Of a stretch of DNA of 64,000 nucleotides, positions 1 through 64,000 are shown piece after piece. Source of the DNA: Geomonas paludis (GTDB lineage Bacteria; Desulfobacterota; Desulfuromonadia; Geobacterales; Geobacteraceae); assembly GCF_014193585.1 (NCBI RefSeq), contig NZ_BLXY01000007.1, positions 1-64,000 of the forward strand, given 5' to 3'. The notes under the pieces were generated by a model that ran no database searches, was not told the origin of the DNA, and saw only the letters and a list, made by a program, of their open reading frames with translations. Each line of letters opens with the position of its first letter. Position 1 is the stretch's first letter. Position numbers and translations under genes: made by a program.

Positions 1-1509
1 GCCGCCGACGGCAGCTACACCTACACGCTGAACAACGGTGCCGCCAATGTCCAGGCGCTGAAGGACGGCCAGGTCGTCCAGGACACATTCACCTACAGCG
101 TCAGCGACGGTCACGGCGGCACTGCCAGTGCCACATTGACGATCAACATCAACGGCACCAATGACATTCCCATTATTGATTCCCATGGCGTGTATATGCC
201 TGATGCTTCCTCTGAGATGACAGTGGATTATGCTGACGGCTATGCGCTCCATATTGCTGCACCGTCTGGTGTAGACTCTAATGGTTCCTTAACCATTACA
301 GTCGACGACTTGCCGACTGTTGGTAAGGTTGGGTATATGGATGCTGGTTCTTTCCACACCGTACATTCAGGAGATGTACTCACAACATCTCAACTGCAAT
401 CTTTGTTGTATCAACCTGATGGTGTTGCTACATATAATCCCTCGAACGGGTTAGGCGTTACTGGTGCGGACAATGTCCAGTTCACCTATACGGTCTCAAA
501 CGGTTCTGTCTCCACCGAGGGAACTATAGATTTGCATACCCTGCTCGGCAGCGGCGGCTACATCGCTGAGGTGCAGGTGGGTAGCGCATCTCATCCTCTG
601 ACGTCAGGGAGCAACCAGTCTGTTCAGTTTGCAGTGGATCCCGTACTGGCATCAACGGCAGATTACTCACAGGCAGCCATTCAGCTCACCACAGACTTTA
701 GGGACATGAACACCAAAACCCTGACTTCGCAGGTTGAGACCCAAGTCAATGTCAAACTGATCATTGACGGCCATACCTTCACGGTGGTTTCCGCTACCGA
801 CCCGGCCGTAAACTGGGAGAAAATTGCAGGAAGTGGTGGAAGCACCGACTACAATGTTGACCATGGAGCCTACTGGACCAGCGTCAACACTCATGCGCCT
901 GCTGACGCCAATACTATTGAGAAGCACAGTATCTCATTCAACGACATCTCCGATGGAACGACTACGCTGGCGGACTACCTGACTTCTCATCCCCAGTCCC
1001 CCGGTTCCCTGTGGACTGTGGTGTACGACGACATCAAATCTGGTAACGAACAGGCCCGGTTCATGCACTTGTCCGTCGTCCAGGATGTGAGCGCTCAAAA
1101 TGCTGTGACCACAAATGGGTCCACCGGCAATGATGTAATCTATGGCTCGACGTCTGATGGCGACACCCTTAACGGTGGCGCCGGCAATGACACCATTGTC
1201 GGTCGTGAAGGCAATGATGTTCTTTCTGGCGGCACAGGCCACAACACCTTGTCTGGTGGTGCCGGTGCCGACACCTTCAAAGTCTCCGGTGATGACACCA
1301 TAAAAGACTTCACCGCCAATGAGGACAAGATCGTCATAGACCAGCCACATACTGATGTGCTGTTCCAGCACACAACCGGGGCCACTACTGCAAGCCTGAC
1401 CATCACTAACAATGGGGCTCAGGTGGGTACGGTGACCTTTGAAAATGTCACCGATCCGACTGCTTTGCTGAACTCGTTGATCCAAGATGACCCGAAGATC
1501 CATAGCTAA
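1..1509 (+). CDS. VCBS/RTX-type secreted protein, C-terminal part (5' truncated)
   Basis: The frame is open from base 1, so the gene begins upstream; 502 codons are visible before TAA at 1507-1509. The first ~55 residues are the end of a VCBS-type repeat (DGSYTYTL, DTFTYSVSDGHGG, TLTINI-NGTND). A non-repetitive region follows, then glycine-rich RTX nonapeptides near nt 1165-1280 (GGAGNDTIV, REGNDVLSG, GGAGADTF) and a short C-terminal domain (KDFTANEDKIVID) like those of type I secretion substrates. Inference: a large calcium-binding, cell-surface or released adhesin-like protein exported by an ABC/type I system whose genes are not in the window. Bases 1-165 use GC-rich codons while bases ~166-560 are much richer in A/T and in ATT, GTT, TTG codons. 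A strong terminator follows the stop. The ligand is unknown. Confidence 0.85.
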   Translation, partial: AADGSYTYTLNNGAANVQALKDGQVVQDTFTYSVSDGHGGTASATLTININGTNDIPIIDSHGVYMPDASSEMTVDYADGYALHIAAPSGVDSNGSLTITVDDLPTVGKVGYMDAGSFHTVHSGDVLTTSQLQSLLYQPDGVATYNPSNGLGVTGADNVQFTYTVSNGSVSTEGTIDLHTLLGSGGYIAEVQVGSASHPLTSGSNQSVQFAVDPVLASTADYSQAAIQLTTDFRDMNTKTLTSQVETQVNVKLIIDGHTFTVVSATDPAVNWEKIAGSGGSTDYNVDHGAYWTSVNTHAPADANTIEKHSISFNDISDGTTTLADYLTSHPQSPGSLWTVVYDDIKSGNEQARFMHLSVVQDVSAQNAVTTNGSTGNDVIYGSTSDGDTLNGGAGNDTIVGREGNDVLSGGTGHNTLSGGAGADTFKVSGDDTIKDFTANEDKIVIDQPHTDVLFQHTTGATTASLTITNNGAQVGTVTFENVTDPTALLNSLIQDDPKIHS

Positions 1510-1532
1510 TCTTCAGTAACTGCTTCAGCTAA

Positions 1533-1568
1533 GCTGCCGCGAAAGAACTCTTTCGCGGCAGCTTTTTT
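1533..1568 (+). terminator. Rho-independent terminator of the RTX gene
   Basis: Perfect 13-bp stem (GCTGCCGCGAAAG, 1533-1545, pairing with 1550-1562), loop AACT, then six T (1563-1568), 24 nt after the stop codon. Confidence 0.95.
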
Positions 1569-1628
1569 GCCGGAGATCTGTCCACTTGGTAGCTGCCTTA
1601 GTGATTGTTCATTTCCGGCAGGATTCCC

Positions 1629-1657
1629 TTGACACTCCCGCCGCAAAAAACTATAGC
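1629..1657 (+). promoter_or_regulatory. Sigma-70-type promoter for the ExeA-like/GspB-like pair
   Basis: TTGACA at 1629-1634, 17-bp spacer, TATAGC at 1652-1657 (a second TATA-like hexamer TATAAC follows at 1658). The start codon at 1714 lies about 50 nt downstream of the predicted transcription start, with GGGGA as ribosome site. Confidence 0.6.
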
Positions 1658-1713
1658 TATAACCTCCACTTCACCCAACCTTCTCCCGCCCACGCCGGGC
1701 ACATCGGGGAAAC

Positions 1714-3366
1714 ATGTACTGGGAATCTTTCGGCTTCAAAGAAGCTCCTTTCGCGCTTACTCCTAACCCGTCTTTCCTGTTCCTGAGCTCTCCGCACCAG
1801 GAGGCTTTCGCGCACCTGCTCTTCGCCATCGAAAACCGCGCCGGGTTCATCGAACTCTCCGGCGAGGTGGGCACCGGCAAGACCACCATCGTGCGCACCC
1901 TGCTGAACCAGCTCGACCCGCAAACCCACCGCACCGCGCTGATCTTCAACCCGATCCTCTCTCCCCTTGGATTCATGAAAGAGGTGAACGCCGAGTTCGG
2001 CCTTTCCACCGAAGGCACCGAAATCCGCGACCTGCACGCGGCGCTCAACGCCTACCTGCTCGAGGAGAACCGCGCCGGCCACACGGTGGTGCTGGTCATC
2101 GACGAGGCCCAGAACCTCTCGGTGGAGGTGCTGGAACACGTGCGGCTCATCTCCAACCTGGAGACGGAAAGCGACAAGCTGATCCAGATCGTGCTGGTCG
2201 GACAGCCTGAGCTGAACGTGCTGCTGGCCCGGGACGAACTGCGGCAGCTCGATCAGCGCATCACGGTGCGCTACCACTTAAAGCCGATGTGCTTCGAGGA
2301 CACCTGCGCCTACATCCGGCACCGGATCCGGTTCGCCGCCGACGGCCGCGAGCCGCTCACGTTCTCCCCGGGCGCCTTCAAGCGCATCTTCAAGTTTTCC
2401 GGCGGCCTGCCGCGCCTGATCAACGGGGTCTGCGACCGCGCTCTGCTGCTCGCCTACACGCGCGAGTGCAAGGAGGTCACCCCGGCCATGGCGGCGCTCG
2501 CCATCGCCGACCTGCGCAAGGAATCGCCGCGCCGCAGACGGGCGCTGCAGGTCCGGGCGTTGTCGGCGGCCCTGGTGCTGTGCGTCGCCATCATCGCCGG
2601 TTTCTCGGTGGTCTCGTTCCATCTCCTCCCTGAGGAGAAGAAGGAGACCAAAGAGGTCAAGGAGTCGGTGCCGGAGGGAGCGAAACTGCCTCCCTGGTCC
2701 GCCGAGGCTGCACGCCAGGCGATCGCCGCCCAGCCCGAGCAGGACAACCTTTACGCGGCGGTGAACGCGGTGTTGGATGCGTGGCGGGTACAGCGGGTGG
2801 AGCCGGTGCCGGGACAGCCGGCCACCCTGCGCACGCTGGTCAGGCAGCGCGGCCTGGTCGCCGCCAAGTTTCCAGCCGATGTCGAGCTCTTGGGGCGGTT
2901 GGACGCCCCCGCGCTGCTCCACATCGTCCTGCCGGGAGGCGCTGAGCGGTTGGTGGCCCTGGTGGGGGTGGACAAGAACGAGGTCGAGGTCGTCCCGCAG
3001 GTCTCCGGGCGCACCAGGCTCACCCGCGCCGAACTGGCGCAGTTTTGGAGCGGCGGGACCACCGTCCTCTGGAAGGACTTCCACGGCATCGGCTCCCGGG
3101 CCAAGGGCGCGGAGAAGACCGCCGCCACCAAGGCGCTGCAGGGACTTCTGAAGCAGGTAGGCTGCTACGGCGGCCCGGTGGACGGAAAGATGAATGACCC
3201 CACCAAGGGGGGGCTGGCCGAGTTCCAGCGCCGGGAGCAGTTGACGGCGGACGGGAAGGTGGGGGCGCAGACCCTGATGCTGCTGTACCGCCGGGCCGGC
3301 GGCTACTTCCCGCCCGGACTGGCGCGGGTGCAGGGCGTGGACAGCAAACAGACGGGACGGATGTGA
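1714..3366 (+). CDS. ExeA-like AAA+ ATPase with C-terminal peptidoglycan-binding domain
   Basis: A 550-aa protein starting MYWESFGF, the typical start of ExeA/GspA-family ATPases. Walker A GEVGTGKTT lies at residues ~50-58 and Walker B LVIDEAQN around D130-E131. A single transmembrane segment lies near residues 280-305, followed by a linker and a PG_binding_1-type repeat near residues 465-540 (VDGKMNDPT...FQRREQLTADGKVG). In Aeromonas, ExeA works with ExeB to place the type II secretin in the cell wall: ATPase domain cytoplasmic, peptidoglycan-binding domain periplasmic. The next gene begins 1 nt after this stop and is the GspB/ExeB-like partner, which supports that role. No secretin gene is nearby, so the target (T2SS or pilus secretin elsewhere) is inferred. 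Start chosen from GGGGA 4-8 nt upstream of ATG. Confidence 0.88.
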   Translation: MYWESFGFKEAPFALTPNPSFLFLSSPHQEAFAHLLFAIENRAGFIELSGEVGTGKTTIVRTLLNQLDPQTHRTALIFNPILSPLGFMKEVNAEFGLSTEGTEIRDLHAALNAYLLEENRAGHTVVLVIDEAQNLSVEVLEHVRLISNLETESDKLIQIVLVGQPELNVLLARDELRQLDQRITVRYHLKPMCFEDTCAYIRHRIRFAADGREPLTFSPGAFKRIFKFSGGLPRLINGVCDRALLLAYTRECKEVTPAMAALAIADLRKESPRRRRALQVRALSAALVLCVAIIAGFSVVSFHLLPEEKKETKEVKESVPEGAKLPPWSAEAARQAIAAQPEQDNLYAAVNAVLDAWRVQRVEPVPGQPATLRTLVRQRGLVAAKFPADVELLGRLDAPALLHIVLPGGAERLVALVGVDKNEVEVVPQVSGRTRLTRAELAQFWSGGTTVLWKDFHGIGSRAKGAEKTAATKALQGLLKQVGCYGGPVDGKMNDPTKGGLAEFQRREQLTADGKVGAQTLMLLYRRAGGYFPPGLARVQGVDSKQTGRM

Positions 3367-3367
3367 C

Positions 3368-4090
3368 ATGAGCCTGATACTCGATGCATTGAGAAAGATG
3401 GAGCAGGAGCGCAGGAGCAGGCGCGGTGCCGACCAGGACCTGCGTCCCGAGGTGCTGCGCTACCGCCTGGCCGCACAACCCAAGGAGCCGCGCCGCTACC
3501 CCGTGGCCGTGATCGGGGGTGTCGTCCTGCTTCTGGCCGGCGTGGGCGCGGGGTTCCTGCTCAAGGGGCATGCCCCGCAACCGGTAGCCGAAGCCCCCGT
3601 CGCCGCCCCGACACCGCAGGCGCCCGTCGCCGTGGTACCGGTGGCCCCTGCGGCGCCGGCCGCCGTGGCGCCCCCGGTGGCCGCCGCCACCGCCGCGCCG
3701 CCGGTTCCGGCACCCGTTCCGGCTGCAGCGCCCACGGTCGCACCGGTCGTTGCCGCTCAAGCTCCGGCCGCAGTTCCCCAGCCGGTTGCGCAGCCCTCGC
3801 GTAAGGCCTCCCGGGCCGCCGCGGCCCCGTCCGCGCCGGCCGACTTGCCACAGGGCGCACTCCACGAACCTGCGGCCGTCGCAGGGGGTGCCCAGGACAT
3901 CACCATTTCCGGCATCGCCTACCAGGACGAGCGGCGTATGAGGCGCGCGGTCCTGAACGGCATGCTGGTCGGTGAGGGGGCGGAAGTCGGCGGCGCCCGC
4001 GTGCTCGAGATCAAGGAAACGAAGGTGAAGCTGTCGCGCGGCGGCCGCGTCTTCGAGGTCCCCTTCTCCTCCGGCCTGCAGTCCCGTTAA
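3368..4090 (+). CDS. GspB/ExeB-like secretin-assembly partner
   Basis: 240 aa. The N-terminus [15 protein letters not shown] is the conserved cytoplasmic tail of the GspB/ExeB family. One transmembrane segment (residues ~44-65) is followed by a long Ala/Pro/Val-rich periplasmic linker (~66-165) and a C-terminal T2SSB-type domain (~175-240, with [19 protein letters not shown] and GRVFEVPF). It begins one base after the upstream ATPase stop, so the two are translationally coupled. Family knowledge: forms an inner-membrane complex with ExeA and spans the periplasm. The linker length is unremarkable for the family. The alternative name 'general secretion pathway protein B' fits equally. Confidence 0.85.
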
Positions 4091-4176
4091 TCCCGACATG
4101 CACCGGCCGGAGCCCTGGTAGCGTTCCGGCCTGCTATCCCTGTTCCCAATCCCCCAACGCACCACCGGGAGCCCCG

Positions 4177-6366
4177 ATGAAAGAAAGATCACCTGCTGAG
4201 CACCCGGTCGAACGGATCGCCGGCTCGCTGGAGAGGGTTACCTTCCACAGCGAGGAGACGGGCTTTTGCGTGCTGCGGGTGAAGGTTGCCGGGCACCGCG
4301 AGCTGGTGACGGTGACGGGGAGCGCCGCCACGGTGACGCCGGGGGAGTTCCTGGAGTGCACCGGTTCCTGGCACAACGACCGCACCCACGGCATGCAGTT
4401 CAAGGCGGAGCACCTGAAGGTGGTGCCCCCCACGACGCTGGAGGGGATCGAGAAGTACCTCGGTTCGGGCATGGTGCACGGCATTGGCCACCACTTCGCC
4501 AAGGTGCTGGTGCAGGCCTTTCGCGAGGAGGTCTTCGACGTCATCGAGAACCGTCCGGAGCGCCTTCTGGAACTCCCCGGCATCGGCCGCAAGCGCATGG
4601 AATCGGTGGCGAGCGCCTGGGTGGAGCAGAAGGCGATCCGCGAGATCATGGTCTTTTTGCAGTCCAACGGCCTGGGCACCGCGCGCGCCGTGCGCATCTA
4701 CAAGTGCTACGGCAACGAAGCGATCTTCAAGGTCACCGAGAACCCGTACCGGCTCGCCCTCGACATCCAGGGGATCGGCTTCAAGACCGCCGACGCCCTG
4801 GCCGCCAACCTCGGCATCGCCCGCGACTCCCTGATCCGCGCCCAGGCGGGCGTGAGACACGTGCTGCAGGAGCTCTCCGGGAGCGGCCACTGCGCCGCGG
4901 CCCGCGCCGAACTGGTGCAGAGCGCCGCCTCCCTGCTGGACATTCCCCCTGCCATCATCGAAGCCGCCATCGACGCGGAGATCGCCGAGCAGAACCTGGT
5001 CGCCGAGCCCATCGGCGGCCGCCCCTGCCTGTTCCTCACGCCGCTGCACCGCGCCGAGGTGGGCGTCGCCGCGAGCCTGTCGCGCCTCTCCGGAGGGGAG
5101 CCGCCGTGGGGGGGCGTGGTCGCCGAGGAAGCCATCCCCTGGGCGGAGAGCCACAATGGCATCACCCTGTCCGAATCGCAGCGCGAGGCCATCCGCCTTG
5201 CCCTGAAGAGCAAGGTGGTCGTGGTGACCGGCGGCCCCGGGGTGGGCAAGACCACGCTGGTCAACAGCATCCTGGCCATCATCCGCTCGCAACACCTGAG
5301 GGTTACCCTGTGCGCCCCCACCGGTCGTGCGGCCAAGCGGCTCACCGAATCCACCGGCATCGAGGCCAAGACCATTCACCGCCTGCTGGAGTTCGACCCG
5401 CAGAGCTTCGGCTTCAAGCGCGACCGGGACAACCCGCTCGCCACCGACCTCCTGGTCATGGACGAGGCCTCCATGGTCGACGTGGTGCTGATGCACAAGC
5501 TCCTCCCCGCCGTCCCGGACCACGCCGGGCTGATCATCGTGGGGGACGTGGACCAGCTTCCTTCGGTCGGCCCCGGCTGCGTCCTCGCCGACATCATCGA
5601 CTCCGGCGCCGTCGCCACCGTGCGCCTCACCGAGATCTTCCGCCAGGCCGCGGGCTCCAGGATCATCGTCAACGCCCACCGCATCAACCGCGGCGAACTG
5701 CCGCTGCAGGACGAGGGGAAGGAACTGGCGGACTTCTACTTCATCCCGGCTGCGAGCGCCGAGGACATCCACGGCAAGCTGCTCCAGGTGATCACCGAGC
5801 GCATCCCCAAGCGTTTCGGCTTCGACCCGGTGCGCGACATCCAGGTGCTCACTCCCATGAACCGCGGCGGCCTGGGCACCGCGTCGCTCAACGCGGAACT
5901 GCAGGGGGTGCTGAACGGCAAGGCGGAGCCGCGGGTGACCCGCTTCGGCACCGGGTTCGCGCCGGGCGACAAGGTGATCCAGACGGTGAACAATTACGAG
6001 AAGGAAGTCTTCAACGGCGACATCGGCCGCATCGTGGAGGTGCGCCAGGAGGAGGGGACGCTGAGCGTCGATTTCGACGAGCGGCTGGTAGAATACCAGT
6101 TCGGCGAACTGGACGAGGTGAGCCTCGCCTACGCCACCAGCATCCACAAGAGCCAGGGTTCCGAGTACACGGCCGTGGTGATCCCGCTCTCCATGCAGCA
6201 CTACACCATGCTGGAGCGCAACCTGATCTACACCGCGGTGACCCGGGGCAAGAAGCTGGTGGTGGTGATCGGCGAGCCCAAGGCGCTCTCCATGGCGGTG
6301 CGCACCAACAAGTCGCAGCGCAGGATGACCGACCTGGCGCGCAGGATCGGCAGCGCACCGGCGTGA
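4177..6366 (+). CDS. recD2: RecD2-type SF1B ATP-dependent DNA helicase
   Basis: 729 aa, the usual RecD2 length. The N-terminal OB-like region ([21 protein letters not shown]) and tandem helix-hairpin-helix segment ([14 protein letters not shown], ~130-160) distinguish RecD2 from RecD of RecBCD. Motif [11 protein letters not shown] lies at ~350-360, DEAS (motif II) at ~429-432, and the C-terminal UvrD-like motif [12 protein letters not shown] at ~653. RecD2 unwinds DNA 5'-3' and is implicated in repair without RecBC. ATG 4177 is preceded by GGGAG with 5-nt spacing. It stands as its own unit, with 86 bp of GC-rich hairpin-forming leader between it and the preceding gene. Confidence 0.93.
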
Positions 6367-6407
6367 AGTGCGCGCCCGATGAACATTGACATCGAAAGGA
6401 GGACGTG

Positions 6408-7109
6408 ATGAAGACCATCGGCATGATCGGCGGACTGGGCCCCGAGTCCACCGTGGACTACTACCAGCGCATCATCGAGGCCTTCCGTGTGCCGGGGAGC
6501 CTGGCCGCACCGGAGATGGTGATCTACAGCGTGAGCCTGCAGGAGGTGATGGACCTCGCCGCCAAGCGCGAGTGGAACCATCTCGTGTACCTGCTGGTGC
6601 AGAAGGTGAGGGCGCTGCACAAGGCCGGCGCCGACTTCGCCATCATCACCGCCAACACGCCACACGTGGTCTTCGACGAGGTCCAGGCCAAGTCGCCCAT
6701 CCCGCTCATCAGCATCGTCGCCGCCACCTGCGAGAGGGCGAAGGAACTGGGGGTGAAGAAGGTCGGCCTTTTAGGGACCCGGTTCACCATGGAAGAGAAC
6801 TTCTTCGCACCTCCTTTCGCCGCCGCGGATATCTCTGTGGTGGTCCCCTCTGCGGAGGACCAGCGCTACATTCACGACAAGCTGATGACCGAGATCGAGT
6901 TGGGCATCATCAAGGACGACACGAGAAAGGGTTTGATCGACATCATTGCGCGGCTGGTACGTGACGAGCAGGTGGAGGCGATCATTCTCGGCTGCACCGA
7001 ACTGCCGCTGATACTCAAAGACGGCGACTTCGACACGACCTTCCTCAATACCACGGCCATCCACGTCGAAAGTGTGGTGCGCTATTGCAGGGAAGGGAGG
7101 AAGTGGTAA
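6408..7109 (+). CDS. Aspartate/glutamate racemase family protein
   Basis: 233 aa starting MKTIGMIGGLGPESTVDYY, the hallmark of the Asp/Glu racemase superfamily. AAAGGAGG (6395-6402) is 5 nt from ATG 6408; an in-frame GTG at 6405 is too close to that site. The C-terminal catalytic motif GCTELP is intact (Cys196). At the first catalytic position the motif is TANTPH, with Ala82 where characterised aspartate racemases have Cys (or Thr in YgeA-like enzymes). Racemases use two acid/base residues, so this protein may be a one-sided enzyme or may act on another substrate. It lies 41 bp behind recD2 and may be co-transcribed, with no evident functional link. Confidence 0.8.
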   Translation: MKTIGMIGGLGPESTVDYYQRIIEAFRVPGSLAAPEMVIYSVSLQEVMDLAAKREWNHLVYLLVQKVRALHKAGADFAIITANTPHVVFDEVQAKSPIPLISIVAATCERAKELGVKKVGLLGTRFTMEENFFAPPFAAADISVVVPSAEDQRYIHDKLMTEIELGIIKDDTRKGLIDIIARLVRDEQVEAIILGCTELPLILKDGDFDTTFLNTTAIHVESVVRYCREGRKW

Positions 7110-7142
7110 AAGGAGCAGGGCTGCATTAATCATGGGGGGAGT

Positions 7143-7685
7143 ATGAAATCATTATTGATCCTGGCGCTGGTACTCATTGCCTCGACCTCGTTCGCCGGGG
7201 AGAAGAAAAAGACGGCCAAGGATGCGCCGACCTCGCAATCGTTGCAGGAAAAGTGGGATGCCGACTCGTCACTGCTGAAGCTTGACTGCAGCGACAGCAT
7301 GTGCGTGTACGGCGTCAAGGGCTCGGCGCAGATCGTCGACGCCGACAGCAACATCCGCTCGGCGTGGGTCGCCTTTCTCTATACCGACGAGGGGCGCAAG
7401 GCGCTCACCGGACCGCTCAAGGGGAGCTACTACAGCAAGGAAAAGTGGAATATCAACTGCAACGAGGCGACCATGAACGTCTCGTCGGTGCACTACTACG
7501 ACGCCAAGGGGAGCCCGGTCAGCTCCTACGGCAACGACGAGCAGTGGAGCGACATCGTTCCCGGCAGCTTCGGAGAGACGGTCGCTGCCATCGTCTGCAC
7601 CCTGGAGGATGACGGGTCCGGGGAGGACGCCCCCAGTCAGGATGTGCCGGGAGAGTCGCCTGCCCAGGAAGGCACCCCACTGTAG
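7143..7685 (+). CDS. Exported protein resembling the surface-adhesin E fold
   Basis: 180 aa with an evident Sec signal peptide (MKSLLILALVLIASTSFAG, cleavage around residue 19). The mature part holds four Cys (DCSDSMC; NINC; VC) and a pattern of Trp/Tyr/Cys (SAWVAFLYT, KWNINCNE, YYDAKGSPV, WSDIVPGSFGE, AIVCTL) that resembles the small 'surface-adhesin E' domain found in many bacterial secreted proteins. The C-terminus is acidic and Gly/Pro-rich. GGGGGAG precedes ATG 7143. Function not known; likely periplasmic or surface. The family assignment is by pattern only. Confidence 0.65.
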   Translation: MKSLLILALVLIASTSFAGEKKKTAKDAPTSQSLQEKWDADSSLLKLDCSDSMCVYGVKGSAQIVDADSNIRSAWVAFLYTDEGRKALTGPLKGSYYSKEKWNINCNEATMNVSSVHYYDAKGSPVSSYGNDEQWSDIVPGSFGETVAAIVCTLEDDGSGEDAPSQDVPGESPAQEGTPL

Positions 7686-7764
7686 ACCATGCCCCTCGCC
7701 GGTGCGCCAGCGAGTACGCTACTTGATGCCTTAGTATCAACCAAGCTCAGTCATTAATGGAAAT

Positions 7765-8382
7765 ATGATCGATTTTCTCACGGCAGGTCTTGTTCTGGGA
7801 TGCTCGGCGGGGTTCTCGCCGGGGCCGCTTTTGATGCTGGTCATCTCCGAGACGCTCACCCACGGCACCCGCTCCGGGGTGCGGGTGGCGCTCTCTCCCA
7901 TCATCACCGATTTCCCCATCATCGCCGCCACGCTGCTTTTGTTGATGAACCTGTCCGGTTATCACGGCATCCTCGGGGGACTGTCGCTGGCCGGCGGCCT
8001 CTTCGTCCTCTACACCGGCTACCACTCGCTGACGGCGCGGCCGGTGCAACTGGACCTCCCCAAGGAGCCGCCCAAGTCGCTCAGGAAGGGTGTGTTGACC
8101 AACCTGCTCAGCCCGCACCCCTACCTGTTCTGGATCACCGTGGGCGCCCCGCTTTTGACCCGGTCGCTCAAGGTCGGACCCGCCGCCTTCGTCGCCTTCA
8201 TCGGCAGCTTCTACCTCTGCCTGGTCGGCGCCAAGATCGTCCTCGCCCTCGCCGTGGGGAGGTCGCGCGCCTTCATGGGGAGCCGTGCTTACCTCTGGAT
8301 CATGCGCCTGCTCGGCGCACTCTTGACCTTCTTCGCGCTGCTGCTGTTCCGGGAGGGGCTCAAGCTGCTGGGGGTGGGGTAG
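7765..8382 (+). CDS. LysE family amino-acid exporter
   Basis: 205 aa, the standard LysE/RhtB size. MIDFLTAGLVLGCSAGFSPGP carries the conserved (S)PGP signature at the end of TM1, and about six hydrophobic helices follow, with FWITVGAPLL in the fifth-helix region. These inner-membrane proteins export amino acids or similar small solutes; the substrate cannot be read from sequence. The ribosome site is weak (TGGA 6-9 nt upstream). No LysG-type regulator is adjacent. It converges with the toxin-antitoxin pair 4 bp downstream. Confidence 0.85.
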   Translation: MIDFLTAGLVLGCSAGFSPGPLLMLVISETLTHGTRSGVRVALSPIITDFPIIAATLLLLMNLSGYHGILGGLSLAGGLFVLYTGYHSLTARPVQLDLPKEPPKSLRKGVLTNLLSPHPYLFWITVGAPLLTRSLKVGPAAFVAFIGSFYLCLVGAKIVLALAVGRSRAFMGSRAYLWIMRLLGALLTFFALLLFREGLKLLGVG

Positions 8383-8386
8383 GGGA

Positions 8387-8656
8387 TCAGTAGTGGTAGC
8401 GTGCCTGGAGGAAGTCGATGCGGTCGTCGCTGACCAGGTACACCAGCCGGTGTTCCTGCGTGAGGCGGCGGGACCAGACGCCGGGAGAAAGATATTTGAG
8501 CGGTTCGGGTTTGCCGATGCCCTGGAAGGGGTCCCGCAGCACCGCTTCCACCAGTGACAGCGCCCGCAACGCGGTCTTTCGGTCCACCTCCACCCAGTGG
8601 CGCAGGTCTTCGCGAAACTCCGGGTGAAACACCGCCGCGCGCAGCTTAGCCGCCAA
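8387..8656 (-). CDS. yoeB: YoeB-family toxin (ribosome-dependent mRNA endonuclease)
   Basis: 89 aa. The motifs FHPEFREDLRHWVE, GIGKPEPLKYL, WSRRLTQEHRLVY and the C-terminal RYHY are diagnostic of Txe/YoeB. The catalytic set known for E. coli YoeB (Glu, Arg, His) has counterparts in the E of KPEPLKY, an R of WSRR and the H of RYHY. The predicted start is TTG at 8656, overlapping the antitoxin stop by 11 nt; a downstream in-frame GTG (giving a protein starting before FHPEF) is possible. Overlap and a weak start would keep toxin below antitoxin. The gene looks complete and active. Confidence 0.92.
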   Translation of the reverse strand: MAAKLRAAVFHPEFREDLRHWVEVDRKTALRALSLVEAVLRDPFQGIGKPEPLKYLSPGVWSRRLTQEHRLVYLVSDDRIDFLQARYHY

Positions 8657-8924
8657 GGCCCAGCTCCGCGCGGAGAGCGTCGGTGCTTTCCGGCTCGCCT
8701 TCCCGCTTCAGGGCGCGCTCCAGCGCGGTCAGAAGCCGCTGCGCGTTCTTCGGCGAGCGCATCAGGTGCGCCGTCTCCACCAGGCTTGCCAGTTCGTCAG
8801 CCGCGATCATGGCGACGCTCTCACCGCTGCGGCGATCGATGATGACGATCTCACGGTTCTTGGTGACTTCATCGCAAAGCCCGGCGAGGTTGGCCCGGGC
8901 GTTGGTGTAGGTGGTCTTCAGCAT
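8646..8924 (-). CDS. yefM: YefM/Phd-family antitoxin
   Basis: 92 aa starting MLKTTYTNARANLAGLCDEV, the Phd/YefM DNA-binding fold, with IVIIDRRSGESVAMI and ELASLVETAHLMRSPKNAQRL typical of YefM. The C-terminal third would wrap and neutralise YoeB. ATG at 8924 is preceded by GGGAGGAAAGAG; a longer frame upstream runs into the promoter and is rejected. Together with YoeB it should repress its own promoter at 8956-8984 through the TGTACA-containing operator. Confidence 0.92.
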   Translation of the reverse strand: MLKTTYTNARANLAGLCDEVTKNREIVIIDRRSGESVAMIAADELASLVETAHLMRSPKNAQRLLTALERALKREGEPESTDALRAELGLGG

Positions 8925-8944
8925 CTCTTTCCTCCCTCGCGAGT

Positions 8945-8962
8945 TGTACAGGCGTACTGTAC
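8945..8962 (-). promoter_or_regulatory. Probable YefM-YoeB operator
   Basis: TGTACA at 8945-8950 and an inverted repeat GTACAG (8946-8951) / CTGTAC (8957-8962) lie between the promoter and the antitoxin ATG and overlap the -10 box. The E. coli yefM-yoeB operator is built on palindromes with a TGTACA core, so the match is informative. Confidence 0.65.
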
Positions 8963-8984
8963 GGCAACGCCTTCCTTTTGGCAA
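8956..8984 (-). promoter_or_regulatory. Promoter of the yefM-yoeB operon
   Basis: Reading on the minus strand: TTGCCA (8984-8979), 17-bp spacer, TACAGT (8961-8956). The inferred start is about 25-30 nt upstream of the antitoxin ATG. Confidence 0.55.
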
Positions 8985-9010
8985 GGGGCAAGAGGGGGGC
9001 ACCGCCCCCC

Positions 9011-9439
9011 TCAGGTGTTCTCAATTTCCACCACGTCGATCTGCAACACGATCTCTTCGCCGGCCAGGTGCGGGTTGCGGTCCAGGTTCATCCCGCGGTC
9101 CGTGGTGACGATGCTGAATTCCGCCGTGGTCCCCTGGTTCACCACCTCGTGCTGCATCTCGGTCGCGCTGCCGCCGATGGGGGCGGCCGAGTCGCGGGAG
9201 AAGCGGGACACGGCGGAGGGGTCACGGCGTCCGTAGGCCTTGTCCGGCGGCACGGTCACCCGCTTCGATTCCCCCGCCGACATCCCCTCCAGCGCCTCCT
9301 CCAGCCCCCGCATCACCTTGCCCGCACCGACCGTGATCCGCAAGGGGTCTCCCCCCGCCGTCGATTCGACCACCTCGCCGTTTTTGCGCAGCGCCGTGTA
9401 ATGCACCTGCACCGTACTGCCGTACTTTACCGTTGGCAT
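9011..9439 (-). CDS. FKBP-type peptidyl-prolyl isomerase (SlyD-like)
   Basis: 142 aa, start MPTVKYGSTVQVHYTALRKNGEV, with GGAGG 6 nt upstream of ATG 9439. The FKBP core is split by an insert: flap-like DPLRITVGAGKVMRGLEEALEGMSAGESKRVTVPP (in parts), an inserted-in-flap segment after AYGRRDP (~residues 70-120), and the closing strand VLQIDVVEIE, the arrangement of SlyD-type FKBPs. It lacks the His-rich metal-binding tail of E. coli SlyD. No signal peptide, so a cytoplasmic folding helper. It is a single gene, with palindromic repeats at 9485-9590 on its upstream side. Confidence 0.88.
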   Translation of the reverse strand: MPTVKYGSTVQVHYTALRKNGEVVESTAGGDPLRITVGAGKVMRGLEEALEGMSAGESKRVTVPPDKAYGRRDPSAVSRFSRDSAAPIGGSATEMQHEVVNQGTTAEFSIVTTDRGMNLDRNPHLAGEEIVLQIDVVEIENT

Positions 9440-9484
9440 GTGCCACCTCCGTTGGTTGTATCTTGTCACCCCCTCGGCAAAGGA

Positions 9485-9514
9485 GGGGACTGGCTCCGCC
9501 AGGTGCCTGTCCCC
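9485..9514. repeat. Dispersed palindrome family A, copy 1
   Basis: Imperfect hairpin with arms GGGGACTGGC / GCCTGTCCCC and centre TCCGCCAGGT. One of about twelve related copies in the window, all with conserved GGGGAC...GTCCCC ends. Confidence 0.9.
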
Positions 9515-9556
9515 TTAGTGCTTGGAAGCTGGCTGAGCTGAAAGGTGCGTTCCGCT

Positions 9557-9590
9557 AAAGGGACTGGCACCTCGCGGAGCCAGTCCCTTT
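9557..9590. repeat. Dispersed palindrome family A, copy 2 (perfect arms)
   Basis: Arms AAAGGGACTGGC and GCCAGTCCCTTT pair over 12 bp without mismatch, with loop ACCTCGCGGA. It lies 42 bp from copy 1 and just downstream of the Fe-S protein's stop codon, where it could end transcription of that minus-strand gene. Confidence 0.9.
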
Positions 9591-9612
9591 TGCCGACTGT
9601 CCCTTACTCGTG

Positions 9613-10980
9613 TCACGAGAACCGGTCCACCTCGACGTGCTCCAGCAGCCGTGCCAGGTAACGGGACTTCAGCTGCTGGCTGGCCATGACCCTCTTTACC
9701 GGCGGCAGCTTGAGGATGGCCCCGAGGATGGCCGCCATGGCGCGGTGGCTCAGGTAGGCCTGGTTGTCGAAGATGAGGTTTTGCAGCTTGCCGCGTTCGA
9801 TCGCCATCAGCACCAGGCGGTGCGCGGTGTTAACCGGGGTCAGGACGCGCCGGGCCCGGCTGGTGAGCCGGATGGCGCCGGCGGGGCAGGCGCGCACGCA
9901 GACCCCGCATCCCAGGCAGAAGTCGGTGGCGACCCGCGCCCTGGGGCCGCCCCTGTCGCGACCTCCCCCCTCCGGGAAGAGGAGTTCGCCGTCGGAAATC
10001 CCCGCCCCCGGAGGGGGAGGGTCAGGGAGGGGGGAGGGGGGCTCTTCGGCATCCATGGTGATGGCGTCCACCGGGCAGACGGCGGCGCACTTGCCGCAGC
10101 CGGTGCAGCGTTGGACGGCCGTCGCCTGCACGAAGTTGGTGCTGTACATGGCGTTGGGGATGGCCAGCCTGCGGGTGGCGATAAGCCCCTCGCAGCAGCA
10201 GCGGCAGCAGTTGCAGATGAAGTTCACCCGTTGCTGCACGTTATCCGCACACTGCACCAGGTTCAGGTCGCGCGCCTTTTGCAGCAGGTCGAGCCCCTCG
10301 GCGCTTTCCACCCGGCGCGCCACGCCGCGCCGCAACAGCGACTGTGCCGCCAGGTTCAGGGTGAGACAGATGTCCAGCGGCGCGTCGCAGGCGCGCTCCA
10401 CGTGCGCCATCTTCTGGCGGCAGTAGCAAAGCCCCACGGCGATGTGGCTCGCGCTCTTGATCACCTCGCTGGCCCGCTCGTAGTCCAGTACCTGGCAGGC
10501 CTTCTCGTCGGGAATGGCTTCCTCGTTCACCAGCACCCGCCCCAGTGATGTCTCGCCCCCGGCGAAGAGGTCGCGGATGAAGGCGTCCTCCACGTTGATG
10601 TAGTGGAAAAAGAGGCGGGACAGTTCCTTCTGGTCCAGGTCCGGACGCAGCCGCATCAGCGAGAACTCGAAAAAGCCCGCCATCGGGGGAGGGAGGATGT
10701 AGACCATCCTCCCCTCGCGCTCGATGTCGAGCAGCAGCGAGCGCGAGGCAAGCGTCTCCAGCCGCGCGCGTGTCTCTTCGATGGAGAGATTCCACACCCT
10801 GGCTGCCTTGGCCGCGGAGAAAGGGCGCAGCGGCAGCATGCTCATCAGCGTCGCCTCCTGCTCGCTGCACAAAAGGGAAAAGATCCTGAGCAGGAGATCG
10901 GAGTCGGGGGCCCCCTGGGGAAAGAGGTTCACCCGCCGCATCAGGCGGTGATAGCCGTCGTTGCCTCGCTGTTCTGACAA
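9613..10980 (-). CDS. Cys-rich 4Fe-4S dicluster protein, uncharacterised family
   Basis: 455 aa from a TTG start at 10980, chosen because AAAAGGAG lies 7 nt upstream; the longer frame has no ribosome site and overlaps the promoter. The N-terminal ~110 residues look like a winged-helix module (SAAKAARVWNLSIEETRARLETLASRSLL, quoted in part). The centre has two Cys clusters, LCYCRQKMAHVERACDAPLDIC and ICNCCRCCCEG in parts, and the C-terminal part is a bacterial 2x[4Fe-4S] ferredoxin (CTGCGKCAAVCPVDAI and CLGCGVCVRACPAGAI). The CYCR...H...C / CCxCC layout recurs in anaerobe proteins of unknown function. Between the two ferredoxin motifs sits a ~35-residue Pro/Gly-rich insert encoded by a copy of an intergenic repeat (10001-10033). 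The redox partner is unknown. Confidence 0.75.
   Translation of the reverse strand: MSEQRGNDGYHRLMRRVNLFPQGAPDSDLLLRIFSLLCSEQEATLMSMLPLRPFSAAKAARVWNLSIEETRARLETLASRSLLLDIEREGRMVYILPPPMAGFFEFSLMRLRPDLDQKELSRLFFHYINVEDAFIRDLFAGGETSLGRVLVNEEAIPDEKACQVLDYERASEVIKSASHIAVGLCYCRQKMAHVERACDAPLDICLTLNLAAQSLLRRGVARRVESAEGLDLLQKARDLNLVQCADNVQQRVNFICNCCRCCCEGLIATRRLAIPNAMYSTNFVQATAVQRCTGCGKCAAVCPVDAITMDAEEPPSPLPDPPPPGAGISDGELLFPEGGGRDRGGPRARVATDFCLGCGVCVRACPAGAIRLTSRARRVLTPVNTAHRLVLMAIERGKLQNLIFDNQAYLSHRAMAAILGAILKLPPVKRVMASQQLKSRYLARLLEHVEVDRFS
10001..10033. repeat. Intergenic-type GC repeat (family B) inside a coding sequence
   Basis: This 33-bp stretch is identical base for base to 35298-35330, which lies in the non-coding leader of xseA. 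Here it is read in frame on the minus strand and contributes a Pro-rich stretch between the two ferredoxin motifs. Flanking GC-rich hairpin sequence extends from about 9961 to 10045. Confidence 0.9.
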
Positions 10981-11016
10981 GGTGTTGCTCCTTTTATTAA
11001 AAAACGACAATGTGCC

Positions 11017-11044
11017 AGTATAGCAGGGTGGCAACCGCCGGCAA
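11017..11044 (-). promoter_or_regulatory. Promoter of the Cys-rich ferredoxin-like gene
   Basis: Minus strand: TTGCCG (11044-11039), 16-bp spacer, TATACT (11022-11017), about 37 bp before the TTG start with a T-rich/A-rich leader ending in AAAAGGAG. Confidence 0.5.
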
Positions 11045-11228
11045 CCTCACCCAAAGGGCCGGGCCTCCCCAAGGCTTTCCGCCAAGTTACCTTCGATATT
11101 CCTGACATCACTAATTAAAGATCCCCCCCAAGGTGCCGAATAGGAACAAAGCGGGTAACGCGGTGCCGGGCTCGAAGGCCCCGGCCGTTTGATTCGGTCC
11201 GCGTGCCGGCGAGGAGCGCTCTCTGACC

Positions 11229-14896
<3,668 letters not shown>

Positions 14897-14900
<4 letters not shown>

Positions 14901-15862
14901 GCATGGAGGGAGCGGAAGAAGCAGGGAAAGGCAGGATTTTGATCGTTGACGACACCACGGCCAACATCGAGATCCTGTACCAGATCCTCAAGGGGGAGTT
15001 CGATGTCCTCTTCGCCAAAAGCGGTGCCGACGGCATCCGCATGGTGCGGGAGCATAGCCCGGACCTGGTGCTGTTGGACATCATGATGCCCGACATGGAC
15101 GGCTACCAGGTCTGCCGCGTCCTGAAGCAGGACCCGGCCACGGCGCAGATCCCGGTCGTCTTCGTGACCGCCATGGGCAACGACGAGGACGAGACCCGGG
15201 GGCTGGAAGAGGGGGCCATCGATTACCTCACCAAGCCGATCCGTCCCGCCATCGTGGTGGCGCGGGTGCGCAACCACCTGGAGCTGAAGCACCGGGGGGA
15301 CCTGCTGGAAAAGCTCAGCAGCGAACTGACGAGGAAAAACGCCGAGCTGGAGCAACTGGCACGCCAGGACGGACTTACCGGGGTGGCCAACCGGCGCCAC
15401 TTCGACGAGTCACTGCGCTCGGAGATCCAGCGCGCCGCGCGTAACGGACGCAACCTGTCGCTCATCATGTGCGACATCGACCACTTCAAGAAGTTCAACG
15501 ACCTCTACGGTCACTTCGCCGGGGACAAGTGCCTGCAACTGGTGGGGGAACTGCTCAGGAAGAGCTTCAAGCGGGCCGGGGAGGTTGTGGCGCGCTACGG
15601 CGGCGAGGAGTTCGCCGTCATCCTGCCCGACACCAGTGCCGAACTTGCCGGGCACCTGGCCGAGCGCTTGCGGCTGGAACTTTTGGCGCAGGCCCTGCCG
15701 CACGCCGACTCCGAGTTCGGCATGGTCACCATGAGCCTCGGCGTGGCGGGCGTACTGGTGACCCGGGAGCACGACCAGGAGTGGTTCATAACCTGCGCCG
15801 ACGATGCCCTGTACCGCTCCAAGGCGGCGGGGCGGAACCGGGTTACCGTCTGGGATCAGTAG
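14897..15862 (+). CDS. Response regulator diguanylate cyclase (REC-GGDEF)
   Basis: 321 aa. The receiver domain (residues ~12-130) has acidic pair D18/D19 and phospho-acceptor Asp61 in LVLLDIMMPDMDG. A short coiled linker (~135-160) leads to a GGDEF domain starting DGLTGVANRRHFD with active-site GGEEF at residues 235-239. Both glycines and the catalytic acid are kept, so it should make c-di-GMP. I do not see a clear RxxD inhibitory site before the GGEEF loop. It overlaps the kinase stop by 4 nt, so the pair is coupled and this is the likely relay output. It overlaps cobO tail-to-tail by 7 bp. GspE in this window carries an N-terminus of the c-di-GMP-binding type, a possible but unproven effector. 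Confidence 0.9.
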
Positions 15863-16437
15863 TCCACCCCGGGCTGCGGTTCGATCTCCTTGCGGTAGGC
15901 GTGCTTCACTTCCACCACCTCGCTCACGGTGTCGGCAAGCTCGATGACCACGGGATGGGCGTCCCGCCCGGTGAGCACGAGGTGCATGAGCGGCGGTTTG
16001 CGCGACAGGATGTCCAGGACCTGTTCCAGGTCGACCAACTGCAGCTGCAGGGCGTTGTTGATCTCGTCCAGGATCACCATGTCGAAGGCGCCCGAATCGA
16101 TCTTTTCCAGGGCGAGCCGCACCGCGTCCTGCGCGTTGGCCCGGTGCTCGCTCCTGGGATACGGGTTGCCCAGGATGCCGCAGAACCCCTTGCCGGTGGT
16201 GTGCAGTTCCACCAGGTCGCCCAAGAGCTTCACCCCGTCCCATTCCCCCGCGTACAGGTCTCCCTTCATGAACTGGATGATGCAGACCCTCATGCCGTGC
16301 CCGCAGGCGCGCAGCGCCATCCCCAGCGCCGAGGTGGTCTTCCCCTTGCCGTGACCGGTGATGACCACGGTCAGTCCCCGTTTCAGCTTCGGTTCCAGTT
16401 TGTGAATCTCTAGCGGCGGGCTCCCCTGATTTTTCAT
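15856..16437 (-). CDS. cobO: Cob(I)yrinic acid a,c-diamide adenosyltransferase
   Basis: 193 aa. The P-loop GHGKGKTT at residues 28-35 is the characteristic P-loop of CobO/BtuR/CobA corrinoid adenosyltransferases; MRVCIIQFMKG and VILDEINNAL are the other family signatures. It transfers adenosine from ATP to cob(I)alamin in the cytoplasm, for B12 synthesis or salvage. GGGGAGG is 7 nt upstream of ATG 16437. It lies 172 bp downstream of the DsbD_2-like gene on the same strand; a common transcript with the cbb3 operon is possible but I see no reason for it. No other cobalamin gene is in the window. Confidence 0.93.
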   Translation of the reverse strand: MKNQGSPPLEIHKLEPKLKRGLTVVITGHGKGKTTSALGMALRACGHGMRVCIIQFMKGDLYAGEWDGVKLLGDLVELHTTGKGFCGILGNPYPRSEHRANAQDAVRLALEKIDSGAFDMVILDEINNALQLQLVDLEQVLDILSRKPPLMHLVLTGRDAHPVVIELADTVSEVVEVKHAYRKEIEPQPGVDY

Positions 16438-16609
16438 GATGACGCCTCCCCGGCTATTCTAACCCTTTTTAAAGCAGTTACGCAAAGCACGCACAAGCAG
16501 GCGCGAAGTTCCCGAAGAAGGGTTTTATATTTACCCCCGTCTTCTCTTCGTGTTCTCAGCGGATCCTCGGCGCTCTTTGCGCAACCGATTTTAGGGTTTG
16601 GGGGGAAGA

Positions 16610-17281
16610 TCAATGACAGCAGGCCTTGGCGAAGATTTTCCAAAGGCCGGCCACGCCCATGAGGGCGATGGCGATGCCGGCGGCGCGCAGCATGGCGTTT
16701 TTGAGGGCGCCGGAGACGGCGCTGGAGGCGGTTCCGAAACCGAGCATGACCGGGACCGTGCCCAGTCCCATGGCGGCCATGGTGGCGGCGCCGGTGACCG
16801 GGCTCCCGGTGCCGGCGGCGACCAGGAGCGGCGCATAGACCAGGCCGCAGGGAAGCAGCCCCAGCACGAGGCCCAGCGGCAGCGAGGCAACGGGGGAGGG
16901 GGCGGCGAGGGCGCGGCGCACCGGTGCGGTGAGAAAGCGCGCGCCCGTTCCTTCCAGGGTGGAGAGGTTGAGGACGCTCAGCCCCAGCGCCGAGGAGAGG
17001 CCGACCATGATCACCATGACGTTGGCCACGACCATGAACCAGCGGAACACCATCTTCATGGCCATCAGGTTGAGCGACGAGCCGATCAGCCCGGCCAGCG
17101 CGCCCAGCAGGGTATAGGTGACGATGCGGCCGGTGTTGTAAAAAAAATGGGATTTGAGCCGCGACCCCAAGGCCCCTTCCTTGTCCTTCAGGGAGATGGC
17201 GGCCACGATGCCGCCGCACATCCCGATGCAGTGGAAGCTGCCGGCCAAGCCGGCCACGAACGCCAACCAGATCTGTAGCAT
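16610..17281 (-). CDS. DsbD_2/TauE-SafE-like membrane protein of the cbb3 cluster
   Basis: 223 aa, six or seven hydrophobic helices. The conserved GSFHCIGMCGGIVAAIS (Cys pair in TM1) and the LPCGLVYAPLL motif identify the DsbD_2 subfamily often found next to cbb3 oxidase assembly genes and thought to act in copper or thiol handling for the oxidase. The C-terminus ends KACCH, a possible metal site. It is the last gene of the cco run, separated from ccoS by 91 bp that contain a family A palindrome. The exact role is inferred from context. Confidence 0.8.
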   Translation of the reverse strand: MLQIWLAFVAGLAGSFHCIGMCGGIVAAISLKDKEGALGSRLKSHFFYNTGRIVTYTLLGALAGLIGSSLNLMAMKMVFRWFMVVANVMVIMVGLSSALGLSVLNLSTLEGTGARFLTAPVRRALAAPSPVASLPLGLVLGLLPCGLVYAPLLVAAGTGSPVTGAATMAAMGLGTVPVMLGFGTASSAVSGALKNAMLRAAGIAIALMGVAGLWKIFAKACCH

Positions 17282-17328
17282 AGGGGGCTCCTGTAGCGAG
17301 TGAGGATGTTGGGACTGGCTCCGGGGAT

Positions 17329-17357
17329 GGGGACTGGCTCCGCAGGTGCCTGTCCCC
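17329..17357. repeat. Dispersed palindrome family A, copy 3
   Basis: Arms GGGGACTGGC / GCCTGTCCCC, centre TCCGCAGGT. A truncated half copy (GGGACTGGCTCCGGGG) lies directly before it at 17311-17326. Both sit between ccoS and the DsbD_2-like gene, inside the operon. Confidence 0.9.
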
Positions 17358-17372
17358 TTATGCCTTTAGCTG

Positions 17373-17642
17373 TCATCGCTGCGGCGCCGTCCTCACCGCT
17401 TCCTGCGGGGACTCCGGGTGACGGTGCGACAGGGTGAGCTCGTGCCCGTCGGCAGCGGGGACGGGCGGGTCGGGGGCAGCCTCCACAGGGGAGGGGATCG
17501 GGGTGTCGTCGTCCAGCATCCGGTGCTTGGGGCGCTCCATGTCCGTGAATTCGCCCTTCTGCACCCCCCACAGGAAGAAGAGCCAGCAGCCGCAGCCCAG
17601 GAAGAAGGAGAGAACGATCAGTGCGAAAAGGGAGTTATTCAT
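17373..17642 (-). CDS. ccoS: cbb3 oxidase maturation protein CcoS
   Basis: 89 aa. An N-terminal transmembrane helix (FALIVLSFFLGCGCWLFFLW) is followed by the CcoS signature GEFTDMERPKHRMLDDDTP. CcoS is usually 50-70 aa; here a Pro-rich hydrophilic tail of ~35 residues is added. CcoS is needed for cofactor insertion into CcoN. It overlaps the end of ccoI by 8 nt, indicating coupled translation. Confidence 0.9.
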   Translation of the reverse strand: MNNSLFALIVLSFFLGCGCWLFFLWGVQKGEFTDMERPKHRMLDDDTPIPSPVEAAPDPPVPAADGHELTLSHRHPESPQEAVRTAPQR

Positions 17643-20055
17643 CGGGAGTCCTCATGAGCCTGAGCGAGTTGCCCACCACGCAGACGGAACTGAGCGCCAT
17701 GGCGGCCGCGGCGTAGATCGGGGTCAGGCGCCCGGTCATGGCGAGCGGGATGCCGATCAGGTTGTAGAGAAAGGCCCAGACCAGGTTCTGCCGCACCACG
17801 GCCATGGTGCGCCGCGCCATCCGGTGGGCCAGCGACAGGCGCTCCAGGTCGGGCTTGGCGAGCACCAGGTCGGAGGTCTCCAGGGCGATATCGGTCCCTC
17901 CGGCCACGGCGCAGCCGACGTCGGCGGCGGAAAGGGCCGGGGCGTCGTTGATGCCGTCGCCCACCATCAGCACCGTCGCCCCTTGCGCCTGCAGCTTCGT
18001 TATCTCCTCGGTCTTGTCCGCCGGCGAGAGCGACCCGATCCCGCGGGCCACCCCGGCGCTCCTGGCCACCTTGTCGGTGCACTCCTGGCGGTCGCCGCTT
18101 AGCAGCAGGGTGTCGATCCCCTTGCGCCGGAAGTAGGAGACCATGCCGGGGGCGTCGTCGCGCATGCGGTCCTTGAAGGTGAGGGTGCCGCAGTACCGCC
18201 CCTTGTGGGCCACCCCGACCAGCATCCCTCCCTCCGGCGACTCCAGCTCGGCGGGAATCCCCGAGACCCCCAGGCGCTCCAGGAACGGTACGCTCCCCAG
18301 CGCCACCGTCTCGCTCGCCACCCGGCCGGTGACCCCGGCTCCGGCCAGCGTCACCAGTTCGGTCCCGGCGGGATACTCGATGTCGTGCCGGGCGGCGTAG
18401 TCGCGCACCGCCCTGGCGATGGGGTGCAGCGAACCGCATTCCACCGCTGCGGCCAGCGCCAGCACCTGGCGCGGCGACATCCCGCTGCCGGCCTGGATGT
18501 CGACCAACATGGGCGCGCCGCGGGTGAGGGTGCCGGTTTTGTCGAAGACCGCGATGCTGACGCGGCTCAGTCCTTCCAGCACGTCGCCCCCCTTGAAGAT
18601 CACGCCGTGCGCCGCGGCGGCCCCGGTGCCGGCGAGGATGGCGGTAGGGGTGGCCAGTCCCAGGGCGCAGGGACAGGCGATGACCAGCACCGCCAGCGCC
18701 ACCATGAGGCTTGCCCCCAGCGACCGCCCCTGGCTGTAGTGCCAGCAGAAGGTGGCCACGGCGAGGGTGAGCACGGCCGGGACGAAGTAGGCGCTGACCC
18801 GGTCCGCGATGGCCTGGATGGGCGCGCGCCGGCTCTGGGCCTCCTCCACCAGCTGCGCCACCCGTGCAATGAAGCTGTCCCCGGTCTTCCTGAGACAATG
18901 CACCCGCAGCGCGCCAGTCAGGTTGGAGCTCCCCGCGATAACCTGGTCGCCCGCCTTTTTCACCCGCGGCAGCGGTTCACCCGTGGCAGCCGATTCGTCC
19001 ACGTCGCTCATCCCCTCGGTCACCGTCCCGTCTACCGGAAACCGTTCACCCGGCGCCACCAGGATCAGGTCTCCCGGCTTCAGCTCCGAGGGCTCCACCG
19101 TCTCCAACTGCTCCCCCACGAAGCGCTGCGCCTGTCCCGAGCAGAGCTCCAAAAGCCTGCCGATGCCGCTGGAGGCGCGCCGCTTGGCGCCGTGCTCCAA
19201 AAGCCTCCCGGCCAGGATCAGGGTGACGATCATGGCCGCGGTCTCGTAGTAGACCTCGCCCCCGGTAAAGGTCGCGTAGACGCTGTAGCCGTAGGAAGAG
19301 AGCGTGCCGATGGCGATCAGGAGCTCCATGTTGGGCGCGCCGTTGCAGATGCCGCGCCACGCCCCGGCCAGGAAGGGCCAGCCGCAGTAGAAGATCACCG
19401 GCGTCGTGACCAGGAGCGAGAAGAGTTGCAGGTACGCCTTCATCTGCGGCTCGATCCCCTGGAAGTACCCGGCGTACAGGGCGAAGGCGTAGGCCATGAG
19501 CTGCATGGTCAGGAAGAAGGCGGTGCCGAAGCGGACCAGCAGGTCCTTGTGCACCCGCTGACCCGCCTGGCGCGCGGCGTCCTCGGTGTAAGGGCGCGGC
19601 ACGTAGCCGATCTGGTCGATACGGTTGAAGATGGCGGCGGGGGTGATCCTGTCCGGGTCGAAACGGACCCGGGCCCGCCCGGTGGCGTAGTTGACCCGCG
19701 CGTCGAGCACGCCGGGTATGGCGCCGATGATCTTCTCGTTGAGCCAGACGCAGGAGGCGCAGCGGATGCCGTCGATGATGATGTCGATGACGCTCCCCTC
19801 GGTTGCGGGATAGACGAAGCGGGAGAGGTAGGCGTCCCGGTATTCCCCCTTGAAGGCCTGCGGGATCAGCCCGGTTTCCTGCCAGTCGCGCCGGCGGTAG
19901 TAATCGGCCAGCCCGGAGCCGCTGATGAGGAGGTAGGCGCCGTGGCAGCCGTGGCAGCAAAAGGAGAGCACCGCGTCCGGCATGCGCTCTTCGACCAGCA
20001 TCCCCGGCGGGATGTCGGCACCGCAATGAAAGCAGGGACCGGACACGCTTCTCAA
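17635..20055 (-). CDS. ccoI: Copper-transporting P1B-type ATPase CcoI (FixI)
   Basis: 806 aa. N-terminal zinc-ribbon-like Cys (CFHCG...CCHGCHGAY) precedes a heavy-metal-associated domain with IRCASCVWLNE, both features of CcoI/FixI. Eight TM helices, the metal-binding CPC motif (VIACPCALGLATP), phosphorylation motif DKTGTLT and the hinge GDGINDAPAL are all present. It is thought to supply copper for the CuB site of cbb3 oxidase rather than for detoxification. The start is TTG at 20055, overlapping the fixH stop (TTGA); no ATG is available nearby. Confidence 0.94.
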   Translation of the reverse strand: MRSVSGPCFHCGADIPPGMLVEERMPDAVLSFCCHGCHGAYLLISGSGLADYYRRRDWQETGLIPQAFKGEYRDAYLSRFVYPATEGSVIDIIIDGIRCASCVWLNEKIIGAIPGVLDARVNYATGRARVRFDPDRITPAAIFNRIDQIGYVPRPYTEDAARQAGQRVHKDLLVRFGTAFFLTMQLMAYAFALYAGYFQGIEPQMKAYLQLFSLLVTTPVIFYCGWPFLAGAWRGICNGAPNMELLIAIGTLSSYGYSVYATFTGGEVYYETAAMIVTLILAGRLLEHGAKRRASSGIGRLLELCSGQAQRFVGEQLETVEPSELKPGDLILVAPGERFPVDGTVTEGMSDVDESAATGEPLPRVKKAGDQVIAGSSNLTGALRVHCLRKTGDSFIARVAQLVEEAQSRRAPIQAIADRVSAYFVPAVLTLAVATFCWHYSQGRSLGASLMVALAVLVIACPCALGLATPTAILAGTGAAAAHGVIFKGGDVLEGLSRVSIAVFDKTGTLTRGAPMLVDIQAGSGMSPRQVLALAAAVECGSLHPIARAVRDYAARHDIEYPAGTELVTLAGAGVTGRVASETVALGSVPFLERLGVSGIPAELESPEGGMLVGVAHKGRYCGTLTFKDRMRDDAPGMVSYFRRKGIDTLLLSGDRQECTDKVARSAGVARGIGSLSPADKTEEITKLQAQGATVLMVGDGINDAPALSAADVGCAVAGGTDIALETSDLVLAKPDLERLSLAHRMARRTMAVVRQNLVWAFLYNLIGIPLAMTGRLTPIYAAAAMALSSVCVVGNSLRLMRTPDE

Positions 20056-20507
20056 TTGAAGAACACCACTTTCTGGGAGGCGACCGACTCTCCCTTGGTG
20101 AAGAGGAGTTCGCCGCGCAGTTCGCCCTGGCCGGTGACGGGCCAGGGGGCGACGAAGACCCCGGGTGCGGTTTCCGACAGGGGCAGCACCTCTTTCTCGT
20201 TGCCGTGCCTGGTCTGGAACAGCAGCTTGCCGCCGCCGACCGGGGTCCCTTTCTCGTCCTGCACCCGGACCTGCAGGTCCCTGCCGGCAAGCGAGGCCGA
20301 CATGACCCAGTCCATGCCCGCGTTGTAGGCGCCGGTCTTGCTCTTGGCGTAGTCGAGCCCGTGCTGGTAGTAGTCCGGGTCGGTGACGGAGCTGCCCCGC
20401 TCGATGGAGATGAACACGGTGGTCCCCATGCCGAGCAGGAAGGTGGCGAACATGAGCACGATGGCGAGGCGCCAGCGGCAGGGAAATTTGGTTGACGGTT
20501 TTTGCAT
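20052..20507 (-). CDS. ccoH: FixH/CcoH family cbb3 assembly protein
   Basis: 151 aa from ATG 20507 (AAGGAAG 6-7 nt upstream; ATG 20522 is possible). A TM segment (LAIVLMFATFLLGMGTTVFI) is followed by the FixH signature VTDPDYYQHGLDYAKSK and an Ig-like periplasmic domain (VRVQDEKGTPVGGGKLLF). CcoH stabilises newly assembled cbb3 oxidase and belongs between ccoG and ccoI, as seen here. It is separated from ccoG by a 120-bp palindromic repeat block. Confidence 0.9.
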   Translation of the reverse strand: MQKPSTKFPCRWRLAIVLMFATFLLGMGTTVFISIERGSSVTDPDYYQHGLDYAKSKTGAYNAGMDWVMSASLAGRDLQVRVQDEKGTPVGGGKLLFQTRHGNEKEVLPLSETAPGVFVAPWPVTGQGELRGELLFTKGESVASQKVVFFN

Positions 20508-20528
20508 GGTTACTTCCTTCATTGAAAA

Positions 20529-20650
20529 GCCCCTCACCCGGCCTCCGGCCACCCTCTCCCGAAGGGCGAGGGTATGGACATGCACCTTTTCTATGATTCC
20601 AGGGGGGAAGTTACCCCTCGCCCTCCGGGAGAGGGGCAGGGGTGAGGGCG
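20529..20650. repeat. Composite GC-rich palindrome (family B) between ccoG and ccoH
   Basis: Left part GCCCCTCACCC...CCACCCTCTCCCGAAGGG and right part CCCTCGCCCTCCGGGAGAGG...GGGGTGAGGGCGC are mutually inverted, so the block can fold into one long hairpin with small side hairpins. Similar blocks are at 30607-30704 and 51570-51695. Confidence 0.85.
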
Positions 20651-21874
20651 CTACTGCAGTGCTACCGGCAGCGGGCTTGCCGCCACCACTTTCCCTTCCG
20701 ACACGAGCCTCAACTCCACCTGGGTCCCCGGCGGCGGCGCCGCGTTCAGCTTCAGCGCGAAGCCGATCTTCCTGTTGGCATTCGCCTCCAGCGTTATCCC
20801 CCGCACCGGCCCCACCAACTCCACCCGGTAGCCAGCAAGCGGCGCCGCTTGCAGCGAAAAGGAGCGCGCTCCCCCGCCGCGGTTCTCCAGGAAGGCGGAA
20901 TAGAAGTTGACCAGCGAGCCGTCCGGCAGGCGCTTCACCTCGCCGCTCCCGGCGCGCTGCACCTTGAGGGTCGCCTCCCGGCGCGTGGTCACTCCGACCA
21001 CCAGGAGCGCCACCAGCAGCAGGAGCACGCCGCCCAAAAGAAGCGCCTTCCTGTTCACCGGCCGCGACCCGTCGGCGCCCACCGGCCCGAACGTGTAGTG
21101 GATCAACCCGCCGGTGCCGCGCTTGGCGAAGACGTCGCGGCAGGCGTCCAGGCAGCGTCCGCAGTTGATGCACTCGATCTGCAGCCCGTCGCGGATGTCG
21201 ATGCCGGTGGGGCAGGCTTTGACGCAGGCCCCGCAGCGCAGGCACACCCCCTTGAGCTCCGGGTCGAATTCCAGGGTGAGCGTGCCGCGCTCCATGGTCA
21301 TCAGCTGGATGCGCCCGTAGGGGCAGACACTCTTGCAGAACCGGCGCCGCACGAAAGCGAGGTCGAGGTAGACCACCAGCGCCGTTGCCGCCAGCGAGAT
21401 GCCCGCCACGGCCCCCAGTTGCCCGGCCGCAAGCCGCGCCAAAAACTCAGGCGGCGCGACGAAGTACCAGACCAGGTTGGCTCCCACCAGCGCCGAGAGG
21501 GCCAGGAAAGACGACTGCCTGAGCGCGGCGCGCAGCGGCGCGGGGAGGTTACGGGTGCGGCGCTCGATCCAGTCGGCGAGGTCAGCCAGCGTAGTCTGGG
21601 GACAGAGCCAGCCGCACCAGACCCTGCCAAAGAGCATGGTCACGAACAGGAAGGCAAAGACCAGGATCAGCACCACGATGAGGAGCAGGTAAAACTCCTC
21701 GATGCGCAGCTTGGCCCCGAAGAAGAGGAGCGTCCTGGAGCCCGCGTCCAGCCGCAGCAGCGACTCGCCGCCGGGACGGATAAACGGGAGCCCCAGGATG
21801 AGCAGGGTCACCAGCCACTGTACGCCCTTGCGCCAGGGGGCGATGCGCCGCCTGGTAAGCGGAACCGGTTTCAA
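20651..21874 (-). CDS. ccoG: cbb3 oxidase accessory protein CcoG (FixG/RdxA)
   Basis: 407 aa. Four to five TM helices with the VWCGWLCPQTTL motif, then a dicluster 4Fe-4S region (CLRCGACVKACPTGID and CINCGRCLDAC) and a C-terminal Ig-like periplasmic domain. CcoG is a copper/Fe-S redox protein of the inner membrane that reduces copper for cbb3 assembly. Its ATG overlaps the ccoP stop by 4 nt. It is somewhat shorter than proteobacterial CcoG (about 470 aa), mainly at the N-terminus. Confidence 0.93.
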   Translation of the reverse strand: MKPVPLTRRRIAPWRKGVQWLVTLLILGLPFIRPGGESLLRLDAGSRTLLFFGAKLRIEEFYLLLIVVLILVFAFLFVTMLFGRVWCGWLCPQTTLADLADWIERRTRNLPAPLRAALRQSSFLALSALVGANLVWYFVAPPEFLARLAAGQLGAVAGISLAATALVVYLDLAFVRRRFCKSVCPYGRIQLMTMERGTLTLEFDPELKGVCLRCGACVKACPTGIDIRDGLQIECINCGRCLDACRDVFAKRGTGGLIHYTFGPVGADGSRPVNRKALLLGGVLLLLVALLVVGVTTRREATLKVQRAGSGEVKRLPDGSLVNFYSAFLENRGGGARSFSLQAAPLAGYRVELVGPVRGITLEANANRKIGFALKLNAAPPPGTQVELRLVSEGKVVAASPLPVALQ

Positions 21875-22362
21875 AGCGACAGGACGTACTGGACCAGCCC
21901 CTGGATCTTGTCGCCGGAAAGCTCGTTCTTGAAGCCGGGCATGCCGCCCGGGCGCCCGTCACTGATGCTCGCGGTCACCTCGGGAGCGGTCCTGCCGTAC
22001 TTGTACTTTTTGGCGGTCAGGTCGGGACCGATGCCCCCCTTGCCGTCGGCGCCGTGGCAGGAGGCGCACTTCTCGGCGAACTCCTTCTTCCCTGCCGCAG
22101 CGAGGTCGGTGCTCTTGATTTCCTTGCTGGTCGGAACCGCCTGGCCGGCGCTTCCTTTCTCCTGCTGGACGGCGAGGCGCGCCTCCTTGGCCTTCTTGAT
22201 CTGGTCGAATTCCCCGTAGGAAGTCCAGCCGCTGAACAGGTAGTAGGCCATGAAGATGATCCCCCAGGTCCACAGCCCGAAGTACAGGATCCTGAACACC
22301 AGCGGAGAGCTTTTCTCCGCGCGGTACCTGATGCCGTCGTACTCTTTATTTTCGTCGGACAT
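21871..22362 (-). CDS. ccoP: cbb3 oxidase cytochrome c subunit CcoP, mono-haem short form
   Basis: 163 aa. The N-terminal DGIRYRAEKSSPLVFRILYFG and one TM helix (WTWGIIFMAYYLFSGW) match the CcoP N-terminus; the C-terminal domain has one haem-c site CASCH and a distal Met loop (GGMPGF). Canonical CcoP is about 300 aa with two haem-c domains, so one domain is missing here, while CcoO has one extra. The protein should pass electrons to the CcoN active site. It is coupled to ccoG by a 4-nt overlap. Confidence 0.88.
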   Translation of the reverse strand: MSDENKEYDGIRYRAEKSSPLVFRILYFGLWTWGIIFMAYYLFSGWTSYGEFDQIKKAKEARLAVQQEKGSAGQAVPTSKEIKSTDLAAAGKKEFAEKCASCHGADGKGGIGPDLTAKKYKYGRTAPEVTASISDGRPGGMPGFKNELSGDKIQGLVQYVLSL

Positions 22363-22400
22363 CGCGTCCTCCTTTGCTCACTTTTTGTTCATCCCGGCAT

Positions 22401-22429
22401 GGGGACTGGCTCCGCAGGTGCCTGTCCCC
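22401..22429. repeat. Dispersed palindrome family A, copy 4
   Basis: Arms GGGGACTGGC / GCCTGTCCCC, identical in sequence to copy 3. It lies between ccoQ and ccoP within the operon, 9 nt after the ccoQ stop. Confidence 0.9.
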
Positions 22430-22438
22430 TTCATCTTC

Positions 22439-22609
22439 CTAATTTTCAGGATGGTCATCCTTTTTCGGCTTGTCGTCGTCCATCATGCGGAACTTGGGCT
22501 CTTCCCCCTTGTCCCGGTGCCTCTTGCTGTAGGTGCGCGCCACGATGGCGGCGAAGGCCAGGAACAGGATGAGGGTCACCCCCAGGTAGTAGATGCTGGC
22601 GCTGTCCAT
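22439..22609 (-). CDS. ccoQ: cbb3 oxidase small subunit CcoQ
   Basis: A 56-aa frame: MDSASIYYLGVTLILFLAFA..., one TM helix (residues ~6-24), then a charged tail with FRMMDDDKPKKDD. Size, single N-terminal helix, charged C-terminus and position between ccoO and ccoP fit CcoQ/FixQ, which helps stabilise the complex. The ATG is 1 nt beyond the ccoO TGA (TGATATG), so translation is coupled. Confidence 0.85.
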   Translation of the reverse strand: MDSASIYYLGVTLILFLAFAAIVARTYSKRHRDKGEEPKFRMMDDDKPKKDDHPEN

Positions 22610-22610
22610 A

Positions 22611-23474
22611 TCAGTGCTTGTGCACGGACTTCAGGTAGGTGACCACCTTCCAGGTCCGCTCCTTGCCCAGCGTGTCGCCGAAGGCCGGCATGCCGCCCGC
22701 GGCGATGCCGCTGTAGATCGTGGCGAAAACCTTGGAGTCGGGCTGATCCATGTCGCGCAGGTCCGGCCCCACCTCGCCCTTCAGCTCGATGCCGTGGCAC
22801 TGGGCGCAGTGTTCGGCGTAGAGCTTCTGCCCCTCGGGGAGCACGCTCATGTTGTCCTGGAACGGGTTCTTCAACTCGCCCAGCACCTCGGTCTTGCCTG
22901 TCTTTCTCCAGGGGATGTCGTTGCCCACCTTCTGCATGTAGGCGATGATGGCGTCCATCTCGCTCTTGCCCTGCAGCGCCTGGATGTCGGCCGGCGTGTA
23001 GGGGAACTTGAGCGCCTTCATCTTCTTCTCGGAGAGGCTCGTGTCAAGCGGCCGGTTCAAAAAGTCGTAGGAGGGCATGTTGGAGCGCGGCACCATGGCG
23101 CGCGGGTCCTTCATGTGCTTCACGTGCCAGGCGTCCGGGTACTTGCCGCCGATGCGGGCGAGATCGGGGCCGTTTCTGCGCGAGCCCCACAGGAAAGGCT
23201 GGTCGTAGACGAACTCGCCGCTTTTACTGTACTCGCCGTAGCGCTCGGTGTCGGAGAGGAGCGGCCGCACCGTCTGGGTGTGGCAGTTGTTGCACCCCTC
23301 GCGGATGTAGATGTCCCGCCCTTCGAGCTGCAGCGGGGTGTAGGGCTTCACCGAGGCGATGGCGAGCTTCGGGTCGTTGATCCACCGGAAGGGGAGCACC
23401 ATGGTGATGATGGTGCCGACCAGGATGGTGGCGGTGGCCAGGAGCAGGAATATGATGGGCTTTTTCTCGATCAT
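22611..23474 (-). CDS. ccoO: cbb3 oxidase cytochrome c subunit CcoO, di-haem long form
   Basis: 287 aa. An N-terminal TM helix (PIIFLLLATATILVGTIITM) precedes the CcoO domain with haem site CNNCHTQTVRP and the conserved GEFVYDQPFLWGSRRNGPDLAR. A further ~75-residue cytochrome c domain follows, with CAQCHG and GGMPAFG. Canonical CcoO is ~200 aa with one haem; this added domain resembles the haem domain lost from CcoP here. It lies 12 nt behind ccoN. Confidence 0.92.
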   Translation of the reverse strand: MIEKKPIIFLLLATATILVGTIITMVLPFRWINDPKLAIASVKPYTPLQLEGRDIYIREGCNNCHTQTVRPLLSDTERYGEYSKSGEFVYDQPFLWGSRRNGPDLARIGGKYPDAWHVKHMKDPRAMVPRSNMPSYDFLNRPLDTSLSEKKMKALKFPYTPADIQALQGKSEMDAIIAYMQKVGNDIPWRKTGKTEVLGELKNPFQDNMSVLPEGQKLYAEHCAQCHGIELKGEVGPDLRDMDQPDSKVFATIYSGIAAGGMPAFGDTLGKERTWKVVTYLKSVHKH

Positions 23475-23486
23475 GGCGTCTCCTCC

Positions 23487-24890
23487 CTAGGCTCTTTGCG
23501 CCACGGCCTGGGTCTTGGCGCCGGCGATGGTCTGGTAGATGTTGTAGAGGAAGACGAGGAGCCCGGCGAGATAGATCACCCCGCCCAAGGCCCGCATGTG
23601 CCAGTAGGGGTAGAGCTCCACCATGGTCTCGATGAAGCTGTAGTGGAGGCTCCCATCCGGGTTGGTGGCGTTCAGCATGGCCGCCTGCTGCACCCCGGCG
23701 ATCCACATGGTGATGGAGAAGATGAGCTGGCCGGTAAGCACCAGCCAGAAGTGGACGTTGGCGAGGCCTACGCTGTAGATCTCGGTGTGGTACAGCCTGG
23801 GGATGGTGTAGTAGATGGCGGCAAACAGCACCAGCGACACCCACCCCAGCGTCCCCATGTGCACGTGACCCGGCACCCAGTCGGTGAAGTGGATGAAGGC
23901 GGAGAAGGTGCGGATCGACTGCGACGGTCCCTGCAGCGTCTGCAGGCCGTAGAAGGTGATGCCGAATATAAGGAACTTGACCAGGTAGTTCTCACGCATC
24001 TGGTGCCACTGGCCGTTCATGGAGAAGTAGCCGTTGAAGACCGCGGCCCAGGAGGGGGCGATCAGCATCACCGAGAAGGCCATGGCGAGGGTCTGTACCC
24101 AGTCCGGCACCGGCGCCCACAAGAGGTGGTGCGCCCCGGTCCACAGGTACATGAAGATGAGGCTCCAGAAGGCGATCACGCCCATGCGGTGGCTGTAGAT
24201 GGGAACCCCGGTCGCCTTGGGGAGGAAGTAGTAGAAGATGGCCAAGGGCGGCGTGGTGAGGACCATGGCCACCGCGTTGTGCCCGTACCACCACTGCACG
24301 TTGGCGTCGTTGGCGCCCGCGTAGGCGGAGTAGGACTTGGTGAGCGACACGGGGATGGAGGCGTTGTTGACCAGGTAGAGGACGGCGACCCCGACCAGGG
24401 TGGCCAGGATGTACCAGAGCGAGATGTACATCTGCTCCTCGCGCCGCTTCACGATGGTCATCACGATGTTGACCGCGAAGATGACCCAGAGCACCACCAC
24501 CAGGCTCGCCACCGGCCATTCCAGCTCGGCGTACTCCTTGGAGCGGTTCATCCCCATGGCGAGCGTCACCGCGGCGAGCGCGATCACCACGTTGAAGAGC
24601 CAGAGCTGGGCCTTGGCGAGCCCCGGGCTCCACAGGCTCGTGCGCGTCAGGCGCTGGGTGATGTAGATGAAGAAGGCCATGAAGCTGCCGATGCCCCAGC
24701 CGAAGATGCCGGCGTTGGTGTGGATCGGGCGCAGGCGGCCGTAGGTGAGGTAGGGGGGGAAGTTGAGCTGCGGGAAGGCGATCTGGAACGAGATGAAGAC
24801 GCCGACCAGCACGGCCACCAGTCCCCATACCATGCTCCAGATCACAAACCCTTTGACGATGTCGTCAGCGTACCCTTCCTGTTGGTTCAT
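23487..24890 (-). CDS. ccoN: cbb3-type cytochrome c oxidase subunit I CcoN
   Basis: 467 aa, about twelve TM helices. Haem-copper oxidase ligands are visible: RPIHTNAG (low-spin haem His), WWYGHNAVAMVLTTP (CuB His and the cross-linked Tyr region), GAHHLLW (two CuB His) and GHVHMGTLGW (high- and low-spin haem His). It reduces O2 to water with proton pumping, with high oxygen affinity. AGGAGG precedes ATG 24890. It heads the cco operon, which extends on the minus strand to 16610. Confidence 0.95.
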   Translation of the reverse strand: MNQQEGYADDIVKGFVIWSMVWGLVAVLVGVFISFQIAFPQLNFPPYLTYGRLRPIHTNAGIFGWGIGSFMAFFIYITQRLTRTSLWSPGLAKAQLWLFNVVIALAAVTLAMGMNRSKEYAELEWPVASLVVVLWVIFAVNIVMTIVKRREEQMYISLWYILATLVGVAVLYLVNNASIPVSLTKSYSAYAGANDANVQWWYGHNAVAMVLTTPPLAIFYYFLPKATGVPIYSHRMGVIAFWSLIFMYLWTGAHHLLWAPVPDWVQTLAMAFSVMLIAPSWAAVFNGYFSMNGQWHQMRENYLVKFLIFGITFYGLQTLQGPSQSIRTFSAFIHFTDWVPGHVHMGTLGWVSLVLFAAIYYTIPRLYHTEIYSVGLANVHFWLVLTGQLIFSITMWIAGVQQAAMLNATNPDGSLHYSFIETMVELYPYWHMRALGGVIYLAGLLVFLYNIYQTIAGAKTQAVAQRA

Positions 24891-25144
24891 GCCGTCCTCC
24901 TGGAGATGAATGGATCAGTGCCGGCGGCATGTGAACGACGGGTGGTGCTGTGTCGACACCCGTCGCTCAGTCGCCGCGAGCCTATGACATAAATATCGGA
25001 ACTGCCGTGATTTTGTCTGATTGAAGCAACGGGTCTGCCAGAGTAACGTCCAATGATGGTGCAATAACAAAGTGTTAGTTTAAGTTGTTATCGCCGTTTA
25101 GCAAGCGTTCCTCCTGTATACGGAGTCACTTTGGCCCAGAGGAA

Positions 25145-25172
25145 GGGACAGGCTCCGTCAGGTGCCTGTCCC
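25145..25172. repeat. Dispersed palindrome family A, copy 5
   Basis: Arms GGGACAGGC / GCCTGTCCC pair perfectly over 9 bp, with centre TCCGTCAGGT. It abuts the family C palindrome at 25173. Confidence 0.9.
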
Positions 25173-25200
25173 TGGTTCCCAAGCTCCAGCTTGGGAACCA
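25173..25200. repeat. Perfect palindrome, family C
   Basis: 28 bp: arms TGGTTCCCAAGCT and AGCTTGGGAACCA, fully complementary, with only CC between them. Relatives are at 35025-35050 and 35112-35137. Confidence 0.95.
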
Positions 25201-25240
25201 CATAACGCTCCTTTCAGCTAAGCAACCTTCTCAAATCAAA

Positions 25241-25270
25241 GGGGACAGGCACCTGGCGGAGCCAGTCCCC
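25241..25270. repeat. Dispersed palindrome family A, copy 6
   Basis: Arms GGGGACAGGC / GCCAGTCCCC around ACCTGGCGGA. It is inverted relative to copy 5, 68 bp away. Confidence 0.9.
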
Positions 25271-25431
25271 CATCTCCCTTTGCGAGGGGGGGGCAGGGGG
25301 GATTTCAGAAACCTGCGCATATGCCGATAAGCAATGTATCGGGATGCCCTGTTTTGACTAAAAGTCTGTTCCCTTATCTTTGTCGATGGCGCCGGCCTCC
25401 CCTTACAGTGGCGGCCGGCCCGGAGGAGTCT

Positions 25432-26088
25432 ATGAGTGAGGTGATTTACTACGTGGCGGCTGGAGCCACGCTGCTCGTCGTCTGGCTGGGCGCCACCTTT
25501 TGGGCCGTCAACTTTTTCATCAGGCAGGTCACCCAGCAGAGTTGCCAGGATTTCCGGGTGCGCATGCGGGGCGAGACGGAGCGCGCCCTGAAGCTGTTCC
25601 GTGAGGGGCTGTGCGAGCAGATCGTGCAGCAGGAGAACAAGTCCGACGCGCTGGCCAGGCTCTACGCCAGCCTGATCGACCAGCTGCGGCTGGGGCGGGA
25701 GTTCCTGGCCTCGCTGGGGGAAGGCGAACGCGCCCAGGCGGAGAAACAGCTGAGGACCATCAGGGGGACCGGCGAACATTTTACCGACACCTTCCAAAAA
25801 CAGGGGCTCTTCTTCTCCGAGGAATTCACCAGGACGGTCAAGGACCTGCTCACCCAGCAGAAAACGGGGCAGGAGCGACTCGAAGAACTATTGCGCCGGG
25901 TGCAGCGGGAGCCGCACAACGCGCACGCCCTCGACGACCTGAAGAAAGAATGGGGGCTGTTCGAGGACCTGTTGAACAAGCTCATGGACTACGTGCGCAA
26001 CGAGTTCCGCAGGCGCAACCCGGTGAGCGGCATGATGATGAAGTGGCTCAACGAAGGCCCGGCCCCCGCCGAGTCGCACGGGGGCTAG
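25432..26088 (+). CDS. Membrane-anchored coiled-coil protein, function unknown
   Basis: 218 aa from ATG 25432 (GGAGGAG 4-5 nt upstream). One N-terminal TM helix (VIYYVAAGATLLVVWLGATFW) is followed by a mostly helical, highly charged cytoplasmic or periplasmic domain with heptad-like stretches (RLGREFLASLGEGERAQAEK in part; LEELLRRVQREPHNAHALDDL in part). No catalytic motif recognised. It is divergent from ccoN and upstream of hcp, separated from it by a minus-strand small gene. I cannot assign a function. Confidence 0.75.
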   Translation: MSEVIYYVAAGATLLVVWLGATFWAVNFFIRQVTQQSCQDFRVRMRGETERALKLFREGLCEQIVQQENKSDALARLYASLIDQLRLGREFLASLGEGERAQAEKQLRTIRGTGEHFTDTFQKQGLFFSEEFTRTVKDLLTQQKTGQERLEELLRRVQREPHNAHALDDLKKEWGLFEDLLNKLMDYVRNEFRRRNPVSGMMMKWLNEGPAPAESHGG

Positions 26089-26093
26089 CGCTG

Positions 26094-26261
26094 CTACTTG
26101 TCCAGAGGTTCCGGTTTGCACAGGTGTTCCTCTTTCTTCGCCGCCCGCCCGCATTTCTTGCAGACGTAGCGCGGCTCCGCGACGATTTTCTTGAGTTCCT
26201 TCAGGTTGTCCTTTATCTCGTCCTTGTCCCACTTGCATAGCGTCTTGCTGTCCTTGCCCAT
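26094..26261 (-). CDS. Small 55-aa Cys-rich (zinc-ribbon-like) protein
   Basis: The frame MGKDSKTLCKWDKDEIKDNL... ends LCKPEPLDK. It has four Cys: one near the N-terminus (C9), CKKC in the middle (YVCKKCGRAA) and one in HLC near the end, which with His could bind zinc. GGGAGG lies 9 nt upstream of ATG 26261. Coding character (Lys/Glu-rich, sensible codons) and the ribosome site support it. It is divergent from hcp. Function unknown; small metal-binding proteins of this kind are common in Geobacterales. Confidence 0.7.
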   Translation of the reverse strand: MGKDSKTLCKWDKDEIKDNLKELKKIVAEPRYVCKKCGRAAKKEEHLCKPEPLDK

Positions 26262-26349
26262 GACCAGTACCTCCCTGACATTGAGAGCTATCTCTCTGTC
26301 TCAATTGTTATGTTAACTTGATTTAATTCGATTTTTGGCAGTCCCACTA

Positions 26350-26377
26350 TTGAAATGGAAATCTTTCCAGATATAGT
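26350..26377 (+). promoter_or_regulatory. hcp promoter with a perfect inverted repeat in the spacer
   Basis: TTGAAA (26350-26355), 16-bp spacer, TATAGT (26372-26377). The spacer contains TGGAAATCTTTCCA (26356-26369), a perfect 6-bp inverted repeat, placed where a repressor or spacer-binding activator would sit. The ATG at 26429 follows about 45 nt after the inferred start. Confidence 0.6.
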
Positions 26378-26428
26378 AAAACAGTTTTCGAAATTTCCTA
26401 GTAAGTTCAATAGAAAAGGGGGATTCAT

Positions 26429-28075
26429 ATGTCGATGTTTTGCCGTCAATGTGAGCAGGCCGCGAAGGGGACGGGATGCGAAGTAGTGGGGGTATGTGGG
26501 AAAAATCCCGAGGTTGCGGCGCTTTTGGACCTGATGATGTACGGTCTGAAGGGACTGGCTATTTACGCTGACAAGGCAAGGGAATTCGGCGCGAGCAGCA
26601 TGGTCGCCGACATGTTCCTCATCGAGGGCCTTTTCACCACCGTCACCAACGTCGACTTCGATCCGGTCCAGTTGGCCGGCAAGCTGAGGAAGTGCTACGA
26701 CCAGAAGGAGCAGGTCAAGGCGATGTACGAGAGTGCCTACCGCGCCAAGAACGGCGCCGCGGCTCCCGCCATCACCGACGGCCCGGCCGCGTGGGTGATC
26801 GCCGACAACCTGGAGGGGCTGGTGGCCCAGGGGCAGGCGCACGGGGTGAAGAGCCAGCACAGCGACCCCGACATCCTCTCCGCCATCGAGATCATCATCT
26901 ACGGCCTGAAGGGCATGGCCGCCTACGCGAACCACGCCTACATCCTGGGCAAGACCGACGAAGAAGTGTTCGCCTTCTTCCACAAGGCGCTCGCCGCCAC
27001 CACCGACGCGAGCAAGGGGCTCATGGACTTCGTGGGCATCGCCATGGAGTGCGGCAAGCTGAACATCAAGGTCATGGAGATGCTGAACACCGGGCACGTG
27101 GAGCACTACGGCCACCCGGTCCCGACCAAGGTCCAGCTCGGTACCCGCAAGAACAAGGGCATCCTCGTTTCCGGTCACGACCTGCGCATGCTCGAGGAGC
27201 TTTTGAAACAGACCGAAGGGAAGGGGATCGACATCTACACCCACGGCGAGATGCTGCCGGCGCACGGCTACCCGGGGCTCAAGAAGTACTCCCACCTCTA
27301 CGGCAACTTCGGCGGCGCATGGCAGGACCAGGCCAAGGAGTTCCCGAACTTCCCCGGCGCCATCATCTTCAACACCAACTGCATTCAGCGTCCGGCCGAC
27401 AGCTACAAGGACCGTCTCTTCACCTGGGGCGAGGTAGGCTGGCCCGGCGCCAAGCACCTCACCGGCTACAAGTTCGACGAAGTGATCAACAAGGCCCTGG
27501 AGTGCCCGGACCTTCCCGACGCCCCCGGCCAGGAGATCCTGACCGGCTTCGGTCACAACGCGGTGTTGGGTGTGGCGGACAAGGTCATCGAGGCGGTCAA
27601 GGCGGGAGCGGTAAAGCACTTCTTCCTCATCGGCGGCTGCGACGGCGCCAAGAGCGGTCGTAACTACTACACCGAGTTCGCCGAGAAGGTGCCCAAGGAC
27701 TGCGTCATCCTGACCCTTGCCTGCGGTAAGTTCCGTTTCAACAAGCTCGAGTTCGGCGACATCGGCGGCATCCCGCGTCTTTTGGACGTCGGTCAGTGCA
27801 ACGACGCCTACTCCGCGGTGCAGATCGCGCTCGCGTTGGCCGGCGCCTTCAACTGTGGCATCAACGACCTGCCGCTGTCCTTCATCCTCTCCTGGTACGA
27901 GCAGAAGGCGCACGTCATCCTGCTGTCGCTCCTTTACCTGGGCGTGAAGAACATCAAGCTGGGGCCGGCGCTTCCGGCGTACCTGTCGCCCAACGTATTG
28001 CAGTTCCTGGTCGACAACTTCAACATCGGCCAGATCGGCAGCGCCGACGCCGACCTGCAGGCGAGCCTCGCGTAG
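26429..28075 (+). CDS. hcp: Hybrid cluster protein (hydroxylamine reductase)
   Basis: 548 aa. N-terminal cluster ligands C5, C8, C17 and C23 follow the C-X2-C-X8-C-X5-C spacing of Desulfovibrio-type Hcp ([4Fe-4S]) rather than the E. coli spacing. Ligands of the hybrid Fe-S-O cluster lie in FGHNAVL, TNCIQRP, IGGCDG, LACGKFRFN and VGQCND. It reduces hydroxylamine and, physiologically, probably NO; cytoplasmic. No hcr reductase gene is adjacent. Neighbours norBC, ric and hemerythrin make an NO-stress role likely. AAAGGGGG precedes ATG. The stop is followed by a palindrome and a strong terminator. Confidence 0.95.
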   Translation: MSMFCRQCEQAAKGTGCEVVGVCGKNPEVAALLDLMMYGLKGLAIYADKAREFGASSMVADMFLIEGLFTTVTNVDFDPVQLAGKLRKCYDQKEQVKAMYESAYRAKNGAAAPAITDGPAAWVIADNLEGLVAQGQAHGVKSQHSDPDILSAIEIIIYGLKGMAAYANHAYILGKTDEEVFAFFHKALAATTDASKGLMDFVGIAMECGKLNIKVMEMLNTGHVEHYGHPVPTKVQLGTRKNKGILVSGHDLRMLEELLKQTEGKGIDIYTHGEMLPAHGYPGLKKYSHLYGNFGGAWQDQAKEFPNFPGAIIFNTNCIQRPADSYKDRLFTWGEVGWPGAKHLTGYKFDEVINKALECPDLPDAPGQEILTGFGHNAVLGVADKVIEAVKAGAVKHFFLIGGCDGAKSGRNYYTEFAEKVPKDCVILTLACGKFRFNKLEFGDIGGIPRLLDVGQCNDAYSAVQIALALAGAFNCGINDLPLSFILSWYEQKAHVILLSLLYLGVKNIKLGPALPAYLSPNVLQFLVDNFNIGQIGSADADLQASLA

Positions 28076-28090
28076 CAAACGAAAGTGGGG

Positions 28091-28119
28091 GGGGACCGGC
28101 TCCGCAGGTGCCGGTCCCC
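28091..28119. repeat. Dispersed palindrome family A, copy 7 (compensated arms)
   Basis: Arms GGGGACCGGC / GCCGGTCCCC pair over 10 bp with no mismatch. Relative to other copies the seventh base of one arm and its partner have both changed (to C and G), preserving the pair. Confidence 0.9.
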
Positions 28120-28164
28120 TTTGCAGTAGCAGCACGCAGCACCAGAGCAGATGTAGCTCCTTTA

Positions 28165-28199
28165 GCGCCAGGTCCGGGCAGACCTGGCGCCTTTTTTTT
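28165..28199 (+). terminator. Rho-independent terminator of hcp
   Basis: Stem GCGCCAGGTC (28165-28174) / GACCTGGCGC (28181-28190), loop CGGGCA, then C and eight T (28192-28199). Confidence 0.95.
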
Positions 28200-28206
28200 G
28201 CCTGCG

Positions 28207-29577
28207 TCAGATATTGGAGGCCGGCGTCACCACGGGTTCGGGCGCCGGGATGCTGGAGGGCTTGATGGTGAAGAGGTGGTACACGGTGATGATGACGCCG
28301 GCAAGGAAGACGAGACCGACACCGAAGGCGACCCGAAACCAGAACATCATGGTGAGGTGCGCGGTGCTGTAACCGATGTCCAGGAACCGCTCGAGATACG
28401 TCTGCAGGATCCCGGCGATGCCGAAGACGAGCCCCAGGACGAACATGCCGATGGTGGTGATCCAGAAGCCCCACTTGCCCAGCCGGTCCTGGTACTTGTT
28501 GATCCCCTTCAGGCGCGGCATGGCGAAATAGAAGATGGTCAGGTTCAGCAGGGCATAGGCGCCGAAGAAGGCGAGATGCCCGTGCGAGACGGTGATCTGG
28601 CTGCCGTGGGTGTAGTAGTTGATCGGCGGCAGCGTGTGCATGAAGCCCCAAAGTCCCGCGCCCACCAGGTGATAGATGGCGAGCCCGATGATGTAGTACC
28701 AGGTGAGCGGGTTCACGATGGGGTTTTTGCGCTCGCGCACGTGCATCCAGGTATCCACCACCATGAGCACGATGGGGAGCGGCTCCAGGGCACTGAAGAT
28801 GCCGCCCCACCAGAGCCAGTAGTCGGGGGCGCCGATCCAGTAGTAGTGATGGCCGGTGCCGACGATGCCGGTGAAGAGGAACAGGCCGGTCTCAACGTAG
28901 AGCCATTTCTCCACCACCTTCCGGTCCACCCCGGTGACCCTCATGATGATGTAGGCGACGATGGACGCCGTCACCACCTCCCAGGCCCCCTCCACCCAGA
29001 GATGGATCACCCACCACCAGTAGTAGTAATCAGTGTTCAGGTTCTGGTAGAAGGGCATGCCGAACAGGTACATGAGGGCCAGAAAGGTGACCCCTCCCAG
29101 GAGCATCCACTGCAGTGCCGTGCGCACCTCGGCTTTGATGATGGTCATGGCCACGTTGGCGATGAAGATGAGCGCGGCGACCACGATGACAAAGTCCAGA
29201 GGGAGCGGGATTTCCAGCAAGGGTTTTCCCTGGGTCCAGCCGAAGAGAAAGCCCACCACGGCCGTGACCGCCGCCCCGACGAAGAGGGCGAGCTGCAGGT
29301 AGGCGAGCTTCTCGCTGAAGAGATCCCGCGCGCACTCAGGCGGCAGGATGTAGTAGGTGCCGCCCATGAAGCCCAGCAACATCCAGGCGACCAGGAGGTT
29401 CGTGTGCAGTGCGCGGGCGGTGGAAAAGGGGAAGACGTTGACCAGGTCCTGCGGCAGCGTGAAGGCGTAGTTGATGGAGAGCCACAGCCCCATGACCACC
29501 TGCAGTATGAAGAGCACCAGGGCGAGGCGGAAGTACCACAGCGATACCCGCTGGCTTTGGTATTCGACTAGCATCAT
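28207..29577 (-). CDS. norB: Nitric oxide reductase large subunit NorB
   Basis: 456 aa, about twelve TM helices of the haem-copper superfamily. ALHTNLLVAWMLLGFMGG holds a haem b His; LWVEGAWEVV holds the NorB-type Glu and His of the FeB site; GTGHHYYWIG holds two FeB His; VSHGHLAFFGAY holds the haem His pair. The glutamates and the lack of the cross-linked Tyr motif mark it as cNOR rather than an oxidase. Paired with NorC it reduces 2 NO to N2O. GGAGGTGA precedes ATG 29577, which overlaps the norC stop. Confidence 0.93.
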   Translation of the reverse strand: MMLVEYQSQRVSLWYFRLALVLFILQVVMGLWLSINYAFTLPQDLVNVFPFSTARALHTNLLVAWMLLGFMGGTYYILPPECARDLFSEKLAYLQLALFVGAAVTAVVGFLFGWTQGKPLLEIPLPLDFVIVVAALIFIANVAMTIIKAEVRTALQWMLLGGVTFLALMYLFGMPFYQNLNTDYYYWWWVIHLWVEGAWEVVTASIVAYIIMRVTGVDRKVVEKWLYVETGLFLFTGIVGTGHHYYWIGAPDYWLWWGGIFSALEPLPIVLMVVDTWMHVRERKNPIVNPLTWYYIIGLAIYHLVGAGLWGFMHTLPPINYYTHGSQITVSHGHLAFFGAYALLNLTIFYFAMPRLKGINKYQDRLGKWGFWITTIGMFVLGLVFGIAGILQTYLERFLDIGYSTAHLTMMFWFRVAFGVGLVFLAGVIITVYHLFTIKPSSIPAPEPVVTPASNI

Positions 29578-30290
29578 TTGCTCACCTCCTTGGTCGACTT
29601 AAGGCTCAGGATGAAGTCGGCGATGATCCCCGCTGTCTGCGGGCTGACGTCCTGCGGCGGCATGGCAACCCCCGGTCGAACCGACTGAGGATTGATCATG
29701 TAATTGATGAGAGTCTGGCGGTCGTAGGTGATCCGGTTGGCGATGGTGGTGAGGTCACCGCCGACGTTGCGCCCCTGGTTTTCGAAGGTGTGGCAGCCGC
29801 CGCAGGCCTGCAGCACCAGGTGCACCTTGTCCAGCTTCTGCGGCTGGGACTCTCGCAGCTTGTAGGCCTCTACGAACTTCTCGTCCTGGGGCGGCCAGTG
29901 CCGGTTCTCGATATCGCCCACCCAGCGCAGGAAGGCGACCAGCTGTCTCGTCTCCGTCTCGCTCACGTTGAGCTGGGGCATCTTGCGGAAGGAATTTTTG
30001 TACATGACGTCGGGGTGCTGCACGATGGAGGCGATGTTGTTTTCCCCGAGCCGGTAGAACGCCTTGGTCATGTCGGGCGCGTAGTAGCCGCCAAAGCCCA
30101 GAATGGTGTGGCAGTCGTTGCAGTTGTACTTATGCCAGACCTTCTTGCCGGCAACTACTTGTTCGGTGAGCTTGTCGGTGTGGGTGAACTTGGGGGTCTG
30201 CATGTGGAAGTCGTAGGTTTGCCAGAGGAAAATCGCTGCCGAGGTGAGAGTGCCCACCCAGAAGATCAGCCGGGCTGTTTTTCCGGTCAT
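29574..30290 (-). CDS. norC: Nitric oxide reductase cytochrome c subunit NorC, di-haem
   Basis: 238 aa. N-terminal TM helix (LIFWVGTLTSAAIFLW) and the NorC domain with haem site CNDCHTILGFGGYYAPD. A second cytochrome c domain with CGGCHTFENQGRNVGGDL and the distal Met region VAMPP is fused at the C-terminus. Canonical NorC is ~150 aa with one haem. The additional domain may take electrons from a different donor. AAAAGGAGG lies 5 nt upstream of ATG 30290. It leads the norCB operon. Confidence 0.92.
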   Translation of the reverse strand: MTGKTARLIFWVGTLTSAAIFLWQTYDFHMQTPKFTHTDKLTEQVVAGKKVWHKYNCNDCHTILGFGGYYAPDMTKAFYRLGENNIASIVQHPDVMYKNSFRKMPQLNVSETETRQLVAFLRWVGDIENRHWPPQDEKFVEAYKLRESQPQKLDKVHLVLQACGGCHTFENQGRNVGGDLTTIANRITYDRQTLINYMINPQSVRPGVAMPPQDVSPQTAGIIADFILSLKSTKEVSK

Positions 30291-30354
30291 ACCGCCCTCC
30301 TTTTTGCCGTCGTTGATGAGAAAAGTTAATTTACTCTAATGATCGACAACAGGA

Positions 30355-30382
30355 AGGATACCGTCAGGAGGGGGTATGTCAA
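30355..30382 (-). promoter_or_regulatory. norCB promoter
   Basis: Minus strand: TTGACA (30382-30377), 16-bp spacer, TATCCT (30360-30355). The ~60-nt leader is AT-rich (GATCATTAGAGTAAATTAAC) and may hold an operator, but I see no clear FNR-type dyad. Confidence 0.5.
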
Positions 30383-30390
30383 CCGCACCG

Positions 30391-30437
30391 AATTAAATAA
30401 GGCCCCGAAAGGATTGTTGTCATCCGGTTTCGGAGCC
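30391..30437 (-). terminator. Possible terminator after the 29-aa peptide gene
   Basis: On the minus strand GGCTCCGAAACCGGAT (30437-30422) pairs with ATCCTTTCGGGGCC (30414-30401), followed by TTATTTAATT. The stem has a bulge and the T-run is interrupted, so it is only moderately convincing. Confidence 0.4.
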
Positions 30438-30494
30438 TTCGGCCTAGGGGCTTTTTTGGGGGGGGGACGCTAATGTGGAGCCGGCTGCAGCGCG

Positions 30495-30584
30495 TTAATC
30501 ATCCTTGCGCTGCCTGAGGGGGCAAAGCGAAACGGCCACCAGGGCCAGCCAGGAAAAGGCGAACATTGCTACTACGACGGTCAT
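30495..30584 (-). CDS. 29-aa single-helix membrane peptide in the NO-response cluster
   Basis: The short frame MTVVVAMFAFSWLALVAVSL followed by CPLRQRKDD is one hydrophobic helix with a positively charged tail. AAGGAG is 7 nt upstream of ATG 30584. It lies between norC and ric on the same strand. It resembles in style the small helper subunits of terminal oxidases, but has no sequence match I can name. A chance frame remains possible; the ribosome site and hydrophobic profile argue for a real peptide. Confidence 0.45.
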   Translation of the reverse strand: MTVVVAMFAFSWLALVAVSLCPLRQRKDD

Positions 30585-30606
30585 ACGTGGGCTCCTTGGT
30601 TCACAA

Positions 30607-30704
30607 TTCCCTCTCCCTCCGGGAGAGGGGCAGGGTGAGGGGATGCAGTTCGAGAAGCATCCCTCACCCGCCCTCCGGGCACCCTCTCCCGGAGGGAGAG
30701 GGAA
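30607..30704. repeat. Composite GC-rich palindrome (family B) between ric and the small peptide gene
   Basis: Ends TTCCCTCTCCCTCCGGGAG and its inverse CTCCCGGAGGGAGAGGGAA bracket two further inverted segments (GGGGCAGGGTGAGGG and CCCTCACCCGCCC), so the 98 bp can form one nested hairpin. It follows the ric stop by 28 bp. Confidence 0.88.
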
Positions 30705-30731
30705 CCATCGGAGCGACGGTGGTAGTGAGTG

Positions 30732-31463
30732 CTACAGCCTGGCGGCCTTCGGGAACAGGATGTTGTTTTCGAGGTGGACATGTTTGTGCAGATCGTCCTC
30801 GAACTCTTTCAGTTTCTGATAGGTGACCATGAAGGTGTTGCAGGCGTCGGCGGGCACGGCGTAGTTCTTGGAGAGCCGGCGGATCTCGTGCACCGCGGCG
30901 CCGACCTCGTCATGCTCGTGGCCCAGTTCCGCGAGGACTGCCTTCAGCTTCCTGATCTCTTCAGGGTTGGGAGCTCCACCTTCCTTTTTCAGTTCAGTGA
31001 GCTTCCTGATGGCCGGGAACAACTGCCCTTCCTCGTTTTCCAGGTGCTGCATCAGGTCGGCCGCCACCTTTTCAAAGATTTCGGCGATCTGCACCACCTC
31101 GGGGTGGTTGGGGCCGTGCACCTGCGCGATCTTGTTGGCATAGGCGGTAATGGTCGGGACGCTCTCCTTCAGGTAGCCGTGGTGCGCGTTGACGATGTAG
31201 TCGGCCAGGAAGGGGAGTTCCCAGGCGTCGTAGTTCTGGCTGCGCTCCAGCGGGCGGGCCGAGGTCTCTTCCAGGTCGCGCTGCAGCGTTGCAAGGTCAA
31301 TCCCTCTTTCGCGACAGGCCTGCGCAAGCGGCAAGTTGCCGCCGCAGCAGAAGTCGATGCCGTATTTTTCAAAGACCTGGGCGGTGCGAAAATCCCTTGC
31401 GACCACCGAGCCTACCGTTTCCACGTTGGTTTTCTCTGCAGGTTCCGGAGTTGTTTTTTCCAT
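30732..31463 (-). CDS. ric: Iron-sulfur cluster repair di-iron protein RIC (ScdA/YtfE)
   Basis: 243 aa. The N-terminal ScdA_N domain (ETVGSVVARDFRTAQVFEKYG in part, then IDFCCGG) is followed by a hemerythrin-like four-helix domain whose iron ligands appear as YIVNAHHGYL, MQHLENEE, ELGHEHDEVG and HKHVHLENNILFP. It repairs Fe-S centres damaged by NO or oxidants, in the cytoplasm. A candidate class II FNR/CRP-type promoter lies 80-120 bp upstream, consistent with anaerobic or NO control. Confidence 0.93.
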   Translation of the reverse strand: MEKTTPEPAEKTNVETVGSVVARDFRTAQVFEKYGIDFCCGGNLPLAQACRERGIDLATLQRDLEETSARPLERSQNYDAWELPFLADYIVNAHHGYLKESVPTITAYANKIAQVHGPNHPEVVQIAEIFEKVAADLMQHLENEEGQLFPAIRKLTELKKEGGAPNPEEIRKLKAVLAELGHEHDEVGAAVHEIRRLSKNYAVPADACNTFMVTYQKLKEFEDDLHKHVHLENNILFPKAARL

Positions 31464-31542
31464 GGTGTCGCTCCCTTGGCGGCTCTTGTCGGAAGAGCGG
31501 CCGGTTCAGACGTTGCGGGGCGTTTTGTGCCCCTTTGAGCCC

Positions 31543-31583
31543 ATGGTAGCACTATCGGGAGTTTAGCGTATGATCCAGATCAA
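31543..31583 (-). promoter_or_regulatory. FNR/CRP-family box and -10 element upstream of ric
   Basis: On the minus strand TTGATCTGGATCAT (31583-31570) matches TTGATnnnnATCAA in 9 of 10 fixed bases. Twenty-one bases further is TACCAT (31548-31543) as -10, the spacing expected when the box is centred near -41.5. Which CRP/FNR protein binds cannot be told from sequence. Confidence 0.65.
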
Positions 31584-31655
31584 AAAGTGAGAGGTTATGC
31601 GGGGTGGGTGCGCGAGCGCCGGATTGCCGGCGCTGCCGCGGAAAGGGAGCGCCGG

Positions 31656-32075
31656 TCAGATCCCGGGGGGGACTGCCGAGTTGATGACGAAGCGGCCGAT
31701 GGCGCGGTCCATGGTGGAGATATGGTCGATGAGCCAGCTGGTGATGAAGGTGGTCATGGTGTTGACCACGCCCTGGGTGAGTCCCTCCGCCTTCAGGCGC
31801 TCTTTGAGTTGGTTGATCTGGTCGATGAAGGCGAGGTGTTTTTCGCGGTGCGCCGCGTAATCCGGGAAGCGGACCTGCTGCATCAGCTTCTCCTCTTCCT
31901 TGAAGTGCGTGACGGCGTACGCTTCCAGGAACCAGAACATGCGCATGATCTCGTCCGTATCCTGGTTGGACTGGTAGGCGTTGACGAAGGCGTTGAATTT
32001 GTCGAAAAGAAGCTTGTGTTGAACGTCGATCTCCAGCATCCCGATGCTGAGATCGTCTCTCCACTGGACCAGCAT
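31656..32075 (-). CDS. Bacteriohemerythrin
   Basis: 139 aa from ATG 32075 (AGGAGG 6 nt upstream; ATG 32081 touches that site). The seven-ligand pattern of hemerythrin is visible: EIDVQHKLLFDKFN, EAYAVTHFKEEEKLM, DYAAHREKHLAFI and WLIDHISTMD. It binds O2 (possibly NO) at a di-iron centre; single-domain forms are thought to store or deliver oxygen. It has its own promoter at 32105-32133. Position next to ric and nor suggests an O2/NO stress unit. Confidence 0.92.
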   Translation of the reverse strand: MLVQWRDDLSIGMLEIDVQHKLLFDKFNAFVNAYQSNQDTDEIMRMFWFLEAYAVTHFKEEEKLMQQVRFPDYAAHREKHLAFIDQINQLKERLKAEGLTQGVVNTMTTFITSWLIDHISTMDRAIGRFVINSAVPPGI

Positions 32076-32104
32076 GTTCATCCTCCTGAGACAGTTGAGG
32101 GTTT

Positions 32105-32133
32105 TTTATACATCCTATGTATGGCTTAATCAA
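32105..32133 (-). promoter_or_regulatory. Hemerythrin promoter
   Basis: Minus strand: TTGATT (32133-32128), exact 17-bp spacer, TATAAA (32110-32105), 30 bp before the ATG, so the leader is about 22 nt and mostly ribosome site. Confidence 0.7.
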
Positions 32134-32206
32134 TCTCTTTAATGTTGAGGATGGAAGGGCAGCCGACGGGGCTCCTTCCAGTTCAGCCACCTTCCCCAAG
32201 CACGAG

Positions 32207-32236
32207 GGGGACAGGCACCTGGCGGAGCCAGTCCCC
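32207..32236. repeat. Dispersed palindrome family A, copy 8
   Basis: Arms GGGGACAGGC / GCCAGTCCCC around ACCTGGCGGA, identical to copy 6. It lies between the divergent hemerythrin and deacetylase-like genes. The rest of the 328-bp gap holds the hemerythrin promoter and nothing else I recognise. Confidence 0.9.
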
Positions 32237-32403
32237 TTTTCCCCCCTTTCTCTGTCACTCCCTTTTTGCAAAGTAATTGCAATGTCGCAGCGCATCATGC
32301 TATCTCACATTAAAACGTGCCGGCCGGCTGAAAGAGCCGGCACTGATGTCTTGGGGCGGTCGCGGCAATGCCATCTCGCGGCGACGTCCCGGTGGAGGTA
32401 GTT

Positions 32404-33357
32404 TTGGCAAGAAAAGGCAAGGCGGTAAACAGGCGCAAGCCTGCCCCCGGCGGCGGTGGACGCAAGCCGCTCATGGCACTACTGATTGTCGCGGTACTGA
32501 TTGCTGCCGCGTTTTTCCTTCTGGAGCAGTTCAAGAAACCTGCTCCCCCCGCTCAACCTGCGCCGAAGGTGGCGACCGGCGCCACCAGGCACCAGCCGAT
32601 GCCGGAGAGGCCGGCCCCGGTGCAGCAGCAGCTTTCCACCGCCCAGGCTCCGGCCGCCAAGCCGCATCCGGCAGCTCTGCCCAAGGCAACAGGTCCCGGC
32701 CGTCTCGCCATCATCATCGACGACATGGGAACCAGCATGCAGGAGTTGAAGACGCTGCAGTCGATCGGGCAGCCGCTCACGTATTCCGTCATCCCGAGCC
32801 TGGCCCATGCCAAGCAGGTGGCCGAAGGGGCGCATGCCGCCGGGGCCGAGGTGATGGTGCACATGCCGATGGAACCGGAGGGGTATCCGAAGCAGAAGAT
32901 GGAGTCGATAGGGGTGCTGGTCGCCATGGACGACGGCGAGATAGCGAGCCGGATCAGGAGTTATTTCGCCACGGTCCCCCATGCCGTCGGCGCCAACAAC
33001 CACATGGGATCGCGCTTCACCCAGGACGCGGGCAAGATGAAGGTGGTGCTGCAGATATTGAAGGAGAAGGGGCTTTTCTTCGTGGACAGCAAGACCTCGC
33101 CGGCCTCGGTCGGTTACCGGGAGGCGAAGGCGCTGGGGATGAAGAGTGCGGCGCGCCAGGTGTTTTTGGACAACGTGCAGGATGAAAGTGCCATCGGCAA
33201 GCAGTTGGCGCAGGCCGCCGCCGTAGCAAGAAAAAAGGGTGCGGCGATAGCAATCTGTCATCCGCACCCTGCAACCATGCGAGCCCTGAAGCTCTATATG
33301 CCCGAGCTGGCCAAAAGCGGCATCACCTTTGTCCATGCGTCGGAACTGACAAACTAG
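32404..33357 (+). CDS. Divergent polysaccharide deacetylase family protein (YibQ-like)
   Basis: 317 aa from TTG 32404, chosen because GGAGG ends 5 nt upstream; an upstream ATG at 32368 has no ribosome site. Short basic N-terminus, one TM helix (MALLIVAVLIAAAFFLL), Pro/Ala-rich linker, then the conserved domain beginning GRLAIIIDDMGTS, with PLTYSVIPSLAHA, MVHMPMEPEGYP, GANNHMGSRFT and AICHPHPAT. This is the DUF610/YibQ-type family with a NodB-like fold and Asp/His residues suggesting a hydrolase; acts in the periplasm on an unknown glycan. It converges with the ParA-like gene across a heptamer cassette. Confidence 0.87.
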   Translation: MARKGKAVNRRKPAPGGGGRKPLMALLIVAVLIAAAFFLLEQFKKPAPPAQPAPKVATGATRHQPMPERPAPVQQQLSTAQAPAAKPHPAALPKATGPGRLAIIIDDMGTSMQELKTLQSIGQPLTYSVIPSLAHAKQVAEGAHAAGAEVMVHMPMEPEGYPKQKMESIGVLVAMDDGEIASRIRSYFATVPHAVGANNHMGSRFTQDAGKMKVVLQILKEKGLFFVDSKTSPASVGYREAKALGMKSAARQVFLDNVQDESAIGKQLAQAAAVARKKGAAIAICHPHPATMRALKLYMPELAKSGITFVHASELTN

Positions 33358-33362
33358 AAGCC

Positions 33363-33503
33363 GTTCAACGTTCGACGTTCAATGTTCGAGTGACTGCAGC
33401 GCCTTCGGTTCACCTTTATTGCTACGGCACCTGGAACGTGCAGTAGCGAGGTGGTGCTCGAAGAGGAAAACCTCCGTCGAACGTTGAACGTTGAACCTTG
33501 AAC
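33363..33503. repeat. Heptamer-bounded cassette 1
   Basis: Left array of four 7-bp units at 33363-33390 (GTTCAAC, GTTCGAC, GTTCAAT, GTTCGAG) and right array of four inverse units at 33476-33503 (GTCGAAC, GTTGAAC, GTTGAAC, CTTGAAC) enclose 85 bp. The arrays are inverted relative to each other. It lies between convergent genes. Confidence 0.88.
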
Positions 33504-33516
33504 CGTTTCTGCCTCT

Positions 33517-34881
33517 CTAAAGCTGTGCCGCGATCCTCTTCTTGAGCTTGGCCACTTCCCGGTACTTGTCGTCCACCAGGATGGAGGCGGGGTTGTCGCC
33601 GTTCACGGGGTGAACCATCAGGAAGGCGTCGCGCAGCTGGCCTTCATACCCGGCCAGGGTCTCGGTCATGATCCCGGAGAAGCCGTCGCGCTCGGGAGCG
33701 CGGGCCAGCGGGTACTTCTTCTTCAACAATTCGCTTCCGGCCAGGTCGAAACGGTGGAAGTCGATGCTGCCGGCCTCGTCGCCGACGCCCGGGTTCAGCA
33801 CGAACACCGACTCCAGCGCGGTCTGGTGGATCATCTGCCTGGTCGGGTCGTCCTGCGGCAACTGGCGCTCGATCTTGAAGATGGTCGACACCAGGAAGCC
33901 GGTAAAGCAATCGGCTTCCATGTAGCCGCTGGCGGCGCCGTCGGAGCTCTCGCAGTAGTAGGAAACCTGCGACTCCTGGCTCAACTCCTTCCCGCACACC
34001 AGGCACTGGCTCTTCAGCCCGGAAAGCCTGCCGAAGTATTCCTCTTTCTTTCTCTTGTTCTCCTCGTGCTGCCACTTGTCGTAGAGCATGGCCCGCGGCT
34101 CTTCGGTCTCGTAGAACTCGTTGAGGCAGGTCTGCCCCAGCGCCGCGAACTGGCCGTAGACGTCGGTGCCGCGCCCGTGGGTGAGGATCGGGTAGATCTT
34201 CCCTTCGGGGTTGGTGTTGAGGCTCTCCACCTTGGGGCTCTTGGAGATGAATATGTCGGAGCAGCGGAAACCGCGGTTGATGGCGAACGCCTTCAGGAGC
34301 GTCTTCTGGTCCTTGAACATCCCTTCGAACTTGATCCTCTCGTCGATGAGGCAGGGGATGAGCGACAGGCTCTTTCTGTCCAGTCCTCTCTTGTCGAACA
34401 GTTCGAAGATGTTGCGGCAGTTGTCCATGCTGGCCATGTCCTTGATGGGGACCAGCACCCGGTCCGCGGCGTAGAGCGCGTTCTGGGTCATCACGTCGAG
34501 GTCCGGGCGGGTGTCGACGATCAGGATGCCCGGGATCTCTGACATCGCCAGCAGCCGCGCCAGCACCATAGGCCCCTTGAGCGAGCCGCGCAGTTCCGGA
34601 AGGGTGGTGGAGGAGGGGATGTAGTTGACCCCGTATTGCCCGGTGTGCAGCAGGTCGCGCCCGCGGGTCTCCAGCAGGAGGTCGGCCACGGTGCCGTTCA
34701 GTTTCTGCCCCTTGATGGAGAACATCTTGTCGATGGTGAAGTGGTTGTCGAAGGAGAAGATCGACACCGGCAGATTTTCGTCCAGGGCCTTCAGGAAGAT
34801 GGCGAGGTTAGTGGCGAGAGTCGTCTTGCCGACGCCCCCCTTTTCCGAGGAAACAGTTATTACATAAGGGTAATTTTTCAT
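33517..34881 (-). CDS. Orphan ParA/MinD-like ATPase with C-terminal Cys-containing domain
   Basis: 454 aa. Deviant Walker A SEKGGVGKTTLATNLA, Walker B-like ILIVDTRPDLDV and VLVPIKDMASMDNC are ParA/MinD-superfamily features (residues ~1-240). The remaining ~200 residues do not match a domain I know; they contain CLVCGKELSQESQVSYYC (paired Cys that could bind zinc) and end in a basic helix. No parB, parS array or minC/minE is near, so it is not a standard partition or division locus. ATG 34881 lacks a ribosome site and coincides with the predicted transcript start, so the mRNA may be leaderless. ATG 34890 lies inside the -10 box. Confidence 0.78.
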   Translation of the reverse strand: MKNYPYVITVSSEKGGVGKTTLATNLAIFLKALDENLPVSIFSFDNHFTIDKMFSIKGQKLNGTVADLLLETRGRDLLHTGQYGVNYIPSSTTLPELRGSLKGPMVLARLLAMSEIPGILIVDTRPDLDVMTQNALYAADRVLVPIKDMASMDNCRNIFELFDKRGLDRKSLSLIPCLIDERIKFEGMFKDQKTLLKAFAINRGFRCSDIFISKSPKVESLNTNPEGKIYPILTHGRGTDVYGQFAALGQTCLNEFYETEEPRAMLYDKWQHEENKRKKEEYFGRLSGLKSQCLVCGKELSQESQVSYYCESSDGAASGYMEADCFTGFLVSTIFKIERQLPQDDPTRQMIHQTALESVFVLNPGVGDEAGSIDFHRFDLAGSELLKKKYPLARAPERDGFSGIMTETLAGYEGQLRDAFLMVHPVNGDNPASILVDDKYREVAKLKKRIAAQL

Positions 34882-34888
34882 GGCGCGC

Positions 34889-34918
34889 ATACTAACATCG
34901 ACACGGCCGGACGGTCAA
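34889..34918 (-). promoter_or_regulatory. Promoter of the ParA-like gene (leaderless type)
   Basis: Minus strand: TTGACC (34918-34913), 18-bp spacer, TAGTAT (34894-34889), then GCGCGCC directly before ATG 34881. The inferred +1 falls at or within 1-2 nt of the ATG. Confidence 0.55.
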
Positions 34919-34987
34919 CCCGTTTGACAGTGGGCGAGGGGGAGCGAAGGCGGAGGGAGAGAGTGGGAGAGGGGGACAGTGGGAGAG

Positions 34988-35016
34988 GGGGACAGGCACC
35001 TGCGGAGCCAGTCCCC
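34988..35016. repeat. Dispersed palindrome family A, copy 9
   Basis: Arms GGGGACAGGC / GCCAGTCCCC around ACCTGCGGA. Confidence 0.9.
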
Positions 35017-35024
35017 TTTGATCT

Positions 35025-35050
35025 CGTTCCCAAGGTCCACCTTGGGAACG
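35025..35050. repeat. Perfect palindrome, family C
   Basis: Arms CGTTCCCAAGGT and ACCTTGGGAACG with CC between; the inner bases differ from the copy at 25173 but are compensated on both arms. Confidence 0.93.
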
Positions 35051-35111
35051 CAAAGCCTCTCGGAAGCTCCGACTTCTTTCGGATGCAAAGCTGGAGCTTT
35101 GCGCCATATGG

Positions 35112-35137
35112 GGTTCCCAAGCTGGAGCTTGGGAACC
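35112..35137. repeat. Perfect palindrome, family C
   Basis: Arms GGTTCCCAAGCT and AGCTTGGGAACC with GG between; same arms as the copy at 25173. Confidence 0.93.
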
Positions 35138-35201
35138 AGGAAATACCAACAGCATTCGCTAATACAGCCTTTGACAATGGGAAGGGGGCGAAGTCGTAGA
35201 G

Positions 35202-35230
35202 GGGGACAGGCACCTGCGGAGCCAGTCCCC
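35202..35230. repeat. Dispersed palindrome family A, copy 10
   Basis: Same 29-bp sequence as copy 9 (arms GGGGACAGGC / GCCAGTCCCC), 214 bp downstream in the same orientation. Confidence 0.9.
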
Positions 35231-35250
35231 TTGCTGGGTGGTCAAGGCGT

Positions 35251-35280
35251 TTGACAGTGGCGAGCGCCACGTGCTAGAAA
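35251..35280 (+). promoter_or_regulatory. Promoter of the xseA operon
   Basis: TTGACA (35251-35256), 18-bp spacer containing GTGGCGAGCGCCAC (a perfect 6-bp inverted repeat), TAGAAA (35275-35280). The start codon at 35403 is ~115 nt downstream, so the leader includes the whole GC-rich palindrome at 35298-35389. Confidence 0.5.
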
Positions 35281-35297
35281 AACTCCACAGTTATTTT

Positions 35298-35389
35298 CCC
35301 GCCCCCGGAGGGGGAGGGTCAGGGAGGGGGCGCGCAGCGCCTGGCACCCACTTCCCCCCACCGAGCCTCCCCCTCCGGGGGGAGGGGCG
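35298..35389. repeat. GC-rich palindromic block (family B) in the xseA leader
   Basis: The left 33 bp (35298-35330) are identical to 10001-10033. The right part CCTCCCCCTCCGGGGGGAGG forms its own hairpin ending 3 nt before the xseA ribosome site AAGGAGG. Confidence 0.88.
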
Positions 35390-35402
35390 AGAAGGAGGCA
35401 AG

Positions 35403-36779
35403 GTGCAACTTTTCAAAGAACGCCGTGTCCTGACGGTGAGCGCGCTGACGGCGCTGGTGCGCGGCCTCCTGGAGGAGAACTTCGACCAGGTCTGGGTGGA
35501 AGGGGAGATCTCCAACCTCGCCTGCCCCACGTCCGGGCACTGCTACTTCACCCTCAAGGACCCCGGCGCCCAGATCCGCTGCGTCATGTTCCGGGGCGCC
35601 TTCCGCACCCTCAAGTTCACCCCCCGCGACGGGATGCGCGTGCTCGTGCGCGCCCGCATGACCCTGTTCGAGCCGCGCGGCGAGTACCAGCTCTCGGTCG
35701 ACAGCATGGAGCCGCAGGGGATCGGCGGGCTGCAGCTCGCCTTCATCCAGTTGAAGGAGCGTCTCGCCAAGGAGGGGCTCTTCTCGGAGCTGCACAAGCG
35801 CGCGATCCCCAAACTCCCCCGCAAGATCGGCGTGGTCACCTCGCCGACCGGCGCGGCCATCCGCGACATCCTCACCGTGCTCTCGCGCCGCTTCGCCAAC
35901 GTGGAACTTTTGATCGCGCCGGTCCGGGTGCAGGGTGAGGGGGCGGCCCAGGAGATCGCGGCGGCGATCGCCGACCTGAACCGCGCCGGCAACGTCGACG
36001 TCATGATCGTCGGCCGCGGCGGCGGCTCCCTGGAGGACCTGTGGGCCTTCAACGAGGAGGTGGTTGCCCGCGCCATTCATAAATCCACGGTTCCCGTCAT
36101 CTCTGCGGTGGGGCACGAGATCGACTTCACCATCGCCGACTTCGTCGCCGACCTGCGCGCCGCCACCCCGTCCGCCGCGGCGGAACTGGTGGTGCAGAGC
36201 AAGCAGGAATTGACCGCGACGGTGGAGGCGCTGGACCACCGGCTCCAGGTCGCGCAACTGCGCCGGCTGGAACGCTCGCGCGCGCTGGTGACGGCGATGA
36301 GCCGCGCCATCACCGACCCCAGCCGCATCCTGGGCCACCTGGCGCAGCGGGTCGACTCGCTGGACGCCCGCCTGGTGCGGGAGGCGGGGCTGATCCTCGA
36401 CGACGCCTCGGAGCGGATCGTCACCCTGTCGGCGCGCCTGGCCCGCCAGAGCCCCGCGCTCACCCTGCAGCGCAACGCCGAGCGGCTCTCGACGCTCTCG
36501 CTGCGCCTGGACCACGCCATGACCCGGCGCCTCGCCTGCGCCGCCGAGAGCGTCGGGCTCGCCACCGGGACTTTGAACGCGGTCTCGCCGCTGGCCACCC
36601 TGTCCCGCGGCTACAGCATCGCCCGCAAGCTCCCCGGCCGCTCGGTGGTCACCTCGTTCCGCCAGCTGGCCCCCGGCGACCGCCTGGAACTCTCCCTTGC
36701 CGCCGGTTTCGCCCTTTGCACCGTGGAGGAGGCTCGCGGGCAGAGTGAATCCTTGACGGCTCCAGAGCGATCGGTATAA
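35403..36779 (+). CDS. xseA: Exodeoxyribonuclease VII large subunit
   Basis: 458 aa from GTG 35403 (AAGGAGG 4-5 nt upstream). A longer frame from 35238 would translate promoter and repeat DNA and is rejected. The N-terminal OB domain ([24 protein letters not shown] in parts) is followed by the catalytic XseA domain ([45 protein letters not shown]) and a long coiled coil (~280-420). With XseB it degrades single-stranded DNA from both ends in the cytoplasm. It is first in the run xseA-xseB-ispA-dxs, a common bacterial order. Confidence 0.95.
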
Positions 36780-36855
36780 TAGGCGATCACTTTTTAATAA
36801 TTAAACGCGGCGGCGCTTCTAATCCGTCGCGGCAGTACCCGGACACGAGGTTGGC

Positions 36856-37083
36856 ATGGCCGTAGAGAAGTTCGAGACCGCACTGAAGAAGCTCGAGGAC
36901 GTCGTGAAGAAGCTGGAAGGGGGCGAGCTCTCGCTCGAGGATTCCCTGAAGGCGTTCGAGGAGGGGGTGAAGTATTCCGCCTTCTGCTCGAAGAAGCTCA
37001 ACGAGGCCGAGCGGCGGGTGGAACTGCTCATCAAGCAGCGCGACGGCAGCCTCGCCACCAGGCCCTTCGAAGAGGTGGAGTAG
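36856..37083 (+). CDS. xseB: Exodeoxyribonuclease VII small subunit
   Basis: 75 aa, starting MAVEKFETALKKLEDVVKKLE, with the family motif LEGGELSLEDSLKAFEEGV. Family length is 70-85 aa. It coats the XseA coiled coil. It starts 76 bp after xseA in the same operon. Confidence 0.95.
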   Translation: MAVEKFETALKKLEDVVKKLEGGELSLEDSLKAFEEGVKYSAFCSKKLNEAERRVELLIKQRDGSLATRPFEEVE

Positions 37084-37132
37084 ACGAACTCCCGCAAGGG
37101 GAGGGTGGATCACGATTACAAGGAAACCTGAC

Positions 37133-38017
37133 ATGGATCTTAAGGAATACCTGAAGCAGAAGTGCCAGCTGGTCGACCAGGCGCTGGAGCGCTACCTTCC
37201 CGATGCCAAGGAGCTGCCGGCATCCCTGCACAGCGCCATGCGCTACTCCGTGTTCGCCGGCGGCAAGCGCGTCCGGCCGGTGCTCATGCTGGCGGCCTGC
37301 GAGGCGGTCGGCGGCTCCGCCGATGCGGTCATGCCCGCGGCCTGCGCCATGGAGATGATCCACACCTACTCCCTGATCCATGACGACCTCCCCGCCATGG
37401 ATAACGATGACTTCCGCAGGGGGAACCCGACCAACCATAAAGTATATGGTGAGGCGACCGCCATCCTGGCCGGCGACGCCCTGTTGACCGAGGCCTTCAT
37501 CCTGCTCTCCAACGGCACCGGCGGCGACCCCGCGGCACGGCTCAGGGTGATCCAGGAGATCGCCGTCGCTTCCGGTTCGCGTGGCATGGTGGGCGGTCAG
37601 GTGGTCGACATGGAAAGCGAGGGGCGTCACGACGTCGACATTGCCACGCTCTCCTACATCCACACCCACAAGACCGGCGCCCTGATCCGCGCCTCGGTGC
37701 GCTGCGGCGCCATCCTGGGGGGGGCGAGCGAGGAGCAGTTCAAGTCGCTCACCCGCTACGCCGACGCCATCGGCCTCGCCTTCCAGATCGCCGACGACAT
37801 CCTCGACGTCGAGGGGACCACGGAGGAACTGGGCAAGGACGCCGGTAGCGACCAGGCGAGAGGCAAGGCGACCTACCCCGCGCTGATGGGACTCGAGGCT
37901 TCCAAGGCCCGCGCCCACGAGCTGGTAGAGATCGCGCTGGACGCGCTCGCCTCCTTCGACGAGCGGGCCGAGCCGCTGCGGGCCATAGCCTCGTACATCG
38001 TGAAAAGGAAATCGTAA
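37133..38017 (+). CDS. ispA: Farnesyl/geranylgeranyl diphosphate synthase
   Basis: 294 aa. The first aspartate-rich motif DDLPAMD (residues 84-90) has the bacterial FPP-synthase spacing, the second is DDILD (~222), and GGKRVRPVL and GDALL...GGQ motifs are intact. It condenses IPP with allylic diphosphates to FPP (or GGPP) in the cytoplasm. The exact chain length is not certain from sequence. dxs, the first committed step of the MEP pathway, starts at the next base after its stop. Confidence 0.93.
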   Translation: MDLKEYLKQKCQLVDQALERYLPDAKELPASLHSAMRYSVFAGGKRVRPVLMLAACEAVGGSADAVMPAACAMEMIHTYSLIHDDLPAMDNDDFRRGNPTNHKVYGEATAILAGDALLTEAFILLSNGTGGDPAARLRVIQEIAVASGSRGMVGGQVVDMESEGRHDVDIATLSYIHTHKTGALIRASVRCGAILGGASEEQFKSLTRYADAIGLAFQIADDILDVEGTTEELGKDAGSDQARGKATYPALMGLEASKARAHELVEIALDALASFDERAEPLRAIASYIVKRKS

Positions 38018-39955
38018 ATGCCCAGCATCCTTGACGGCATCACCGACCCGGGTCAACTGAAGTCGCTCTCGTTGCGCGAGCTGGAGACGCTCGCCGAAGA
38101 ATTGCGCGCGCGCATCATCGACACCTGCGCCGCCAACGGCGGCCACGTGGCTCCGAGCCTCGGCGTGGTGGAACTTACCATCGCGCTGCACCGGGTCTTT
38201 GATTCCCCCAAGGACAAGATCGTCTGGGACGTGGGGCACCAGGCCTACGCCCACAAGCTTTTGACCGGCAGGAAGGAGCGCTTCGGCACGCTGCGTACCC
38301 AGGGCGGCATCAGCGGCTTCCCCAAGCGGGCCGAGTCGCCGCACGACTGCTTCGACGTCGGGCACTCCTCCACCTCCATCTCCGCCGGCGTCGGCTTCGC
38401 CGTGGGGCGCGACCTGAAGAAGGGGCGCAACAAGGTGCTCGCGGTGATCGGCGACGGCGCCATGACCGGCGGCCTCGCCTTCGAAGGTCTCAATCACGCC
38501 GGCGAGTTGAACAAGGACCTGGTGGTGATCCTCAACGACAACGAGATGTCCATCTCGGAGAACGTCGGCGCCCTCTCCAACCTCCTCTCCCGCACCATCA
38601 CCAGCGAGTACGTGCACCGCGCCAAGAAGGACCTGGAGGCCTTCCTGGAGGGGCTCCCCATGTTCGGCAGATCGGTGCTGAAGATCGCCAAGCGCGCCGA
38701 GGAGTCGCTGAAGACCCTGTTCACCCCGGGGATGCTCTTCGAGGCCTTCGGCTTCGAGTACATCGGCCCCATCGACGGCCACGACATCCCGAAGCTCTTG
38801 GAGACGCTGGAGAACGTGAAGCGTTTCGACGACGCGGTGCTGATCCACGTGCTGACCAGGAAAGGGAAGGGGTATCCCCCCGCCGAGGCGAATCCCTCTC
38901 TGTTCCACGGCGTGGGGCCGTTCGACGTCAAGACGGGGAAGGTGCACAAGGGGAAGGGGGGCGCCGCCTCCTACACCGGCGTCTTCGGCGAGACCATCAA
39001 GCGGCTGGCCCAGGAGGACGAGCGCATCGTCGCCATCACGGCCGCCATGCCCGACGGCACCGGCCTCACCCCCTTCGCCAAGGAATTCCCCGAGCGCTTC
39101 TTCGACGTGGGGATCGCGGAGCAGCACGCGGTCACCTTCGCCGCCGGGCTCGCCGCCGAAGGTTTCAAGCCGGTGGTGGCTCTCTACTCCTCCTTCCTGC
39201 AGCGCGGTTTCGACCAGCTCTGCCACGACGTCTGCCTGCAGGACCTCCCGGTGGTGTTCGCCATCGACCGCGCCGGCGTGGTCGGCAGCGACGGCCCCAC
39301 CCACCACGGCGTCTTCGATCTCTCTTATCTGCGCGCCATCCCCGGGCTGACCGTGATGGCGCCCAAGGACGAGAACGAGCTGCAGCACATGATGGTTACC
39401 GCCCTTTCCCTGGAGGGACCGGCGGCCCTGCGCTACCCGCGCGGTAACGGCCTCGGCGTGCCGATGGACCAGATCCTCACCCCCCTTGCCATCGGCAAAG
39501 GGGAGCGGTTGCAGGACGGCAAGGACGGCGCCATCCTCGCCGTGGGCGCCATGGTCGAGCCGGCCCGTCAGGCCGCGGCGGCCCTCGCCGAAGAGGGGAT
39601 CGAGGTTGCCGTCATGAACGCCCGCTTCGTGAAGCCGCTCGACACAGAGCTCATCCTCGACCTGGCCCGCACCGGCCTCCTGGTCACGGTGGAAGACAAC
39701 GTGGTGCAGGGGGGCTTCGGCACCGCCATCCTGGAACTCCTCGAAGAGCACGAGGTGACCGGGGTGCGGGTGGTGCGCCTGGGCTATCCCGATGCCTTCG
39801 TGGAGCAAGGGGAACAGGCCGATCTGAAGGCCGCCTACGGCCTCGATGCCGCCGGCATCGCCCGCGCGGTCCGCGCAGCCTGCGAGGGACGCCGCGCCGC
39901 CGCGCCGGTCAAGCGCTCCGAACTGCCGGCCGTCCCGGAACAACCGCATGCTTGA
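38018..39955 (+). CDS. dxs: 1-deoxy-D-xylulose-5-phosphate synthase
   Basis: 645 aa, normal length. The thiamine-diphosphate motif [18 protein letters not shown]...LNDN, the HxxSTS region VGHSSTSIS, the catalytic-Glu segment [15 protein letters not shown] and [11 protein letters not shown] are intact. It joins pyruvate and glyceraldehyde-3-phosphate to make DXP for isoprenoids, thiamine and pyridoxal. The TAA of ispA abuts its ATG; its own end overlaps the next gene by 8 nt. Confidence 0.96.
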
Positions 39956-41177
39956 TCGCGCGCTGCTGCTCGCCCTGCTGTTTTGCGCCGGCACCGCCCT
40001 CGCCGCCGATCCTACCACCTATGGCACCAAGGCCCAGCAACTGATCACCAAGGGGGACTTTCCCCAGGCGCTCGAAGAGCTGAAGGCGGCGACCTCGCGC
40101 TTTCCCTATGACCTGGAGCTCAAGCGCCAACTCGCCTTCACCTACAGCGAGCTTGCCAAGCGCGACCTGCAGGCCGGCCGCTACGCCCAGGCCGCGGAAA
40201 ACTTCAAACAGGCCCACGAACTGATACCCGACAGCAAGGAACTGGTCCTCATGCGCGGCATCGCCTTGTACCTCAACAAGGATTACGCCGCGGCACGGGA
40301 AGAGCTGATCCAGGCGGGGGAGGGGAGCGAGTCGCTGGTCTACCAGGGGAAGATCAGCTACGACACCGGCGACCTTCCCGGCGCACTGGAGCTGTGGCGC
40401 CGCGCCAAGGAGCTGGACCCCGCCAACAAGGTGCTGACCGGCCTGATCGAGAAGGCAGAGCGCGAGCTGCCGGTGGAATCCCGGATGGACAAGGGGTACA
40501 GCTCCATGTTCGACCTCGCCTTCGACGCCGAGCTTCCCCCCGGTCTCTCCGCCGAGGTGCTGGACGCGCTGGAAAGCGCCTACAACACGGTCGGCGCCGA
40601 CCTCGGAGTGTTCCCGACCACCCGCATCCCGGTACTGCTCTACACCAGGAAGGATTACAGCAGCGTCACCGCCGGGCCGGACTGGTCCGGCGGGCTCTAC
40701 GACGGCAAGATCCGCCTCCCGGTGGGCGGCATCACCAGGCTCACCCCGCAACTGCGCGCCATCATCTTTCACGAGTTCACCCACGTCGTGGTGGCCGAGC
40801 TCACCCGCGGCAACGTCCCCACCTGGTTCAACGAGGGGCTGGCCGAGATCGAGGGGCGCAAGGAGCACGTCCCCCGGTTCCCGGAAGTGCGCGGTAACCA
40901 CTTGATCCCAATGGCCACGCTGTCCAAGGGCTTCACCGGCATGGCGGGCGCCGAGGCTGGGCTCGCCTATCAGCAGAGCTACCTGATGACCCGCTTCATG
41001 GTGGACCGCTACGGCTGGTACGCCGTGCAGCAGGTCCTCAAGTACCTGGGCCAGGGGAACAACATGGACGCTGCGGTCGCCAAGGCATTGTCCGATTACT
41101 CGCTGGACCTGAACGGGGTGGTGCGCGAGTGGCGCGAGTCGCTCCCCGGAGCTGTTTCAGGCGACGCGTCGCAGTGA
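39948..41177 (+). CDS. Exported TPR protein with MA-clan metallopeptidase-like domain
   Basis: 409 aa from ATG 39948; a longer frame upstream would lie inside dxs. A signal peptide ([20 protein letters not shown]) is followed by four or so TPR-like repeats (residues ~25-165, e.g. [20 protein letters not shown]), and a C-terminal domain with [15 protein letters not shown] and WFNEGLAE, the HExxH plus downstream Glu of gluzincin-type Peptidase_MA proteins. Likely a periplasmic zinc protease or a relative with a structural role; substrate unknown. It overlaps dxs by 8 nt and so is in the same transcript. Confidence 0.82.
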
Positions 41178-41251
41178 GTGGTATAGTATCAGTAGGAGCG
41201 GCGCAACTGACTGACGAGCGCCAATCCTGAGCAACAACAGGGGAGTCTTTC

Positions 41252-41629
41252 TTGATTTACGGTACCGGCGTTGACATCGTGGAGATCGCGCGCTTCGACA
41301 AGTTCCTGAAGCAGGGGAACGACGCCCTGTTTCAGCGCATCTTCACGCAGGGCGAGATAGAATACTGCTCCTCGAAGAAGTTGTCGGCCCAGCACTATGC
41401 CTTGCGTTTCGCGGCGAAAGAGTCCTTTTTGAAGGCCCTCGGCACCGGGCTGCGCGACGGGCTGTCCTGGCAGGACATGGAAGTGGTCAACGATGCGCTG
41501 GGCAAGCCGACGCTGCGGCTTTCCGGGCGGGCCGAGGTGCTGTTCCGGGAGGCGGGACTTAGCTCCTGCTTTCTGTCGCTTTCGCACGACGCCGGCTGCG
41601 CCGTGGCCATGGTGGTACTGGAGCGTTAG
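41252..41629 (+). CDS. acpS: Holo-[acyl-carrier-protein] synthase
   Basis: 125 aa, start TTG 41252 with GGGGAG 6 nt upstream. [12 protein letters not shown] holds the conserved Asp, and [15 protein letters not shown] the Mg-binding Glu and Lys of AcpS. It transfers 4'-phosphopantetheine from CoA to ACP. Its TAG is directly followed by the ATG of the NAD(P)HX repair gene, the common bacterial pairing. Confidence 0.95.
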
Positions 41630-43204
41630 ATGAAGGTCGTGAGCGGACAGGTCATGCAGCTTATGGATCGCCGGGCCATCGGCGAGTTCGGCGTGCCGGG
41701 GCTGGAGCTCATGGAACGGGCCGGGCGCGGCTGCGCCGACGTCATCGAGGAGGCCTTCGGTGAGGGTGAGGCGAGGCGCGCCGTCATCGTGGCGGGCAAG
41801 GGTAACAACGGCGGCGACGGCTTCGTGATCTCCAGGCTGCTCGCGGAGCGCGGTTGGGAAGCGCCGGTGCTCCTTTTGGCGGCCCCCGAGGCGGTGGCGG
41901 GGGACGCCGCTGCCAACCTGGCGCGACTGGATCCCGCGACGGTGCAGAGTATGCCGCAGGGGCTCGCCGGGGCGGAGGTGTTGCTTCAAGGCGCGACGGT
42001 GATCGTGGACGCCCTGCTCGGCACCGGTATGAACAGCGAGGTCACCGGGGTCTATGCTGAGGCCATCGATCTGATCAACGCCGCCGGGGCGCCGGTGGTT
42101 TCGGTCGACATCCCCTCGGGCGTGGACGCCGCCACCGGCAAGGTGTTGGGGCGCGCGGTGCGTGCCGACATCACCGTCACCTTCGCCCTGGCCAAGTTGG
42201 GCAACGTGCTCTATCCGGGTGCGGAGTTGTGCGGGCGGCTGGTGGTGGCGGAGATCGGCATGCCCGACGCGGTCGTCGCCGAGGCGGAGGGTGCCCACTA
42301 CGTCGACCTCGCCTGCGCGGCCGGGCTCTTCCGTCCTCGCAGCGTCACCGCCCACAAGGGAAGCGGCGGCCACTGCCTCATCGTCGCCGGCAGTACCGGC
42401 AAGACCGGCGCCGCGGCCATGGCCGCCAACAGCGCGCAGCGCGCCGGGGCGGGGCTGGTGACCCTGGCCGTGCCGGCTGCCTTGAACCCGGTGCTGGAAC
42501 AAAAGACCACCGAGGCGATGACCATCCCGGTCGGGCCGGAGCGGGCCGGCTACCTGAGGGCGGGATCCCTGACCGAGATCGTCGCCGCCGCGGCCATCCG
42601 CGACGTGGTCGCGCTGGGACCGGGCATCGGCACCGCCCCCTCTACCGTTTACCTGGTGCATTCGCTTCTGGCCGCGCTCGACAAGCCGCTGGTCCTGGAC
42701 GCGGACGGGCTGAACGCGGTGGCGCTCGAGCCGGAGCTCCTCCTGACCAGGAAGGACCGCATCACCGTGCTCACCCCGCATCCGGGGGAGATGGCGCGCC
42801 TGGTGGGGTGCACGGTGCCCGAGGTGGAGGCGGACCGCATCGGCTGCGCCCGCGCCTTCGCCGTCACATACGGTGTGCACCTGATCCTCAAGGGAGCGCG
42901 CAGCATCATCGCCGCGCCGGACGGAAGCATCGCCATCAACGGCAGCGGCAATCCGGGCATGGCCACCGGCGGCATGGGCGACGTCCTGACCGGCGTGGTC
43001 GCCGCCTTCCTCTCCCAGGGGTATCATCCTTTCGCCGCCTGCCAGTTGGGCGCCTTCGTCCACGGCCACGCCGCCGACTTCCTGGCGGAGCCGATGGGCA
43101 CCCAGGGGATGAGCGCCAGCGACGTGCAGGAGATGCTCCCCGTGGCGCTGGCGAGCCTGGCCGCGTCCCGAACCACCGCAACGAACCATCAACAGGGAGA
43201 ATGA
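41630..43204 (+). CDS. nnr: Bifunctional NAD(P)HX epimerase/dehydratase
   Basis: 524 aa, two domains. The N-terminal YjeF_N epimerase (residues ~1-210) has GNNGGDGFVISRLL and ALLGTGM...VSVDIPSGVDA; the C-terminal ADP-dependent dehydratase (~225-515) has AHKGSGGHCLIVAGS, LDADGLNA, LTPHPGEMARL and NPGMATGGMGDVLTG. It repairs hydrated NAD(P)H. ATG 41630 touches the acpS stop. Confidence 0.95.
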   Translation: MKVVSGQVMQLMDRRAIGEFGVPGLELMERAGRGCADVIEEAFGEGEARRAVIVAGKGNNGGDGFVISRLLAERGWEAPVLLLAAPEAVAGDAAANLARLDPATVQSMPQGLAGAEVLLQGATVIVDALLGTGMNSEVTGVYAEAIDLINAAGAPVVSVDIPSGVDAATGKVLGRAVRADITVTFALAKLGNVLYPGAELCGRLVVAEIGMPDAVVAEAEGAHYVDLACAAGLFRPRSVTAHKGSGGHCLIVAGSTGKTGAAAMAANSAQRAGAGLVTLAVPAALNPVLEQKTTEAMTIPVGPERAGYLRAGSLTEIVAAAAIRDVVALGPGIGTAPSTVYLVHSLLAALDKPLVLDADGLNAVALEPELLLTRKDRITVLTPHPGEMARLVGCTVPEVEADRIGCARAFAVTYGVHLILKGARSIIAAPDGSIAINGSGNPGMATGGMGDVLTGVVAAFLSQGYHPFAACQLGAFVHGHAADFLAEPMGTQGMSASDVQEMLPVALASLAASRTTATNHQQGE

Positions 43205-43206
43205 CC

Positions 43207-43656
43207 ATGATGAAAGCAAAAGAGATCATGACCACAGACGTCATCACCGTGCACCGCGACACCACCGTCAGGGATCTCGCCAAGCTCTTCGCCGAGCGCC
43301 GCATCTCCAGCGTCCCGGTGGTGGACGACGAGGGGCTCCTTATCGGCATCGTCTCGGAGAGCGACCTGATCGAGCAGGACAAGCCGCTGCACATCCCGAC
43401 CGTCATCTCCATCTTCGACTGGGTCATCTACCTGGAAAGCGACAAGCGCTTCGAGAAGGAGCTGCAGAAGATGACCGGGCAGACCGTGGGGGATATCTTT
43501 TCCGAGGACGTCGCCAGCGTGGGGCCGGAGGCGCCGGTCTCCGAGGTGGCCGAGATCATGACCGAGAAGAAGGTCCAGGCCGTGCCCGTGGTGGAGGGGC
43601 GCCGCGTGGTCGGCATCATCGGGCGCATCGACATGGTGCGCACCATGATCGCCTAG
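43207..43656 (+). CDS. CBS-domain pair protein
   Basis: 149 aa, start ATG 43207 (AGGGAGA 6 nt upstream; ATG 43201 and 43210 are alternatives). Two CBS motifs: MKAKEIMTTDVITVHRDTTV...SVPVVDDEGLLIGIVSESDLI and VGDIFSEDVASVGPEAPVSE...VPVVEGRRVVGIIGRIDMV (in parts). The middle (ISIFDWVIYLESDKRFEKEL) is a known insert in such stand-alone proteins. CBS pairs bind adenine nucleotides and act as energy sensors; the partner is unknown. It overlaps or nearly abuts the nnr stop. Confidence 0.85.
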   Translation: MMKAKEIMTTDVITVHRDTTVRDLAKLFAERRISSVPVVDDEGLLIGIVSESDLIEQDKPLHIPTVISIFDWVIYLESDKRFEKELQKMTGQTVGDIFSEDVASVGPEAPVSEVAEIMTEKKVQAVPVVEGRRVVGIIGRIDMVRTMIA

Positions 43657-43664
43657 GCGGCCGG

Positions 43665-44126
43665 ATGTCCTGCGTGCTGACCAAGAGCCAGGAAGAGACG
43701 GTAGCGCTGGGGGCGAGGCTGGGGCGGCTGCTGCAGCCGGGCGATTTCGTCGCCCTGGTCGGTGACCTGGGCGCCGGCAAGACCCAGTTCGCCAAGGGGA
43801 TCGCGCTCGGGCTGGAGGTGGACCCGGAGACCCCGGTGACCAGCCCGACCTACACCATCCTCAACATCTACGACGGACGCATCCCGCTGTACCATTTCGA
43901 CCTGTACCGGCTGGAAGGGGCGCACGACGTGGAGGCCCTGGGCTTCGAGGAATACTTCTCCGGTGATGGTGCCTGCGTGGTGGAGTGGGCCGAGCGGCTC
44001 GAGGACGATCTCCCCGCCGACCTCCTCACCGTGACCCTGAACCACGCCGGAGTCGATGAGCGCTCCGTCTGCTTCGAGGCGTCGGGGCCACGAGCGCGGG
44101 CCCTTGCCGAAACGGTGCTGGCATAG
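43665..44126 (+). CDS. tsaE: tRNA threonylcarbamoyladenosine biosynthesis ATPase TsaE
   Basis: 153 aa. P-loop GDLGAGKTQFAKGIA, then TSPTYTILNIYDG, YHFDLYRLEG and VVEWAERL are the TsaE signatures. It acts with TsaB/TsaD in t6A37 modification of ANN-decoding tRNAs. It starts 8 nt after the CBS gene; the run ends in a terminator at 44201-44238. Confidence 0.95.
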   Translation: MSCVLTKSQEETVALGARLGRLLQPGDFVALVGDLGAGKTQFAKGIALGLEVDPETPVTSPTYTILNIYDGRIPLYHFDLYRLEGAHDVEALGFEEYFSGDGACVVEWAERLEDDLPADLLTVTLNHAGVDERSVCFEASGPRARALAETVLA

Positions 44127-44200
44127 TGACAGGAACAGCGCCGCGGCCGATTCAAACAGCGGGCTGCGCGGCCGTTGCAATCAAGACCACCTTATGAACC

Positions 44201-44238
44201 AAACGCCCCTCTCTCTCAACGAGCAGGGGCGTTTTTTT
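44201..44238 (+). terminator. Rho-independent terminator after tsaE
   Basis: Stem AAACGCCCCT (44201-44210) / AGGGGCGTTT (44225-44234) with T-run to 44238. It ends the long transcript from xseA. Confidence 0.92.
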
Positions 44239-44310
44239 ATACTGTAAACAGGGCGCCGCGGAAAAATGAAGAAATAGGCTATCTTGGCCGTGATTACTTA
44301 AAAAAATGTT

Positions 44311-44338
44311 TTGACCGTACACGCTAATGTGCTAATAA
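44311..44338 (+). promoter_or_regulatory. Possible lysC promoter
   Basis: TTGACC (44311-44316), 16-bp spacer, TAATAA (44333-44338) in a locally AT-rich stretch; the -10 fit is poor. Confidence 0.35.
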
Positions 44339-44403
44339 AGTGGTTCCTACCGCCGGGATTACGCTCCGGGTGGATCAATCAGTAGAGTACAAGGAGGACT
44401 GAC

Positions 44404-45621
44404 ATGGCTTTGGTGGTCCAAAAGTACGGCGGCACCTCGATGGGGTCCGTCGAACGAATTCGCAACGTCGCCAAGAGGGTGGCAAAAACCTATGACGCCG
44501 GCAACGACATGGTGGTGGTTGTCTCCGCCATGGCAGGCGAAACCAACAAGCTGGTCGCGCTTGCCAACGAGGTGTGCGAGTTCCCGGACAACCGTGAATA
44601 TGACGTGCTTGTTGCGGCCGGGGAGCAGGTCTCCATCGCGCTGCTGGCCATGTGCCTGAAAGCCATGGGGTACAAGGCGAAGTCCTACCTCGGCTTCCAG
44701 GTGCCCATCGTCACCGACACCTCCTACAGCAAAGCCAGGATCGAGAGCATCGACGACAAGAAGATGCGCGCCGACCTGAAAGAGGGGACCATCCTGATCG
44801 TGGCCGGTTTCCAGGGCGTCGACGAGTCCGGCAGCGTCACCACCTTGGGGCGCGGCGGCTCCGACACCTCGGCGGTTGCCCTCGCCGCGGCCCTCAAGGC
44901 CGACGTCTGCGAGATCTTCACCGACGTGGACGGCGTCTACACCACCGATCCCAACATCTGCAAGGACGCCAAGAAGATCGAGCGCATTTCCTACGAGGAG
45001 ATGCTGGAGCTGGCCAGCCTCGGCGCCAAGGTGCTGCAGATCCGCTCCGTGGAGTTCGCCAGCAAGTACAACGTCGACGTCCACGTCCGCTCGAGTTTCA
45101 ACGAAAATCTCGGAACCATGGTTACCAAGGAGGATAAAGAAATGGAAGCAGTGCTCGTCTCGGGTATCGCCTACGCCAAGGATGAAGTGAAAATCGCCGT
45201 CATGCAGGTACCGGACAAGCCGGGGATCGCCGCACAGATCCTCTCGCCGCTTTCCGACGCCAACATCTCCGTCGACATGATCGTCCAGAACGTGAGCGAG
45301 GCCGGTTCCACCGACTTCACCTTCACCGTGCCCCAGGCCGACTTCAAGAAGGCGCTCTCCATCACCAAGGAAACCGCCGAGGCGATCCACGCCAAGGAAG
45401 TGCTCTCCGACGAGAACGTCACCAAGGTCTCCATCGTGGGCCTGGGCATGAGGAGCCACGCCGGCGTCGCCACCACCATGTTCCAGGCGCTCGCCAAGGA
45501 GGGGATCAACATCCAGATGATCTCCACCTCCGAGATCAAGATCTCGGTCGTGGTCGATGCCAAGTACACCGAGCTCGCCGTCCGCGTGCTGCACGACGCC
45601 TTCGGCCTGGCCGGGAAATAA
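44404..45621 (+). CDS. lysC: Aspartate kinase
   Basis: 405 aa. N-terminal kinase domain with [41 protein letters not shown] (in parts) and [13 protein letters not shown]-terminal tandem ACT domains (~265-400) that bind Lys/Thr for feedback control. First step of Lys, Thr, Met and (in most bacteria) Ile synthesis. AAGGAGG lies 5 nt upstream. Separated from cimA by a 226-bp repeat cassette but in the same orientation. Confidence 0.96.
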
Positions 45622-45717
45622 GAACCCGTTCAACGTTCAACGTTCGACGTTACCAAACGCCCCGGCTTAGGCTTGGGCGTTTGCGTAACGGCGGATGCGG
45701 AGCTGCGAGCGGCGAAA

Positions 45718-45746
45718 GGGGACAGGCAGCTGCGGAGCCAGTCCCC
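45718..45746. repeat. Dispersed palindrome family A, copy 11
   Basis: Arms GGGGACAGGC / GCCAGTCCCC with centre AGCTGCGGA. Confidence 0.88.
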
Positions 45747-45755
45747 AAGGGGAAA

Positions 45756-45783
45756 GGGGGCTGGCATCTGCGGAGCCGGTCCC
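45756..45783. repeat. Dispersed palindrome family A, copy 12 (degenerate)
   Basis: GGGGGCTGGC / GCCGGTCCC around ATCTGCGGA; the most diverged copy, with G-U-compatible changes, 9 bp after copy 11. Confidence 0.75.
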
Positions 45784-45847
45784 AAAACTGACTTTAGAAC
45801 GTTGAACGTTGAACGTTGAACGTCTTTTGTTGAAGTTCGGGGGGGAT

Positions 45848-47434
45848 ATGAGCCTGGTGAAACTTTACGATACGACGCTTAGGGACGGGACGCAGGCGGA
45901 GGATATCTCTTTCCTGGTCGAGGACAAGATCCGCATCGCGCACAAGCTGGACGAGTGCGGCATTCACTACATCGAGGGGGGATGGCCCGGCTCCAACCCC
46001 AAGGACGTCGCCTTCTTCAAGGACATCAAGAAGGAAAAGCTCTCCCAGGCGAAGATCGCGGCCTTCGGCTCGACCCGCCGCGCCAAGATCACCCCGGACA
46101 AGGACCAGAACCTGCGCACCCTGGTTGACTCCAAGGCCGACGCCGCCACCATCTTCGGCAAGACCTGGGACTTCCACGTGCACGAGGCGCTCAGGATCCC
46201 GCTCGAAGAGAACCTGGAGCTGATCTTCGACTCGCTGGAGTTCCTCAAGAAGAACATGCCCGAGGTCTTCTACGACGCCGAGCACTTCTTCGACGGCTAC
46301 AAGTCCAACCCCGAGTACGCCATCAAGACGCTGCAGGCGGCCCAGCAGGCCGGCGCCGACTGCATCATCCTGTGCGACACCAACGGCGGCTCGATGCCGT
46401 ACGAGATAGCGGCGATCGTGGACGAGGTGAAAAAGAGCATCAAGACCCCGCTCGGCATCCACGCCCACAACGACGGCGAGTGCGCGGTGGCCAACTCAAT
46501 CATCTCCGTGCAGCAGGGGATCGTGCACGTGCAGGGGACCATCAACGGCTTCGGTGAGCGCTGCGGCAACGCGAACCTCTGCTCCATCATCCCGGCCCTG
46601 AAAGTCAAGATGCAGCGCGACTGCATCTCGGACGGCCAGATGAAGACCTTGCGGGAGCTGTCCCGCTACGTCTACGAGCTGGCCAACCTGGCCCCCAACA
46701 AGCACCAGCCCTACGTCGGCAACTCCGCCTTCGCCCACAAGGGGGGCGTGCACGTCTCGGCCATCCAGCGCCACCCGGAAACCTACGAGCACATGCGGCC
46801 GGAACTGGTGGGCAACACCACCCGCGTTCTGGTCTCCGACCTCTCCGGGCGCGCCAACATCCTCGCCAAGGCGACCGAGTTCAACATCAACCTGGACAGC
46901 AAGGACCCGGTGACCCTCGAGATCCTGGAGGACATCAAGTCCATGGAGAACCGCGGCTACCAGTTCGAGGGGGCCGAGGCCTCCTTCGAGCTGCTGATGA
47001 AGCGCGCCCTCGGCACGCACCGCAAGTTCTTCTCCGTGATCGGCTTCCGCGTCATCGACGAGAAGCGCACCGAGGACGACCAGCCCATCTCCGAGGCGAC
47101 CATCAAGGTCAAGGTCGGCGGCAAGATCGAGCACACCGCCTCCGAGGGGCACGGCCCGGTCAACGCCCTGGACAACGCCCTCAGGAAGGCGCTGGAGAAG
47201 TTCTACCCGAAGCTCAAGGACGTGAAGCTGCACGACTACAAGGTCCGCGTGCTTCCGGCAGGGCAGGGGACCGCTTCCTCCATCCGCGTCCTCATCGAGA
47301 GCGGCGACAAGGAAGCGCGCTGGGGCACCGTCGGCGTCTCCAGCAACGTCATCGAGGCCTCCTACCAGGCCCTCGTGGACGCCATCGAGTTCAAGCTGCA
47401 TAGAGACGAGGAGACGGCGGCACCGAAGAAATGA
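45848..47434 (+). CDS. cimA: (R)-citramalate synthase
   Basis: 528 aa from ATG 45848 (GGGGGG upstream); an in-frame start at 45809 lies in the heptamer array and is rejected. [60 protein letters not shown] and GERCGNANL mark an IPMS/CimA-type enzyme, and the catalytic TIM barrel is followed by a LeuA-dimer regulatory domain (~380-520). It condenses pyruvate and acetyl-CoA, feeding isoleucine synthesis without threonine; this route is established in Geobacter sulfurreducens. Its stop overlaps the next ATG (ATGA). Confidence 0.94.
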
Positions 47435-47988
47435 TGCCCGGGAGCCAGCGACTCACCCTGTGGTGCCTCGCCCTGCTCCTCTCCCTCGCGCTGTATCTCA
47501 AAGGCCGCGTTCCCACCCCCAGGGGTGAGGGCGCGGCCTTTTTCCGTTATACGGGGCAGGGGATCACGGTGCGGCTGGCCGGAAGTGTCGCACGTCCGGG
47601 TGTTTACCGCCTGCCGGTTGGCGCGACGGCAGGCAGCGCCATTAAAATGACGGTGCCGGACGCGGCCGCGCCGGCAAGCGTCAGAGGAGCCGACAGTCGA
47701 CGGCTGATGAACGGCGACGTGGTCACGCTGGAGGTGGATTCAGCCGGTAATACTGTGATTTCAGTCACTAAAATGGGAGCCAAAGAGATGATGCTCCTGG
47801 CAATACCGCTGCATCCGGACCGGCTCACGGAACAGGAATGGGACCTCTTGCCGGGTATCGGACCGGCACTTTCCCGACGCATCATCGCCGACCGTCAGGA
47901 AAATGGCGCTTTTGGTTCCGTCGAGGGGCTGCTGCGGGTGCCGGGGATCGGGGCAGGGAAGCTGGCGGCGATTCGAAAGTATTTCTAA
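47431..47988 (+). CDS. ComEA-like helix-hairpin-helix protein
   Basis: 185 aa. N-terminal TM or signal segment ([18 protein letters not shown]), an SLBB-like region ([20 protein letters not shown]), and C-terminal tandem HhH ([17 protein letters not shown] and [18 protein letters not shown]). This is the ComEA arrangement, a membrane-tethered double-strand DNA-binding protein used in DNA uptake; HhH proteins of this size may also have other DNA-binding roles. Coupled to cimA by a 4-nt overlap. No comEC in the window. Confidence 0.82.
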
Positions 47989-48141
47989 TCAGCGCTAAGG
48001 GGGCCTTTTTGCGTAGGTTCCTTCCAAAAGGAGTACGGTTTACATTACAACTTGTTCAGATTTCCGATCTTGGCATGTCGCGTGAATTATACGATCCCAC
48101 ATGAAGTTCTTTAATCAACTTTTTGTTGGGAGGTACGGCTT

Positions 48142-48297
48142 ATGAAATGCCCTAAATGCAAAGGTAGAATGTTTGCCGAAAAATATTACGACTTCGTGAG
48201 ATCGTTCGATGCCTGGAAGTGCACCTGCTGCGGCGAGGTGCTCGATCCCACTATCCTCGCCAACAGAGCCAGGAACTTCAACAGCCTCCTGGGTTGA
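48142..48297 (+). CDS. Small 51-aa zinc-ribbon protein
   Basis: The frame MKCPKCKGRMFAEKYYDFVR continues to a C-terminal ANRARNFNSLLG. Cys pairs CPKC and CTCCGE form a classic four-Cys zinc ribbon. GGGAGG lies 9 nt upstream of ATG and a terminator follows 22 nt after the stop, so it is a short monocistronic gene. The function is unknown; tiny zinc ribbons often act in regulation or as DNA/RNA-binding modules. The ~150 bp upstream shows no promoter I can name. Confidence 0.78.
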   Translation: MKCPKCKGRMFAEKYYDFVRSFDAWKCTCCGEVLDPTILANRARNFNSLLG

Positions 48298-48318
48298 TCC
48301 CCCATCATAAACGACACC

Positions 48319-48350
48319 GAGGGGGGACGTCTCCGACGCCCCCTCTTTTT
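48319..48350 (+). terminator. Terminator after the 51-aa zinc-ribbon gene
   Basis: GAGGGGGGACGTC (48319-48331) pairs with GACGCCCCCTC, followed by five T. The stem has a small bulge. Confidence 0.8.
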
Positions 48351-48552
48351 GTCACCCTCCTTTACAGTTGAGCTTTTGCCACAACGCCCAGCCCGCTTCA
48401 TCGGATCTGCTTGTTGCATCTGATGCGATGTGTAGGGTAGCGTTGCTGCGCTCTCTGCGTCTGTAGGCTTGCCCTGTCGGTACCGGTTCTCACCGTCTTG
48501 CCTTGACTGGACCAGCTACTGCCCGGAGAAAATTTTCCTACCATATTTTGTC
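48351..48552. other. Upstream region of the Rrf2 gene
   Basis: No gene seen. It holds a CTTGACTGGACCAG element at 48502-48515, repeated exactly 50 bp later at 48552-48565 as CTTGACAGGACCAG, where it overlaps the rrf2 promoter. Confidence 0.6.
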
Positions 48553-48598
48553 TTGACAGGACCAGGGGGGTCGGTTATAAAAGGGATCAAATTGGTCC
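48553..48598 (+). promoter_or_regulatory. Promoter and candidate operator of the Rrf2 regulator
   Basis: TTGACA (48553-48558), exact 17-bp spacer, TATAAA (48576-48581). Immediately downstream is GGATCAAATTGGTCC (48584-48598), a 15-bp near-palindrome over the expected +1, well placed for autorepression. The GGACC motif recurs at 48509-48513, 48559-48563 and (as GGTCC) in the cydA leader. Confidence 0.75.
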
Positions 48599-48611
48599 TA
48601 AAGGTGTTTTT

Positions 48612-49022
48612 ATGATGGAACTGACCCGCAAGGGCGAATACGCAATCCGTGGCATCATCTACCTGGCCCAGCAGCCGCCGGGGCGGGTTTCTCTGATCAG
48701 CGAGATCGCCGCTGCCGCGGAGGTGCCGCAGACCTTCCTTGCCAAGATCTTCCAGAGCTTCGCCAAACTCGGCCTGGCCACTTCCTCGCGCGGTACCGGC
48801 GGGGGCTTCGTGCTGGCGCGCCCGGCATCCGCCATCACCCTGCGTGAGGTGGTCGAGGCCGTCGAAGGGCCGATTCTTCCCAACCGCTGCCTGCTCGGCA
48901 GCGCCTGCGACAGGGGAGGCCCCTGCCGCGTGCACGCCGTTTGGAAACAGGTGCAGACCGAAGTTGTTCATATTCTCGACGGTGTCACTATCGACACCCT
49001 GGCCCGGAACACCGAGTCCTGA
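48612..49022 (+). CDS. Rrf2-family Fe-S transcription regulator (IscR/NsrR-like)
   Basis: 136 aa. Winged-helix N-terminus MMELTRKGEYAIRGIIYLAQ with IAAAAEVPQTFLAKIFQSF recognition region and SSRGTGGGF wing. Three Cys at 93, 99 and 105 (CLLGSACDRGGPC) have the C-X5-C-X5-C spacing of E. coli IscR's cluster ligands. It may sense O2, NO or iron through a labile cluster. It stands 136 bp upstream of cydAB in the same direction, and GGACC/GGTCC elements lie in front of both, so control of bd oxidase is likely but inferred. ATG 48615 is an alternative start. Confidence 0.88.
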   Translation: MMELTRKGEYAIRGIIYLAQQPPGRVSLISEIAAAAEVPQTFLAKIFQSFAKLGLATSSRGTGGGFVLARPASAITLREVVEAVEGPILPNRCLLGSACDRGGPCRVHAVWKQVQTEVVHILDGVTIDTLARNTES

Positions 49023-49158
49023 GTCGCAGCGTCTAAAATTTTTTGTCCACAATTAAGATAAAGAAGGTCCTGTTGGTCTTTTGTGACCGCTAATATCAAG
49101 TACGGCTGGAAAACGGCCCCAAGGGCCAAACTGTTCAATTTTATCTAAGGAGCGAATC

Positions 49159-50502
49159 ATGGATGTACTAACCCTGAGCAGGCTGCAGTTTGCCATCACC
49201 AGCATGTTCCACTTCATTTTCGTCCCCCTCACCCTGGGGCTGTCGGTCCTGGTGGCGATGATGGAGACCCGCTACGTGATGACCGGCAACGAGATGTACA
49301 AGAGGATGACGAAGTTCTGGGGCAAGCTGTTCCTGATCAACTTCGCCCTCGGCGTGGTGACCGGCATCACCATGGAGTTCCAGTTCGGCATGAACTGGGC
49401 CGAGTACTCGCGCTACGTCGGCGACATCTTCGGGGCACCGCTGGCCATCGAGGCCACCGTGGCCTTCTTCATGGAAAGCGTGTTCATCGGGGTCTGGGCC
49501 TTTGGCTGGGACAAGGTGGGCAAAAGGTTCCACGCCGTCTCCATCTGGCTGGTGGCCCTGGCGACCAACCTCTCGGGACTGTGGATCCTCCTGGCCAACG
49601 GCTGGATGCAGCACCCGGTGGGTTACGTGCTCAGAAACGGCCGCGCCGAGATGGTGGACTTCATGGCGCTCATCACCAACCCGTTCGGCCTGCTGAAGTT
49701 CGGGCACCAGATCGTCTCCGGTTACACCGTGGCCGGCTTCTTCGTCATGGGCATTTCCGCATACCACCTGCTCAAGGCGCGCAACCGCGAATTCTTCAAG
49801 GCCTCTTTCGGCATGGCCGCCGTCTTCGCCCTGGCCGCCTCCATCATGGTTGGCGTCATCGGCGACTTCCACGCGGCGGACGTCGCCAAGACCCAGCCCG
49901 CCAAGTTCGCCGCCATGGAAGCGGTCTGGAACTCCTGTAACAACGCTCCCATGCACCTGATCGCCTTCCCGGACGAGAAGAACGAGTGCAACCTGGTCAC
50001 CGCGCTCCCCGTGCCGGGCCTGTTGAGTTTCCTCGCCTTCCACGACACCAACGCCCAGATCCGCGGCATCACCTCCTTCCCCAAGGATGAGCGCCCGCCG
50101 GTGCTGCCGGTATTCCTGAGCTTCCGCCTGATGGTCGGGCTGGGCACCCTGTTCATCCTGCTGTCGGCAGCTGCGCTGTTCCTGTCCAAGAACGGCCTGC
50201 TGGAGAAGTACCCCCTGTTCCTGAAGCTGCTGGTGCTCTGCATCCCGCTCCCCTACATCGCCAACCAGCTGGGCTGGATCGTTTCGGAAGTGGGCCGCCA
50301 GCCCTGGATCGTCTACGGCATCATGAAGACCTCGGATGCGGTCTCCAAGTCCCTGGAGTTGTCGCAGGTGATCGGCTCGCTGTTGGGCTTTACGCTGCTC
50401 TACGGGCTTTTGGGTTTCGTGGATATCTACCTGTTGGCCAAGTTCGCCCGCAAAGGGCCTGAAGAAACTCACGTCGGCGCTAGCAACGCCTTCAGAAACT
50501 AG
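49159..50502 (+). CDS. cydA: Cytochrome bd quinol oxidase subunit I
   Basis: 447 aa, about nine TM helices. LSRLQFAITSMFHFIFVPLT holds the conserved haem His18; further ligand regions are FGHQIVSGYTV and the Met-containing GRQPWIVYG. The Q-loop is short, as in many non-enteric bd oxidases. It oxidises quinol and reduces O2 with high affinity and resists NO. Its leader (49023-49158) contains AAGGTCCTGTTGGTC, related to the sites before the Rrf2 gene. TAAGGAG lies 6 nt before ATG. Confidence 0.95.
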   Translation: MDVLTLSRLQFAITSMFHFIFVPLTLGLSVLVAMMETRYVMTGNEMYKRMTKFWGKLFLINFALGVVTGITMEFQFGMNWAEYSRYVGDIFGAPLAIEATVAFFMESVFIGVWAFGWDKVGKRFHAVSIWLVALATNLSGLWILLANGWMQHPVGYVLRNGRAEMVDFMALITNPFGLLKFGHQIVSGYTVAGFFVMGISAYHLLKARNREFFKASFGMAAVFALAASIMVGVIGDFHAADVAKTQPAKFAAMEAVWNSCNNAPMHLIAFPDEKNECNLVTALPVPGLLSFLAFHDTNAQIRGITSFPKDERPPVLPVFLSFRLMVGLGTLFILLSAAALFLSKNGLLEKYPLFLKLLVLCIPLPYIANQLGWIVSEVGRQPWIVYGIMKTSDAVSKSLELSQVIGSLLGFTLLYGLLGFVDIYLLAKFARKGPEETHVGASNAFRN

Positions 50503-50511
50503 GGGGGGACA

Positions 50512-51540
50512 ATGGATCTGCATATCGTATGGTTTGTACTTTGGGGTGTTCTGTGGGCGGTCTATTTCATGCTGGACGGCTTCGTGCTGGGGGCGGGGAT
50601 GCTGCACCGCGTGCTGGGCAAAAGCGACCTCGACCGCCGCGTCGTCATCAACAGCTTCGGCCCGGTCTGGGACGGTAACGAGGTCTGGCTGATCACCGCC
50701 GGTGGCGCCACCTTCGCAGCCTTCCCGACCACCTACGCGCTCATGTTCAGCTACCTGTACACGCCGCTTCTGCTGCTGCTCTTCGCGCTCATCGTGCGCG
50801 GGGTCTCCTTCGAGTTCCGCAGCAAGGAGGAGGGGGCCACCTGGCGCGGCTGCTGGGACTGGGCCATCGTGCTCTCCAGCTTCGTGCCGGCGCTCCTCTT
50901 CGGCGTCGCCTTCGGCAACATCTTTGCGGGGCTCCCCATGGACCAGGCCGGTTACCACGGTTCCCTGATCGCCCTTTTGAACCCCTATGGCATCGTGAGC
51001 GGGCTGCTTTTCGTGATGCTCTTTTTGGAGCACGGCGCCCTCTACGTGGCGGTCAAGACCACCGGCGACCTGAGCCGGCGCGCCGAGTCGCTGGCCCGCA
51101 CCCTCTGGGTCCCGCTGCTCGTGGTCGCGGTGGCCTTCCTGGGCTACACCAACTTCGCCACCAAGCTCTATGACAACTACCTCAAGGCCCCGGTCTTCCT
51201 GGTGGTGCCGCTTGTGGCGGTGGCGGCCCTGGTCGGCGTGCGCCTGCTGCTGGGCGCCGGCAACACCCTGGCCGCCTTCGCCTCCTCCTGTGTCGCCATC
51301 CTGGGCGTGGTGGGGACCGGCGTCATCGGGCTGTTCCCGAACCTGATCCCCTCCAGCATGGACGCCCTGTCCAGCCTCACTATCTACAACAGCTCCTCGT
51401 CGGAGTACACGCTGCAGATCATGACCGGGGTGGCCTTCACCTTCGTCCCGGTGGTGATCCTGTACAAGATCTGGGTGTACCGGGTGTTCCGGGGGACGGT
51501 TACCGCCGAGGCGGTGGCCGCCGACCACGAGGCCTACTAA
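50512..51540 (+). CDS. cydB: Cytochrome bd quinol oxidase subunit II
   Basis: 342 aa, about eight TM helices. Starts MDLHIVWFVLWGVLWAVYFMLDGFVLGAG with the conserved FxLDGFDLG-like motif, WDGNEVWLITAGGATFAAFP and FGVAFGNIFAGLP. It has GGGGGG upstream and follows cydA by 9 nt. I found no cydX-like small frame after it. Confidence 0.95.
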   Translation: MDLHIVWFVLWGVLWAVYFMLDGFVLGAGMLHRVLGKSDLDRRVVINSFGPVWDGNEVWLITAGGATFAAFPTTYALMFSYLYTPLLLLLFALIVRGVSFEFRSKEEGATWRGCWDWAIVLSSFVPALLFGVAFGNIFAGLPMDQAGYHGSLIALLNPYGIVSGLLFVMLFLEHGALYVAVKTTGDLSRRAESLARTLWVPLLVVAVAFLGYTNFATKLYDNYLKAPVFLVVPLVAVAALVGVRLLLGAGNTLAAFASSCVAILGVVGTGVIGLFPNLIPSSMDALSSLTIYNSSSSEYTLQIMTGVAFTFVPVVILYKIWVYRVFRGTVTAEAVAADHEAY

Positions 51541-51569
51541 TTCCTTTCCTGATCGACAATCTTCCGCTA

Positions 51570-51695
51570 ATGCCCTCTCCCTCCGGGAGAGGGTGCCCGA
51601 AGGGCGGGTGAGGGAGGTGCCACGAAGCGGCATCATTGCCTATTGCAGCGCCCTCACCCCGGCCCTCTCCCCGGAGGGCGAGGGGGATGGGGCAT
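51570..51695. repeat. Composite GC-rich palindrome (family B) after cydB
   Basis: Left CCCTCTCCCTCCGGGAGAGG with GGGCGGGTGAGGG, and right CCCTCACCCC with CCTCTCCCCGGAGGGCGAGG, in inverted order, bounded by ATGCC / GGCAT. The 126-bp unit resembles those at 20529 and 30607. Confidence 0.87.
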
Positions 51696-51738
51696 CTTGG
51701 CGGAAGGTCATCGCTAATCACGATTCCTTTTGCCTGCC

Positions 51739-51764
51739 GCCGCCCCCATCCGGGGCGGCTTTTT
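51739..51764 (+). terminator. Rho-independent terminator of cydAB
   Basis: Perfect 8-bp stem GCCGCCCC / GGGGCGGC, loop CATCC, then five T. Confidence 0.9.
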
Positions 51765-51855
51765 CATGCTCCGGTGCTCGGCCCCGGTACCTTCACCACT
51801 GGCCCCGAAGGGGCGGCGGACGCCCCTAAGCGATTAAAGCGAAACCAATTCTATA

Positions 51856-51885
51856 TTGACAAGTTCCCTTCCTCTTTGCTACTTT
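51856..51885 (+). promoter_or_regulatory. tig-clpP-clpX-lon promoter
   Basis: TTGACA (51856-51861), 18-bp spacer, TACTTT (51880-51885). A good -35 with a weak -10; leader about 170 nt. Confidence 0.45.
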
Positions 51886-52060
51886 ACCCTCTTGTCGCGC
51901 GCGCTAAGCGAACAGCGCCGGTGCCATAGCCCTTCCGGGAGGCAGCTTTTCCAGCGGATGCCCCGACAGACCCGTCACCACAACCCCCGCCCAGACAATC
52001 ATGCACGAGGCATTACGGCAGAGAGCCTGCCATATAAAGTGAACAAAGAGAGGATTTTCC

Positions 52061-53368
52061 ATGCAGATTAGTGTTGAAACGGTCAACAGCATCAAGAAGA
52101 AGTTGAACTTCGAAATTCCGGCGGAGAAAGTTTCTGCTGAAGTTGACAAGGCGTATGCCGAAATAAGGAAGCATGCCGCCATAAAAGGGTTCCGCAAGGG
52201 CAAGGTCCCGATGAGCCTGATCGAGAAACACTACGGCGAGAAGATGGCCGAAGACGTGGTCAAGAACCTGGTTCACGAGAGCTACTTCAAGGCCGTCGAG
52301 GAAAAGGGGCTCAACCCGGTATCCTACCCGGTCATCGAGAGTGACCTGCTCAAGAAGGGCGAGCCGTTCAAGTACTCCGCAGTCATCGAAGTATTCCCGG
52401 AAGTCGAACTGAAGGAATACCTCGGCCTCGAGGTGCAGAAAGAGCAGCTGGTGCTCGACCCGGCAGCGGTCGATGCCCGCCTCAAGGAGATGCAGGAGCG
52501 CATGGCGCAGTTGGTGCCGGCTCCGGAAGGCCACGCCGCGGCGCTGGGCGATTTCGTCACCTTCGACTTCAAGGGCTCCATCGACGGCGTTCCCTTTGAG
52601 GGGGGTGCCGCCGAGGACTTCCAGCTTGAGCTGGGTTCCGGCCGCTTCATCCCGGGCTTCGAGGACCAGATGGTCGGCATGACCGTCGGGACCAACAGCA
52701 CCATCAAGGTGACCTTCCCGGAGGGTTACGGCTCCGCGGAGCTGGCCGGCAAGCCGGCGGACTTCGAGATCACCGTGAAAGAGATCAAGATCAAGGAACT
52801 CCCCGAGCTGAACGACGACTTCGCCAAGGAGTTCGGCGAGGAGTTCGAGACCCTCGACCTGTTGAAGGCCAAACTGGCCGAGATCAACCAGGCCCAGGAA
52901 GAGTCCCGCATCAACCACGACCTGCGTGAGAACGTCTTCAAGGCGCTCATCGAGAAGAACCCGGTCGAGGTCCCGGAAGCCCTGGTCGACCGCCAGGTGA
53001 CCATGATGCTGGAGAACACCAAGCAGCGCCTCGCCTCGCAGCGCATGTCCCTGGAGATGATGGGGATGACCGAGGAGAGCTACAAGGCCCAGTTCCGTGA
53101 CGTCGCCCGCGACCAGGTCAAGGGGTCCGTGATCGTCGACGCCGTGGCCGAGAAGGAATCGGTCGAGGTGACCGAGGAGGAGTTCCAGGCGCAGCTCGGC
53201 CAGATCTCCGCCCAGACCGGCCAGCCGCTGGAGAAGGTGGCGCAGATGTACAAGACCAACGAGCGGGCCAAGGACAGCCTGATGGCCCAGATGAGGGAAG
53301 ACAAGGCGGTGCAGTTCATCACCGAGCGCGCCAAGGTGACCGAGGTTCCCAAGGCGGAAAGCAAATAG
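52061..53368 (+). CDS. tig: Trigger factor
   Basis: 435 aa. The ribosome-binding N-terminal domain includes the signature [19 protein letters not shown]; an FKBP-type isomerase domain occupies ~155-245 ([21 protein letters not shown] in parts); the C-terminal helical chaperone domain fills the rest. It binds nascent chains at the ribosome exit. AGAGG lies 7 nt before ATG 52061. First gene of the classic tig-clpP-clpX-lon order. Confidence 0.97.
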
Positions 53369-53376
53369 GAGATTCC

Positions 53377-53972
<596 letters not shown>

Positions 53973-53976
<4 letters not shown>

Positions 53977-55226
53977 GCAGAAGAGATGACCGTTCCGATA
54001 CGCTGATCTGTTCCTTTTGCGGGAAGAGCCAGGAAGAGGTGAAGAAGCTTATTGCGGGGCCTACGGTCTACATCTGCGACGAGTGCATCGAACTTTGCAA
54101 CGACATCATCGCGGAGGAGTCCAAGCTTGAAGACACCTCCGGTCCGGACGTCCGCAAGCTCCCCAAGCCGCAGGAGATCAAGGAGGTCCTGGACGAGTAC
54201 GTCATCGGGCAGGCCCGCGCCAAGAAGGTCCTGGCCGTCGCGGTGTACAACCACTACAAGCGGGTCGAGGCGCCCACCAAGCCGGGCGACGTCGAGATGC
54301 AGAAGAGCAACATCCTGCTCTTGGGCCCCACCGGCTCGGGCAAGACGCTGCTGGCCCAGACCCTGGCCCGCATCCTCAAGGTCCCCTTCGCCATGGCGGA
54401 CGCCACCAACCTCACCGAGGCGGGCTACGTGGGCGAGGACGTCGAGAACATCATCCTGACCCTCCTGCAGGCCGCCGACTACGATGTGGAGAAGGCGCAG
54501 AAGGGGATCATCTACATCGACGAGATCGACAAGATCGCCAGGAAGTCGGATTCCCCCTCCATCACCCGCGACGTTTCCGGTGAAGGGGTGCAGCAGGCGC
54601 TCCTGAAGATCATCGAGGGGACCATCGCCAGCGTGCCGCCCAAGGGTGGCCGCAAGCACCCGCAGCAGGAGTTCCTGAAGGTGGACACCACCAACATCCT
54701 CTTCATCTGCGGCGGCGCCTTCCCCGGGCTGGACAACATCATCCAGCAGAGGATCGGCGTGAAGACCCTGGGCTTCGGGGCCGACGTCAAGAAGAAGGTC
54801 GAGAAGAAGGCCGGGGAACTTTTGGCCGGCGTCACCCCCGAGGACCTGCTGAAGTTCGGCTTCATCCCCGAGTTCGTGGGCCGTCTCCCCATGCTCGCCT
54901 CGCTCTCCGAGCTGGACGAGGAGGCCATGGTGCAGATCCTCAAGGAGCCCAAGAACGCCTTGATCAAGCAGTACCAGAAGCTGTTCGAGATGGAGCACGT
55001 GAAGCTGAAGTTCACCGACGGCTCCCTGATCGCCATCGCCCGCGAAGCGCTCAAGAGAAAGACCGGCGCCCGCGGCCTGCGTTCCATCCTGGAGAACGCG
55101 ATGCTCGACATCATGTACGAGATCCCGTCCCAGAGCATGGTCAAAGAGGTGGTCATCAGCGAAGAGGTGATCTACAGCAAGGAAAAACCGATCATCGTCT
55201 ATGAGAACGTGGCCGAAAGCGCCTAA
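53973..55226 (+). CDS. clpX: ATP-dependent Clp protease ATPase subunit ClpX
   Basis: 417 aa from TTG 53973 (CGGAGG 6 nt upstream, overlapping the clpP TGA). N-terminal zinc finger [11 protein letters not shown]...CDECIELC, Walker A GPTGSGKT, Walker [11 protein letters not shown], pore loop GYVGED and the C-terminal sensor region ([10 protein letters not shown]). Unfolds substrates for ClpP. Confidence 0.97.
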
Positions 55227-55235
55227 CAGGGACAT

Positions 55236-57656
<2,421 letters not shown>

Positions 57657-57676
57657 AAAAAAAATTAGAAAAAGGG

Positions 57677-57708
57677 TTGACAGTCGGAACGAGGCTCTGG
57701 TATATACT
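57677..57708 (+). promoter_or_regulatory. HU gene promoter
   Basis: TTGACA (57677-57682), then TATATACT at 57701-57708, offering TATATA with an 18-bp spacer or TATACT with 20 bp. About 30 bp after the inferred start are AGGAGG and ATG 57744. Confidence 0.7.
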
Positions 57709-57743
57709 CATTTCACTTTGCGATGCACCCCTAGGAGGAGCTA

Positions 57744-58019
57744 ATGAACAAGGCAGAACTGGTAAGCGCCATTGCTGAAGAAGCACAGTTGACCAAGGTT
57801 GATGCAGACAAGGCACTGACTGGAATTCTTGACGCCCTCACCAACTGCCTTGCCGCAGGCGACAAGGTAACCCTGGTCGGCTTCGGCACCTTCAGCGTCG
57901 CCGAGCGCGCCGCCCGCACCGGTCAGAACCCGCAGACCGGTAAGAAGATCGAGATCGCGGCTTCCACCGCTCCGAAATTCAAGCCGGGCAACACCCTGAA
58001 GGAACTGCTCAACGCTTAA
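57744..58019 (+). CDS. hup: DNA-binding protein HU
   Basis: 91 aa, MNKAELVSAIAEEAQLTKVDADKAL with the HU arm signature GFGTFSVAERAARTGQNPQTG. Dimeric nucleoid protein. AGGAGG is 6 nt before ATG; it has its own promoter and probably reads through into the tRNAs since no terminator is seen before 58052. Confidence 0.96.
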   Translation: MNKAELVSAIAEEAQLTKVDADKALTGILDALTNCLAAGDKVTLVGFGTFSVAERAARTGQNPQTGKKIEIAASTAPKFKPGNTLKELLNA

Positions 58020-58051
58020 CAAGGTCCCGGTCTTCGGGATGTAGTAGATGC

Positions 58052-58128
58052 GGGGTTGTAGCTCAGTCGGTTAGAGTGCCAGCCTGTCACGCTGGAAGTC
58101 GCGGGTTCGAGCCCCGTCAACCCCGCCA
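58052..58128 (+). tRNA. tRNA-Asp (GUC), copy 1
   Basis: 77 nt including encoded CCA. Acceptor GGGGTTG / CAACCCC, anticodon loop CTGTCAC with GTC, T-arm GGGTTCGAGCCCC. Identical to the copy at 58319. Confidence 0.97.
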
Positions 58129-58138
58129 TATAAAATTT

Positions 58139-58214
58139 GGGTGAATAGCTCAGCTGGGAGAGCGCCAGCCTTACAAGCTGGATGTCGGGGGTTCGATCCC
58201 CTCTTCACCCACCA
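58139..58214 (+). tRNA. tRNA-Val (UAC)
   Basis: 76 nt including CCA. Acceptor GGGTGAA / TTCACCC, anticodon loop CTTACAA with TAC, T-arm GGGGGTTCGATCCCC. Confidence 0.97.
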
Positions 58215-58225
58215 TCAAAAAACAA

Positions 58226-58294
58226 GTTCTGCGTTCTAGGTTCTAAGTTCTACGTCTTAGTTCTGGTCTCAACGTAGAACGTAGAACGTAGAAC
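58226..58294. repeat. Heptamer-bounded cassette 3
   Basis: Left array of five units at 58226-58260 (GTTCTGC, GTTCTAG, GTTCTAA, GTTCTAC, GTCTTAG) and right inverse array of three GTAGAAC at 58274-58294, with only 13 bp between. It lies between tRNA-Val and the second tRNA-Asp. Same design as cassettes 1 and 2 but a different heptamer sequence. Confidence 0.88.
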
Positions 58295-58318
58295 CGATTC
58301 TCAACCGGTTTAAAAGTT

Positions 58319-58395
58319 GGGGTTGTAGCTCAGTCGGTTAGAGTGCCAGCCTGTCACGCTGGAAGTCGCGGGTTCGAGCCCCGTCAACCCCGCCA
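58319..58395 (+). tRNA. tRNA-Asp (GUC), copy 2
   Basis: 77 nt including CCA, identical at every base to 58052-58128. A strong terminator follows. Confidence 0.97.
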
Positions 58396-58400
58396 TCAAA

Positions 58401-58438
58401 AAGGAAAGGCCGCCACATCAGGCGGCCTTTCCTTTTTT
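58401..58438 (+). terminator. Rho-independent terminator of the tRNA cluster
   Basis: Stem AAGGAAAGGCCGCC (58401-58414) / GGCGGCCTTTCCTT (58421-58434), 14 bp perfect, loop ACATCA, T-run to 58438. Confidence 0.96.
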
Positions 58439-58503
58439 CGTTCCGGCACTGCCCGCCGGTGCAACCTCCGCCCCCGGGCCGCCTTTGCTGCAATCCCTTT
58501 AGC

Positions 58504-58533
58504 TTGACTTGCCCGATGAAAATCGTTTATCCT
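58504..58533 (+). promoter_or_regulatory. Promoter of the glycosyltransferase/pilus-like operon
   Basis: TTGACT (58504-58509), 18-bp spacer, TATCCT (58528-58533), about 90 bp before the TTG start. Confidence 0.5.
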
Positions 58534-58624
58534 CTCCGATGTTCTGTCTGGGGAGGTTTAACTCCCCAAGCGCCCCTGATTCTGCGGTTTTAGCCGTCAA
58601 GGTAAAACGGAAAGCGAGCCCCCC

Positions 58625-59365
58625 TTGAAACCCATCAAGCCGATCGTGGTGATCCCCACTTACAACGAAAGAGACAACCTGGAAAAACTGGTCAGGCAGG
58701 TCCTTGCCCTGCACCCTGCGCTGGAACTCTTGGTGGTGGACGACAATTCGCCCGACGGCACCGGCGACCTTGCCGAGAGCCTGGCGGCGGAGACGGGGCG
58801 GGTCTCGGTGCTGCACAGAAGCGGCAAGCTGGGCCTTGGCTCCGCCTACCGCGAGGGTTTCGCCAGGGCCCTGGCCATGGGCGCGGACCTGGTGGTGCAG
58901 ATGGACGCCGACTTCTCCCACGACCCCGCCATGATCCCCTACTTCTTCGAGGAGACCCGCCAGGCCGACCTGGTGATCGGGTCGCGCTACCTGAACGGGG
59001 TGAGCGTGGTGAACTGGCCGCTGCGCCGGCTCATGCTGAGCTATTTCGCCAGCGTCTATACCAGGGTCATTACCGGTCTCACCATCTCCGACTGCACCAG
59101 CGGCTTCAAATGCTTCCGCGCCGAGACGCTGAAGGGGATCGACCTCTCCAGCATCCGCTCGGACGGCTACTCCTTCCAGATCGAGATGAACTACCGCTGC
59201 AAGGAGAAGGGGTTCCGCATCAGCGAGGTTCCCATCATCTTCATAGACCGCCACGCCGGCACCTCCAAGATGTCCAAGAAGATCGTGCGCGAGGCGGTGC
59301 TCATGGTCTGGAAACTCAAGCTGGGGTCGCTGCTGCGCGCGGTGCTGCCCAAGGGGAGGGGATGA
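58625..59365 (+). CDS. Polyprenol-phosphate mannosyltransferase-like GT2 enzyme
   Basis: 246 aa from TTG 58625, with only a weak ribosome site (GCGAG). GT-A fold: VVIPTYNERDNLEKLV, VVDDNSPDGTGD and the metal-binding DAD in VQMDADFSHDP, then CTSGFKCFR and HAGTSKMSKKIV, typical of soluble dolichyl/polyprenyl-phosphate mannose synthases. No C-terminal membrane domain. It would load a sugar onto a lipid carrier at the inner membrane; mannose is inferred from family resemblance. Its stop overlaps the next small gene. Confidence 0.88.
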   Translation: MKPIKPIVVIPTYNERDNLEKLVRQVLALHPALELLVVDDNSPDGTGDLAESLAAETGRVSVLHRSGKLGLGSAYREGFARALAMGADLVVQMDADFSHDPAMIPYFFEETRQADLVIGSRYLNGVSVVNWPLRRLMLSYFASVYTRVITGLTISDCTSGFKCFRAETLKGIDLSSIRSDGYSFQIEMNYRCKEKGFRISEVPIIFIDRHAGTSKMSKKIVREAVLMVWKLKLGSLLRAVLPKGRG

Positions 59366-59550
59366 TGTCTTCGACGCTGTGGTCGATTGTCTGCGTGGCC
59401 GGGGTGTGGGGCTTCGTGACCTGCACGGTTTTCTTCATCCTGCGCGCCTTCCCGGCCCGGGACGCTTTCGAGGGGAAGGCCGCTCTCAAGTGGGGCGCGG
59501 GTGTCGTTGGCTTCTTCGTGGTCTGGATCATCGGCATGATGCAGGCCTGA
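59365..59550 (+). CDS. Small two-helix membrane protein
   Basis: 61 aa from ATG 59365 (AAGGGGAGG 5 nt upstream; ATG 59362 possible). Two TM helices, WSIVCVAGVWGFVTCTVFFI and WGAGVVGFFVVWIIGMMQA, joined by a charged loop (RAFPARDAFEGKAALK). Overlaps the glycosyltransferase stop, so coupled to it. Function unknown; perhaps a membrane anchor for that enzyme. Confidence 0.7.
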   Translation: MSSTLWSIVCVAGVWGFVTCTVFFILRAFPARDAFEGKAALKWGAGVVGFFVVWIIGMMQA

Positions 59551-59622
59551 TGCTGCTGTAGACAGGATCGGTTCCCGTTTACTGTTTTAATTCTCTCATA
59601 TTTGTGGTACTCATAATACCTT

Positions 59623-60828
59623 ATGCCCGTTTATACCTGTAAAATAGGTTCCTCCGACGGTCGAATACTTACCAAGGAACTCGATTCTGTCAGTGAGGCT
59701 CTGCTGCGTCAGAGTCTGGAGGAGCAGGGCTATGTGGTCTTCGAGGTGCGCAAGAAGCCGTTCCAGTTCCTGCTGGATACCGGCATCGGCCGCAAGAAGA
59801 TCGGCAACAAGGAACTGCTGCTCTTCAACCAGGAACTGCTGGTGCTCTTGAAGGCGGGGCTTCCCATCATCCAGGCGCTGGACACCATTCTCGAGTCCGG
59901 CACCGGCAAGCTGAACGAGATCCTGAACGCGGCCAGGGAGGACATCAAGGGGGGGCTTGCACTATCGACCGCCTTCGAGAAGTACCCGAGGGTCTTTCCG
60001 CAACTCTACATCGCCTCGATCCGCGCCGGCGAGCGCACCGGCGACCTGCCGCAGACCATCAGGCGCTACATCGCCTTTTTGAAGAGAAGCGAAGGGTTCC
60101 GCGGCAAGATCATCGGGGCCATGTTCTACCCGGCCATCCTGGTCGTGGTCGCCTTCGTGGCCATCACCGTGCTCCTGATCTACGTGGTGCCGACCTTCAG
60201 CACCATCTACGCCGACTCCGGCAACTCCCTGCCGGTGCCGACCCAGATGCTGATCAACTTCACCGGGTTCCTGCGCCGTTACCTGCTGGTCTTCATAGGG
60301 ATCATCTTCGCCGCGGTGACCATCTTCAGGCGCTGGAAGGAGACCGAGTCGGGGCGCTATACCGTGGACGGCATGAAGATCAAGACCCCCTTCGTCGGCG
60401 CGGTCGTCATCCGCTACGCGCTCTCCGGCTTCACCCGGACCCTGGCCACGGTGCTCGGCTCCGGCATCCCGATCGTCGAGGCGATGCGGATGTCGGTGGG
60501 GACCCTGAACAACAAGGTGCTGGAGCGCGGCCTGCTCATGGCCGTGCACCGGGTCGAGGAGGGAAGCAAGCTCTCCACGGCGCTGGAGAACATGAAGCTC
60601 CTGCCGCCGCTGGCGCTGCGCATGCTCTCGGTGGGGGAGACCACCGGCGCCCTCGAGGAGATGCTCGGGGACATCTCCGACTACTTCGAGGACGAGATCG
60701 AACGAAACCTCCACGTGCTGACCACCGCCATCGAGCCTGCCATCATGATCGTCATGGGGGTGGTCATAGGTACCATCATCATCACCATGTACCTGCCGAT
60801 CTTCAAGATCGCCAGCACCGTCAGCTAG
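59623..60828 (+). CDS. gspF: Type II secretion/type IV pilus inner-membrane platform protein (GspF/PilC family)
   Basis: 401 aa. Two GspF-type domains: LLLFNQELLVLLKAGLPIIQAL...FPQLYIASIRAGERTGDLP and FTRTLATVLGSGIPIVEAM...LRMLSVGETTGALEEML, each with a TM helix behind it (~167-195, 370-395) plus one near 218-238. It is the membrane platform that couples ATPase motion to pilus/pseudopilus assembly. gspE follows 7 nt after the stop. From memory, the region downstream of lon in G. sulfurreducens carries the atypical type II (Oxp) system needed for metal-oxide reduction; this locus is probably its equivalent. Confidence 0.92.
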   Translation: MPVYTCKIGSSDGRILTKELDSVSEALLRQSLEEQGYVVFEVRKKPFQFLLDTGIGRKKIGNKELLLFNQELLVLLKAGLPIIQALDTILESGTGKLNEILNAAREDIKGGLALSTAFEKYPRVFPQLYIASIRAGERTGDLPQTIRRYIAFLKRSEGFRGKIIGAMFYPAILVVVAFVAITVLLIYVVPTFSTIYADSGNSLPVPTQMLINFTGFLRRYLLVFIGIIFAAVTIFRRWKETESGRYTVDGMKIKTPFVGAVVIRYALSGFTRTLATVLGSGIPIVEAMRMSVGTLNNKVLERGLLMAVHRVEEGSKLSTALENMKLLPPLALRMLSVGETTGALEEMLGDISDYFEDEIERNLHVLTTAIEPAIMIVMGVVIGTIIITMYLPIFKIASTVS

Positions 60829-60835
60829 AGGGAAC

Positions 60836-62557
60836 ATGCTGAAGCCGTTCAAAAGACAGAGGCTGGGTGACATCCTGCTGGAGCAGGGGGCGCTGACCAA
60901 CGATCAGCTGGCCTACGCGCTGGACAAGCAGCAGAGCACCAAGGAGCGCCTGGGGGCGATCTGCATCGCCGACGGGCTGATCACCGACGTCGCGCTGGCG
61001 CAGGCGCTGGCGCTCCAGTTCGGCCTGGAGTTCGTCGACCTAAAAGGTGTGCGCCCGGACGAGTCGCTGTTCAACGTGGTCCCGCCCGAGGTGATGTTCC
61101 GCTACCACTTCGTCCCCCTGGAGTTGCAGGGCGACCTCCTGGTGGTGGCCATCGCCGACCCGACCGCCGTTTTGCAGCTGGACGAGATGTCGCTGCTCCT
61201 GGAGCGGCCGCTCACCTTCAAGGTGGCCGCCGAATCGGAGATCGCCCAGCACCTGAAGCGGGGCGAGGGGACCAGCCGCGTCCTGAAGGAAGTCTCCGAA
61301 GACTTCATGCTGCAGCTGGTGACCGAGACCGACAAGGGGGAGGAGATCCTCTCCGTCGAGAACGTCTCCGCCGACACCAGCCCCATCATCAAACTGGTCA
61401 ACTCCACCATCCTGGACGCCCTGACCCGGCGCGCCTCCGATATCCACATCGAGACCGCCCAGGAAGGGGTGATCATCAAGTACCGTATCGACGGCGTGCT
61501 CTACAAGGCCACCGACCCGATCGACAACCACTTCCAGGGGCCGCTCATCTCCAGGCTCAAGGTCATGAGCGAACTGGACATCTCCGAGCGGCGCATCCCG
61601 CAGGACGGCAGGTTCAAGGTCAGGATCGGCGCCAAGTCCATCGACTTCCGCGTCTCGATTATGCCCAGCGCCTTCGGCGAGGACGCGGTCATCCGTATCC
61701 TCGACAAGGAGAGCATCGCCAGCGACCTGCGCGGTCTCACCCTGGAGACGCTCGGCATGGCGTCCCACGAGATCAAGCGCTTCAGAAAGATGATCAAGGA
61801 GCCCTACGGCATGGTGCTGGTCACCGGCCCCACCGGTTCCGGCAAGACCACCACGCTCTACGGCGCGCTCACCGAGATCCACACCGGCCTGGAAAAGATC
61901 ATCACCATCGAGGATCCGGTCGAGTACGTCCTCTCCGGCATCACCCAGATCCCGGTCAACGAGAAGAAGGGGCTCACCTTCGCCCGCGGCCTGCGCTCCG
62001 TCTTGCGCCACGACCCGGACAAGATCATGGTCGGCGAGATCCGCGATTCCGAAACCGCCCAGATCGCCGTGCAGTCGGCGCTCACCGGCCACCTGGTGTT
62101 CACCACCGTGCACGCCAACAACGTCTTCGACGTCATCGGCCGCTTCACCCACATGGGCATCGACCCGTACAACTTCGTCGCCTGCCTGAACTGCGTCATG
62201 GCGCAGCGCCTGGTGCGCAAGATCTGCCCCTCCTGCAAGAAGGCGGTCACCGTCTCCGACGAGGAACTGCGCGAGTCGGCCATCGACCCGGAACGGGCCC
62301 GCGGGCTCACCCTGTACGAGGCGCGCGGCTGCGACGACTGCAACGGCACCGGCTACCGGGGGCGTTCCGCCATCGTGGAGCTGCTCGATTTAAACGACGA
62401 GATCCGCGAACTGATCATCTCCAAGGCACCCATCGCCGCCCTGAAAAAGGCCGCCAAGGCGGCCGGGACCATGTTCCTCAGGGAATCGGCCGTGGCCAAG
62501 GTGCTGGCCGGCGAGACGACGATTAAGGAGATCAACCGTGTCACCTTCGTGGAATAG
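60836..62557 (+). CDS. gspE: GspE/PilB-family secretion ATPase with MshEN-type N-terminus
   Basis: 573 aa. The N-terminus has tandem RLGDILLEQG...LAYALDKQ and RLGAICIADG...LAQALALQ repeats, the MshEN pattern known to bind c-di-GMP in MshE. The core has Walker [10 protein letters not shown] (~331-339), the Asp box RRASDIHIE, Walker B region GEIRDSETAQIA and HANNVFDVI, and a C-terminal zinc site (CPSCKK...CDDCNGTGY). A hexameric cytoplasmic motor for pilus/pseudopilus assembly. It sits between gspF and pilM. Assignment to T2SS or pilus depends on the genes beyond the window. Confidence 0.93.
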   Translation: MLKPFKRQRLGDILLEQGALTNDQLAYALDKQQSTKERLGAICIADGLITDVALAQALALQFGLEFVDLKGVRPDESLFNVVPPEVMFRYHFVPLELQGDLLVVAIADPTAVLQLDEMSLLLERPLTFKVAAESEIAQHLKRGEGTSRVLKEVSEDFMLQLVTETDKGEEILSVENVSADTSPIIKLVNSTILDALTRRASDIHIETAQEGVIIKYRIDGVLYKATDPIDNHFQGPLISRLKVMSELDISERRIPQDGRFKVRIGAKSIDFRVSIMPSAFGEDAVIRILDKESIASDLRGLTLETLGMASHEIKRFRKMIKEPYGMVLVTGPTGSGKTTTLYGALTEIHTGLEKIITIEDPVEYVLSGITQIPVNEKKGLTFARGLRSVLRHDPDKIMVGEIRDSETAQIAVQSALTGHLVFTTVHANNVFDVIGRFTHMGIDPYNFVACLNCVMAQRLVRKICPSCKKAVTVSDEELRESAIDPERARGLTLYEARGCDDCNGTGYRGRSAIVELLDLNDEIRELIISKAPIAALKKAAKAAGTMFLRESAVAKVLAGETTIKEINRVTFVE

Positions 62558-62566
62558 GTGCCAGAT

Positions 62567-63481
62567 ATGCTAATGTCCCGCAAAAGCCTCGGGCTCGAGC
62601 TCTCGGCCGCCGGGTTCAGTTTCGCCTTGGCCAGCGGCGGCAAGATCCCCACGGTCGAGGCGGGGCTCACCCTGCCGTTCGCGCCGGGCCTTTTGACCCT
62701 GTCGCGCCGCGACCCCAACGTCACCGACGCCAAGGCCTTCGTCACCGCGCTCAAGGAGGCGCACCTGCGCCTTTTGACCAAGGAGCGCAGCGTCTGCGTG
62801 TCGCTGCCGGATGCCGTGGGGCGCGTGGTGCTCCTCGACCTGGAGGCGCGCTTCAAGAACCGCGAGGAGGGGCTGGACGTCATCCGCTGGAAGCTCAAGA
62901 AGAGCCTTCCCTTCGACATCAGCGCGGTGCACCTGGACTACCAGACCCTGGAGGAAAAGGAAAACGGCGCCGTGTCGCTGCTGGTATCCCTGATTTCCCG
63001 GCCGGTGGTGCAGCAGTACGAGGAGCTCCTCTCCGAGGCGGGACTCGAGGCCAAGCTGATCGACTTCACCTCCTTCAACCTGTACCGCCTGTTCCAGCCC
63101 AGGCTCGACCTCTCCGAAGACGGCGCCTTCGTCACCTTTTACCAGGGGGCGATGACGGTGCTGATCTTCAACGGCGGCGTGCTGAGCTTCTACCGCACCA
63201 AGGAGGGGGTAGGGGAGGTGCAGAACCTGTTCCGCGAGGTGAACAGCTCGTTCCTGGTCTACGGCGACCAGAGCCCGGGCCAGAGCGTCAGCGAGGTCTT
63301 CTGTGCCGCCGCTCCCGGCGACGCCGAGTCTTTCCGCGCCCTGGTGGCCGAGGCCAGCGGGCTGGAACCGGTGCTGCTCGACATGGAGCGCCTGGTCCGG
63401 CAGGGCTCGACCCTGGGGCTGGACCGCCCCGGGCTGCATGCGCTGGGCGGCGCCCTGGGCGCCGCGCTGAGGAGCCTGTGA
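62567..63481 (+). CDS. pilM: PilM-like actin-fold protein
   Basis: 304 aa from ATG 62567 (AGGTG 6 nt upstream; GTG 62558 and ATG 62573 also possible). Shares the PilM/GspL-cytoplasmic pattern: SLGLELSAAGFSFALA, VIRWKLKKSLPFDISAVHLDY, VQQYEELLSEAGLEAKLIDF. It has an ASKHA-type fold and would bind the short N-terminal tail of PilN in the cytoplasm. The N-terminal nucleotide-binding DxS motif is degenerate (LGLELSAAG). Confidence 0.85.
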   Translation: MLMSRKSLGLELSAAGFSFALASGGKIPTVEAGLTLPFAPGLLTLSRRDPNVTDAKAFVTALKEAHLRLLTKERSVCVSLPDAVGRVVLLDLEARFKNREEGLDVIRWKLKKSLPFDISAVHLDYQTLEEKENGAVSLLVSLISRPVVQQYEELLSEAGLEAKLIDFTSFNLYRLFQPRLDLSEDGAFVTFYQGAMTVLIFNGGVLSFYRTKEGVGEVQNLFREVNSSFLVYGDQSPGQSVSEVFCAAAPGDAESFRALVAEASGLEPVLLDMERLVRQGSTLGLDRPGLHALGGALGAALRSL

Positions 63482-63482
63482 T

Positions 63483-64000
63483 ATGAAACTGACCATCAAC
63501 CTGGCTACCAGGCGCTACGTGAACCTGCCCCAGCTCAACGCCATCCTGACGGCCTCCTTCGTCATCCTGGCGCTGCTGCTGGTTTACCTGGTGCGCGAGG
63601 TGGCCAACAACCAGGTCGAGATCAACAAGATCAAGAGTGAAAGCGCCGCCGCGAGCCGCGGTCCCGCCGGTGCGCCCCCCGTCCCCGCCGAGCAGATGAA
63701 GGCGCTGGAGACCAGGATCGCCTTCGCCAACACGCTCATCGACCAGAAGTCGGTGAACTGGCTCGGGCTTCTGGACAAACTGGAACTGGTGGTGCCGGCA
63801 GGGGTGGCGTTCACCCAGGTGGAGCCCTCTGCGCTGGACCCGCAGTCCCTGAAGCTGGCCGGTGTTGCGCTTTCCTTCGCCGGTCTGCGCACGCTGTTGG
63901 AGAACATGGAGCAGTCCCCAAACTTCTCGGAGGTGTTCCTGTTGAGCCAGACCGATGTCAAGGTCGGCAAGGATCAGAAGGGCTTCGGCTTCTCAATCTC
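63483..64000 (+). CDS. pilN: PilN-like pilus/secretion assembly protein (3' truncated)
   Basis: 172 codons, open to the end of the window. The N-terminus MKLTINLATRRYVNLPQLNA is the PilN tail (INL...R.Y) that PilM binds; one TM helix (ILTASFVILALLLVYLV) is followed by a coiled coil and a ferredoxin-like periplasmic domain (LLDKLELVVPAGVAFTQVEP in part). It starts 1 nt after the pilM stop (TGATATG). PilO should follow beyond base 64000. Confidence 0.85.
   Translation, partial: MKLTINLATRRYVNLPQLNAILTASFVILALLLVYLVREVANNQVEINKIKSESAAASRGPAGAPPVPAEQMKALETRIAFANTLIDQKSVNWLGLLDKLELVVPAGVAFTQVEPSALDPQSLKLAGVALSFAGLRTLLENMEQSPNFSEVFLLSQTDVKVGKDQKGFGFSI

What the first reader, a model, noticed from the sequence alone, without database searches (positions are those of the whole stretch)
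9961..10045. An intergenic repeat inserted in frame between the two Fe-S motifs of a ferredoxin-like protein
Bases 10001-10033 match 35298-35330 at all 33 positions, yet lie inside the coding sequence and encode a Pro/Gly-rich segment between CPVDAIT and DFCLGC. The insertion keeps the frame, so the repeat family can create new linkers inside proteins. The normal spacing between such ferredoxin motifs is much shorter.
Basis: seen in the sequence. Interest (0 to 1): 0.7.

Follow-up and report, generated by a model that had tools for sequence, protein, structure and literature searches.

The report
Palindromic repeat inserted inside ferredoxin gene
A short palindromic DNA repeat that normally sits between genes landed, without breaking the reading frame, inside an iron-sulfur protein gene of a group of soil bacteria, adding about 30 amino acids between two metal-binding motifs; this is a well-documented example of a known kind of event.

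Summary
Window 9950-10033 (- strand) is a doublet of two GC-rich palindromic repeats (REP-like, here A and B) inside the gene of a 4Fe-4S protein of a Geomonas-group genome. A has 54 copies and B 42 in this genome, in 61 loci. Of 20 orthologues measured, 7 of the same genus carry it (gap 96-204 nt) and 13 do not (57-78 nt). Carriers other than the truncated G012 share an alignable spacer, which points to one origin. A close relative (G013) lacks it, so a loss or a second gain is needed. The host gene is under purifying selection. The insert is in frame in 6 of 7 carriers; in G006 it is not. A B repeat also sits in frame in a DNA ligase D linker in 6 of these genomes. Internal insertions are rare: 2 of 61 loci here, 0 of 74 sampled elsewhere. 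Intragenic REPs and in-gene Geobacter repeats are already in print (PMC3733652, PMC2996986). Less expected: the A core is invariant at 7 of 7 four-fold sites, against 37 of 114 upstream. Verdict: new member of a known kind.

The parts
9613..11034 (-). Open frame of the host gene: a protein with a conserved N-terminal region and two C-terminal 4Fe-4S motifs; true start uncertain (the conserved part begins near 10980)
9919..10071 (-). 153-nt stretch between the first CxxCxxCxxxCP motif and the second, 57-78 nt in orthologues without the insert
9998..10033 (-). A repeat (CCCCCTCCCTGACCCTCCCCCTCCGGGGGCGGGG), core 10006-10028; encodes [11 protein letters not shown]
9962..9984 (-). B repeat core (CTCCTCTTCCCGGAGGGGGGAGG, 2 mismatches to the search pattern), degenerate tail to about 9950; encodes LLFPEGG
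9985..9997 (-). Spacer between A and B; alignable among the carriers other than the truncated G012
   Evidence: alignment
35298..35330 (-). Intergenic A copy upstream of the gene that starts near 35404 (xseA-like, name recalled from the sequence); a B-like arm lies at about 35354-35386, too degenerate for the B pattern, so one search counts it as A alone

Best explanation
A doublet of REP-like palindromic repeats (A then B, 44 nt from core to core) inserted once into the loop between the two 4Fe-4S motifs of this gene in an ancestor of one clade of the genus. Shown: the repeats are a dispersed family; carriers and non-carriers exist; the spacer is alignable among carriers; frame and purifying selection are mostly kept. 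Inferred: the GC-rich repeats have few stop codons in any frame, so an insertion of length 3n gives a stop-free Pro/Gly-rich loop, and selection removed insertions that broke genes. Also inferred: movement was by a trans-acting enzyme or by recombination, since no transposase was found beside this family here. The insert is most likely a tolerated loop and not a new function. It is shorter in G012, longer in G003, out of frame in G006 and probably lost in G013.
For: Copy number with zero reversed-pattern matches in this genome. Doublet architecture: 34 of 35 doublets are A/B heterodimers, 28 as B-A and 6 as A-B including this one. Presence in 7 of 20 and absence in 13 of 20 orthologues. Gap lengths 153, 150, 168, 153, 96 and 204 nt, all multiples of 3; only 151 (G006) is not. 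dN/dS of G000 against the 6 other carriers is 0.07-0.20 over 864 nt before the insert and 0.06-0.22 over 303 nt after it. B is open in 6 of 6 frames and A in 4 to 6 of 6. A second in-frame case in a ligD interdomain linker in 6 genomes, with a possible cut-down remnant in G013. Internal cases are few: 2 of 61 loci by coding score.
Against: G013 groups inside the carrier clade but lacks the insert, so both trees need 2 changes, not 1; the protein tree leaves G003, G006 and G013 unresolved. G006 is frameshifted inside the insert, so frame is not always kept, although its downstream part still shows dN/dS of 0.12-0.17 against 5 genomes. No protein evidence. The DNA fold of the insert is not more stable than shuffles (z 0.76). 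No target-site duplication was looked for. No A or B repeat at up to 3 mismatches lies in the loci of the 5 Y1_Tnp matches.
Confidence: 0.88

Rival explanations
1. The insert has been co-opted: its DNA or RNA sequence, or the Pro-rich loop itself, is now selected for a function (hairpin in the mRNA, spacing of the two clusters, docking of a partner).
For: In 6 carriers the A core is invariant at 7 of 7 four-fold sites, against 37 of 114 in the 864 nt upstream (Fisher p 0.0006); Pro codons 5 of 5 against 1 of 10 (p 0.002). The B repeat is well kept in an otherwise variable ligD linker in 6 genomes.
Against: G012 lacks the second half, G013 lacks it altogether and G006 is out of frame within it, so it is dispensable. 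With G012 included the count is 6 of 7 against 34 of 111 (p 0.006). Only 7 sites were tested, after the pattern had been noticed, and neighbouring sites share one history. Copies of the family elsewhere have the same core, so conversion between copies could also keep it.
Confidence: 0.15
2. The insert arose more than once at the same site, or spread between species by recombination.
For: The tree needs 2 changes, and G013 without it sits beside G003 with it (90/91 support on the DNA tree).
Against: The spacer between A and B is alignable in the 6 carriers that have it, which separate insertions would not give; one loss in G013 explains the pattern, and its gap is the shortest of the 20 (57 nt). 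G013 also seems to hold a cut-down remnant of the ligD repeat, in line with losing such inserts.
Confidence: 0.12
3. The gene is decaying and the insert marks a pseudogene.
For: Frameshift in G006; the genome also has a paralogue (47% identical) that could substitute.
Against: Purifying selection on both sides of the insert in the carriers; the motif cysteines are kept in the 4 carriers of alignment A1.
Confidence: 0.04
4. Assembly or sequencing artefact.
For: GC-rich repeats are hard to assemble; the G006 frameshift lies next to G-runs and could be such an error.
Against: The insert is present in 7 separate genomes at the same site with species-specific differences, including two single-contig assemblies, G003 and G006.
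Confidence: 0.01

Closest known systems
Intragenic REPs (GTAG and CGTC families), BMC Genomics 2013, PMC3733652
   Same: Short palindromes in high copy, mostly intergenic and often doublets; [quoted passage not shown] ORF ends formed by REPs; a DNA ligase among targets; CGTC families without a linked transposase (passages read).
   Different: Geobacter does not occur in its main text. Our A repeat has a CGTC end in only 14 of 54 copies by the parse (one more by eye), and its stem does not begin with A/T pairs as described for CGTC families.
Multicopy nucleotide sequences of Geobacter bemidjiensis and G. metallireducens (PMC2996986, PMC2700814)
   Same: One G. [quoted passage not shown] one G. 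metallireducens family with heptanucleotide repeats lies within genes (passages read).
   Different: The alignments are in supplements that could not be opened here, so whether the family is the same is unknown. That G014 is G. bemidjiensis rests on equal length (4615150 bp); it has 22 A copies at up to 2 mismatches but not this insertion.
Rickettsia palindromic elements (RPE) in proteins
   Same: Works alike: palindromic repeats inserted in frame in genes (recalled; also discussed in PMC3733652).
   Different: Different, intracellular hosts; no sequence comparison made here.
REPINs with RAYT transposases (PMC3116915, seen in search listing only)
   Same: Inverted doublets of REPs.
   Different: No RAYT found beside this family here; three of the five Y1_Tnp matches (L161, L162, L165) have other palindrome families on both sides.

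Membership tests
REP elements (general) | Short palindrome of 20-40 bp in many copies | tested here: met
   54 A and 42 B copies, reversed-pattern controls 0
REP elements (general) | Mostly intergenic, often doublets | tested here: met
   35 of 61 loci are doublets; 2 of 61 internal to genes by coding score
GTAG REPs | GTAG at one end | tested here: not met
   GTAG found in the 46-nt stretch of 1 of 54 A copies
GTAG REPs | Linked RAYT gene flanked by the repeat | tested here: not met
   No A or B repeat at up to 3 mismatches in the loci of 5 Y1_Tnp matches. With laxer patterns L165 has one B-like site (up to 6 mismatches) and one general REP-like site. Two of the 5 lie on one short contig, where flanks are cut
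CGTC REPs | CGTC (or TGTC, CCTC) at one end | tested here: inconclusive
   CGTC in 14 of 54 by the parse (one more row by eye), CCTC in 1; the in-gene copy reads AATC
CGTC REPs | Stem of 8-9 bp starting with A/T pairs, loop 4-5 | tested here: not met
   Read from the sequence: the stem CCC(T/G)CCCCC begins with G-C pairs. Feature as given in passages of PMC3733652
CGTC REPs | No dedicated transposase flanked by the repeat | tested here: met
   with the limits given above
G. bemidjiensis in-gene multicopy family | Sequence identity with the published family | not testable with these tools
Rickettsia palindromic elements | Sequence relation | not tested
MITE | Target-site duplication and link to an IS by its terminal repeats | not tested
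   No target-site duplication analysis was run

The most novel reading that the evidence does not exclude
The in-gene REP is kept at the DNA or RNA level and not only tolerated: a mobile palindrome has become a dual-use sequence, encoding a Pro-rich loop between two Fe-S clusters while its nucleotide sequence stays frozen across species in which nearby synonymous sites have diverged.
Probability: 0.15. Interest if true: 0.55.

Novelty: new member of a known kind. Interest (0 to 1): 0.33.

Why it matters
It is a clean comparative example of a bacterial repeat adding a protein segment, with carriers, non-carriers, a truncated form, a lengthened form, a frameshifted form and a probable loss in one genus. 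A second gene (ligD) shows the same. It gives a rough figure for how rarely such insertions survive inside genes, and a set of natural variants for testing whether a 30-residue loop between two clusters changes function.

Tried and rejected
DNA folding of the insert gave no excess stability over shuffles. A link to the genome's Y1_Tnp genes was not found: L161 and L162 are flanked by the GGGGACTGGCTCCG palindrome family, and the match in L165 is bracketed by TCTCGTTCCCAAGCTCCAGCTTGGGAACGC. NCBIfam gave 50 families, of which 25 were shown, all below their cut-offs. A profile search of solved structures gave 95 sequences, of which 60 were shown; their best stretches lie at profile positions 262-373, the Fe-S part. 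The xseA-side copy is patchy: by eye an A/B doublet in G000, G002 and G009, a degenerate trace in G017 and none in the other 12 of 16 genomes where the anchor was found; 3 of 19 gave no anchor. Whether intergenic orthologous copies are as frozen as the in-gene one was not tested: the extra G002 and G017 regions were chosen by exact core matches, which would bias it.

Limits of counts: one search measured 20 of 30 loci by a strict motif; one search measured 20 genomes (L020 and L022-L030 were not given to it). In one search the double motif was found in 21 of 46 named loci, 3 of them with the insert. Alignment A1 holds the window plus 35 of the 80 loci; of the 46 checked, those with a stop were dropped. 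The coding scan used ORFs of at least 80 aa and a codon score trained on 25 window ORFs. One search left out the ferredoxin copies of G002 and G017 and the B-only loci. The indel events (36, 15, 3, 57, 2 nt) were read by eye from the alignment. In one search the reversed control matched once, in G002.

Full report
What is there. Window 9613-11034 (-) is an open frame for a protein with two C-terminal 4Fe-4S motifs (Pfam Fer4 and Fer4_7 among those over the cut-off). Between them lie 51 residues, rich in Pro and Gly. The 33-nt identity between 10001-10033 and 35298-35330 is exact, and the core has no match in 100 shuffles.

The repeat family. The core pattern (A) has 54 matches at up to 3 mismatches in the 5.1 Mb genome, with zero for the reversed control. 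A partner palindrome (B) has 42. Grouped within 150 nt they form 61 loci: 28 doublets B then A (51-69 nt apart), 6 doublets A then B (44-127 nt), one A-A, 18 A alone and 8 B alone. Some of the 'alone' loci have a degenerate partner, as at 35354-35386. The in-gene element is an A-then-B doublet with 44 nt from core to core. The A pattern at up to 2 mismatches occurs in 17 of 19 genomes of the genus, with one reversed-control match in all, in G002.

Orthologues. Of 20 genomes measured, 7 carry the insert (G000 153, G010 150, G002 168, G017 153, G012 96, G003 204, G006 151 nt) and 13 do not (57-78 nt). By equal contig lengths G010 is Geomonas propionica Red259, G002 G. anaerohicana Red421, G012 G. 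azotofigens Red51 and G013 G. diazotrophica Red69. G005 is Citrifermentans bremense R1 by the same token, so the genus as used here spans both names. On a DNA tree of the 864 nt before the insert, carriers fill a clade of 8 except G013, which pairs with G003 (90/91); two changes are needed, and 0 of 500 label shuffles needed as few. The protein tree also needs two and leaves G003, G006 and G013 unresolved. The spacer between A and B aligns in the six carriers that have it, so one gain and one loss is the simplest account (inference).

Selection and frame. dN/dS among the 7 carriers is 0.07-0.22 before the insert; for G000 against the other 6 carriers it is 0.06-0.22 after it. Length differences in the insert read as 36, 15, 3 and 57 nt, all multiples of three, and 2 nt in G006, which is out of frame. 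G006 still shows dN/dS of 0.12-0.17 downstream against 5 genomes, so its shift is recent or an error. The stops that one search reported for G003 and G006 lie before the conserved start.

How it can stay open. B is stop-free in 6 of 6 frames; A in 6, 5 or 4 of 6 depending on one variable triplet. The gene uses a frame that avoids the TGA of A. This makes an open in-frame insertion easy, but internal cases are still rare. By a codon score on both sides, 2 of 61 loci are internal here (this gene and a ligD gene). Among 74 further loci in G002 (55) and G017 (19), with the ferredoxin copies and B-only loci left out, 0 are internal. A few loci form the ends of genes: L055, L168 and L065.

Second case. 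In ligD (name recalled from the sequence) the B repeat lies on the opposite strand to the gene, in the linker before the ligase domain, in G000, G002, G012, G003, G017 and G010. It is not found at up to 4 mismatches in the 10 other genomes whose linker was read; G007, G015 and G016 were not read (16 of the 19 genomes). G013, one of the 10, has a stretch resembling one half of the repeat at the same place (5 mismatches over 24 nt), which may be a remnant. G006 has none.

A result that is less ordinary. In the six carriers with a full A core, 7 of 7 four-fold sites are invariant, against 37 of 114 in the upstream gene part (Fisher p 0.0006). With the truncated G012 it is 6 of 7 against 34 of 111 (p 0.006). 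Constraint on the DNA or RNA, or conversion from the dispersed copies, could do this. The numbers are small and the test was chosen after seeing the pattern.

Mobility. Five Y1_Tnp matches exist. None has an A or B repeat at up to 3 mismatches in its locus; L165 has two weak REP-like sites at laxer settings. Three of them (L161, L162, L165) are flanked by two other palindrome families. How this family moves is therefore unknown; PMC3733652 says that CGTC repeats likewise lack a dedicated transposase.

Literature. PMC3733652 (passages read) describes REPs inside ORFs, dimers or groups encoding 20-30 residues and REPs at ORF ends. PMC2996986 (passages read) says one G. [quoted passage not shown] A search for Geomonas together with palindromic gave 0 papers. 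This insertion is thus a new, well-resolved member of a known kind.

Noticed in passing
L169 (G000 C1:346700-349700); ligD loci L197-L202, L205: A B repeat lies in frame in the interdomain linker of a DNA ligase D in 6 genomes, with a possible remnant in G013; the rest of the linker is a fast-changing Gly/Ser/Thr-rich stretch.
   Followed up: partly
L161, L162; window 9477-9594, 17320-17359, 22392-22431, 25145-25276, 28082-28121, 32208-32242, 34979-35232: A separate palindrome family (GGGGACTGGCTCCG...AGGTGCCTGTCCCC) flanks two Y1_Tnp (RAYT-like) genes: a candidate REP-transposase pair.
   Followed up: partly
L165; window 25171-25204 and 35107-35140: Another palindrome family (TCTCGTTCCCAAGCTCCAGCTTGGGAACGC) brackets a third Y1_Tnp match with a 30-nt perfect inverted repeat.
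   Followed up: partly
L055, L168, L065: Repeats form the last few residues of genes (C-terminal tails rich in Pro, Gly and Arg).
   Followed up: partly
L007 (G006): The insert of G006 carries a frameshift that separates the second Fe-S motif from the first; the downstream part is still conserved.
   Followed up: partly
window 9613-11034, N-terminal region: About the first 248 residues, with a CYCR motif kept in homologues from many phyla, are covered by no listed match in Pfam (9 families) or in the 25 NCBIfam rows shown.
   Followed up: no
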